Assembly (NCBI GenBank): GCA_943359455.1
Contig: CALRHL010000011.1
Span: forward strand, 1-38,445
Direction of reading: 5' to 3'
Source: Candidatus Uhrbacteria bacterium RIFOXYB12_FULL_58_10
GTDB lineage: Bacteria; Patescibacteriota; Patescibacteriia; UBA9934; GWF2-40-263
DNA length: 38,445 nucleotides
In this document: positions 1 through 38,445 of the stretch, piece by piece
Layout: the number at the start of each line of letters is the position of its first letter
Numbering within the stretch: position 1 is the first letter of the stretch
Translations under genes and position numbers: made by a program
The notes under the pieces: model-generated
What the model was told of the DNA's origin: nothing
Database searches by the model: none
Seen by the model: the letters and a program-made list of their open reading frames with translations, nothing else

Positions 1-708
1 ATGAATATCAAACGGCACGCCAAGATATTTTTTCGACATCGCCGAACATTCAATATGCCAACCCGGAAATCCGACACCCCAAGGCGACGGCCAGATCATT
101 TCTCGTGTCACCCCGTCCGCCGCGAACTTCCAAAGCGCAAAGTCCGTCCCATTACGCTTTTCTCCAACATCCACTCGCGCCCCAGCCATCTTGTCCTCCA
201 GTTTCTGGCCAGACAACTGCCCATACTCAGACAACTTTGACGTATCAAAATAAATCCCATCCGACGTTTGATACGTAAACCCATTGCGTTTCAAATCCTC
301 CACCATAGCAATCTGTTCGGTAATATGATCCGTCGCCCGTGGATACTTCTTTGCTGGCAAAATATTCAAACGTGTCAAATCAGCAAAAAACGCCTGTGCA
401 TAAAACTCCGCAATCTCATACGCCGATTTTCCTTCACGGCGCATAGCAAGAAGCATCTTGTCTTCCCCATCGTCAGAATCAGCAACCAAGTGTCCAACGT
501 CTGTCACGTTCATGATTAAACTCACATTAAATCCATTGTATTTCAACACGCGATTCAAAACATCCGAAAATAAAAACGCTCGCATATTTCCAATATGCGC
601 AAACCAGTAGACTGTTGGACCACAAGAGTAGACGGAAGCCTTACCGGTCTGGATCGGAACAAAAAGCTCAACTTTTCTCGAGAGGGTGTTATGCAATCGT
701 AGTTCCAT
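1..708 (-). CDS. cysS: Cysteinyl-tRNA synthetase, N-terminal part (runs off the window)
   Basis: Charges tRNA-Cys with cysteine in the cytoplasm (class I aminoacyl-tRNA synthetase). Translating the minus strand from the ATG at 708 gives 236 uninterrupted codons to the window edge, so the C-terminal half is outside. Seen: YSCGPTVY at residues 27-34 with the zinc-ligand Cys29, the HIGH-type signature as HIGN at 38-41, NVTDVGH, DFALWK, and GWHIECSAMS near 220, which carries further zinc ligands. All are CysRS landmarks. The KMSKS loop is not in the window. The start is supported by the family N-terminus and by a TGn-extended TATACT -10 box nine bases upstream of the ATG. It follows the 638-aa gene by 34 bases but probably has its own promoter. 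Confidence 0.95.
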   Translation of the reverse strand, partial: MELRLHNTLSRKVELFVPIQTGKASVYSCGPTVYWFAHIGNMRAFLFSDVLNRVLKYNGFNVSLIMNVTDVGHLVADSDDGEDKMLLAMRREGKSAYEIAEFYAQAFFADLTRLNILPAKKYPRATDHITEQIAMVEDLKRNGFTYQTSDGIYFDTSKLSEYGQLSGQKLEDKMAGARVDVGEKRNGTDFALWKFAADGVTREMIWPSPWGVGFPGWHIECSAMSKKYLGVPFDIH

Positions 709-717
709 AGTCAACAG

Positions 718-723
718 AGTATA
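718..723 (-). promoter_or_regulatory. Extended -10 promoter of cysS, near-leaderless
   Basis: On the minus strand TGATATACT gives a TGn-extended -10 (TATACT), nine bases before the cysS ATG. No convincing -35 is visible at 17 bases. Transcription would start about 2-4 bases before the ATG, leaving no room for a Shine-Dalgarno site. Confidence 0.6.
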
Positions 724-742
724 TCAGACCAAAATATTCAGT

Positions 743-2659
743 CTATCTTTCCACTTCCTCCAACCCTCGCGCCTGTTCTAGATACACATTCGCTAGTGCA
801 AGATGACCATGAATCCACTCTCTGACAGAATTTTTTGCGTTTTGATCCCGCACTAACGCCAAATCAATGTCAGACTGGCAATCGAGACGATTTTTTGCTT
901 TGGCGATTGCAACGTTAAATAGATCCCTCGTCATTGCCTCTGGAGTTTTATTTCGTCCGTCTGTATTAAGACCAGTAACACTGGTAGCCATCACAAGGGC
1001 ATTGGTTGGATCCATCACTCCATGATCAATACAGTACTGAGCGATCTCTAACAGCAGATCGGAACGACGGATTTTTAATGCATATTCGATTGCCATTCGA
1101 CAAGGAATGTGCGGTGGAGTGTTAGGATTATTTAGCTTACGCAACAGATCCGCGATCTGAATGAACATTCCAATCACTTCATTACCACCACCTCTTCGTT
1201 TAGCACACTCCTCTACATACGTATATAAAAAATCGATGGGGATTGATGGATCCCCTGTTTTTTTATTTTTTATCAGAGCAAACTCTTCGCAAACGCAAAA
1301 CCAATCTGCTATTTCCAGAGAGGTGTAAGTGAATGCTTGATTCTTAACGTCTATTTTCTGCACAGATTGATCGACCTCATTCTGATTACCTAACAAGGTA
1401 TACACTCCTGCCAATTTACACTCAATAAACCAAACCGGAATATGATCTATCTGTTGATAAAATTGGAGTGATTCTCCCAGATACGATTTTGGATTATCCC
1501 CTTTTTTCGCGGCACATAATGCGAGTTCCAAATATGACTCCGTTTTCATGAGGAAGCTCGTCGCGCGAGCATCAATCAGTCTTATCGCCTCACTCTCTTC
1601 GCCTTGTTCTGCCAACAAACGGACTAACTTGGGAATTTGCATGTCAAAACCAAGTTCCATTATTTCACGTGCATCTTGAATCCGACCATGACGGATCAAT
1701 TCACCAGGAAGTTTTTCGTGCGTCAGTGTCCTCCATTTTTTTGCAGTCAAATTTGATGATGCACGAATCACATCCATGACTTCCGTCAAATACGCGTTTC
1801 CATCTTTTTTTTTCACACGCAATATTTCTGCGATGTCGATATATAAATCCACCCATCCCCTTTTTGTGGCAAGCTGTGTTCGTCTGTCTGTTAATTTCAA
1901 AACATCGTCTACTTGATCAAATTTCCCAGCCTCAATCAATCCAAAAATCAGTTTTCGGGCGACGTGATCATTTTTTGGATCAATCAAAAAAGCTTGCTTA
2001 GCTATTTCGAACTGACCGTGCTCAACGGCCAACGTGGCGATCGTGATGTACAACCTCTTGTACTCATGATGTAGGGCGGAATGATCAAACACTTCTCCAA
2101 GCGTTCGCGGATCAAGAGCATTTGCTCGATCCATCGCGATTTGTAATTCGCCATTTCGTGCCAGGGCTTCAACAACCGCGTATTGCAATTCAGGAGTTTG
2201 ATTACGTTTCGAAACATCATCAAACAGTGGGCGGTCAACTTCGTACATCACGGACAACACATCTCTGCGACTCTCCGGCGCCCACGATTCAACCATTTCA
2301 AAAACGACTTGGGGATTGAACATCTTCTTCACTGCCTCATACTGCTCCTGTGCCTTCTCCTTCAACCCTCTCGCCTCCCGCTTCGCCTCAAGCGGCAAAC
2401 GGTTTTCAAAACACACTTTCAACGCTTCACTTAAAGCCCCAAACCGTCTTACATCTTCGATACGCATGACGTCTGTCTCCATGAGCGGGATAAGCTCTTT
2501 TGGATGAGAGACTCCATACGTGCGAACCAAATCTGCCACTTGTTCAGTGAGATTATCAACATACGATCGTACAACAGGTTTCAAATCGTCGTAGCGCATG
2601 TGCGATTGAGCATCTGGAACATTCAATGCTTGCTCGATATGTCTGCTTCCTTCTGGCAT
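743..2659 (-). CDS. Unknown 638-aa helical repeat (TPR/solenoid-like) protein
   Basis: Function not recognised. The 638-residue product has no signal peptide or membrane segment and looks almost entirely alpha-helical. It consists of repeated units of about 35-40 residues with alternating hydrophobic and charged positions, for example segments beginning LYITIATLAVEHGQFEIA, HVARKLIFGLIEAGKFDQ and LVRLLAEQGEESEAIRL. The Ala/Gly/Leu spacing resembles tetratricopeptide or related solenoid repeats, so a protein-binding scaffold role is an inference. The start ATG follows a TGn-extended TATACT box by eight bases. The gene stands alone: a strong terminator lies just upstream and cysS, with its own promoter, lies downstream. 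Residues 85-105 (rich in Glu/Lys/Arg) may form a short coiled coil. Confidence 0.8.
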   Translation of the reverse strand: MPEGSRHIEQALNVPDAQSHMRYDDLKPVVRSYVDNLTEQVADLVRTYGVSHPKELIPLMETDVMRIEDVRRFGALSEALKVCFENRLPLEAKREARGLKEKAQEQYEAVKKMFNPQVVFEMVESWAPESRRDVLSVMYEVDRPLFDDVSKRNQTPELQYAVVEALARNGELQIAMDRANALDPRTLGEVFDHSALHHEYKRLYITIATLAVEHGQFEIAKQAFLIDPKNDHVARKLIFGLIEAGKFDQVDDVLKLTDRRTQLATKRGWVDLYIDIAEILRVKKKDGNAYLTEVMDVIRASSNLTAKKWRTLTHEKLPGELIRHGRIQDAREIMELGFDMQIPKLVRLLAEQGEESEAIRLIDARATSFLMKTESYLELALCAAKKGDNPKSYLGESLQFYQQIDHIPVWFIECKLAGVYTLLGNQNEVDQSVQKIDVKNQAFTYTSLEIADWFCVCEEFALIKNKKTGDPSIPIDFLYTYVEECAKRRGGGNEVIGMFIQIADLLRKLNNPNTPPHIPCRMAIEYALKIRRSDLLLEIAQYCIDHGVMDPTNALVMATSVTGLNTDGRNKTPEAMTRDLFNVAIAKAKNRLDCQSDIDLALVRDQNAKNSVREWIHGHLALANVYLEQARGLEEVER

Positions 2660-2668
2660 ACCTCTAAA

Positions 2669-2674
2669 GTATAA
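2669..2674 (-). promoter_or_regulatory. Extended -10 promoter of the 638-aa gene
   Basis: Minus strand TGTTATACT (TGn-extended -10) ends eight bases before the ATG at 2659, immediately downstream of the terminator hairpin of the preceding operon. An AGAGG motif lies between, but it touches the ATG and is too close to act as a normal ribosome site. Confidence 0.55.
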
Positions 2675-2678
2675 CAGA

Positions 2679-2711
2679 AAATCAGGCGATTGTGCGTCGC
2701 CTGATTTTTTA
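2679..2711 (-). terminator. Intrinsic terminator of the mraZ-to-DUF5666 operon
   Basis: A perfect 12-bp inverted repeat (2679-2690 with 2698-2709, GC-rich core CAGGCGA) has a 7-base loop. It ends in a T run on either strand, so it could work in both directions. It sits 14 bases after the DUF5666 stop codon. Confidence 0.85.
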
Positions 2712-2724
2712 TGTTTAGGGACTA

Positions 2725-3918
2725 TTATTCTGTCACAATCCAGATTGTCTCGACATCCGTAATCACGAGTGCGTCGTCATCTTCTCGAGCCATCCCACGA
2801 ACGCGGATTTGATCATCGGCTGAAAGATCATCTTCTGTCACCTCCTCACGATCTTTCATGAAGACTGTGTCATCGTCATAATCTACGGTGACGGATGTAT
2901 ACTTTGCATCTTCCTCATCAGATGGTGTCATCACGATTTGATTTTCTTCCGTATCTACGGAATCAACCTCACCTGTATGACGCGCAACACCTTTGATCCA
3001 GATATTGTTGTCTTTGATGAGACGCGCGCTGATCGTTCCGTCATCGTTCACGCGACCAACAATCATCAAGTTATCTCCTGCTTGAAATTCATCGACTTCT
3101 GACGACCCCATAAATCGACGTACGAAATTTGTGTTTTCGTCATACACAATCGTCAGTTCGTCACCTTCCTCACCTACCAGATTATTTACATCAGAGGAGC
3201 GAAGATGTGAGTTCTCGAGTAGTGTCACAGAAAGGGATCCGGAATCATCGTCATCTTCATTGATATCATTCAACTCCACGAGAAACCCTCGTGTGCGAGC
3301 TTTCAAATAAATTTCATCCCCACGTCGCAAGACGACGACAATGCGCGCGTCTTCGGTATCCTTTTCAAGTCGAACACGGACACGATCTCCGATAACGAAA
3401 TCGGACAACGACGCAGGATTCGTCGAACCAACAACCATATGTGTATCGTCCGTGATATTCACAACATGATCTTCCTCGTTCCATTGAACGGTCATGGTAT
3501 CTGCATCCTCATCAACTTCTTGAATCCACCCATTTAATCCACGCATGTTGTATGGATTGAGCGAAGAGTTTACGACGGTTTCAGCAGTCACAACTCCCGT
3601 GTTCTCATTGAGTTCGCCAACCACGTGAAGATAATCTCCTGTGATCCAGTCGGACATGACGGTTGTATTGCCATCGTTCGTTCCAAAAACCGTTTCTTCG
3701 TCGATGTCGACGGTATAATCCGTAAATTCACCGGAAGGATCTTGTCGTACGACAATCGTCGTTGGCACATCTGTCGAGCTCAGCTCAATGAGTTGTCCCC
3801 AAAAATCGATATCGGAAGTTTCCTCAGACTCTGCCTTTACAATGGACATTGGAGCAAGAGCTGTAACAAGAACAAGAGCGGAAATACTCGTTTGAAAAAA
3901 TCGTTTTGTGATGGACAT
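2725..3918 (-). CDS. Exported acidic protein with several DUF5666-like beta domains
   Basis: A 397-residue exported protein of unknown function. Residues 1-29 form a signal peptide (Lys-Arg start, hydrophobic core, VKAES cleavage region). The rest is very acidic and contains about four copies of a unit of roughly 70-80 residues: a VDxxxxxxxV strand, a DDTxV or DENTxF motif, then GDxLxVxG or GDRVRVR, and a closing VxAxxV strand. This is the pattern of DUF5666-type small beta-barrels, which are common in Patescibacteria next to sigma/DUF5667 genes. It is the last gene of the operon, 20 bases after the DUF5667 gene and just before a terminator. A surface or periplasmic partner of the sigma/DUF5667 pair is inferred from the order only. 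No enzyme motif is seen. Confidence 0.75.
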   Translation of the reverse strand: MSITKRFFQTSISALVLVTALAPMSIVKAESEETSDIDFWGQLIELSSTDVPTTIVVRQDPSGEFTDYTVDIDEETVFGTNDGNTTVMSDWITGDYLHVVGELNENTGVVTAETVVNSSLNPYNMRGLNGWIQEVDEDADTMTVQWNEEDHVVNITDDTHMVVGSTNPASLSDFVIGDRVRVRLEKDTEDARIVVVLRRGDEIYLKARTRGFLVELNDINEDDDDSGSLSVTLLENSHLRSSDVNNLVGEEGDELTIVYDENTNFVRRFMGSSEVDEFQAGDNLMIVGRVNDDGTISARLIKDNNIWIKGVARHTGEVDSVDTEENQIVMTPSDEEDAKYTSVTVDYDDDTVFMKDREEVTEDDLSADDQIRVRGMAREDDDALVITDVETIWIVTE

Positions 3919-3938
3919 AAGAATAGAAATTAAAGAAA

Positions 3939-4529
3939 TTAAGGATTTTGTTCGCGCAGTGGCTGCAGCCGCTTGCGCATCATTTCTGGAGTTGGTGGAC
4001 GACGTGATTCGTCTTCAGATAATTGTACACGAGTATGAACACGTTCGTAACGATCGTTTTCTGTAGAAAGTTTTTCGATGATTTTATGACGACGTGGCAT
4101 CACCTCTACTTCTGTATTGAGCTCCTCAACAGATTGATCGAGCTCGATCGCAGCGGATTCGAGTACGGTCGAAATTTTCTCGCTCTGTTCTACCAAACGC
4201 TCTGCTTCATTCATGCGACGATTGTACATTTTTGCGTGAAACTCTGCGCGTGCTTCGGAAGTTGGTGCCATGCGCTCTTCCATCTTTTCCATGTTCTGTT
4301 TCATAAAATAAAGCGGGTGGCCTTCGATGACATCTGGACTCTCATAGGCATACACACCGGTTCCCATTCCAAAAACAAGGACAAGACAAAGCGCTCCGAC
4401 TGTTGCAAATCGAAAAACTGGACGTGGTTGTGGAACGCCTACGATTTTTTTGAGCAAGGCGTCAGAAAATGCACGCGTCGGGCGCGCTTCCCTTGCCATT
4501 CGATTTAATTGCCACTTGAGCCAGAACAT
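3939..4529 (-). CDS. DUF5667-type membrane protein, putative anti-sigma factor
   Basis: A 196-residue single-pass membrane protein. A basic cytoplasmic head of about 40 residues (LNRMAREARPTRAFSDALL) is followed by a membrane segment at about 41-62 (VGALCLVLVFGMGTGVYAY). The outer domain begins with EGHPLYFMKQNMEKMEERM and contains long charged helices, the hallmark arrangement of DUF5667. The gene overlaps the end of the ECF sigma gene by 25 bases, indicating translational coupling. From position and topology I infer an anti-sigma or sigma-regulating sensor; no known anti-sigma zinc motif is present. ATG at 4499 (MAREARP) is an alternative start. The head resembles the N-terminus of the alpha-2-macroglobulin gene at 9504-14663, which also follows an ECF sigma gene. 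Confidence 0.75.
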   Translation of the reverse strand: MFWLKWQLNRMAREARPTRAFSDALLKKIVGVPQPRPVFRFATVGALCLVLVFGMGTGVYAYESPDVIEGHPLYFMKQNMEKMEERMAPTSEARAEFHAKMYNRRMNEAERLVEQSEKISTVLESAAIELDQSVEELNTEVEVMPRRHKIIEKLSTENDRYERVHTRVQLSEDESRRPPTPEMMRKRLQPLREQNP

Positions 4530-5002
4530 ATTGTTTTGAGTTTTTTCATGGCGCGAAACGTTGCCACTTTAAGTGTGTCTGCAGATTTTCCTAAAAGTGG
4601 CGCCATGTCTTCATATCCGTACCCTTCCAGATACTTCATCGTTACAAGGCGTCGTTCATCTTTATCAAGTTGTGAAAGCGATTTATCAATAAGCATTTCT
4701 GATTCGCGTCGTTGCATCGTTTCATGACCATCTTCCCCAATCGCGGTTAATGTCACATCTTCGAGATCAACATCCTGCTTGCGATCGCGATAGAAGTTGG
4801 CGAGATGATTGTGGGCGATACGATAGATCCACGCAGACCGGGAGACTTCTGGGTCGTATTTCGCAAACGCATGAAACGCTTTCATGAAAATTTCACTCAC
4901 CAAATCCTCTGCAACATCCCGATTTCGCCCAACACGAAAAAACACGTATCGAAAGATACGATCCATGTTTTCCCTGTAAAAAAGTTCAAAATCAGGCTTC
5001 AC
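4505..5002 (-). CDS. ECF-family RNA polymerase sigma factor
   Basis: A 165-residue sigma-70 family regulator of the ECF type, with region 2 and region 4 only. Region 2 is seen in FELFYRENMDRIFRYVFFRV, DVAEDLVSEIFMKAF and WIYRIAHNHLANFYRDRK. Region 4 is seen in LSQLDKDERRLVTMKYLEG followed by a helix-turn-helix (YGYEDMAPLLGKSADTLKV). The frame is open to a TTG at 5044, but a TACAAT -10 box lies six bases before the GTG at 5002 and the conserved domain begins right after it, so GTG 5002 is preferred. The TTG overlaps the stop of the upstream membrane gene and cannot be excluded. The gene lies in the mraZ-rsmH-ftsL cluster, with a DUF5667 partner directly downstream. Confidence 0.9.
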   Translation of the reverse strand: MKPDFELFYRENMDRIFRYVFFRVGRNRDVAEDLVSEIFMKAFHAFAKYDPEVSRSAWIYRIAHNHLANFYRDRKQDVDLEDVTLTAIGEDGHETMQRRESEMLIDKSLSQLDKDERRLVTMKYLEGYGYEDMAPLLGKSADTLKVATFRAMKKLKTICSGSSGN

Positions 5003-5008
5003 AGGGGT

Positions 5009-5036
5009 ATTGTACACGATTTTTACCGTGTGGTAA
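5009..5036 (-). promoter_or_regulatory. Internal promoter of the ECF sigma gene
   Basis: Minus strand TTACCA (5031-5036), a 16-base gap and TACAAT (5009-5014), then six bases to the GTG start at 5002. This spacing fits a leaderless transcript that could be autoregulated by the sigma factor or read by the housekeeping sigma. Confidence 0.45.
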
Positions 5037-5040
5037 CAGG

Positions 5041-5595
5041 TCAAGGATGAGCAGATTTTGCCCTCCCAACAAATGCCATGGAGAACACAGGTAGCAAAAC
5101 CCAGAAGGCCTTTGCTGCATCACCAACGAAGAGGGTTCGTGTGAGTGGAGATAGTACATCCGATGCTTCCGTCGGAAAAAATGAAAGAGTGACACTGATG
5201 AGTAAGCCGACGTGTAGAATCGAAAATAAAATAACTTGCCACATCGGACCTTGCTCGGAATTTACGCCAAGTGTGCGCATGAGGGCGGATTGTGAAAGTA
5301 AGAAAAAAAGGAAGATGAAAATTCCGAGAAAAACAGAGACACGGAGTGCGAATGCATCGTTAATGTTTACACTCGCGTCGAAGTTTGTAATGAACGGGAC
5401 GTATTTAACCACTGCAAGCGACATGTAGATCGAGACGAGAATGACGAGCAACCTGTCTCGTCCAAGCGACACTCCGTACATAAGTGACGCGACAATAAAA
5501 AAAAGAATAATGAACATGTCCCACGACGGCGTCAGCCAGTTAATCGTGGAAAGGTAGGAGCTTACCTGACTTGTGTCGAGGGCAAGACCGAGCAT
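5041..5595 (-). CDS. Unknown polytopic membrane protein (about 5 TM)
   Basis: Family not recognised. The 184-residue product has about five hydrophobic stretches of membrane-spanning length: roughly 26-45, 48-66, 86-106, 118-140 and 158-177. Two short polar loops separate them (one with NFDASVNIND, one with PTEASDVLSP). There is no signal peptide and there are no catalytic-looking conserved polar residues inside the helices. It lies between the ftsL-like gene (41-base gap) and the ECF sigma gene, in the operon that starts with mraZ. A role in envelope or division biology is only a guess from position. Confidence 0.75.
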   Translation of the reverse strand: MLGLALDTSQVSSYLSTINWLTPSWDMFIILFFIVASLMYGVSLGRDRLLVILVSIYMSLAVVKYVPFITNFDASVNINDAFALRVSVFLGIFIFLFFLLSQSALMRTLGVNSEQGPMWQVILFSILHVGLLISVTLSFFPTEASDVLSPLTRTLFVGDAAKAFWVLLPVFSMAFVGRAKSAHP

Positions 5596-5636
5596 GAGGA
5601 TCTGTTACTTGGGGGATTAAGCGTGAACAACCCTTT

Positions 5637-5990
5637 CTACCGTGCAAGAGCAACGGATGGAGCGGAAGCATTCACGTAGGTCGGGGTTTCAGCAGAAACG
5701 AGGCCGAGCATTTTAACAGATCGTGTGACGTTTTCGAGTGCACGTGCTTCGCGAGCCGTTACCTCAAGCTTTTGATTTTGTAGCGTGAGATCATGAATCG
5801 TGTCTTCGTATTCGCGAATGGTATAGCCATTTCCAACGGAACCGTTTACTTGAACGATGTAAACAATCGCGCAAAGCAAGACGAGAATCGTTGTAATAAC
5901 ATTCAGCGTAAATGTGTGCTGTGAAAAAAACGTAACAGCTGTGCGCGTTCCCTTTACACCAGAATACATTGTTTGTGAAAAATTGGACAT
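5637..5990 (-). CDS. ftsL: FtsL-like cell division protein
   Basis: A 117-residue bitopic protein. A cytoplasmic head of about 28 residues precedes one membrane segment at about 29-50 (LNVITTILVLLCAIVYIVQV), followed by a coiled-coil stretch (IREYEDTIHDLTLQNQKLEV) and a short tail ending in VKMLGLV. FtsL works with FtsB and FtsQ in the divisome to activate septal peptidoglycan synthesis. Sequence identity in this family is low. The assignment rests on size, topology, coiled coil and position directly after mraZ-rsmH, the standard place of ftsL in dcw clusters. An FtsB-like partner is at 30564-31004. Confidence 0.7.
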   Translation of the reverse strand: MSNFSQTMYSGVKGTRTAVTFFSQHTFTLNVITTILVLLCAIVYIVQVNGSVGNGYTIREYEDTIHDLTLQNQKLEVTAREARALENVTRSVKMLGLVSAETPTYVNASAPSVALAR

Positions 5991-6008
5991 ATCCTCCTAC
6001 AGATATTT

Positions 6009-6956
6009 CTAGATTCGCTCTGCGACGCGCATTTTTGCGGATCGAGAACGTGGGTTTGAATGAATCTCTTTTTCGGATGGTGTGATGATACGTTTGTTGA
6101 TGGTATTGAGTGTTTTTCCTTGCTGTGCGGCGAAAAATTTCTTGATCATGCGATCTTCCAGAGAGTGAAACGAGATAATTGCAATACGGCCACCCGGACG
6201 AAGAAGATCAACCATGTCTGGCAGGGCACGGCTAAGTTCTCCTAATTCGTCATTGACCGCGATACGTAACGCTTGAAAGATACGGGTGGCCGGATGAATC
6301 TTTCCGCGACGATGAATCACCGACGCGACAAGCTCTGCCAATTGCAGGGTCGTCGTGATTCGTTTGTGTTTACGTTCCTGGTAGATTGCTTTTGCAAGAA
6401 TGTGTGAGGCGGGTTCCTCACCGTACACGCGAAAAATCTGTGCGAGATCATCTTGATTCCATCCGTTCACAATTCCTTCTGCGGTCAGCTCTTGCGTTTG
6501 ATCGTATCTCATGTCCAACGGTCCTTCATGCGAGAACGAAAATCCGCGTGACGCGTCTTCAATGTGACCCGAAGAGAATCCAAGATCAAGTAAAATGCCG
6601 TCAACGTGATTAAATCCTTGAACATATGCGTGTTGTTTTACCTGTGCATAACTATCCTGTACCAACACAAGGCTATTAGAAAACCTCTCCAGTCGCTTGC
6701 GTGCGATGGACAGGTTCACAGGGTCTCGATCGAAACCAAGAAGCCGGCACCCAGGAAGGCCGCGTAGAAGTATTGCTTCTGCGTGACCTCCCTGCCCCAC
6801 GGTGCCATCAATAAACAATCGTTCATCCGACGTTCGGATCTGTCTCATGGCCCCACCATGAGATACTTGGCCCGTTCGACGGGCTTGCTCCGGTTCATCT
6901 ACAAGGTGTAGTAACACCTCGGTGACCAGTATAGGAATGTGTGTCGGTTCAGCCAT
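6009..6956 (-). CDS. rsmH: 16S rRNA (cytosine-1402-N4) methyltransferase
   Basis: SAM-dependent methylation of C1402 in the 16S rRNA decoding site. Diagnostic stretches: HIPILVTEVL at the start, LFIDGTVGQGGHAEAIL (SAM-binding motif I), GFDRDP, GILLDLGFSS, GPLDMRYD, ATRIFQALRIAVN, and IISFHSLEDRMIKKFF near the end. The 315-residue length matches the family. Between HLVDE (about residue 22) and RLFIDGT (about residue 46) there is an extra segment of about 24 residues, encoded partly by two adjacent DNA hairpins at 6843-6884; RsmH proteins normally go almost directly from the first helix to the IDGT motif. It is separated by one base from mraZ, with which it is surely co-transcribed. Confidence 0.95.
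   Translation of the reverse strand: MAEPTHIPILVTEVLLHLVDEPEQARRTGQVSHGGAMRQIRTSDERLFIDGTVGQGGHAEAILLRGLPGCRLLGFDRDPVNLSIARKRLERFSNSLVLVQDSYAQVKQHAYVQGFNHVDGILLDLGFSSGHIEDASRGFSFSHEGPLDMRYDQTQELTAEGIVNGWNQDDLAQIFRVYGEEPASHILAKAIYQERKHKRITTTLQLAELVASVIHRRGKIHPATRIFQALRIAVNDELGELSRALPDMVDLLRPGGRIAIISFHSLEDRMIKKFFAAQQGKTLNTINKRIITPSEKEIHSNPRSRSAKMRVAERI
6843..6884. repeat. Double-hairpin element inside rsmH
   Basis: Two adjacent perfect inverted repeats: TCTCATGG/CCATGAGA (6843-6850 with 6856-6863, 5-base loop) and GCCCGT/ACGGGC (6870-6875 with 6879-6884, 3-base loop). They lie inside a segment (about residues 23-46) that RsmH normally lacks, so this appears to be an in-frame repeat insertion. 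Confidence 0.65.
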
Positions 6957-6957
6957 A

Positions 6958-7389
6958 TCAGACTCCTAGTTCTCCCAGCTTTTCTGCGATATTTCCAACT
7001 TCCGCTTCTGTCGCCTTCTTATACGCCTCCCACTTTTCGGAATCCCACAGTTCGAGGCGGTTGTATAGTCCCGCGACCACAACCGCCTTTGTCATCCCGG
7101 CATACTGTCGGAGATATTCCGGCAGGATGATCCTTCCCTGTTTGTCTATGTCCACTTCCATTGCGCCCGCAAGCATGAGTCGGGCGAATGCACGTGAATT
7201 CGACTGTCCCAGGGGCAAGCTCGCTAATTTTAAAGCGAGTTTGTCCCACTCCTCCTTCGGGAACAGGAAAAGCGAAGTGTCGAGACCCCGCGTCACGACC
7301 GCCCCTTTCGCGAGGTCCAGACGAAACTTCACCGGGATCGCCAAGCGACCCTTGTCGTCGATGGTGTGGTTGTATTCGCCAATGAACAT
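6958..7389 (-). CDS. mraZ: Transcriptional regulator MraZ
   Basis: DNA-binding regulator of the division/cell-wall cluster that represses its own operon in E. coli. The 143-residue product starts with the classic MFIGEYNHTIDDKGRLAIP and has the second repeat half with DKQGRIILPEYLRQYA, i.e. two AbrB-like halves each with the DxxGR signature. No Shine-Dalgarno site precedes the ATG, but the N-terminus matches the family exactly. Upstream lie three 10-bp-spaced AGTGG boxes typical of MraZ operators and a strong promoter. It heads the operon mraZ-rsmH-ftsL-membrane protein-ECF sigma-DUF5667-DUF5666. Confidence 0.96.
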   Translation of the reverse strand: MFIGEYNHTIDDKGRLAIPVKFRLDLAKGAVVTRGLDTSLFLFPKEEWDKLALKLASLPLGQSNSRAFARLMLAGAMEVDIDKQGRIILPEYLRQYAGMTKAVVVAGLYNRLELWDSEKWEAYKKATEAEVGNIAEKLGELGV

Positions 7390-7414
7390 AGGCGGATCGT
7401 AAATGGCCCGAGGG

Positions 7415-7440
7415 GCTTACTTTTTTTGAAAAAAATAAGC
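7415..7440 (-). other. A/T-rich hairpin in the mraZ leader
   Basis: GCTTA (7415-7419) pairs with TAAGC (7436-7440), flanking seven T and seven A residues with one bulged base. It lies in the roughly 110-base untranslated leader between the mraZ promoter and its ATG. It could be a weak attenuator or an RNA stability element; no riboswitch fold was recognised. Confidence 0.4.
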
Positions 7441-7473
7441 GGTTCACCGGCTGGCCGTGCGCCAACCGATTCC

Positions 7474-7498
7474 CCACTTTGTACCACTCGGTACCACT
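7474..7498 (-). promoter_or_regulatory. MraZ operator: three AGTGG boxes with 10-bp period
   Basis: On the minus strand AGTGGTACCG, AGTGGTACAA and AGTGGGGAAT follow each other with exact 10-base period (plus-strand CCACT at 7474-7478, 7484-7488, 7494-7498). MraZ is known to bind three short G-rich direct repeats with this spacing (TGGGN separated by 5 bases in E. coli). The boxes begin just downstream of the predicted start site, so bound MraZ would block transcription. Confidence 0.8.
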
Positions 7499-7505
7499 TA
7501 TAGAC

Positions 7506-7534
7506 ATAATAGTCCTCTTCTCCACACACGTCAA
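7506..7534 (-). promoter_or_regulatory. Promoter of the mraZ operon
   Basis: Minus strand TTGACG (7529-7534), a 17-base spacer and TATTAT (7506-7511). This near-consensus sigma-70 promoter ends right before the MraZ boxes. Confidence 0.8.
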
Positions 7535-7572
7535 CACCAAACACCATCCAATTTTCTTAGCGAATTAAAGCC

Positions 7573-7604
7573 AAAAAAACAAAAATATCCACGAGCTGTG
7601 GATA
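7573..7604 (-). terminator. Intrinsic terminator after memo-capA
   Basis: Minus strand TATCCAC, 5-base loop, GTGGATA (7598-7604 with 7586-7592), followed by TTTTTGTTTTTTT. It lies about 27 bases after the memo-capA stop and separates that operon from the mraZ promoter. Confidence 0.88.
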
Positions 7605-7630
7605 ATTTTTTCTAAGATTCTAAACAGCCT

Positions 7631-9532
7631 CTAATACCAGCTAAACTTTCCATCTGTCGCGAATTCTTCAGGAAATTCCATGTTTTTGCTCCATGTGATA
7701 ATCCGAGCCAATGTATCTTCGCGCTCCTGGTCTGTGGCAGGACGCGGAAAATAACCATTAATCTGCATCGGGACAAGCTCAAGGAAACGTGTTCCGTTTT
7801 CATTCCATGTGAGGTTCACAATCAAACTCTCATTTTGATCTTCCCCAATTTGATCAAAAATAAAATTTCCGAGCGAATAAAGGATCAAGCCATTGTTGTA
7901 CGTTTCAATACCTTGAAGCACATGTGGGTGATGGCCAACGATCACATCTGCGCCAGCGTCGATTGCTGTGTGGGCGAGTTCAGTTTGACGCGCGGATGGT
8001 GTGTGTTGGTATTCTGCTCCCCAGTGAAACGAGACAACGAGAATGTCCCCAAGCGCATCTGCCGCTTTCACATCAGATTCTAATTGCGCAAGAGTAATCG
8101 GTCGAAACAAATCCTCATACGCTAAAAAGACAACATGATCTTTCACGACCGGTTCAACGTGATTGGAATAATCGCCTACTGGTTCGATCCCGGCATCGAT
8201 GAGATTCTGAACAGAATCCGCCCAACCTGCGTAGCCATAGTCGTCGATGTGATTGTTTGCAACCGAGACAACGTTCATTCCAAGGTACTGTAAAACATCC
8301 ACGCGTTCTGGTTCGCCTTTAAAGTAAATCTCCTTCCCTGTTGATGGTTCAACGTTCGTAAGAACAGATTCGAGATTTGCAAAAACAATGTCGCTTTCTG
8401 CGAACACTTCTTTCGCGTCAGAAAACGCTTGCTCGATGGTGATTTTATCCATCGCGGTTTTAACAGCACGGCCGAGCATGATGTCGCCGACGAGGGAGAT
8501 GGTGAAAGATTCGGAGGCTATAGGCTTTAGGCCGAGAGGGGTCGTGGAAAAAAAGACGAGGTAGCTTGTGCCGGGGGCGTTTGGGTCGTTTAAGATCCGA
8601 TGAGATGTTTCTTGCCAGATAAGGTTTGATTCAAAACCGTATTTATCGTTCCACATCAGATAGGCAATCAGCGCGAACGGCGAATCGAGATTGTCGGACT
8701 TGAGACGATCGATTTGCTCGTAGCGACGGCCTGCCATAAGGGCAAGTGTTTCGGCGTCCATCTCGTCTGTTGTGTCTTGTGGGAGGTAATGAGCAAAGTC
8801 GATACTTGAAATAATAAGTGCATCATCAGGGAGGATTTGCTGTAACACAAGAACGAGGGACTGAGCGTAGTCTGTTCCCGCCGTGGATTTAGCAACGATC
8901 GGAACGATTGGAACGTCTGGAAATAATTCGGCTAAGTAGGAGACGTGGGTTCCAATTGAGTGTTCATTAACAAATGATGTAGGTTCATCAGATGCGACTC
9001 CAAGTGAAACAAGACGATCGACGAGCACGTCATCTGTTTCGACCGTTCCAAACGGTGATGTCCAGACACCATGTGTTGTTTGAATTTGTTTCTCACCAGC
9101 GTTCTCATGGTTGGGTCCAATGACGACGATGACGGAAGGATCGGAGTTGTCCGCGATGTCTGTCCAGAGCTCCATGAGTTTTGTGCCGACAAGTGTGTGA
9201 TGAGGAAGAACGGCGGCGGAGATCTGACTCTCGGAATCGGACGCCACTAAAGTGGCTTTGAAATCAGGATTCCAAGCCACTTTAGTGGCGTCCGAAACAG
9301 AACTGATAACGTCCTGGATTCCGAGAATGTCAGTGATGGAAAAAACAGGACGGGTAACCACCCCCGACCCCTCCTTGAAAAGGAGGGGAGGTGAGACACT
9401 GGACGAATTCGTATATTCGGACAAATTCGGAATTCGGCTCACTACTGTTACGAGAAGCAAAACCAACACCGCGGCGATGAAGGCCGCGGTGAGGGTTTGG
9501 CGTTTATTCAGTGATCGTAATCGTTTGAGCAT
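7631..9532 (-). CDS. Membrane-anchored MEMO-CapA fusion protein
   Basis: A 633-residue protein with an N-terminal anchor (about 13-33), a MEMO/AmmeMemoRadiSam-B-like domain (about 103-333) and a CapA/PgsA-type calcineurin-like domain (about 343-590). MEMO landmarks: AAVLPHH, VIGPNHE, EHSIGTHVSYLAELFPDVPI, SSIDFAHY. The Cys of the human MEMO metal site seems replaced (LDSPFALIAYL). CapA landmarks: SLVGDIMLGRAV, FANLESVLTN, VANNHIDDYG, SFHWGAEY, VGHHPHVLQG, YSLGNFIFD. CapA proteins act in capsule or poly-gamma-glutamate production and some are wall phosphatases; MEMO function is unsettled. The ATG lies 29 bases inside the end of the alpha-2-macroglobulin gene, so the two are coupled. The linker (about 48-99) is built from two palindromic repeats. 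The substrate is unknown. Confidence 0.85.
   Translation of the reverse strand: MLKRLRSLNKRQTLTAAFIAAVLVLLLVTVVSRIPNLSEYTNSSSVSPPLLFKEGSGVVTRPVFSITDILGIQDVISSVSDATKVAWNPDFKATLVASDSESQISAAVLPHHTLVGTKLMELWTDIADNSDPSVIVVIGPNHENAGEKQIQTTHGVWTSPFGTVETDDVLVDRLVSLGVASDEPTSFVNEHSIGTHVSYLAELFPDVPIVPIVAKSTAGTDYAQSLVLVLQQILPDDALIISSIDFAHYLPQDTTDEMDAETLALMAGRRYEQIDRLKSDNLDSPFALIAYLMWNDKYGFESNLIWQETSHRILNDPNAPGTSYLVFFSTTPLGLKPIASESFTISLVGDIMLGRAVKTAMDKITIEQAFSDAKEVFAESDIVFANLESVLTNVEPSTGKEIYFKGEPERVDVLQYLGMNVVSVANNHIDDYGYAGWADSVQNLIDAGIEPVGDYSNHVEPVVKDHVVFLAYEDLFRPITLAQLESDVKAADALGDILVVSFHWGAEYQHTPSARQTELAHTAIDAGADVIVGHHPHVLQGIETYNNGLILYSLGNFIFDQIGEDQNESLIVNLTWNENGTRFLELVPMQINGYFPRPATDQEREDTLARIITWSKNMEFPEEFATDGKFSWY
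9237..9295. repeat. Perfect 22-bp inverted repeat inside memo-capA
   Basis: Arms 9237-9258 and 9274-9295 are perfect reverse complements with a 15-base spacer. Each arm contains the small palindrome GCCACT-AA-AGTGGC. It encodes residues about 80-99 of the linker in frame. A 23-base part (9240-9262) recurs identically in uvrB at 22748-22770. Confidence 0.9.
9368..9388. repeat. CCCCTCCTT hairpin inside memo-capA
   Basis: Nine-bp perfect stem (9368-9376 with 9380-9388) with a GAA loop, encoding PPLLFKEG at residues about 48-55. From general knowledge, CCCCTCCTT...AAGGAGGGG palindromes are common dispersed repeats in many bacterial genomes, so this is likely an inserted repeat between the membrane anchor and the MEMO domain. 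Confidence 0.65.
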
Positions 9533-12500
9533 CGGAGTGGTTATTTGTTTCTGGATCGCGTATGGAACGAATGTAGACCGGTTCTGCGTAGTACGTTCCT
9601 GGTGTCACGACACGAGCGTAATAGGTCAACGTTTGTGCTGGACATTGTCCACCCCACATTTCTGTTGAGACAAAGAATGTTGCACGACCATCAATCTCTT
9701 GTGACGGATAACTTTCACACTCTGTTGATGAACTATTGTATCCATTCGGTGAAATAATTGTCAGTCCAGATGGGACAATATCTGTGACTTCATACGTCTC
9801 GCACGGAATATAGGTGGTTGGCGTTGTCATCGTTGAACCGTCTTCCAGTACTTCGACGATAGCATCCTTCTCATCCCATCCACAAATCGCATCTGGAAGA
9901 TCGTACACAATAGTGACTTTCACTAAATCACCTTCATCAAACTGCACTCCTGTTTGACCATCCGCTGAATACGTTCGAGAAACAGCGAGCGAATCATCAA
10001 CAGGTGCATTGAGATCAACGACAGGAGTATCGTACCGACTCACAACCATGAGCGCGCCATCGTGGACGGTAAAGGCGAACTGACTGAGATCCTCTGGTGA
10101 GGCGAGAACATCGGCTGTTGCTCCGCGATGAAGCACCGCACGATTTTCTTCTCCACGGAATGTGTATGAGAAGTCAACTTTATTTCCGATCATGTTCGGC
10201 AGTGTCTCTTTCACATACAACAAACGCTCGAGCACAACCGTTGTTCCTCCCGCGTCCATGTTCAACACATAATCATGAATCGCATCGCGTTCTGGTTCAT
10301 TCAATCCTCCCGCCAAAACAGCGAGAAGTGCTGTTCGTTCAACAGTGGTTTCTTGATTATCTGCTTTCAAATACACATATCCATTTTTTGCCGTCGCATC
10401 TTTTAACAGCTCGCGGTATATTTTACGCGCGCTTTCATCATCTCCTGCGCCTTGCAATCCAAGCGCAACCCAGAGCTGAACGTCCGTATCATCTCCAAGA
10501 TCTGGCGCCGCGCGCTGGAACTCCGCAAGCACTGGCTCGCCGAGCGCCGCAAGGCCTGCAAATGCCATAGCGCGTTGCACACCGCCCAGTGCTGACTCGC
10601 TCGTATCGTCAAGTCGCATGCGCAAGTACCACGCAATATCGGATTCAATAAACGGCGTGTCTTGCAAAAGCGCAACGCGAGCCGTCAGCTCGATGTCTCC
10701 GCTCGAATACGGAAGAAGTTGAACACCGTCACCGTTCCAATACGCGGATTCGTTGAATTCAGCAACATCCATTTCTTCCTCAAAGAAATCATTGAGTAAC
10801 GTCGTCGCTGTCACGCGCGCAAGTTGTTCATCCACGCGATCACCCCACCATCCAGACAACGTTTGAAGCTCACCGTAGTAACGACCCATTCCTGCTTCCA
10901 TGAATGTCACTTCGGTGTATCGATCATCCGCACCATCAACGGTGACGAGTGGATTGATGTCGCCAGACATGCTAACAACGACTGGCTTCACAAGACGCGA
11001 TGGAACAATTTTAATCTGTCGCGTTATCTTGTCTGTAAACGCGCCAGAGTCCGCTTGGATCGTGACGTTATGCGTCCCTAATTCTAAGTCTGGAAGTTCA
11101 ATACGAAGCGTCTCACCCGCTTGACCAGAAGAAATTTTCTCGTACGAGGCATCTGGAATTTGAACGGTGTATTTTACGGCATCCTTCAAACCAACCTGCG
11201 TTCCTGATCCGCGCACAAGAAGAATAGGTTCGTCTTTGTCCAAATAAGAATCGCGTGCAACAACATGTAAAAAGAATGGAAGGGTTGCGTCAACGTTGAT
11301 CTGTGAGTCTCCTGCAAGTTTTTTATCCGTCTGCAACGCTTGAGCGGTCACGCGCCATGAGGTGATGTTATCCGGAAGGGTGAATTGCATCGTCCCATTT
11401 CCTTGCGCATCTGTCTGAATCAAATCAAACGCGGCTGTGTCCTTGAACTCGAAACGTCCCATGGAATCTCTACTTCCACCACCACCTTTTTCTGCACCCA
11501 TGGAAGACACGGTCGCTTCCTTTGTCACAGCCGTCGCAACAATTCCGTCATCTACCCAGCGATACAGTTCTTGAAGAGGCATCACGTCCTCAGGAAAAAT
11601 GGCGTAATACGCTTCATCGACTACGTTCATGTTCACTTCTGTTTGAACGGGACGACCTGCCTTGTCTGTGACATGTACAGCAAGAGAGACCTCTTGTCCT
11701 GGTGCGTACACCGTCCGGTCTGGTGTCACATCTACCGTTAACTCAGACAGCTCCGTATTGTATCGAACAGGAAAACCACCTGAATCGTACCACCAGCCAT
11801 ACTCCGCTCCGACAATTTGGTACGCACCGTCCACGTACAAAATTCCGTACACACTGGTGTTTGGAACGTCTGCTTGTTCGAACGAAAATACATACTGTGC
11901 GGATCGACTGATAACTGTTTCTTGAATTCCTTGATGCGCCTGGTAATAAAGCATGCGTCCATTTTCCGGCACCACGAACGTTTTTCCAAATTGATTCACA
12001 CTCAAATGGACCGTATCGCCAACGGCATACCCAGGAAATTCCCACTGACGATCACCTGCATCGTCGTTTTTAAAGCTCAATGCGTTTGAATCTCCATATT
12101 CAAACTCATGATATTCCCACAAATCGATGGTGGTGCGATCGGTTTTTCCGTTTTCATCAGTCGCGGCAAGATCGATGCGATAATTTGCATCTGTTCTTGT
12201 TGCATCAAACGAGTACGAGGCAACTCCATTCTCTCCCGAGAGAACCGTGAACGAGTTGATCTGTTTCTCCACTCGCTCATACTCATAATTTTTTACGACC
12301 TGCTTTCGAACCCAATCATACGACTCACCTCTTTCGTGTTTTACATACGTAATCTCTGTCACCGTCCCGGTCACTGCTTGTCCTGCACGCACGGTCGGCG
12401 CAAATGTTTTCGGATCACCCGAATTAATCGCCTGTGTGTTACGAACAGTCACTTCTATCTTCCCCGTTCCTCCTTCCAATTTATTTGATTCCCAATCTGT

Positions 12501-14663
12501 ATCCAGATAAATCTTCGGTCCAAAAATCAGAACAGAAGATCCCACCTCCATGCTGCCTTCTTCCGGACGAACTGGTCGTGCGGAAAACCAAACAGAAATT
12601 GGATAGCGTGATTCATCCCGATACGAACAAGAAAAATTTCCATGTGCGTTTCCAGCTGTATCAAGTGTGAGTGTCTGATCTACACACTCCCCTTGTACAT
12701 GCACTTCTAATCCCTTCACAGGTGTCCCTTCAAAAAATTCTCCATGAACGGTGTAGCCAACAGAATCACCAACAAACGCCGCGTCGATATCTGGAGTAAT
12801 GGAAAGTGTATATGCTGGCTTCACATAATCCGCCACACCAATAGAACGCGACGCAATCACTTCCGTTTGATCTCCTTTTCCTTCTCCAAAAATTGGAGAA
12901 ATATTCAGCTGATAATAATCTGGGTTTGAATTGCGTAACACAAGCTCACCAGAATACGTTCCGTTTGGCGTCACCTCTACCGTTGTTGAATCAAATCGCG
13001 CGTCTGCAAATATCCGTTCTGGTCGCGAACCGTCCGCACGCGTCTCCACATACCCCCAAAACTTCACCGTATCATTTGGTTTATACGTTGGACGGTCGGT
13101 GTACAAGTACGTCCAATACGAGTCAGACACATTGCTTGGCACATGATTCTCCCATCGATACGTACGTGTCGTATCATCAAAAACTTTTTGCCCATCCAAA
13201 ACTACCGCAAGGGCACGATCGCCAGAACGAACGACGATGATGTCACTTTGTTCAGAAACGGACGGTGTAAACGCAAGTCCGTCTGCATTTGTTGTGACCG
13301 TTTCCTCATCACCTTCATATCCAACAGAAGCTCCGACCGACGGTGTATTTGTCGACGCATCATTCACCCACACGAGCGTCTTGTTCGTGGCCCGTGAAAT
13401 GTACGACGTTAAATTTGATGACTGAATAAGAGCCCATGCATGCGCACCGTTTCGTGAAACATCAATATAGTAATATCCTTCGCTCAATGGTTCTGGAAAA
13501 AGCAATGCGGATTCCCAATCGTACTCAACGCGCTCGGCATCAAATTCCATGATCGGTTCATTCTGATCTACATCATAAAACGTGTCTGAACTTGCATACG
13601 ATCGCCATTCAGATGTGGATGTTTTTAAGGCAGTAAGATACGCTTCAAACGAATCGTATCGGTACACCTTCACATGCATCGGCGATTCCTCACCCGCGTT
13701 TCCCCAGTCAGAATAACGCAACAAAACAGAATCGTTTGGGGTTACGGTCTGAATCGGATCAAACAGGTTTATCGAATACCCACGCTCCTCGTCGATGGAC
13801 GTTTCAAATTGAACGGTGGTATCTTCTCCAAGTGTTTCACGTGAACCAACGAGTGGAAGGTTTCCGGAAAGCATCACGGTGTAAACCGTTTGCGGTGTTA
13901 ATCGTTCCTCAGGAATAAACACAAACGCACGGCGCAATTTTTCAACACGTCCTTTTATTTCTGGAGTGATCGTCAATGCATTTTCAAACGCCTCTTGTTC
14001 AATATTTTCATAGTTGAAATTGAATTCGATTCCCGTATCGAGTGGAACGGCCGTCGATTTGTCTCCTGGAATTGAATAGAGAACTTGAAAATCACCTTTC
14101 ACCTGAAACGCCCAACGATAATCGCGCGTAGCTTCTTGACCATCTGCCCAAGTGGTAACGGTTGGAATTTCAAATTTGATAATCTCGTCGGATGAAAGTG
14201 GTTCTGCAAAAGTGATACGGACAGATTTATCAGAAACTTGTTCCACAGTCGGGTCGATGTTTCCCTGATTTTTTACGACGAGCAAATCTTCGATGTCTGA
14301 CGCAGACACGGAGTCTCGGCTTTCCAATAAAAATGACCCGTCTGCCTTCACTCCAAGAGAATCTGACGATTCCGGAGTGAGAGTAAACTGGTCTTGGGCG
14401 TACACGGTCTGCACACCAAAAAATGGTTGGACGATGAGAACAGCGATAATGAGAACCGCGAGAACAGGAGAAAGAACGGCAACGAGTTTCATGCGAGACA
14501 TAATCGGAACCGGCCGTTTGAGAGCTTCTTGAAGACGCAATCGAAGCGCTTCCTTAAAACCCATCCGCGGTTCGGTATGAAGAGAGTTAGCATGACGACC
14601 TAAATCAGCCGTCAGCTTCTCTAACGATGGGTCTTGCGATTCATTACGATTCTGATCAGTCAT
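9504..14663 (-). CDS. Giant alpha-2-macroglobulin-like protein with anti-sigma-like N-terminus
   Basis: A 1719-residue bitopic protein. Residues 1-58 are a cytoplasmic head, 59-83 a membrane segment (VAVLSPVLAVLIIAVLIV), the rest extracytoplasmic. There is an Ig-like SbsA-type domain first, then alpha-2-macroglobulin domains: LYTDRPTYKPNDTVKFWG (MG2/MG3, about 500), a Gly-rich stretch with K/R sites near 1050-1075 as a possible bait region, LPDNITSWRVTAQAL (about 1105), and helical repeats after 1270. Bacterial relatives trap attacking proteases. The thioester CxEQ is replaced: GDRVDEQ at about 1276 has Val where Cys should be, so covalent trapping is unlikely. The frame opens at GTG 14675, but ATG 14663 is preferred because it overlaps the sigma stop by 8 bases. 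Placement after an ECF sigma gene and the head's likeness to the DUF5667 protein suggest a sigma regulator (inference). Confidence 0.85.
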   Translation of the reverse strand: MTDQNRNESQDPSLEKLTADLGRHANSLHTEPRMGFKEALRLRLQEALKRPVPIMSRMKLVAVLSPVLAVLIIAVLIVQPFFGVQTVYAQDQFTLTPESSDSLGVKADGSFLLESRDSVSASDIEDLLVVKNQGNIDPTVEQVSDKSVRITFAEPLSSDEIIKFEIPTVTTWADGQEATRDYRWAFQVKGDFQVLYSIPGDKSTAVPLDTGIEFNFNYENIEQEAFENALTITPEIKGRVEKLRRAFVFIPEERLTPQTVYTVMLSGNLPLVGSRETLGEDTTVQFETSIDEERGYSINLFDPIQTVTPNDSVLLRYSDWGNAGEESPMHVKVYRYDSFEAYLTALKTSTSEWRSYASSDTFYDVDQNEPIMEFDAERVEYDWESALLFPEPLSEGYYYIDVSRNGAHAWALIQSSNLTSYISRATNKTLVWVNDASTNTPSVGASVGYEGDEETVTTNADGLAFTPSVSEQSDIIVVRSGDRALAVVLDGQKVFDDTTRTYRWENHVPSNVSDSYWTYLYTDRPTYKPNDTVKFWGYVETRADGSRPERIFADARFDSTTVEVTPNGTYSGELVLRNSNPDYYQLNISPIFGEGKGDQTEVIASRSIGVADYVKPAYTLSITPDIDAAFVGDSVGYTVHGEFFEGTPVKGLEVHVQGECVDQTLTLDTAGNAHGNFSCSYRDESRYPISVWFSARPVRPEEGSMEVGSSVLIFGPKIYLDTDWESNKLEGGTGKIEVTVRNTQAINSGDPKTFAPTVRAGQAVTGTVTEITYVKHERGESYDWVRKQVVKNYEYERVEKQINSFTVLSGENGVASYSFDATRTDANYRIDLAATDENGKTDRTTIDLWEYHEFEYGDSNALSFKNDDAGDRQWEFPGYAVGDTVHLSVNQFGKTFVVPENGRMLYYQAHQGIQETVISRSAQYVFSFEQADVPNTSVYGILYVDGAYQIVGAEYGWWYDSGGFPVRYNTELSELTVDVTPDRTVYAPGQEVSLAVHVTDKAGRPVQTEVNMNVVDEAYYAIFPEDVMPLQELYRWVDDGIVATAVTKEATVSSMGAEKGGGGSRDSMGRFEFKDTAAFDLIQTDAQGNGTMQFTLPDNITSWRVTAQALQTDKKLAGDSQINVDATLPFFLHVVARDSYLDKDEPILLVRGSGTQVGLKDAVKYTVQIPDASYEKISSGQAGETLRIELPDLELGTHNVTIQADSGAFTDKITRQIKIVPSRLVKPVVVSMSGDINPLVTVDGADDRYTEVTFMEAGMGRYYGELQTLSGWWGDRVDEQLARVTATTLLNDFFEEEMDVAEFNESAYWNGDGVQLLPYSSGDIELTARVALLQDTPFIESDIAWYLRMRLDDTSESALGGVQRAMAFAGLAALGEPVLAEFQRAAPDLGDDTDVQLWVALGLQGAGDDESARKIYRELLKDATAKNGYVYLKADNQETTVERTALLAVLAGGLNEPERDAIHDYVLNMDAGGTTVVLERLLYVKETLPNMIGNKVDFSYTFRGEENRAVLHRGATADVLASPEDLSQFAFTVHDGALMVVSRYDTPVVDLNAPVDDSLAVSRTYSADGQTGVQFDEGDLVKVTIVYDLPDAICGWDEKDAIVEVLEDGSTMTTPTTYIPCETYEVTDIVPSGLTIISPNGYNSSSTECESYPSQEIDGRATFFVSTEMWGGQCPAQTLTYYARVVTPGTYYAEPVYIRSIRDPETNNHSDAQTITITE

Positions 14664-15291
14664 AAAATTTTTCACATTTCTTCAACGCGCGGTGCATAAT
14701 GACTCCGACATTATTAGGTGTCGCTTTAATCGCTTTTGCAATTTCCCCATTATCACACTCACCGTAAAACTTCATGGTCACCGCGATTCGTTCTCTCTCA
14801 GGCAATTTCTCCAATATTTTCTCCAATTTCCCTCCCAAAATTTCCCGATCAATTTCATCTTGCGGTCTCGCATCAGACGAAGGACGATCATGCTTCGTCT
14901 CATCAAGCTCATCCGTCGGTTTTTTCGTGCGGTAATAATCTGTAATCCGATTCGTCGCGATGCGATAGATCCAACAGGTAAACGAGGTCTTCCAAACAAA
15001 CGACTGTCGATGCGTAAACGCTTTCATGAAAATATCCGAGACAAGATCTTCCGCCGTCTGCGCATGACCAACACGACGCACCACGAACGAATATATTTTC
15101 TGAAAATACCGTTCGTACAATTCATCAAACGCCCGATCGTCACCCGACTGCATGGAACGAACCAAGTCTTCATCTGTTTTCTCTGTGACACCTGTCGCTG
15201 TTTTAAAACTTCCAAGAAGGTCAGTGGCAAACGCAAAAAACCTCGTCCACAGAGGTTGAAACGATGAAATGGTTCTTGTATTACTTTCCAT
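14656..15291 (-). CDS. ECF-family RNA polymerase sigma factor
   Basis: A 211-residue ECF sigma factor. After about 40 variable residues, region 2 appears as DEDLVRSMQSGDDRAFDELY, TAEDLVSDIFMKAF and WIYRIATNRITDYYRTKK. Region 4 appears as LEKLPERERIAVTMKFYGE with the helix-turn-helix NGEIAKAIKATPNNVGVIM. The open frame extends up to 15540, but those 83 codons lie inside uvrC, do not look like sigma sequence and are probably not used. ATG 15291 overlaps the uvrC stop by 11 bases and is preferred. It is coupled (8-base overlap) to the alpha-2-macroglobulin gene, which probably controls it. It is related to the sigma factor at 4505-5002, sharing AEDLVS(D/E)IFMKAF and WIYRIA. Confidence 0.9.
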   Translation of the reverse strand: MESNTRTISSFQPLWTRFFAFATDLLGSFKTATGVTEKTDEDLVRSMQSGDDRAFDELYERYFQKIYSFVVRRVGHAQTAEDLVSDIFMKAFTHRQSFVWKTSFTCWIYRIATNRITDYYRTKKPTDELDETKHDRPSSDARPQDEIDREILGGKLEKILEKLPERERIAVTMKFYGECDNGEIAKAIKATPNNVGVIMHRALKKCEKFYD

Positions 15292-16627
15292 ACAACGATC
15301 GTTTGGATCGCAATGTTCGATGATATGATACCGCAAATCGGTGAGCTTCGTCACGGGCCTTCTGAAAAATCTCCTTCCCACGTATTGCGAGACGATGGAG
15401 CTCAACGTCAGAGCGGTCGTATACGAGACGGTCTTGTTTGCGATCAAATCCTTTTGCAATGCCGATGATCTGTGGAGGAGGTCGTGCAGTCGCGCAGGAG
15501 GATGGCAGAAGATCGTTGATAACTTTTTGTACGACAGCAACCTGTCCTTCTCCGCCGTCGATGACCATGAGGACGGGTGCTTCCCAGCCTTTCTGTCCCA
15601 ATCGAGACAATCTCCTTCGCATCACCTCTTCCATGCATGCAAAATCGTTCGCTCCCGTAACGGTCTTGATCTTGAATTTGCGATATAAATCTTTCGCAGG
15701 TTTCCCATCAATGAATACAACCATCGATCCGGTCGCGGACGTTCCTGAAATATTTGAGATGTCATATGCTTCGATGCGACCATTCAAATCGAAATATCCT
15801 TGTGGAGCAAGTGGGGTAAATGGAAGTTCGATGTCCTGTTTTGTGATGAGAGAAACGTCTCGTATATGCTCAAGCGCAAACAACTGTCCACGCAGTTTTG
15901 CTGCCTGTTCAAAATCCAGCCGATCTGCACATCGTTTCATCTCGCGTTGCAGTTCACGAACAATCGTCATTTTTTTGCCTTCGAAAAATAAAATCAGTCG
16001 CTTGATTATTTTTCGGTAGTCAGATTTTGAAATGGCACCAGTACAGACACCTGGACATTTACCGAGCTGGTGATCAAAGCATGCTCGCGAACGCCCGATC
16101 TTACAGGTACTCCACGGAATACTCGGACGGATCAGTGCCAGTGCTCGCTTCAGCGACAATCCACTCGTGTACGGACCAAACACAGCGAGATATTTCTTTT
16201 TTGCCGAAGGCTGTGAGCTTGTCGAACCGCTAAATGGATTCACTCCTTCCCGCTCCAAATCAAGCTGACGCATCACAAGTGGTCGTGGAAAATCCTCGTT
16301 CGTCACGACAAGATATTGAAAACTTTTATCATCGCGACTCAAAATATTGTACGGAGGCTTGAGCGCCTTAATCTGATTTGCTTCAAGCACGAGCGCCTCG
16401 ATCACTGTCGGTGTTTCGATGTAATCGATCCGTGCAATCTTTGAAACGAGTTCGGCGATCCGCGCTCCACGACCGTCCGCCTTGCCGTTGAAATACGACG
16501 AAACACGCCGCTGCAACGACGTCGCCTTGCCAACATACAGGAGTTGTTGGTCCGCATCAAAATAAAAGTACACCCCTGGTTTATCCGGAAGTTGATCATT
16601 CTGTATTTTGATCAAGGGTGGAATCAT
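15281..16627 (-). CDS. uvrC: UvrC, excinuclease subunit lacking the C-terminal HhH domain
   Basis: Makes the 3' and 5' incisions in nucleotide excision repair with UvrA and UvrB. Order: GIY-YIG nuclease (PDKPGVYFYF, LLYVGKATSLQRRVSSYF, EALVLEANQIKALKPPYN), GPYTSG, Cys cluster (STCKIGRSRACFDHQLGKCPG), UVR helix (MKRCADRLDFEQAAKLRGQ), RNase H-like domain (AYDISNISG, VMVIDGGEGQ, GIAKGFDRKQDRL, DEAHRFAVSYHR), retaining the Asp/Asp/His set. At 448 residues it is about 150 shorter than usual and stops at RSKRSLYGK, just where the tandem helix-hairpin-helix domain normally begins. No HhH coding was seen in another frame; the sigma gene follows. About 20 extra residues precede GPYTSG, including a dispersed-repeat piece. 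ATGA overlap with the M23 gene upstream. Confidence 0.92.
   Translation of the reverse strand: MIPPLIKIQNDQLPDKPGVYFYFDADQQLLYVGKATSLQRRVSSYFNGKADGRGARIAELVSKIARIDYIETPTVIEALVLEANQIKALKPPYNILSRDDKSFQYLVVTNEDFPRPLVMRQLDLEREGVNPFSGSTSSQPSAKKKYLAVFGPYTSGLSLKRALALIRPSIPWSTCKIGRSRACFDHQLGKCPGVCTGAISKSDYRKIIKRLILFFEGKKMTIVRELQREMKRCADRLDFEQAAKLRGQLFALEHIRDVSLITKQDIELPFTPLAPQGYFDLNGRIEAYDISNISGTSATGSMVVFIDGKPAKDLYRKFKIKTVTGANDFACMEEVMRRRLSRLGQKGWEAPVLMVIDGGEGQVAVVQKVINDLLPSSCATARPPPQIIGIAKGFDRKQDRLVYDRSDVELHRLAIRGKEIFQKARDEAHRFAVSYHRTLRSKRSLYGK
16206..16240. repeat. Dispersed-repeat fragment inside uvrC
   Basis: Minus strand contains GGTTCGACAAGCTCACAGCC, encoding SGSTSSQPSAK in an extra loop before GPYTSG. 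The core TTCGACAAGCTCA is familiar to me as part of widespread bacterial dispersed repeats. No second copy was found in this window. Confidence 0.45.
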
Positions 16628-17778
16628 TCAATGAGTTCTATACTCGCAAGAATCTGTTCATACACAGCTGTCTCAAGTTCTGGATTTGCCGCTATGACAA
16701 AAAATCGCGAGAAACCATCTTGCACACGGAAATCGGTCACGGTGTGTTTCTCGTTTCGCCAAGATGGCTGGTCAGCGAAATCTGCAACGCTCTCTTTCTT
16801 TTCAATCTCATATCGCTGTGCGTCATAGTTCTTTTGTCCGACGGTTAATTGTGCGGTGGACAGAACATCAACGGTCGAAAGCGTTAAGAAACGATTTGCA
16901 TCAAAATAGCGAATGAATATCTGAGATCGTTCACGAGCAGATCCTGTCCCAGAAACGGTGTAAAGATTTAATGAATCGATCGAGGGAATGTATTCCACAT
17001 CCCAATCACCTGGGATAGCAAACACGAGCTTTGCAAAAGACGATTGTGACCGTGGAATCGGATCCCATGGCCAGCCGAAAACTCCGAGATTGTCCGTACT
17101 CCCCCACTCCTCTGGATTTGGAATAATGAGTTCGGAATCAAGCGCACCATGGGTGAGAAAAAAATCGTATGGATTGATCCATGCAGACAGTTCCGCTGGC
17201 GTGTTCACATACCCCTGCAATCGCGTCTCGGTCCCTGGATATACCGCGAAATGCAAATGCTGTCGCTCCCCATCCGTTTCGTTCGATTTATCTGCGCCAA
17301 GATTGACGAGGAATTGTCCTTTTTCGACTCGATCCCCTGTCTTCAACGTCGTTGAATCAAGATCGACGTGACCATAAAGTGTCTGAATCGATTCGTCTTC
17401 AAGTTCGTGTTGCAAAATAATAACTCCGCCATATCCATCCACATCAGACAGATACACAACCAGTCCATCCGCAACCGCGCGGACAGGGACGAGTTGAATT
17501 TCTCCTGGAGCTAAATCCTCCGGCGGAACTTCTGCATCCTCTCCGGTGTGATATCCATGAAATCGATCATCAAAAAATTCTCCGAAACGCTTGTAACGCG
17601 GTTCGTATCCAATAACGTTTCCGTCCATTGGAAGAACGACATCGGTCTCAGTCGTTTCCTGAATAATCTGACCTTCTTCATCGCGGGTAACCGACGGCGT
17701 TGAGTTTAAACGGTCAGAACCTGTACATCCGACACCGAGAAGAAGTAGAACACCGAACGTTACAATGAGTTTATTCAT
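16624..17778 (-). CDS. M23 (LytM-type) metallopeptidase lipoprotein
   Basis: A 384-residue lipoprotein: hydrophobic N-terminus with lipobox LGVGC (lipidated Cys18). A compact M23 peptidase domain spans about residues 48-190: H77 and D81 in YHTGED (HxxxD motif), H137 in LYGHVDL, and H174/H176 in HLHF, giving the full zinc-site set of peptidoglycan endopeptidases. The C-terminal 170 residues (from about 215) are a separate beta-rich domain of unknown family. Substrate would be peptide cross-links in peptidoglycan; alternatively it could be a degenerate activator, though all metal ligands are present. It lies between uvrA (6-base gap) and uvrC (4-base ATGA overlap), an unrelated partner likely only co-transcribed. 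Confidence 0.88.
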   Translation of the reverse strand: MNKLIVTFGVLLLLGVGCTGSDRLNSTPSVTRDEEGQIIQETTETDVVLPMDGNVIGYEPRYKRFGEFFDDRFHGYHTGEDAEVPPEDLAPGEIQLVPVRAVADGLVVYLSDVDGYGGVIILQHELEDESIQTLYGHVDLDSTTLKTGDRVEKGQFLVNLGADKSNETDGERQHLHFAVYPGTETRLQGYVNTPAELSAWINPYDFFLTHGALDSELIIPNPEEWGSTDNLGVFGWPWDPIPRSQSSFAKLVFAIPGDWDVEYIPSIDSLNLYTVSGTGSARERSQIFIRYFDANRFLTLSTVDVLSTAQLTVGQKNYDAQRYEIEKKESVADFADQPSWRNEKHTVTDFRVQDGFSRFFVIAANPELETAVYEQILASIELIE

Positions 17779-17784
17779 ATACTC

Positions 17785-20343
17785 TTACTTTAGCACCCGT
17801 TTCAAATACTGTCCCGTATGTGATTTTGCATGACGGGCGATATCTTCTGGCGTGCCAGCCATGACGAGATTTCCGCCTTTGTCTCCTCCTTCCGGACCAA
17901 GATCGATGATCCAGTCAGCGGTTTTAATCACATCAAGATTATGCTCAATCACGATAACAGAATTGCCCTTTTGAACGAGTTTATGAAGTACATCAAGAAG
18001 CTGTTTTACATCGGCAAAATGGAGTCCGGTTGTTGGTTCGTCAAGTAAATAGAGAGTGCGTCCTGTCTGGCGCTTGGACAATTCAGATGATAATTTAACG
18101 CGTTGTGCTTCTCCACCAGAAAGGGTGGTCGCACTCTGACCGAGTTTCAAATAACCAAGCCCAACTTCTAGCAATGTTTTGAGCTTATCGTGTACGATGG
18201 GAACATCACGAAAAAAAACTTCTGCTTCTTCGACCGTCATTTCAAGAATTTGCCAAACATTTTTTTCTTTAAACTGAATTTCGAGCGTCTCTCGATCAAA
18301 CCGTCGTCCCTTACACACATCACAAGTAACGTAGACCGTTGGAAGAAAATGCATTTCAATCGCGATGCGTCCGTGTCCTTCACACGTTTCACATCTCCCG
18401 CCTGGAACGTTGAAGGAAAAACGCCCGACTTTATATCCACGAAATCGTGCCTCTGGTGTTGCAGAAAAAATTTCCCGAATCGGACTCCAACACCCCGTGT
18501 ACGTCGCGGGATTAGAACGTGGTGTTCGTCCGATCGCCCCTTGATCGATTAGGATCGCTTTATCGATGTATTCAGTTCCAAGAACTGCTTTGTGTTTTCC
18601 TGGACGATCTTTTGAACCGTACAGTTTGTGTGCAAGCTCCTTGTACATCGTATCGTAGGCGAGCGTAGATTTTCCAGATCCTGAAACTCCTGTCACGCAA
18701 ACAAACCGACGGAGTGGAATATCCACATCGATGTTCTTGAGATTATTTTCTGACGCGCCTCGGATCTTGATCGAGTCTTTTCCAGGTTTTCGCCGCTCTT
18801 CTGGAACATCAATTTTCTTGTCTCCACGCAAATACGCTGCGGTCAGCGAGTTTTTATCCTTGAACACATCTGGTGTTCGACCAATTGCAACAACTTCCCC
18901 GCCATGAACTCCTGCACCAGGACCAATCTCGACCATGAAATCGGACGCACGAATCGTATCCTCGTCATGTTCGACAACAATCACGGTATTTCCTAAATCG
19001 CGCAACTGCAAAAGTGTTTCGATGAGACGATCGTTGTCGCGTTGGTGAAGGCCGATCGTTGGTTCGTCGAGAACATAGAGCGCTCCGACAAGACGCGACC
19101 CAACCTGTGAGGCGAGACGGATACGCTGAGCTTCTCCGCCGGAGAGTGTTCCAGCTGTTCTGTTTAGTGTCAGATAATGTAAACCGACATCCATCATGAA
19201 TTGCAATCGATTTACCACTTCCTTTAAGATAGGTGCCGCGATTTCTTTTTCTCGATCTGAAAGCTGAACTGTTTTGAAATAGTTTGTCGCTGTTTCGATG
19301 GACATGGCGGTCAAGTCGACGATGGAAAGACCAGACGGAAGCCAGACATGCAACGCTTCTGGACGCAGACGTTTTCCTTCACAAGCCAGACACAGCTCCT
19401 CGCTGAACAATTCCTTTGTGCCGAGCCCATGACAGGTTTGACAAGCACCGTACGGCGAGTTGAACGAAAATAAACGCGGTTCGATTTCTGGAAACGCGAA
19501 ACCATCTTCTGGACAGGAAAATTTCGAGGATAACATCTGTTCCGTTCCGTCTGGATAGATGATGAGGGCAACGTCGTTGCCGCGATCAACAGCGGTCTGG
19601 AGAGCGTCGGCAAGACGCTGACGAGATTCTTTATCGTCTAGGAGAGAGCTCGCAGGAATAGAATCCACAACAACTTCGATCGTGTGTTGCTGATATTTGG
19701 TGAGCTTGATCTGTTGCGAGAGATCGTGCATCTTTCCATCAATCCGCACCTTTGCAAATCCAGAATTATAAAGATCGTAAAGCAACTGGTAATACTCCCC
19801 CTTCCGCCCAATGACGACCGGGGACAGAATCTTCACACTTCCCCTCCCGGCCTCCGGGCCTCCGGGCCTCACGGCCTTCATCACAACATCCACCATCTCC
19901 TCATTGCTCAACTTCTGAATCTCCCTCTTACACCTTACACAATGCGGTTTCCCAATACGTGCAAACAACACGCGGAGATAATCATAAATCTCCGTAATCG
20001 TCGCAACGGTCGAACGCGGATTCGCAGAATGCGCTTTTTGATCAATCGAAATTGCCGGCGATAATCCTTCAATCTCATCCACATCCGGCTTTTCCATCTG
20101 TCCCAAAAACTGCCGCGCATATGCTGACAAGGACTCCACATACCGCCGCTGTCCTTCAGCAAATATCGTATCAAAAGCCAACGACGACTTCCCCGATCCA
20201 GAAAGTCCCGTGATCGTAATGAGCTGATTCCGTGGCAACTCCAACGAAATATTCTTCAAATTATGCTCACGCGCACCTTTGATGATGATCTTGTCGTTCA
20301 TAACGTCGGAAAATTCAATTGATGTTTCAGAACTTGTTGACAT
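17785..20343 (-). CDS. uvrA: UvrA, excinuclease ABC ATPase subunit
   Basis: Damage-sensing double ABC ATPase of nucleotide excision repair, which loads UvrB. Seen: first Walker A ([15 protein letters not shown]), zinc module [10 protein letters not shown] ... [10 protein letters not shown], first [12 protein letters not shown] and [15 protein letters not shown], second Walker A ([15 protein letters not shown]), zinc module [11 protein letters not shown] ... [11 protein letters not shown], second [12 protein letters not shown] and [15 protein letters not shown]. At 852 residues it is somewhat shorter than the usual 930-950 but has all core motifs. ATG at 20301 ([14 protein letters not shown]) is a plausible alternative start matching the family N-terminus better. 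A small tandem-repeat insertion encodes PGGPEAGRG near residue 158. It stands in a run uvrB-DUF3800-uvrA-M23-uvrC. Confidence 0.97.
19848..19876. repeat. Tandem 8-mer CCTCCGGG array inside uvrA
   Basis: Two exact copies of CCTCCGGG plus a third degenerate unit (CCTCACGG), giving overlapping GGCC/CCGG palindromes. It encodes Pro/Gly-rich residues just before the KILSPVV motif, where UvrA proteins normally have only a few residues. Confidence 0.55.
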
Positions 20344-20400
20344 GTTTTAAAAACAATGATACGTTTGATGTGGAATCGACCTTGGCCCGAACTGTGGCGT

Positions 20401-21069
20401 TTATCGCCGCGTTCCCTTCACTGGGATAGGACCAGGGTTTTCTGTTGGCCAAACTTGTACTCGAATCTCTCGGTGAGCAATAAGCCTTCGAAACGCATTG
20501 GATTCCATTTCTTGATTTGTCACCGATCTGTTGACGATACTCGCGACATAATCGGCAAGCTGCAATAGATTGTTGCTTTCTGAACGCTGCATCTTTACCT
20601 TTCCGATCCGATATTGGGCATCATTCATCCTACGGCGTAAGTATGTTGCCAACTGTTTGCGAAACTCTGTATTACCACTCTGATCAATAACGACGGTCGC
20701 CCCGACAAGTCGATCTCGCGCGTTCTCGAATAAAAGACCGCAGGCAAACTTGTAAAATGCTGATTTGTCTTTAAATCCGTCTCCGTAGAGTCGTTTCGGA
20801 TCCTTGTTGATCACGAACCCATAGTAAAAAAAGTTATAAGGTGCAACCGCTCTGAGAAACGTTTCGCGTACCCGATCCGAGTTACGTCGAAAGTGAAACT
20901 CACTCGACGAATTCCAGCCCAGTTCGTGTTTCAGCAACTCGATGCGTTGGTCACAAGCGACTCCTTCATTAGGATCCTCAAACACAACAAGACCGATCGT
21001 GAAGAACCTGCTTGATCCGGTTTCGATTTTCAAGCCGGAATCTCCGGACTCGTCGACAAACACCAACAT
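20401..21069 (-). CDS. DUF3800 family protein
   Basis: A 222-residue cytoplasmic protein of the DUF3800 family. Hallmarks: the N-terminal LVFVDESGDSG, a central VVIDQSG and the C-terminal NNLLQLADYVASIVNRSV. The three conserved acidic spots (Asp/Glu in DESGD, Asp in IDQSG, Asp in LADY) would fit an RNase H-like metal nuclease, which is a prediction and not an established activity. DUF3800 genes are often found in accessory or mobile DNA. Here the gene is wedged between uvrB (10-base gap) and uvrA (57-base gap) in the same direction, so it is probably transcribed with the excision-repair genes. No flanking mobile element was seen. Confidence 0.85.
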   Translation of the reverse strand: MLVFVDESGDSGLKIETGSSRFFTIGLVVFEDPNEGVACDQRIELLKHELGWNSSSEFHFRRNSDRVRETFLRAVAPYNFFYYGFVINKDPKRLYGDGFKDKSAFYKFACGLLFENARDRLVGATVVIDQSGNTEFRKQLATYLRRRMNDAQYRIGKVKMQRSESNNLLQLADYVASIVNRSVTNQEMESNAFRRLIAHREIRVQVWPTENPGPIPVKGTRR

Positions 21070-21079
21070 ATAATCTAGC

Positions 21080-23245
21080 TTACTTTTTCTCCTTCAGCTC
21101 CTTCTTCAACACCACAATCTCATCCCGCAAAATCGCCGCGGTCTCGAAATCGAGGTTGCGTGCGGCGATACGCATTCCTTCATTCTTATCCCGAATAATT
21201 TCCTCAATTTCTCCAGGCTCTGCTGTTAACTCTATTTTTAAAATCCTTTCTGTCTCTTCATCTTTCTTTCCAAGCATCTTTCGAATATCTTTAATATCTT
21301 TCAAAATGGTCTTTGGGGTAATCCCGTGTTTCTTATTATATGCAAGCTGAATCTTTCGACGTCGTTCTGTTTCCCCAATCGCCTTTTCTAAAGAACCAGT
21401 CATCACATCTGCGTACAAAATAACTCTCCCCTCAACGTTACGCGCCGCACGACCAATCGTTTGAATGATGGACGTTTCGGAACGCAAGAAACCTTCTTTG
21501 TCTGCATCAAGAATCGCGACAAGTGTGACTTCCGGCAGATCGAGACCTTCACGCAATAAATTCACTCCAATAAGCACGTCGTATTTCCCTTTTCGAAAAT
21601 CTGTCAGTGTTGTGATGCGATCGAGAGTTTCAACATCTGAGTGCAAATACTGCACCTTCATTTTTCGCTCAATCAGAAATTCTGTCAGATCCTCAGCCAT
21701 TTTTTTCGTGAGTGTCGTGACAAGTGTTCGTTCGTGCTTATCTGCGCGCATCACGATTTCGTCCACCAAATCCTCGACCTGACCCTTTATCTGCCCTGTC
21801 ACATGGGGGCGGAGTGCCGAGGTCCCCATCGCCCGGAGCGAAGTGAGGACGATGGGGTGGCACGCAGCTGGGGCCCCATGTGCTGAATCAGAACCTGTCA
21901 CTGGCCGAACTTCGATCACAGGATCCACGAGTCCCGTCGGGCGAATGATCTGTTCCACGAACCGATCGGAGTGCGCTTTCTCATACTTCCCTGGTGTCGC
22001 AGAAACAAAAACCGTCTGACCGATTTTTTTCTCAAACTCTTCAAATTTCAACGGTCGATTGTCTCTCGCGGACGGTAAACGAAATCCATGCTCAATGAGC
22101 GTATCTTTGCGCGCTCGATCTCCTGCATACATACCACCGACTTGCGAAACCGTAACATGTGATTCATCGATCACGGTCAAAAAATCATCCGGAAAATAAT
22201 CCATGAGTGTGTATGGTGGTTCACCTTCTTTTCGACCGTCAAAATGTCGGGAATAGTTTTCGATTCCGTTACAGTAACCAATATTTTCCATCATCTCTAG
22301 ATCGTAACGCGTGCGACGAGACAAACGGTCGGCTTCGAGAAGTTTCCCGTCGACATCAAACTGTTGGAGTTGGTCTGCAAGCTCCTGACGAATATCCGCG
22401 ATCGCTTTCTTCTGATGATCTGAGGAAACGACGTAATGCTTTGCAGGAAAAATCCACACATCCGGAACATGTTCCAACTCTTTGCGACTGATGGCATCAA
22501 GCAAAATAATGTCTCGCACACACTCTTCCTCAAAAATCAAACGATAAATAATCTCTTCTTGCATCGGCATTATTTCAACAACATCACCTCGCGCGCGAAA
22601 ATGTCCGCGAGTGAGATCGGCCGTCGTTCGTTCAAACTGCATATCGATGAGACGGTGAAGGACGTCAGATCTGTTCACAGGGACTTTCCCGCCATCGGGC
22701 GGGACCCCGCCAACGGCGGTGGTAGTCCCGTCCGTCTGTACCGATCCGACGCCACTAAAGTGGCTTTGAATATGTAAAACAGTCTTCTCATATTCCTTCG
22801 GACTTCCCAATCCATAAATACAGGAAACAGATGCGACGATAATGACGTCGCGACGGGTCAACAAAGATTGTGTTGCCGCATGGCGTAAACGGTCGATTTC
22901 TTGATTGATCATCGCCTCTTTTTCAATAAAGGTATCTGTCCGCGGCATGTACGCTTCTGGCTGATAATAATCGTAATACGAAACAAAATACTCTACGGCA
23001 TTTTCAGGAAAAAATTCTCGAAACTCACTGCATAATTGTGCAGCGAGTGTTTTATTGTGCGCAATGACAAGTGTTGGACGCTGAACGTTTTGTATCAAGT
23101 TCGCAACCGTAAAAGTCTTCCCAGATCCAGTCACCCCAAGCAATGTCTGAAAGCGATCGCCAGAACTCAAACCAGCCGTCAATTGCTCAATGGCCTTCGG
23201 CTGATCCCCAGCAGGCTGATAATCAGATCGTAAATAAAACTCCAT
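21080..23245 (-). CDS. uvrB: UvrB, excinuclease subunit B with repeat-derived insertions
   Basis: DNA-helicase-like subunit that verifies damage and recruits UvrC. Seen: [14 protein letters not shown], Walker [14 protein letters not shown], the beta-hairpin [82 protein letters not shown] and a C-terminal UVR helix ([14 protein letters not shown]). At 721 residues it exceeds the usual 660-680. The excess is two in-frame insertions absent from E. coli UvrB: about residues 159-190, between VLHIQ and VLHRLI at the entry to the UvrA-binding domain 2, and about 449-484, just after EVRPVTG. Both are encoded by palindromic repeats. All catalytic motifs are intact, so the protein is probably functional. 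A weak AAAGG site precedes the ATG. Confidence 0.96.
21795..21901. repeat. Palindromic insertion with 8-bp direct repeats inside uvrB
   Basis: CCTGTCAC occurs at 21795-21802 and again at 21894-21901, exactly 99 bp apart (33 codons). Between them lie nested inverted repeats: CACATGGGG (21800-21808) with CCCCATGTG (21874-21882), GTGCC (21814-21818) with GGCAC (21859-21863), and CCCCATCG (21824-21831) with CGATGGGG (21850-21857). The protein repeats VTG at both ends. This looks like an inserted palindromic element with a target-site duplication. Confidence 0.75.
22678..22732 (+). repeat. 55-bp palindromic element, copy in uvrB
   Basis: Identical over 55 bases to the reverse complement of 33634-33688 in murD. 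Inside are GGGACT/AGTCCC ends, a CCCGCC-ATC-GGGCGG hairpin and a CCGCC-AAC-GGCGG hairpin, so the RNA or single strand could fold as a three-way junction. It is read in frame as part of the first UvrB insertion (about residues 172-190). Confidence 0.9.
22748..22770 (+). repeat. GCCACTAAAGTGGC repeat, copy in uvrB
   Basis: Twenty-three bases identical to 9240-9262 in memo-capA, containing GCCACT-AA-AGTGGC. It lies 15 bases from the 55-bp element, in the same UvrB insertion (about residues 159-166). Confidence 0.85.
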
Positions 23246-23281
23246 ACATTTTACCTTTTACTTCTCGAATCAACAGAAATG

Positions 23282-23305
23282 CCCCAAGAGACAGGTCTCT
23301 AGGGG
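23282..23305. repeat. Hairpin in the uvrB leader
   Basis: CCCC-A-AGAGAC ... GTCTCT-A-GGGG (23282-23305) forms an 11-bp stem with one internal mismatch. It lies in the 110-base gap between nadM and uvrB. No T run follows on the minus strand, so it is not a typical terminator; it may be a small intergenic palindromic repeat or an mRNA 5' structure. The remaining gap is A/T-rich with no other feature. Confidence 0.55.
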
Positions 23306-23355
23306 TACCTCAACAAATCGCGTTAAGGGGGATCGTTTAATTATCTCATTACTTC

Positions 23356-23862
23356 TTACGCCTTTTTGAGACGATCAACCGCGTTGATCTCTACAAGATA
23401 CGATACAACATCGTCCGGCACAAGCGCTTTCCAATCACCACCAGATTTCATTCGCGAGCGAATTTCCGTTCCGCTAATTCCTGGAATGGGTTTGATGTCT
23501 TTAATCTCAATTCCGGCATCTACAAAACATTTTTTTGTCCACTCATTCCCTGTCCAAACTTGATGGATTTCTTCAGAAAGTTCAAGACATTTTTTTGCCC
23601 ATTCTGCGTCAGAATCCATATCTGGTACTTCGATGATCGTAATATCAAAATTTGGAATAATATTCTCTGCTTGTAAAGCACGCTGGATCATTTCCTTGCG
23701 CTCTGAAACAGAAAAAGGATTTTCTTCTGTTCGACCTTCCACGGGGGACCCAATCGCAATCACCACTTTTCCGCATACTTTCGTCATTCCTTTAATCACC
23801 ATCAAATGACCGTTATGAAACGGCTGAAATCGACCGACAAAGAGACAGGAAAATGTAGACAT
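23356..23862 (-). CDS. nadM: Archaeal-type nicotinamide-nucleotide adenylyltransferase
   Basis: Joins NMN and ATP to give NAD in the cytoplasm. The 168-residue length and motifs match the NadM/archaeal NMNAT family of the nucleotidyltransferase superfamily: CLFVGRFQPFHNGHLMVIK (ATP-binding GRFQPFHxGH), VVIAIGSPVEGRTEENPFSVSER in two parts, IEVPDMDSDAEW, TGNEW and PGISGTEIRSRMKSGGDW (the ISGTxIR motif). The nearest alternative would be a pantetheine-phosphate or FAD-type nucleotidyltransferase, but ISGTEIR and the FQPFHNGH form favour NadM. It is 11 bases downstream of the small 91-aa gene. Bacteria outside CPR usually carry NadD, so this is a lineage hint. Confidence 0.88.
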   Translation of the reverse strand: MSTFSCLFVGRFQPFHNGHLMVIKGMTKVCGKVVIAIGSPVEGRTEENPFSVSERKEMIQRALQAENIIPNFDITIIEVPDMDSDAEWAKKCLELSEEIHQVWTGNEWTKKCFVDAGIEIKDIKPIPGISGTEIRSRMKSGGDWKALVPDDVVSYLVEINAVDRLKKA

Positions 23863-23873
23863 ACAGACAAATA

Positions 23874-24149
23874 CTATGGAAAAAATTTCTGAGCGGCTTG
23901 TTCTATAAGTTCTCGGGGGGATTTACTTCCTTTTTTTAACACAGACGCATGAACATCAGGTAGCACTGTTACAAGAGCTCGAACAATTTCTGGATCCTCG
24001 GCGTTCACAATTTCCGATAAACGTTCTTGATCGGTTTTTGCAACCGTATCAAATAACGACATGAACGACGTGACTTCATCATCAGGGTGACCATTTTTTC
24101 GAAGCGTCACGATAATGCGAACGCGTGGATCGAGAATGTCGAGGGGCAT
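23874..24149 (-). CDS. Unknown small helical protein (91 aa)
   Basis: Not recognised. It is a 91-residue soluble protein, predicted mostly helical, acidic in the middle and basic near the end (LKKGSKSPRELIEQAAQKFF). No cysteine, signal peptide or membrane segment. It lies between an unknown coiled-coil protein gene (6-base gap) and nadM (11-base gap), so it is certainly read in the same transcript. Coding is supported by the tight spacing and by the absence of any better frame. Confidence 0.65.
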   Translation of the reverse strand: MPLDILDPRVRIIVTLRKNGHPDDEVTSFMSLFDTVAKTDQERLSEIVNAEDPEIVRALVTVLPDVHASVLKKGSKSPRELIEQAAQKFFP

Positions 24150-24155
24150 AGATGA

Positions 24156-24902
24156 TTATTTATGTAAGGAGATGGGATTCCCCTCATCATTACTTTGATA
24201 AAAATCACCGAATACACCGTGATCCAGTGCTAAAGTTTTGAAAGTACCACCTGTCGTATCGAAGACAATCCGCAATTCTGTCCCGTTTTTTTTGAGAAGA
24301 AAACGTGGATACGGGAGAAGATCTGGTCCGATGCGCTGTTGTATACGAGTTCCGTCACCTAGATCGCAAGAGAGGACATGATCCTGAAACTCAACATGAT
24401 ACTCGTGCATATACTGTGCTGCTTCGCGACTGACTTTATCGAGTGAAAGATCGGCCCAAGTATTTGGATTCATTTCACGACGATCGTTATACGCATCAAT
24501 TCCTTTTTGAGTTTCTCGCTCTAATCCAGACAACAATCGCGCTACATGATCGCGTTCGGCTTCGAGAGAACGTAGTTCTGCTTTGTCATTTCCTTTCAGT
24601 CCAAGTTGAACATTATATTCTCCTCGTTCTTCGTTCGAAATAATTTTTTGCTTCTGAGCTTCAACTTTTCGTTCAGCACTCGCAAGTCGTTGTCTGAGTT
24701 GGACCATTTCTTCTTGACGTTCCCCAACATTTTTTCCAACCAACTGCGCCCAATCACTATTTGATCCTGCGGTTGAATAGTCGCGCGCTTCTGCTTTTGG
24801 AGAGCCCATCATCGCAACCATAAGCATCCCAAGCTCAACAAAACGTTTGGCTTTTGAAGAAAATTCCTTTGTTTCTTGTGTTGGTCGAAATCCTTCTCGC
24901 AT
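24156..24902 (-). CDS. Unknown coiled-coil protein, possibly membrane-attached
   Basis: Not recognised. About 248 residues from ATG 24902. A weakly hydrophobic stretch (FVELGMLMVAMMG, about 22-34) could be an uncleaved anchor or signal followed by SPKAEA. Residues about 60-140 are a strong heptad coiled coil (EEMVQLRQRLASAERKVEAQ and beyond). The last 70 residues look like a beta-rich globular domain (DGTRIQQRIGPDLL, FDTTGGTFKTLALDHG). The frame is open to a GTG at 24926, but a TTGCTG-17-TATACT promoter places the start site just before ATG 24902, which is therefore preferred. First gene of a run towards nadM, divergent from murI. Confidence 0.7.
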   Translation of the reverse strand: MREGFRPTQETKEFSSKAKRFVELGMLMVAMMGSPKAEARDYSTAGSNSDWAQLVGKNVGERQEEMVQLRQRLASAERKVEAQKQKIISNEERGEYNVQLGLKGNDKAELRSLEAERDHVARLLSGLERETQKGIDAYNDRREMNPNTWADLSLDKVSREAAQYMHEYHVEFQDHVLSCDLGDGTRIQQRIGPDLLPYPRFLLKKNGTELRIVFDTTGGTFKTLALDHGVFGDFYQSNDEGNPISLHK

Positions 24903-24911
24903 AGTGAGAAC

Positions 24912-24940
24912 AGTATACGTATTCACGCGGATGACAGCAA
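24912..24940 (-). promoter_or_regulatory. Promoter of the coiled-coil gene/nadM run
   Basis: Minus strand TTGCTG (24935-24940), 17-base spacer, TATACT (24912-24917), then nine bases to ATG 24902: a near-leaderless arrangement. Its -35 overlaps that of the divergent murI promoter by two bases. Confidence 0.6.
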
Positions 24941-24959
24941 GATCGCATTCTGATACTAT
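24931..24959 (+). promoter_or_regulatory. Promoter of murI
   Basis: ATGACA (24931-24936), 17-base spacer, TACTAT (24954-24959), eleven bases before the murI ATG. Divergent to, and sharing its -35 area with, the minus-strand promoter. Confidence 0.55.
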
Positions 24960-24970
24960 GAAGTTTCTCT

Positions 24971-25801
24971 ATGCTTGGTGTCTTTGATTCAGGATTTGGC
25001 GGGTTGACGGTGCTGAAAGCAATTCATGATCGTCTCCCAACTCTCTCCACAATTTATCTTGGTGACAACGCTCGTGCTCCGTATGGAACACGAACACACG
25101 AGGAGATTTTTCAGTTTGCACTCGAAGGAGTTCGTGAGTTGTTTGCGAGAGGCTGTCCACTCATTATTTTTGCATGTAATACCGCCAGCGCTCAAGCACT
25201 TCGACAAATTCAACAAACCATTCTTCCTGTTGAGTTTCCAGACAGACGAGTTCTGGGAGTTATCCGTCCAACCGCAGAAGAGATTGTGTCGTTAACAAAG
25301 ACAAGACACATCGGAGTGATGGCTACTCCTGCAACCGTTCAGTCAAAAGCCTATCTGCGAGAAATTGCTGATGCCGCTGGAACGACATCCATCACCATCA
25401 CACAAATCGCCTGCCCGGGAATCGTAGAGTTCATCGAGGCTGGATATGAGCAGTCTGCAGAAGCCGACGAACTCGTCGCTGAGTACACCCATGACCTCAT
25501 ACGTCACGACCCGACGATCGATGCAATCCTCCTCGGCTGTACACATTATCCGCTCGTCGAACCGCTATTCCGAAAACATCTTCCACCATCCGTCACAATC
25601 ATCAATCAAGGCAAGATCATTGCAGACAAACTCGCAGACTATCTCGATCGACATTCAGAGATTTTAACTCGGATCGAACAAACATACAGACGAGTTTATC
25701 TCACAACAAAGCAGAACGAAAATCTTTCCTCACTCGCATCCACCTTCTACGGCTCCCCTATTGCCTTTGAACAACTTACAACCAAATTTCATCAAGCTTA
25801 A
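24971..25801 (+). CDS. murI: Glutamate racemase
   Basis: Interconverts L- and D-glutamate, supplying the D-Glu that MurD adds to the peptidoglycan stem peptide. The 276-residue product shows the family marks in order: GVFDSGFGGLTVLKAI, YLGDNARAPYGTRT, IIFACNTASAQAL with the first catalytic Cys, GVIRPTAEE, GVMATPATVQSKAY, ACPGIVEFIE and LLGCTHYPLVEPLF with the second catalytic Cys. The start is right after a TACTAT -10 box. It is the only protein gene on the plus strand, converging with the Nudix gene 21 bases downstream. The 21 bases between the two stops hold only a weak A/T-rich inverted repeat. Confidence 0.96.
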   Translation: MLGVFDSGFGGLTVLKAIHDRLPTLSTIYLGDNARAPYGTRTHEEIFQFALEGVRELFARGCPLIIFACNTASAQALRQIQQTILPVEFPDRRVLGVIRPTAEEIVSLTKTRHIGVMATPATVQSKAYLREIADAAGTTSITITQIACPGIVEFIEAGYEQSAEADELVAEYTHDLIRHDPTIDAILLGCTHYPLVEPLFRKHLPPSVTIINQGKIIADKLADYLDRHSEILTRIEQTYRRVYLTTKQNENLSSLASTFYGSPIAFEQLTTKFHQA

Positions 25802-25822
25802 CGAATTTTGGTTAGGATTGTT

Positions 25823-26242
25823 TTAAAAATTCAACGGATGAAAATCTGTTTGACGTAACGTTTGTATCGGCAAGAATAATGGCGATGGAAAATTTTCCCA
25901 CGCAAACCATTCCCATGACTCGCACTTATGCGGCTCGCAGACAGTCACTTCACCAGACAGATAGTCAGCAACAAGCATGAGCGTAATATAATGTGTTCCC
26001 CACTCGTGATTCACATCATTCGTCGCGGTGACAAACCGCACATTCGAAATCTCAATCCCTGCCTCCTCCATCGTTTCACGCCGACTGCATTCTTCCCACG
26101 ACTCCCCAAACTCCAAATGTCCACCAGGCGGACACCACGTCCCTTCCCCATACGCATTTTTTCTTTTTCCAAGCAAAACTTTTCCATCACGAATGATAAA
26201 CACACCAACTCCTACCTTTGGACGTTGTGATGGATCTGTCAT
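25823..26242 (-). CDS. Nudix hydrolase, NUDT15-like
   Basis: A 139-residue nucleoside diphosphate-X hydrolase. The Nudix box is complete: [23 protein letters not shown] fits Gx5Ex7REUxEExGU (written here as the pattern, motif at about residues 39-61). [17 protein letters not shown] and the later [13 protein letters not shown] are close to human NUDT15 and its bacterial relatives, which hydrolyse (d)NTPs including damaged or modified ones. Substrate therefore probably nucleotides, not proven. The frame is open up to 26353 but that extension lies inside the PEBP gene; ATG 26242 overlaps the PEBP stop in an ATGA and matches the family start (PKVGVGVFI), so it is chosen. Confidence 0.9.
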
Positions 26243-26694
26243 AAAAATGATGGTGCAAATCGTCCCATCAATTCTGCGGTTGCAAGAATGTGTCCTAAAC
26301 TTTTTTCTAGAATGGACTGCTTGTTGGATCCTTCCGGAAGATCGAGCATGCAATCCAGAGCATAAACCCGAAAAAAATATCGGTGTTCACGATCGGGCGG
26401 TCTAGGGCCGAGATAGTCGAGTTTATTCCGTGTCCCAATTCCTCGCGTTCCTTCTACAATCCACTTCTCAGAAATCTGTCTGACAGTGGAAGGAATATTA
26501 AACACCACCCAATGATCCCAAATCGGGACTCCAGCCGCCTCAGGAATGTCTGGGTCTTCCAAAATAAGAACGAACGAAACTGTTCCATCTGGTACATCAT
26601 GAATCGTCAGTGTTGGATTAATATTCTCAAAATCCATACCGTAACGTTTTGGGATCAACTCACCATCAAGAAATGCCGTGCTTGTAAGTTTCAT
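26239..26694 (-). CDS. YbhB/YbcL-type PEBP family protein
   Basis: A 151-residue member of the phosphatidylethanolamine-binding/Raf kinase inhibitor-like family. Seen: [37 protein letters not shown] (DPDxP ligand-site motif), [31 protein letters not shown] (GPxPPxxxHxYxF). No signal peptide, so cytoplasmic. The cellular role of bacterial PEBPs is unclear. The canonical CDG before N-x-SPPL is altered here ([11 protein letters not shown]). Start ATG follows a perfect TATAAT by seven bases. It overlaps the Nudix gene by four bases. Confidence 0.9.
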
Positions 26695-26701
26695 ATCGTG
26701 A

Positions 26702-26707
26702 ATTATA
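26702..26707 (-). promoter_or_regulatory. Extended -10 promoter of the PEBP/Nudix pair, leaderless
   Basis: Minus strand TGTTATAAT (TGn-extended consensus -10), seven bases before the ATG at 26694. It directly abuts the terminator hairpin of tRNA-Gln. Confidence 0.75.
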
Positions 26708-26741
26708 ACATAATAGATCGGGAACTCCGATCTATTATGTT
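26707..26741 (-). terminator. Hairpin terminating tRNA-Gln
   Basis: Perfect 15-bp stem (26707-26721 with 26727-26741) and a 5-base loop, beginning at the last base of the tRNA CCA end. Only a short A/T stretch follows, which doubles as the -10 box of the next gene. Confidence 0.65.
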
Positions 26742-26814
26742 GGTTCGGGGGAATGGAATCGAACCATTATTCACAGCTTCAAAGGCTGCTGTCCTGCCTT
26801 TAGACGACCCCCGA
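26741..26814 (-). tRNA. tRNA-Gln (anticodon TTG)
   Basis: Minus strand cloverleaf with all helices: acceptor TCGGGGG/CCCCCGA, anticodon arm GCAGC-CTTTGAA-GCTGT (anticodon UUG), T arm AATGG-TTCGATT-CCATT, discriminator A and encoded CCA. The 5' end begins with U pairing to A72, typical of tRNA-Gln. 74 bases with CCA. It lies 27 bases after the ftsX stop but has its own promoter. Confidence 0.95.
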
Positions 26815-26824
26815 TCGCGTCGAG

Positions 26825-26853
26825 AGTATAAAGGACAAGAGCTAAACTTTCAA
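26825..26853 (-). promoter_or_regulatory. Promoter of tRNA-Gln
   Basis: Minus strand TTGAAA (26848-26853, inside the last ftsX codons), 17-base spacer, TATACT (26825-26830), ten bases before the tRNA 5' end. Confidence 0.75.
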
Positions 26854-27756
26854 GTACTTTCGCATGGCGACCATCGTTGCGAGCATGTTAATAATCGTCA
26901 TGACAATAAACTGGATACCAAAAATCCAGTACCAGTTTTTTGAGAAATACGTGAGGACGCCGCCGGTTTCGCCGTTAAAAAAGAGGCTAAATTTTGGATC
27001 CATGGTTGCGACGCTTGGAAAAACGATCAGGGCGGTGATTGTCACGGCGAGGAGACTGTATAAAATACACTCGATGAGAAATGGCGCGCGAACGAAGGCG
27101 TTGGAGGCGCCGACGAGTTTCATGATACCGATTTCTTCGCGATGGATGAAAATACCAATTCGGACGGTGTTGAACACAATAAGGATGGCGATAAGCAGGA
27201 AAATTCCGGACAACGCAATCCCGAAAAGCTGAATGCGATCGGTTGTTGAGCGAATGCGATCAATGATACTTTCGTAACTAGAAAAATCTTTTTCGCGGAT
27301 ATCATCGCGAAATTTTGGATTGTCGAGTGCATCAAGAATAAATGGAAAATCGTCTGCAGAATGTGCTTTGACAACGAGCGTTGCTCCAAACGGATTCCCA
27401 TCAACCTCAGACAAGGACGCGAGAATCACTTCGTCTGATGCATGCCTCAATTTGAACCGTTCGAGTGCTTCGTCGGATGTAATCACTGCAACGTCTCGGA
27501 CTTGTGGCAATCCTTGTAAGTACACGGCTGCATCAGACACCTGTTCGATGGTGGAGTTTGGATAAAAATAAACAGAAACCTCGATGCGATCTTCGGCAAA
27601 GGTTATTGCTTTCGTCGTCACCTGTTGTAGGACGATAAGAATGTTGATGGTCAACAATGTAAACACGAGCATGCTCACCGTGATAATCGACAACCAAAAA
27701 TTTCTCCCAAACTTTTGAAACGCGAATTTTATGGCCCGTAAGGTACTTGTAAACAT
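26842..27756 (-). CDS. ftsX: Cell division protein FtsX
   Basis: Integral membrane partner of the FtsE ATPase; the complex transmits ATP hydrolysis across the membrane to control cell-wall hydrolases during division. The 304 residues show the FtsX layout: an N-terminal membrane segment (about 21-46), an extracytoplasmic domain of about 115 residues (IEVSVYFYPNSTIEQV, VITSDEALERF, NPFGATLVVKA), then three C-terminal membrane segments (about 175-195, 222-245, 270-298) with the conserved cytoplasmic loop REEIGIMKLVGASNAFVRAPF. It starts two bases after the ftsE stop. Order: rlpA-like, ftsE, ftsX. Confidence 0.95.
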   Translation of the reverse strand: MFTSTLRAIKFAFQKFGRNFWLSIITVSMLVFTLLTINILIVLQQVTTKAITFAEDRIEVSVYFYPNSTIEQVSDAAVYLQGLPQVRDVAVITSDEALERFKLRHASDEVILASLSEVDGNPFGATLVVKAHSADDFPFILDALDNPKFRDDIREKDFSSYESIIDRIRSTTDRIQLFGIALSGIFLLIAILIVFNTVRIGIFIHREEIGIMKLVGASNAFVRAPFLIECILYSLLAVTITALIVFPSVATMDPKFSLFFNGETGGVLTYFSKNWYWIFGIQFIVMTIINMLATMVAMRKYLKV

Positions 27757-27758
27757 AG

Positions 27759-28439
27759 TTATAATCGATATCTCCCTTCTTCTACGTCTGATGTAATTTG
27801 TCCGTCATCGAGGGTAATGACACGTTTTTTAAGGGCATTAACAACTTCACGATTGTGCGTGACGAGAACGACGGTTGTACCGAACTCGTTAATTTTTTTG
27901 AGAAGATCGATAATTTCACGCGTATGAATGGTGTCTAAATTTCCTGTCGGTTCATCCGCGACCAGAATTTTTGGTCGATGAACGAGTGAACGCGCAACAA
28001 CAACACGCTGTGCTTCCCCACCGGACAGTTGTCGAGGATAACGATCTCCCTTATCACTTAGGTTTACAATCTTGAGAACTTGGGGAACCACTTCTCGAAT
28101 ACGACGATTTGATACACCGGCAACCTCAAGCGCAAAGGCAACATTTTCCGAAACGGTTTTTTGTGAAAGTAATTTGAAATCTTGAAATACAACTCCAATC
28201 TGTCGGCGCAACAGTGGAACATCGTGCTCACGAATATTCGTGATATCCCATCCTCCCACGGCGATTTCCCCACTCGTCGGCCGTTCCTCTGCAAACATCA
28301 TCTTCGCAAGCGTTGACTTCCCCGTTCCACTTTGTCCAACAATCGAAACAAACTCCCCAGGACGAATGTGGAGATTGATGTTGCGTATCCCGACAATGTT
28401 TGGTGGATACGTTTTAGAAACGTTTTTGAAATGGATCAT
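27759..28439 (-). CDS. ftsE: Cell division ATP-binding protein FtsE
   Basis: ABC-type ATPase of the FtsEX complex at the division site. The 226 residues contain Walker A (GQSGTGKSTLAKMMF), Q-loop (GVVFQDFKLL), signature [15 protein letters not shown], Walker B ILVADEPTGNLD and H-loop VLVTHN. The N-terminus MIHFKNVSKTYP and the loop around SQKTVSENVAFALEV are typical of FtsE rather than other small ABC proteins. Its ATG overlaps the stop of the RlpA-like gene by four bases, and ftsX follows. Confidence 0.95.
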   Translation of the reverse strand: MIHFKNVSKTYPPNIVGIRNINLHIRPGEFVSIVGQSGTGKSTLAKMMFAEERPTSGEIAVGGWDITNIREHDVPLLRRQIGVVFQDFKLLSQKTVSENVAFALEVAGVSNRRIREVVPQVLKIVNLSDKGDRYPRQLSGGEAQRVVVARSLVHRPKILVADEPTGNLDTIHTREIIDLLKKINEFGTTVVLVTHNREVVNALKKRVITLDDGQITSDVEEGRYRL

Positions 28440-29206
28440 TGAAGTAATTTCACACTCACCTCAATCACTCCTGCTCCGAGGCTCGCCAATTTCTTAAATG
28501 CGACGGAGTCGAGGTCGATCACGCGATCGGGATGGACAGAACGATCAGGGCCGTAGTCGTTTACTTTGACCGTGACCGTTTTTGTTGGATCATTCATGCT
28601 CGTCACAACGAGATACGTTCCCTTTGGATAGTCTGGTGACGCGGCGCAGTCACATCCTTTGTATGCATACCAACTTGCTTTTCCAACTTCGGGAATTGTT
28701 TCCTCAAATATCGCAAGCCGTGCGTATGGAAGATGAATCAGGGCGCGGACAGAAAGATTTTCTGGACTATCTTCACTTGGTAACTCTTCCCATGCAGATG
28801 TCACTCCATTCCAAAATGCAATCCGACGACGCCCATGCAGTTTCGAATCAGTGTCTGATTCCGCAGATGGATAACGAATCTCAAGAAAGAAAAAATCTGT
28901 TCCATCGTAACTCGACTTATTCAGTATATCAAAAAGGTAAATGTTCCCAACAAGTGTTTTGTCGGTAGGAAGCGTTGCCTCCATGAGAGAACGATCGAGT
29001 GTTTTAACATCGATTTGCGTCGCGACGTTCAGTGTCCCTGGACGGATTCCGAGACGGAACAGCTGATCGGATGATTCAAGTGTGTACCCTGCTTCGATCG
29101 TTGCCGCATCGAACGTTGTTGAAACGATCTGCTCTAATTCTGACGCAGATGCCTGATCAAGAACGAGGAAAAAAAGAAAAATGGAAACGAATATTGATCT
29201 TGTCAT
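28436..29206 (-). CDS. Exported RlpA-like protein (double-psi beta-barrel)
   Basis: A 256-residue exported protein. Signal peptide at 1-21 (SIFVSIFLFFLVLDQASAS). An N-terminal domain of about 140 residues has no recognised family. The C-terminal 85 residues form an RlpA-like double-psi beta-barrel: GKASWYAYKGCDCAASPDY, GTYLVVTSMNDPTKTVTVKV, NDYGPDRSVHPDRVIDL, VAFKKLASLGAGVIEVSV. RlpA proteins bind or cleave denuded glycan strands at septa; the Asp in NDYGP and the GPD/DRVIDL core are kept. Lytic activity is inferred only. It is coupled to ftsE by a 4-base overlap, so it may be the wall enzyme or effector controlled by FtsEX. Confidence 0.85.
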   Translation of the reverse strand: MTRSIFVSIFLFFLVLDQASASELEQIVSTTFDAATIEAGYTLESSDQLFRLGIRPGTLNVATQIDVKTLDRSLMEATLPTDKTLVGNIYLFDILNKSSYDGTDFFFLEIRYPSAESDTDSKLHGRRRIAFWNGVTSAWEELPSEDSPENLSVRALIHLPYARLAIFEETIPEVGKASWYAYKGCDCAASPDYPKGTYLVVTSMNDPTKTVTVKVNDYGPDRSVHPDRVIDLDSVAFKKLASLGAGVIEVSVKLLQ

Positions 29207-29223
29207 AAAACAACGTCTCGTAT

Positions 29224-29252
29224 ATGATACCTCGCGTCAGAAGTTGAGACAA
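29224..29252 (-). promoter_or_regulatory. Possible promoter of rlpA-ftsE-ftsX
   Basis: Minus strand TTGTCT (29247-29252), 17-base spacer, TATCAT (29224-29229), 17 bases before the ATG. The -35 region lies in a direct repeat (TTGAGACAAG at 29244-29253 and 29256-29265 on the plus strand), which could be a regulator site. Confidence 0.45.
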
Positions 29253-29274
29253 GTATTGAGACAAGCATCTTACT

Positions 29275-29349
29275 GCCGATGTAGCTCAGGGGTAGAGCAA
29301 TGCTTTCGTAAAGCAGAGGTCGTGGGTTCGAATCCCACCTTCGGCTCCA
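29275..29349 (+). tRNA. tRNA-Thr (anticodon CGT), with two stem mismatches
   Basis: Cloverleaf: acceptor GCCGATG/CTTCGGC, D arm GCTC-AGGGGTA-GAGC, anticodon arm ATGCT-TTCGTAA-AGCAG (anticodon CGU), T arm GTGGG-TTCGAAT-CCCAC, discriminator U and encoded CCA. Two non-pairs are visible: U6-U67 in the acceptor and A27-G43 at the top of the anticodon stem. The remaining structure is intact, so it is probably functional. No clear -10 box was found upstream. Confidence 0.92.
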
Positions 29350-29407
29350 GGCCGTCAGACGGCCTCCATTCAAAAAATCCACTTCAAACAGTGGATTTTT
29401 TGAATGG
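29350..29407. terminator. Shared bidirectional terminator between tRNA-Thr and tRNA-Gly
   Basis: First a small hairpin GGCCGT-CAG-ACGGCC (29350-29364), then a perfect 18-bp stem (29366-29383 with 29390-29407) with a 6-base loop whose arms carry runs of six A and six T. Either strand yields a stem followed by U residues, so it can end transcription from both convergent tRNA genes. Its right arm includes the complement of the tRNA-Gly CCA. Confidence 0.85.
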
Positions 29408-29478
29408 AGCAGGTAGCGGGAATCGGACCCGCGACTAATGCTTGGGAAGCACTCGTTTTACCACTAAACTATACCTAC
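29405..29478 (-). tRNA. tRNA-Gly (anticodon CCC), with C55 in the T loop
   Basis: Minus strand cloverleaf: acceptor GTAGGTA/TACCTGC (one U-G wobble), D arm GTTT-AGTGGTA-AAAC, anticodon arm AGTGC-TTCCCAA-GCATT (anticodon CCC), T arm GCGGG-TCCGATT-CCCGC, discriminator U and CCA. The T loop reads T-C-C instead of the near-universal T-T-C, so position 55, normally pseudouridine, is C. No promoter was found between it and the hairpin at 29488-29529. Confidence 0.9.
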
Positions 29479-29487
29479 AAAACAAGT

Positions 29488-29529
29488 CGTCACGAAGAGT
29501 CGGTCGAGCGCGACCGGCTCTTCGTGACG
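29488..29529 (-). terminator. 19-bp hairpin after the PPIase gene
   Basis: CGTCACGAAGAG-(T/G)-CGGTCG pairs over 19 positions with a 4-base AGCG loop. On the minus strand it is followed by ACTTGTTTTG, a poor U run, and ends nine bases before the 5' end of tRNA-Gly. It may be a weak terminator of the murD-to-PPIase operon or a processing site releasing the tRNA. A smaller GCCGAA/TTCGGC hairpin (29542-29560) overlaps the PPIase stop codon. Confidence 0.55.
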
Positions 29530-29549
29530 CTGGGTCTGTACGCCGAATC

Positions 29550-30536
29550 CTACGTTCGGCCAACAAATTTCCAGACACGAACAGATTCAAGATATGCCTG
29601 AACAATCTCTTCGAGAGTTACCTTTGAAACCGCGATGAGGGAGAGCTTCACTTGTGTATCTTCTCCCGCAACCACACGATCGGTTAACAAAAATATCATA
29701 TAGGTTACATCTCCCTCGAGTACCTCCGTAAACGAACCGACTTCAAGCGCCGAAACGGCTACTCTCCACTCTTCCGGAATATCAGACAAATTAATAAAAC
29801 CGATATCTCCTCCACTTGTCGCCGATGGATCGATACTTGTATCCGTTGCAACCAAAGCAAACTCTTCTCCTGCCACGAGTCGATCGTGTGCAGAATTCGC
29901 TTTTACGTGCGGTTCTTCCTGACGTGTTTCATCTGCAGAAATGTGCTCACTCAACTGCATCGTCAACACAACCGGCCGAATGACGCGTGCGCGAAACTGA
30001 TCTGTTGTCCACCCAAACATCGTCTCGAGTTCTAAGGAAAATTCTGCAGAATCTCCTCCTCCTGTTGCGTCCAAATAAAATTCTTCTACACGCTCTTCAT
30101 CAACGATAACCGATGCTTCTTGCGCCAACTGTTCAACCGCCGTTTTATGAACGAGCGTGTCGATAATATTTGCCGCGATCTCCTGTTCACTTGGCATAGG
30201 AGAATCGACGGACGTATTTGCTTCAAAATATTTATTCAGAGCAATCCGTTCATCTAAAAACGATTTCATCGAAATAACATCAGACCCAACAACCGCTGCA
30301 GGATACGGAAATACCCCCGCGAGTTTTTGGACGAGTAAATCTGTTGGTGGTCGTAAATAGACAACCGAAGTCAGGACAACGGTACCGGCTATCAAAAAAC
30401 AAACCGCCCCAAATATCCACAATACTTTTGGAGAGACAAGTCGTTTTTTTGGACCAGAAACGATTGGGGGAGGTAGAGTTTCTAAGACAGGAGCTGATTC
30501 CGGAATAGGGGCTATTGGTAATGATTCAGATTCCAT
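29550..30536 (-). CDS. Membrane-anchored parvulin-type peptidyl-prolyl isomerase
   Basis: A 328-residue extracytoplasmic folding factor of the PpiC/SurA/PrsA type. Residues 1-36 are a Pro-rich cytoplasmic head, 37-62 a membrane anchor (VLWIFGAVCFLIAGTVVLTSV). Then a SurA-N-like chaperone part (AAVVGSDVISMKSFLDERIA, IIDTLVHKTAVEQLAQEA) and a parvulin domain (LVAGEEFALVATDTSIDPSA, SGGDIGFINLSDIPEEW, LEVGSFTEVLEGDVTYMIFL). The isomerase activity is predicted from the family. It is the last protein of the murD-murE-bPH2-ftsB run, 27 bases after the FtsB-like gene, followed by a hairpin. Confidence 0.88.
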   Translation of the reverse strand: MESESLPIAPIPESAPVLETLPPPIVSGPKKRLVSPKVLWIFGAVCFLIAGTVVLTSVVYLRPPTDLLVQKLAGVFPYPAAVVGSDVISMKSFLDERIALNKYFEANTSVDSPMPSEQEIAANIIDTLVHKTAVEQLAQEASVIVDEERVEEFYLDATGGGDSAEFSLELETMFGWTTDQFRARVIRPVVLTMQLSEHISADETRQEEPHVKANSAHDRLVAGEEFALVATDTSIDPSATSGGDIGFINLSDIPEEWRVAVSALEVGSFTEVLEGDVTYMIFLLTDRVVAGEDTQVKLSLIAVSKVTLEEIVQAYLESVRVWKFVGRT

Positions 30537-30563
30537 AAATACGTTTCAGACGTCTCTTCAGAG

Positions 30564-31004
30564 TTAATGTATGAAATATTGCCACCATTTGAGCGGATTG
30601 GCAACTATTTCAGAATCCTCTGTTGCAAGCAATAGACGTGGATCCCTATCGGACTCATCTTCATCTTTATCTGTTGATAATTCTATTTCAACAGGTTGCG
30701 TCTCTGTCTGTTGAATCACAACAACATTTTCCCCGGGTTTTTTCATTCCTAACTTGAGTCGAGCTTCTCGTTCGATAAACGATTCCGTTCGAAATGCGGT
30801 GTTTAAATCTGCTATTTCTAAATTACGAGCTTGAAGCGAACTCGACTCACTTTGCAACCGTGAAATCTCATTTTGAATTTCACGGTTACGGATATATTCT
30901 CTTCCAAAGGCAAACCCAAGCGCAACAAGAATACCCGCATTGATGAGAAACAACAATCGGAATTCGATGAGTCTTCGCCAAAATGGTTTTTTTACTTCAG
31001 GCAT
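30564..31004 (-). CDS. FtsB/DivIC-like septum formation protein
   Basis: A 146-residue bitopic protein with the FtsB/DivIC pattern: short basic head, membrane segment at about 18-37 (LLFLINAGILVALGFAF), coiled coil (NREIQNEISRLQSESSSLQA), then FRTESFIEREARLKLGMKKPGE, the conserved 'EREAR.KLGMxxPGE' tail that is diagnostic for this family. The tail is followed by an acidic extension and an aromatic end (WWQYFIH). It would join the FtsL-like protein in the divisome. The frame is open to 31028, but ATG 31004 overlaps the upstream stop by eight bases and fits better. Confidence 0.85.
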   Translation of the reverse strand: MPEVKKPFWRRLIEFRLLFLINAGILVALGFAFGREYIRNREIQNEISRLQSESSSLQARNLEIADLNTAFRTESFIEREARLKLGMKKPGENVVVIQQTETQPVEIELSTDKDEDESDRDPRLLLATEDSEIVANPLKWWQYFIH

Positions 31005-31638
31005 CGTCGTTTTTATAAAGAGTTTCAACAGCAGATTCTCGTTCTTTGCGTCTCATCTCTGCGGCCATCTGTTCAATCTCCTCCATCGTCATTCCTTTGG
31101 CGATAGATTTTAGTTTATGCTCTTTTCTGTCAGGTGGCGATGTTCGTGCTGTTTCACGCAGATCGTTGATCAAATCGTGAATACGACTTGGACGTGCAAC
31201 GTGATGAAACTCGATGTCAGCTCCTGAACCCGAAACATGAACACGAATATCTCCGTACCGAAACATAGTTGGAACAATTCCTTTGACACGATAGGTGACA
31301 TCATCGATGTCACGATATAAAATTTCAGAAACGACACGATCGAAAAAACCACGTCGCTCCACATCGATCACACGATGATCCGTAAGAATGAAGGTAGTGT
31401 TTGACCATTTTGTATATGAGCGGAACCCAAAAAAACAGGCACTGATAATGAGCCCGAAGAAAATAAAGACACCGACAGCCCCTTCGCGGAAAAGAGGAAA
31501 CAGAAAAAAGAACGGAGCGACAAACCACAAAAAGAAAAGTGTATAACGCGGAAGATGTGGCACAATATCTTCGTGCACGATCTCAAGGACTTCTTCTTCC
31601 GGTTTCAGTTGGATTGTTTTATCGATCTGATGTTTCAT
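30997..31638 (-). CDS. Membrane protein with bacterial PH (bPH2, YdbS-like) domain
   Basis: A 213-residue protein. Two adjacent membrane segments (about 32-50 and 54-72) are followed by a bacterial pleckstrin-homology domain of the bPH2/DUF304 type: TTFILTDHRVIDVERRGFF, VSEILYRDIDDVTYRVKG, FRYGDIRVHVSGSGADIEF. The C-terminal 50 residues are charged helices. Family function is not established; these proteins sit in the cytoplasmic membrane. It overlaps the murE-like gene by 20 bases and the FtsB-like gene by 8 bases, so all three are translationally coupled, suggesting an envelope role. Confidence 0.85.
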   Translation of the reverse strand: MKHQIDKTIQLKPEEEVLEIVHEDIVPHLPRYTLFFLWFVAPFFFLFPLFREGAVGVFIFFGLIISACFFGFRSYTKWSNTTFILTDHRVIDVERRGFFDRVVSEILYRDIDDVTYRVKGIVPTMFRYGDIRVHVSGSGADIEFHHVARPSRIHDLINDLRETARTSPPDRKEHKLKSIAKGMTMEEIEQMAAEMRRKERESAVETLYKNDDA

Positions 31639-32983
31639 ATCCGAGTCCCGTTAGTGCTCGACGAACCGCCTCACGATCATCCCAAGCAATCTTTTTCCCA
31701 TTCGCCACCGCCATCACTGGTTCACAACCTTTTCCTGTAATCAAAACCAGATCTCCTGTCTTCGCAAGTCCAACAGCCTTTTCGATCGCCTCCTGCCGAT
31801 CTAGAATCTCGTACAGTTCTGGGCTGGGAGTCGACAGTGGGGCCCCGCTACGTGCCCCGTCTGCTACTTCTCGGACAATCTCCGCTGGATCGTCATCATA
31901 CGGATCCTCGTTCGTCACAATCACAACATCCGCATGTTCCGCTGCCATCTGACCAAGCACCTGACGACGAGCAGTATCCCGCCCGCCACCTGCTGATCCA
32001 AGCACATGAATCAACCGTCCGTCAGCTCTGATCAGATCCAGTGTCTCGTAAACAGCAGACAACGCAGCTGGCTCATACGCATAGTCCACAATCACAGAAA
32101 AAGGCTGTCCTTCCTGTATCGCCTCAAGCCGTCCTGGCACAGATTTTAACTGAGCAACCCCCGCTTGAATCTGCTCCCATGACAGTCCAAGCGCATGACA
32201 GGTTGAAATCGCTGCAAGTGCATTATACACGTTAAAGCGGCCGATGGGGGAGAGATGAAAGGGGGGGATTGGGGGTTGGGAGTTGGTCGTTGGTAGTTGG
32301 TCGTTGGTAGTTTGGGGGTTGATGAGGAAAGAAGATCCAGATGGGGTGAGAGAAATCTTTTGAGCAACGAAACTAGTGTCAGGTCTTGCCTTTTGCCTTT
32401 CTGCGACTATCCCGTATCCAATTTTTTTCTTGGCTGGAAAGGACAAAAAATATTCCGCATGCGGGTCATCAAGATTCACAACAGAAATACCATCTGGACC
32501 CATGTGCTTAAATAATTTCCCTTTCGCCTTTTTATAATTTTCAAATCCACCATGTGCTTCAATATGCTCGGGGGTGAGATTCGTAAAAACCGCAACGTCG
32601 TAATTAATTCCAATATGCCGTGATTGTGAAATTCCTTGTGAGGACGTTTCCACAATCGCATACTGACACCCTGCCTTCACCATCTGTTGCAACAACTTCT
32701 GTGTTTGAAATCTTCCAAGCATCGTCATCTTCTGATCATTCACCCATTCTCGATCTGCAACCTTAAACGACGCCGTCCCCGTCCAACCCACCCGATGCCC
32801 CGCGCTCTCCAATATCCGTCCAATAAATTCCACAGTTGTCGATTTTCCATTTGTCCCCGTGACTCCAATCACGACTAATTTTTCAGACGGAAACCGATAC
32901 ACCAACGCCGCAAAACACGCCAACACATAGTGATAAGCGTTGATCAAACTTTCCGGTAAAAATTTTCGAATAAATGTTTTCAT
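31619..32983 (-). CDS. murE: MurE-like Mur ligase lacking the usual N-terminal domain
   Basis: A 454-residue ATP-dependent amino-acid ligase of the Mur family, probably adding the third residue to the UDP-MurNAc dipeptide. Seen: P-loop GVTGTNGKSTTVEFIG, VETSSQGISQSRH, NLTPEHIEAHG, PIGRFNVYNALAAI, VPGRLEAIQEGQPFSVIVDYA, GSAGGGRDTARR, NEDPYDDDP (in place of the MurE DNPR-type motif) and GKGCEPVMAV. The first 36 residues are a hydrophobic helix (YHYVLACFAALVYRF) instead of the UDP-binding domain, a form known to me from CPR genomes. Two low-complexity insertions are present: about residues 222-236 (heptanucleotide array) and SGAPLSTPSPE near 377-387. It may be a MurE or a paralogous ligase; substrate unproven. 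Confidence 0.82.
   Translation of the reverse strand: MKTFIRKFLPESLINAYHYVLACFAALVYRFPSEKLVVIGVTGTNGKSTTVEFIGRILESAGHRVGWTGTASFKVADREWVNDQKMTMLGRFQTQKLLQQMVKAGCQYAIVETSSQGISQSRHIGINYDVAVFTNLTPEHIEAHGGFENYKKAKGKLFKHMGPDGISVVNLDDPHAEYFLSFPAKKKIGYGIVAERQKARPDTSFVAQKISLTPSGSSFLINPQTTNDQLPTTNSQPPIPPFHLSPIGRFNVYNALAAISTCHALGLSWEQIQAGVAQLKSVPGRLEAIQEGQPFSVIVDYAYEPAALSAVYETLDLIRADGRLIHVLGSAGGGRDTARRQVLGQMAAEHADVVIVTNEDPYDDDPAEIVREVADGARSGAPLSTPSPELYEILDRQEAIEKAVGLAKTGDLVLITGKGCEPVMAVANGKKIAWDDREAVRRALTGLGYETSDR
32275..32316. repeat. Heptanucleotide (GTTGGNN) array inside murE
   Basis: Six consecutive 7-base units on the plus strand: GTTGGGA, GTTGGTC, GTTGGTA, GTTGGTC, GTTGGTA, GTTTGGG. They are preceded by a G-rich tract (32261-32280) with several runs of three or more G. 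The array encodes a Thr/Asn/Gln/Pro-rich loop just before PIGRFNVYN. A change of one unit would shift the reading frame. Confidence 0.85.
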
Positions 32984-33002
32984 GAAACACTCAACAACTC
33001 AA

Positions 33003-34514
33003 TCACTCTTTCACTTTCTTCACTGCTTCCACAAATTGCTCTCCTCGATCAAATTCGTTTTTGAACATCTCGAAACTTGTTGCGCCTGGGGACATCAAAA
33101 CGGTATCGCCTTCGGTCGCTTGCTTTGATGCAAGTTTAACGGCTTCCTCCATGGACATCGCGACCACGGACGGAATTGCCTGACCAACAGCCGCTTGGAT
33201 ATCTGGCGTTGCATTTCCCGCAAGATACACAACGTACTTACATGTCTTTGCAACCTTCTCTCCCATCGAGCCGTACGGCAACCCTTTGGTTGTTCCTCCT
33301 GTAATAAGCACAATTTGTTTACCTCTGCCAAACCGATCGAGAGCGGCAATCACGCCATCGGGGGATGTCGCTGTTGTGTCGTTGACATACGCAACCCCAC
33401 GCACTTCTTTCACAATTTCCTGTCGGCCAGGTAATCCCTGAAAGGACCTTAACGCGGCCGAGATCGCGTCGGCTGGAACTCCTGCCAAATGCGCAGACAA
33501 AGAGGCTGCAAGCGCGTTGAGCAAATTATGTGTTCCCTTCAGAGCCATCGTCGCCGTGTCACCAAGCACATGTTCTTTTCCTTCCACCACACAAATTATC
33601 TGTCCTCTGCGGAGAAAAACGCCTTCTTTTTCAGACGGGACTACCACCGCCGTTGGCGGGGTCCCGCCCGATGGCGGGAAAGTCCCTGAGAAATCGTGCT
33701 CCGAAAACCAGTATTTTTTACAGGTGATCTGATCTGACAATATTCGTACCATTTCGTGATCGGCATTCAGAACGGCACGCTGGCCTTCTTTAGAATGGCG
33801 GAACAGTTGCATCTTCGACTGGGCGTATGCTTCCAAAGACGCATAACGATTCAAATGATCTGGAAAAATATTTGTAAGAACAGCAATTTCTGGAGCGCGG
33901 TCGATATTTTCAAGACTCTCGATCTGCCATGAAGAAAGTTCGAGGACGACAGGAACGGGCGATTTCTCCAGAAGAAGCCAGTCTAAATCTTCAAGCGGGG
34001 AACGAGAAATATTTCCTGCCACAACGGTTTTTGGATGAATCCCTTTAAACATCTCTCCAAGGAGCGCGGTTGTCGTTGATTTTCCACGAGTCCCCGTGAT
34101 TGCGTAAATTGGAAATGGGCAATAACGAAAAAATAATGACATGTCACTTTCAATCGGGACATTCTGTTCGCGTGCGAGTTGAACAAACTCGGATTCACGT
34201 GGAACTCCAGGATTTTGAACAACGAGATCGACATCTGCAAAATCTTCTGCGCGATGCTCTGCAAGGACAAACAAAGGCTGGTAAATCGTTCGATCAGGAA
34301 ACTGTCCACGATACACGTCGTACCAATGAGAAATCTCATCGACCGATTCACGCATTTCTTCTTGATTTTTAAGATCAGTAATCACGAGTTGCGCCCCATG
34401 ACGCATCAGCCATTTTGCGGCACCGATCCCGCTTCCTTGTTTAAAACGCCCAAGACCCATCACGGTCACTACCGCGTCTTGGAAGGATGAAATGTCTGAT
34501 AAGTTTAATGACAT
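33003..34514 (-). CDS. murD: UDP-N-acetylmuramoylalanine--D-glutamate ligase
   Basis: Adds D-Glu (made by MurI) to UDP-MurNAc-L-Ala in the cytoplasm. The 503 residues contain VTVMGLGRFKQGSG, VVQNPGVPRESEF, P-loop AITGTRGKSTTTALLGEMF (Arg instead of the usual Asn), VLELSSWQIESLEN, LTNIFPDHLNRYAS, KGTHNLLNALAA, GLPGRQEIV, NDTTATSPDGVIAALD, LITGGTTKGLPY and LMSPGATSFEMFKNEFDRGEQF, all MurD landmarks. It is longer than the usual 440-460. Part of the excess is an in-frame 55-bp palindromic element (about residues 276-294: [19 protein letters not shown]) also present in uvrB. The murE-like gene follows after 19 bases. Confidence 0.95.
   Translation of the reverse strand: MSLNLSDISSFQDAVVTVMGLGRFKQGSGIGAAKWLMRHGAQLVITDLKNQEEMRESVDEISHWYDVYRGQFPDRTIYQPLFVLAEHRAEDFADVDLVVQNPGVPRESEFVQLAREQNVPIESDMSLFFRYCPFPIYAITGTRGKSTTTALLGEMFKGIHPKTVVAGNISRSPLEDLDWLLLEKSPVPVVLELSSWQIESLENIDRAPEIAVLTNIFPDHLNRYASLEAYAQSKMQLFRHSKEGQRAVLNADHEMVRILSDQITCKKYWFSEHDFSGTFPPSGGTPPTAVVVPSEKEGVFLRRGQIICVVEGKEHVLGDTATMALKGTHNLLNALAASLSAHLAGVPADAISAALRSFQGLPGRQEIVKEVRGVAYVNDTTATSPDGVIAALDRFGRGKQIVLITGGTTKGLPYGSMGEKVAKTCKYVVYLAGNATPDIQAAVGQAIPSVVAMSMEEAVKLASKQATEGDTVLMSPGATSFEMFKNEFDRGEQFVEAVKKVKE
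33634..33688 (-). repeat. 55-bp palindromic element, copy in murD
   Basis: Exact reverse complement of 22678-22732 in uvrB. It is read in the opposite direction relative to the gene, giving a different but still open peptide ([19 protein letters not shown]). Its GGGACT/AGTCCC ends and two internal GC-rich hairpins are preserved. Confidence 0.9.
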
Positions 34515-34520
34515 ACTTGA

Positions 34521-34565
34521 AGGAAATACTAAATACTAAGCACCAAATTCTAAATAAATTTAAAA
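34521..34565 (-). repeat. A/T-rich dispersed repeat upstream of murD
   Basis: In the gap between murD and the GT2 gene. The minus-strand core at 34542-34564 (TTTAAATTTATTTAG then AATTTGGT) matches 35914-35936 in 22 of 23 positions. It contains TTAGTATTTAGTATTTC, with two TAGTAT boxes that could by chance act as -10 elements for murD. Confidence 0.65.
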
Positions 34566-34566
34566 G

Positions 34567-35220
34567 CTAAAATCGATTGAAAAGTCTGGCGATTCGGACG
34601 GTAAGCATTGCTGTTAGAATCTGTGATGCCATGCGGATATATTGTACCATGCCTTGCTTCCAGCCTACTTTTTCGTATTTACGGCGGATGGTAAGGCCCT
34701 TTAGAAAAACGGTCCCGAACGGCAAGTGACGGGATTGACAAAAATAATTGATGGCTGTTTCAACCATAAATCTCTGAAGAAACTCTGGGGGAATTCCTTC
34801 GATCACCTGGCGTTTCATTGCACGTTCCCCGCTGATAAGAGGGAGGATTGATTGAAAACGAGAGAAAAAAATTCCACGATCGCGCAAACCTACATTCATG
34901 ACACGAGATCCAGACAAAACGGGCAGGACGAGTTGTTCTACATGCTCCGTTTTGAATCCAAGCAGATCTGCATCAACAAATAAAATAATCTCTGCATCCG
35001 TATGATGCACCCCATACAGCATTGCCGTGCCTTTTCCACGATTTTCTGGAAGCTCGTAAACCGTTGCTCCCGCATCACGAGCAACCTGTGCTGTCTGGTC
35101 CGATGATCCATCGGATACAACGATAACTTCCTGCAAATACGTAGAGGATTTTAAAACACGAACAACATCACCTACGGTCGGGGCTTCATTATAGGCAGAG
35201 ACAATCGCAACAACAGCCAT
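34567..35220 (-). CDS. Family 2 glycosyltransferase
   Basis: A 217-residue GT-A fold glycosyltransferase. Seen: AIVSAYNEAPTVGDVVRVLK, EVIVVSDGSSDQTAQVARDA, NRGKGTAMLYGV and IILFVDADLLGF with the DxD metal motif (DAD). A C-terminal amphipathic stretch (GMVQYIRMASQILTAMLTV) suggests membrane association. It resembles the polyprenyl-phosphate or glucosyl-3-phosphoglycerate type GT2 enzymes; donor and acceptor are unknown. The frame is open to 35277, but this extension is Lys/Gln-rich and overlaps the upstream gene. ATG 35220 begins right at the catalytic fold, one base after the upstream stop, and is preferred. Confidence 0.85.
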   Translation of the reverse strand: MAVVAIVSAYNEAPTVGDVVRVLKSSTYLQEVIVVSDGSSDQTAQVARDAGATVYELPENRGKGTAMLYGVHHTDAEIILFVDADLLGFKTEHVEQLVLPVLSGSRVMNVGLRDRGIFFSRFQSILPLISGERAMKRQVIEGIPPEFLQRFMVETAINYFCQSRHLPFGTVFLKGLTIRRKYEKVGWKQGMVQYIRMASQILTAMLTVRIARLFNRF

Positions 35221-35221
35221 A

Positions 35222-35866
35222 TCATTTTTTTGATTTTTTTGCTTCAACTTTTTCTGCGATGCGGTCTGCTTCTTCAATCATCCATTCCAAATCGCTCGAC
35301 GCAACCCCCGTCGTCGTAAGGGACCCAAGCGATTCTCGCGCGCGACGCAGATAGGTCAGCGCAAGATCAAATTCTAAGTCCATAATCTTTGTCGTGTGGG
35401 GATCTTTACGATGATGTTCCACCTGCGCAAAGGCAATTTTCACCGGAACAAGATACGCATTAATTTGCACCCTAAACATATCCTTGTTGCGCATGCCATT
35501 CATCCAGTAACAATCCCGCGCCCAATAAAAAACATGTACGGCCCATGTGTACGCTTGCGCATAGAGTGGGTCACGTTCCGGCACAAGCATCTCTGTCATT
35601 TTTACTCCATCCGGAAATCCATCTTTGCAATGCGAGCAGATGTGATCATGGGACGCAAGCGAAGCGGCCGGACCAAGCATCTCAGACAATCGGCGCTCAA
35701 ACTGCTCCTCTGTTTTCGTTTGTTCCAAAATCACCTCCTCTTCCATATCAAAATGAATCCCATCATCCTCATGTTTGTGTAAATGAAAAATTTCGTCGAG
35801 TTCTTCCTCCAGAACATCAATCTCATCGCGACGAAATAACCAGGGATTTGCTGTGTCTGAAGGCAT
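35222..35866 (-). CDS. Unknown 214-aa acidic protein with a CxxC motif
   Basis: Not recognised. A soluble 214-residue protein with a very acidic N-terminal third (RRDEIDVLEEELDEIFHLHK, then a DMEEEVILEQ stretch), a small HDHICSHCKDGF motif that could bind a metal, and a helical, aromatic-rich centre (YAQAYTWAVHVFYWARDCYW). The C-terminus is a charged helix ending in a Lys-rich tail. It lies between the translin-like gene and the GT2 gene on the same strand; the 54-base gap upstream holds the A/T-rich repeat. Confidence 0.7.
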   Translation of the reverse strand: MPSDTANPWLFRRDEIDVLEEELDEIFHLHKHEDDGIHFDMEEEVILEQTKTEEQFERRLSEMLGPAASLASHDHICSHCKDGFPDGVKMTEMLVPERDPLYAQAYTWAVHVFYWARDCYWMNGMRNKDMFRVQINAYLVPVKIAFAQVEHHRKDPHTTKIMDLEFDLALTYLRRARESLGSLTTTGVASSDLEWMIEEADRIAEKVEAKKSKK

Positions 35867-35913
35867 ACGTAAGGTTTTAAAAAATTCGAAATTCGAAGCA
35901 TCAAATACGAAAG

Positions 35914-35957
35914 TTTAAATTTATTTAGGATTTGGTATTTCGGATTTCGGATTTGTC
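35914..35957 (+). repeat. A/T-rich dispersed repeat at the end of the translin-like gene
   Basis: Core 35914-35936 matches 34542-34564 (inverted) in 22 of 23 positions. A GGATTTGGTATTTC-GGATTTC-GGATTT tandem follows. It supplies the last codons (PKSEIPNPK) and the stop of the translin-like gene. Confidence 0.65.
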
Positions 35958-36520
35958 ACTCTGCGGCTCAGGTCATACTGCATCTGCTCGAGTTGTCGGA
36001 GATTCCGTTTTGCTTGATCGAACTTTGTGCGCAGGTAACCAGTCAGGTCGAAGTCGAGAAGATCCGTGATGACGGATTCGACGATCAAGAATGCATCTGT
36101 AACCGCCTGATGATTTCCGTTCGTTGCCTGTCGCATGGCATATCGAACGATTTCACCTGTTGCGTCACACATACCCCCAATGTAGGTCAACGGTGATGTG
36201 GTGCGCTTATCAATCATCCCGAGTTTTCCCGTCTTAATATAGCTCAAAAAAAGTTGCGCCTCTGCAAATTCTTCAAGTCCACCGACAAAGGGTCCTTCTC
36301 CTGACAAATCAGGAAACGACCGAAGGGGCTGTGCGCACGCCTTCAATGATGCATCGATTTCTTTCAATAAATTTGTCGCTTGAGAAAAATCATCGCGATG
36401 CAAGGCAAAAATAACCTTTTTAGCCGTCCGGATAATCTCATCACCTCGCGAACAGACAATACGTCTCGCCGCTTCCCTTTCTCCATATTTTTTTCCAACG
36501 GCTTGCAAAACAGTGTTCAT
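35921..36520 (-). CDS. Translin/TRAX-like protein
   Basis: A 199-residue all-helical protein with the translin pattern: GDEIIRTAKKVIFALHRDDF near the start, a middle helix GGLEEFAEAQLFLSYIKTGK, then LTYIGGMCDATGEIVRYAMRQ and YLRTKFDQAKRNLRQLEQMQYDL. Translin and TRAX bind single-stranded RNA/DNA, and TRAX is an RNase using acidic residues; the Glu pair in EEFAEA and Glu of TGEIVR occupy comparable places. Activity here is unproven. Known mainly from eukaryotes and archaea. Its start overlaps the P-type ATPase stop by four bases. The C-terminal PKSEIPNPK derives from an A/T-rich dispersed repeat. Confidence 0.72.
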   Translation of the reverse strand: MNTVLQAVGKKYGEREAARRIVCSRGDEIIRTAKKVIFALHRDDFSQATNLLKEIDASLKACAQPLRSFPDLSGEGPFVGGLEEFAEAQLFLSYIKTGKLGMIDKRTTSPLTYIGGMCDATGEIVRYAMRQATNGNHQAVTDAFLIVESVITDLLDFDLTGYLRTKFDQAKRNLRQLEQMQYDLSRRVTNPKSEIPNPK

Positions 36521-38445
36521 ATTGTGAATGTTTTCGCGGTTTCAATAATGAAGAGTTTTCCTGCGCCTATCATAGCCAACAACCCCCAGTCGGACAAGGC
36601 AAGAGGGGTTGCATGCAAGACGGACGATAGCCATGGATTTTGAATGGCAAAAACGAGCATGGCAAAACTGATCGCGACCGCACCGATGAGAAATGGATTT
36701 GAAAATGGATTGAGGCGAAAAAGAGATCGATGAAAGCTACGGATTGAAAAAACGTAAACAAGTGAAGCGATACCTACAGCCGCAAACATAAATGTTTGAG
36801 CAACTTCCACCTCCTTAGTTGGAAGAATCCAGAGGTAAAGACCGAACAATATCAAATCTGTCACCACACCGATCACGAGCAACAATACAGCCATCTGTCG
36901 GTTAAAAACAGCTTCGCCACGTTTGCGAGGAGGACGGAGCATAATGCCAGGCTCTCCTTTTTCAAAAGCAAGTGCGGCGTTTGGAAAGGTATCTGCAACA
37001 AGGTTAATCCAGAGAATCTGCGCGGGAAGAAGTGGGAGTGGTAAGCCAAGCAGAAGCGATCCGGCGATCAGGATCATCTCTGTAAAACCACTTGTGAATA
37101 GATACACTACGCTTCGACGCATGTTATCAAAGATCACACGCCCCTGTTCGATCGCGGTTGTGATTGAGGACAAATTGTCGTCAAGAAGAACCATGTCTGA
37201 TGCTTCCTTCGCAACCTCTGTACCAGACCCAAGTGCAACACCAATGTCGGCTGCTTTAAGTGCAGGCGCATCATTAACCCCATCGCCTGTCACCGCAACA
37301 ACCGCCCCACTTCTTTGCCACGCCTGCACCACTCGAATTTTATGACGAGGTTCAACACGAGCAAAGATTTGAATGCGTGAAAGGTGATGGTCAAGTGCCG
37401 CATCATCCCACGCATCAAGCTCAACCCCTGTGACAACCGCGTTTTCCGTCATGTGTAATCCGGCTTCTACTCCAATGGCACGAGCGGTCTTTGGATGATC
37501 CCCTGTCACGATCACTGTACGAACACCAGCGAGTTTTGCGACACGAATTTGCTCTGCGGCCTCCTTTCGAAGTGGATCGCGAAGACCGACAAATCCTGTG
37601 AAGACAAATCCTTGCAGATCAGCATCTGTGATATTGGTCACGGGATGTGAAATCGTTTTCTTTGCGACCGCGATAAGACGAAGACCTTGATCAGCTAATC
37701 GAGCAGCCTCCTGTAGATGACCATCTGATCCATGGCAAAATGTTAATACTCTCTCTGGAGCTCCTTTCAAAATCATCCAGGTCTTTCCATCTTTTTCATG
37801 CATCGTGACCATGTATTTTTTTGCAGAATCAAAAGGGATTTCTGCAATTCTTGGAGCATCCTTGATCAGTTTCGCTGGATGCAATCCTGCAGCCATACCT
37901 GCTTCCAACAGAGCACGCTCTGTTGGTGAACCAAGAACGGTATCTCCATCTAAAATCGCATCGTTGCATAAAACAACCGCTTCGAGCACCGCGTCACGAT
38001 TCCCTGTCACTTCATCGACACGCATACGACCTTCTGTAATCGTTCCCGTCTTATCTGTGCAAATAACAGAGACGGATCCGAGCGTTTCTGCAGCCACAAG
38101 CCGACGGATTAACGCATGATGTTTCACCATGCGTTGCATCCCGATTGCAAGAACGATCGTGACAGAAATCCCAAGTCCTTCTGGAATGGCTGCGACGGCA
38201 AGCGCCACGGATGTTTGGAACATTTCAAGTGATCCACGGCCATACAAAATACCAACTCCAAACAAGACGGTCACAATCCCGGCCACTCCAAACGACAACC
38301 ATTTTGCGAGACGTGCAAGCTCATCTTGTAGAGGTGTATTTTGCTCTGATGTTGATTGAACAAGCTGTGCGATTTTTCCAAGCTCTGTGTCTACCCCTGT
38401 TGCAACAACAACAGCGAATAATCTTCCAATCACCATCGATGTTCC
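36517..38445 (-). CDS. P-type cation-transporting ATPase (P2 type), C-terminal part
   Basis: ATP-driven ion pump of the plasma membrane, open at the right edge, so the N-terminal actuator part is missing. The first in-window codons (GTSMVIG) continue the typical GTxVxxG motif. Seen: two membrane segments with VAAIPEGLGISVTIVLAIGM (the PEGL helix of P2 pumps), phosphorylation site CTDKTGTITEGRM, KGAPERVL, TGDHPKTARAIG, VTGDGVNDAPALKAADIGVALG and a C-terminal membrane bundle (NLVADTFPNAALAFE). These favour a SERCA/PMCA-like calcium or a Na+/K+-type pump over heavy-metal P1B pumps, since no CPC motif is seen. Exact ion unknown. It is coupled to the translin-like gene. Confidence 0.92.
   Translation of the reverse strand, partial: GTSMVIGRLFAVVVATGVDTELGKIAQLVQSTSEQNTPLQDELARLAKWLSFGVAGIVTVLFGVGILYGRGSLEMFQTSVALAVAAIPEGLGISVTIVLAIGMQRMVKHHALIRRLVAAETLGSVSVICTDKTGTITEGRMRVDEVTGNRDAVLEAVVLCNDAILDGDTVLGSPTERALLEAGMAAGLHPAKLIKDAPRIAEIPFDSAKKYMVTMHEKDGKTWMILKGAPERVLTFCHGSDGHLQEAARLADQGLRLIAVAKKTISHPVTNITDADLQGFVFTGFVGLRDPLRKEAAEQIRVAKLAGVRTVIVTGDHPKTARAIGVEAGLHMTENAVVTGVELDAWDDAALDHHLSRIQIFARVEPRHKIRVVQAWQRSGAVVAVTGDGVNDAPALKAADIGVALGSGTEVAKEASDMVLLDDNLSSITTAIEQGRVIFDNMRRSVVYLFTSGFTEMILIAGSLLLGLPLPLLPAQILWINLVADTFPNAALAFEKGEPGIMLRPPRKRGEAVFNRQMAVLLLVIGVVTDLILFGLYLWILPTKEVEVAQTFMFAAVGIASLVYVFSIRSFHRSLFRLNPFSNPFLIGAVAISFAMLVFAIQNPWLSSVLHATPLALSDWGLLAMIGAGKLFIIETAKTFTI

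Follow-up and report, generated by a model that had tools for sequence, protein, structure and literature searches.

The window analysed here, a 38,445-nucleotide stretch of a Candidatus Uhrbacteria genome (1.07 Mb, 44 contigs), raises the question of what an ECF sigma factor, a single-pass membrane protein and an exported protein are doing inside the mraZ division cluster. A sequence-only reading had proposed this trio, and Pfam matches confirm all three genes at their places, with the first two overlapping by exactly 25 bases (4505-4529). Gene order also places mraZ, rsmH, an ftsL-like gene and a membrane protein gene upstream, with all genes of the group on the minus strand. Judged from its sequence, the trio is quite likely a compressed, self-regulating envelope circuit of an ECF sigma factor and its anti-sigma factor, of the kind formed by BldN and RsbN in Streptomyces. 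The genes, in order of transcription, are as follows.

6958-7389, minus strand: mraZ.
6009-6956, minus strand: rsmH (mraW).
5637-5990, minus strand: FtsL-like protein.
5041-5595, minus strand: membrane protein of 184 aa, a frequent upstream neighbour of the sigma-DUF5667 pair.
4505-5002, minus strand: ECF sigma factor gene, 165 aa, GTG start at 5002 (Pfam Sigma70_r2, 3.9e-13; r4_2, 2.8e-11).
3939-4529, minus strand: single-pass DUF5667 protein, RsbN-like putative anti-sigma factor, 196 aa (PF18915, 30.2 bits, cut-off 27).
2725-3918, minus strand: exported DUF5666 protein, the third gene, 397 aa (PF18914, 2.1e-12).

An alignment of 19 orthologues points to the GTG at 5002 as the likely sigma start. 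Read by eye, the exported protein has a signal-peptide-like N-terminus, and a hairpin with a T-run near 2680-2707 closes the gene group of the trio. In sequence comparisons the sigma factor is a relative of the BldN family and not an equivalog: its best PDB relative is sigma-BldN (6dxo_A, 1.9e-22; next, 5e-15), and its best specific family is the BldN family TIGR02952 of NCBIfam (4.2e-26), at 91.9 bits far below the cut-off of 206.

Close relatives of the sigma factor (47-73% identity) occur in 18 genomes of the family, and the sigma-DUF5667 order is kept in 18/18 of these orthologues. The mraZ, rsmH, ftsL and membrane protein genes lie ahead of the pair wherever the contig reaches, with one exception (L080). 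We then searched 381 genomes of the class with a profile of the family DUF5667 proteins (alignment A1) and fetched 40 further loci with their flanks; an ECF sigma gene lies immediately upstream of DUF5667 in every one (40/40). Since related sequences enter this and all other counts, none of them is a tally of independent cases. Among the class loci, the 184-aa membrane protein is often retained beside the pair even where mraZ, rsmH and ftsL are undetected.

The proposal that sigma factor, one-pass regulator and exported effector form a general module stands in part. The sigma factor with an overlapping single-pass partner is real, but this is the ordinary layout of ECF and anti-sigma genes and not a new module. 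Classical class I pairs (RpoE-RseA, SigW-RsiW) have the same layout and the same expected logic, in which the membrane protein restrains the sigma factor and the sigma factor drives its own operon. Of 40 further ECF genes in the family, most likewise overlap or adjoin the gene of a single-pass protein that differs in head and outer part, and some are paired with a multi-pass protein; at three loci (L253, L254, L265) a three-helix membrane protein follows the sigma gene. The family also commonly carries a second sigma-DUF5667 pair (L081, on G000:C14, and L250-L284), whose head, LLKxxKDxPxxGGGFD, is unrelated. Two loci (L003, L008) have a second DUF5667 gene after the sigma gene and its DUF5667 partner, which suggests that one fold may serve both as outer domain and as exported partner.

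New here is a promoter-like sequence motif, GTWAC-N15/16-GKGTA, that stands before the sigma gene and recurs inside the sigma and DUF5667 genes. The sigma gene also contains a palindrome. The four elements are located as follows.

5013-5037, minus strand: site 1, promoter-like GTTAC-N15-GTGTA(CAAT), about 10 nt 5' of the sigma start codon, perhaps giving a leaderless transcript.
4945-4960, minus strand: palindrome CGTATC-TTTC-GATACG followed by a T-run, within sigma gene codons 14-23, a terminator/attenuator-like hairpin or operator.
4620-4645, minus strand: site 2, GTAAC-N16-GGGTA within the sigma gene (codons VT...GY), about 90 nt before the DUF5667 start.
4026-4051, minus strand: site 3, GTTAC-N16-GTGTA(CAAT) within the DUF5667 gene (codons RY...RV), 107 nt before the ATG of the exported gene.

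The sigma gene had been credited with its own internal promoter, and the motif just 5' of it bears this out. Site 1 in the window reads GTTACCACACGGTAAAAATCGTGTACAAT and ends about 10 nt 5' of the GTG start. Among spaced words counted upstream of 57 sigma genes, GTAA(C)-N-TGTA(T) occurs at 14 loci, against at most 5 after shuffling, and GTWAC-N15/16-GKGTA with its close variants is present in 24/57 upstream regions, where shuffled sequences gave a mean of 0.2 and at most 2. The other 33 of the 57, some close relatives included (L072, L075-L077), have no detected site 1, and one lineage with no detectable site 1 keeps site 2. BldN reads CGTAAC-N16-CGTTGA (PMC2375139), so the −35 half is common to the two systems; the −10 half here (GTGTA) differs from that of BldN (CGTT). 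Because the −10 half differs, site 1 is undetected in more than half of the loci and the family score falls short of its cut-off, we call the circuit BldN/RsbN-like and do not assign its sigma factor to the BldN equivalog.

Site 2 is held by codon choice in the sigma gene: the G127 codon is GGG in 19/19 orthologues (usage 0.38), and V120 is GTA or GTT in 18/19. The pattern GTWAC-N16-GGGTAY is also kept in several other families, and where the sigma and DUF5667 genes do not overlap (L122) a copy of the motif lies in the intergenic gap. For comparison we fetched 80 Streptomyces bldN loci, in which the adjoining gene is rsbN, with the aligned part of BldN; a CGTAAC-N-CGTT site is present in 77/80, mostly between bldN and rsbN. 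The rsbN gene has its own BldN-dependent promoter (PMC4255298). The logic of a putative promoter for the anti-sigma gene would match that of BldN-RsbN, here squeezed into coding sequence, although site 2, compared with the BldN-type promoter (−35 CGTAAC, −10 CGTT) by its letters only, has the GTAAC but GGGTA in place of the −10 box.

Like site 2, site 3 is under extreme codon constraint. Among the 16 orthologues with these residues, V168 is GTA in 16/16 (background usage 0.13) and the first arginine, R160, is CGT in 16/16 (usage 0.24); the second arginine is CGT in 14/16 and the tyrosine TAC in 15/16. Of 35 conserved degenerate codon columns, only the R and V columns of site 3 are invariant (median pairwise codon identity, 0.28). 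The site also follows the exported gene, being present in 15 loci with that gene and broken or absent in three loci without it. Fourteen loci of the window series with an exported third gene carry site 3 (one mismatch in L063), and in L080 the motif lies in the gap before the exported gene instead of inside a gene. L065 has lost the exported gene and has two changes in the site, and L078 and L079 have neither gene nor site. The distant L114 has a site at another codon position, and there too an exported DUF5666-like gene follows; L073 has the site and its contig then ends. The exported gene, whose presence the site tracks, appears to be a target. It is not a universal member of the module, being missing in 3/18 loci. 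In Streptomyces, the secreted chaplins and rodlins are under BldN control (PMC4255298).

Codon choice at sites 2 and 3 might be constrained by something other than promoters for a sigma factor, namely the local structure of the RNA, pausing of translation or a feature on the antisense strand, an explanation that we regard as unlikely. Selection at the RNA level may exist in the sigma gene, since the palindrome at 4945-4960 is codon-constrained as well: CGTATC-NNNN-GATACG is near-invariant and held by codon choice in 17/18 family orthologues, and it is nearly unique to the sigma gene (8/11 of the genomic places found in nine genomes). With its T-run, this sequence looks like an attenuator or terminator hairpin or a local operator. 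An antisense ORF moreover covers site 3. Against this explanation, the constrained codons of sites 2 and 3 spell the same dyad at the same spacing as site 1, and site 3 decays without the exported gene, moves to an intergenic position in one locus and changes its codon position in another.

Alternatively, the motif could be the promoter of another or the housekeeping sigma factor, in which case the loop would not be autoregulatory. Several of the −10 parts are TATAAT-like (GTGTATAAT), as this alternative would have it, but the −35 part, GTWAC, resembles the CGTAAC of BldN and not TTGACA. In eight relatives searched whole (about 9 Mb), 10/12 exact matches to YGTWAC-N15/16-GTGTAY fall in the trio locus, seven of them at site 3; a reversed control pattern was about as frequent (11 matches), so the enrichment is one of location and not of number. 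The whole genome of the window contains eight exact motif sites, of which two lie in the trio and one lies 33 nt before the gene for an exported 185-aa protein that is unlinked to the trio (G000:C24:6115-6669; L294/L295). This protein weakly resembles the CpxP family, below the threshold. The motif lies upstream of its gene in four genomes (the window genome, G401, G330 and G378), whereas relatives in five genomes without the mraZ-type sigma factor have no motif upstream. In G401, which is 79% complete, no copy of the mraZ-type sigma factor was detected, though the motif precedes the 185-aa relative. Furthermore, the sigma factor of the macroglobulin module described below has a distinct site of its own, GTAA-N17-CGTT, in 10/11 loci (in the window at 15284, minus strand), which is closer to the BldN site than is that of the mraZ-type sigma factor, the two having the same −35 and a different −10. 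Taken with these distributions, promotion by some other sigma factor is improbable, and we retain the reading of sites 1-3 as candidate promoters of the trio sigma factor.

The role of the DUF5667 protein had been expected to come from a comparison with the macroglobulin protein. That comparison proved unnecessary for the purpose, as RsbN is a proven example of a sigma-linked DUF5667 protein. RsbN is the experimentally established anti-sigma factor of BldN in Streptomyces (PMC8103513, PMC4255298) and carries PF18915 (45.6 bits, 9.5e-12, cut-off 27), which gives a sigma-linked role of DUF5667 a proven precedent. The membrane helix and DUF5667 domain of the window family align with RsbN in a profile comparison (E 1.4e-6). 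The protein divides into three parts.

4422-4529, minus strand: cytoplasmic head, residues 1-36, putative sigma-binding part; two helices, P-x-x-x-F-x-x-x-L-x-x-x-L motif, basic (alignments A1, A3).
4341-4421, minus strand: membrane helix, residues 37-63, from predicted structure and hydrophobicity.
4026-4322, minus strand: DUF5667 outer domain, residues 70-168, all-helical (PF18915; model pLDDT 91).

The whole protein is predicted to be all-helical (pLDDT 91), with head helices at residues 2-15 and 19-30, the membrane helix at 37-63 and outer helices thereafter; residues 1-40 contain 9 K/R against 2 D/E. The predicted fold has no match in the PDB with E <= 0.001, the full protein found nothing in the PDB by sequence, and a profile of the head found nothing meaningful there. 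The anti-sigma domain of class I (ASDI/ZAS) has four helices and at least 50 residues, often with an Hx3Cx2C motif. The window head, with about 36 residues, two helices and no cysteine, lies outside this class: it has neither the four-helix domain nor the zinc motif, and its protein belongs to the domain family DUF5667. According to reviews, RsbN defines the anti-sigma class ASDIII, whose members bind the sigma factor through short helices on the cytoplasmic side. For this reason we take DUF5667 to be, most plausibly, the sensing part outside the membrane, and expect the head of about 36 residues to bind the sigma factor. In the literature searched, the name DUF5667 is not used in any paper, and nothing relevant came up on ECF factors of either Patescibacteria or the Candidate Phyla Radiation.

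The likeness to BldN-RsbN extends from an adjacent sigma factor and single-pass partner, with DUF5667 outside one predicted membrane helix, to the nearest solved sigma factor, the −35 box GTAAC, a putative sigma-type site before the anti-sigma gene and exported proteins as probable targets. The window circuit differs in its overlapping genes, its sites within coding sequence, its −10 box (GTGTA instead of CGTT), its location in a division cluster, its much shorter outer and inner parts and a head that is not recognisably alike. A profile comparison detects no similarity between window-type heads and the head of RsbN (7.1, with 13/40 shuffles scoring as high). Heads of sister DUF5667 proteins (L144-L150 type, LPKPkL) do resemble it (17.4 vs 7.7 +/- 1.5).

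The window contains a second sigma-linked module, consisting of a sigma gene (14656-15540), a macroglobulin gene and a CapA gene (7631-9532), whose membrane protein served as comparator.

9504-14675, minus strand: alpha-2-macroglobulin protein, whose head has the same motif (PRMGFKEALRLRLQEA).

We trimmed each protein to the part preceding its membrane helix, scored the resulting head profiles against one another and used profiles with shuffled columns as controls. Window-type heads (n = 52) score 25.5 against macroglobulin heads (n = 13), compared with 8.3 +/- 1.7 for 40 shuffles (maximum 13.1) and 14.5 for the reversed profile (E 5.5e-5 for one comparison). As the heads score above both controls, their similarity goes beyond composition, as the sequence-only reading had anticipated. 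The motif common to both reads P-[SR]-x-x-F-K-x-x-L-x-x-[RK]-L. Among 28 pairs of head sets this one ranks first, and other sigma-linked heads fall below this level against the macroglobulin heads. The macroglobulin module pairs a sigma factor with a protein of related head and different outer domain. It has overlapping genes and a related sigma factor with −35 box GTAA in common with the trio, and differs in its alpha-2-macroglobulin outer part, its −10 box CGTT and its third gene, CapA/Memo. The sigma tree gave no resolution on whether the mraZ-type and macroglobulin sigma factors are sisters. In L121, natural in-frame sigma and DUF5667 neighbours read through the stop codon and modelled as a fusion gave pLDDT 83 and pTM 0.45.

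That the DUF5667 protein is an envelope protein standing by chance in a sigma operon is very unlikely: many DUF5667 proteins do lack an adjoining sigma gene, but the 40 class loci all have one directly upstream, the domain is that of RsbN, and a basic head with a motif common to another sigma-linked protein precedes the membrane helix. The domain occurs in 316/381 genomes of the class, and only 5/30 of the best-scoring matches fetched from other genomes have a detectable sigma gene directly before them, so DUF5667 also serves elsewhere.

The gene order, the domain identity with RsbN, the head similarity and the three conserved, codon-constrained promoter-like sites are present in the DNA itself; from these we infer sigma binding, inhibition, sensing and expression, and the use of sites 1-3 as promoters by the trio sigma factor. 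In the proposed circuit, the DUF5667 protein would be the anti-sigma factor, its two-helix cytoplasmic head holding the sigma factor at the membrane. The outer DUF5667 domain would sense an extracellular signal, and release or loss of the head would free the sigma factor. Once free, the sigma factor would drive all three genes of the trio: its own from site 1, that of the anti-sigma factor from site 2 within the sigma gene, giving negative feedback, and the exported DUF5666 gene from site 3 within the anti-sigma gene. Outside the trio, the gene of at least one further exported protein would also be under its control. With more reserve, we favour the fullest form of this reading: a complete feedback circuit in overlapping genes, with three promoters for the same sigma factor, two of them codon-locked within the preceding genes, and the same head joined to DUF5667 or macroglobulin sensors.

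For DUF5667, which most genomes of the class contain, homology to a proven anti-sigma factor provides a role. A lineage of small genomes with few regulators gains a predicted regulon and promoter, which tie its division cluster to exported proteins. Codon-locked intragenic promoters would be a clear case of regulation constraining protein-coding DNA. The head common to the DUF5667 and macroglobulin proteins supports the macroglobulin as a sensor on an anti-sigma factor and, if this is true, these small genomes would be a natural series of exchanged sensors.
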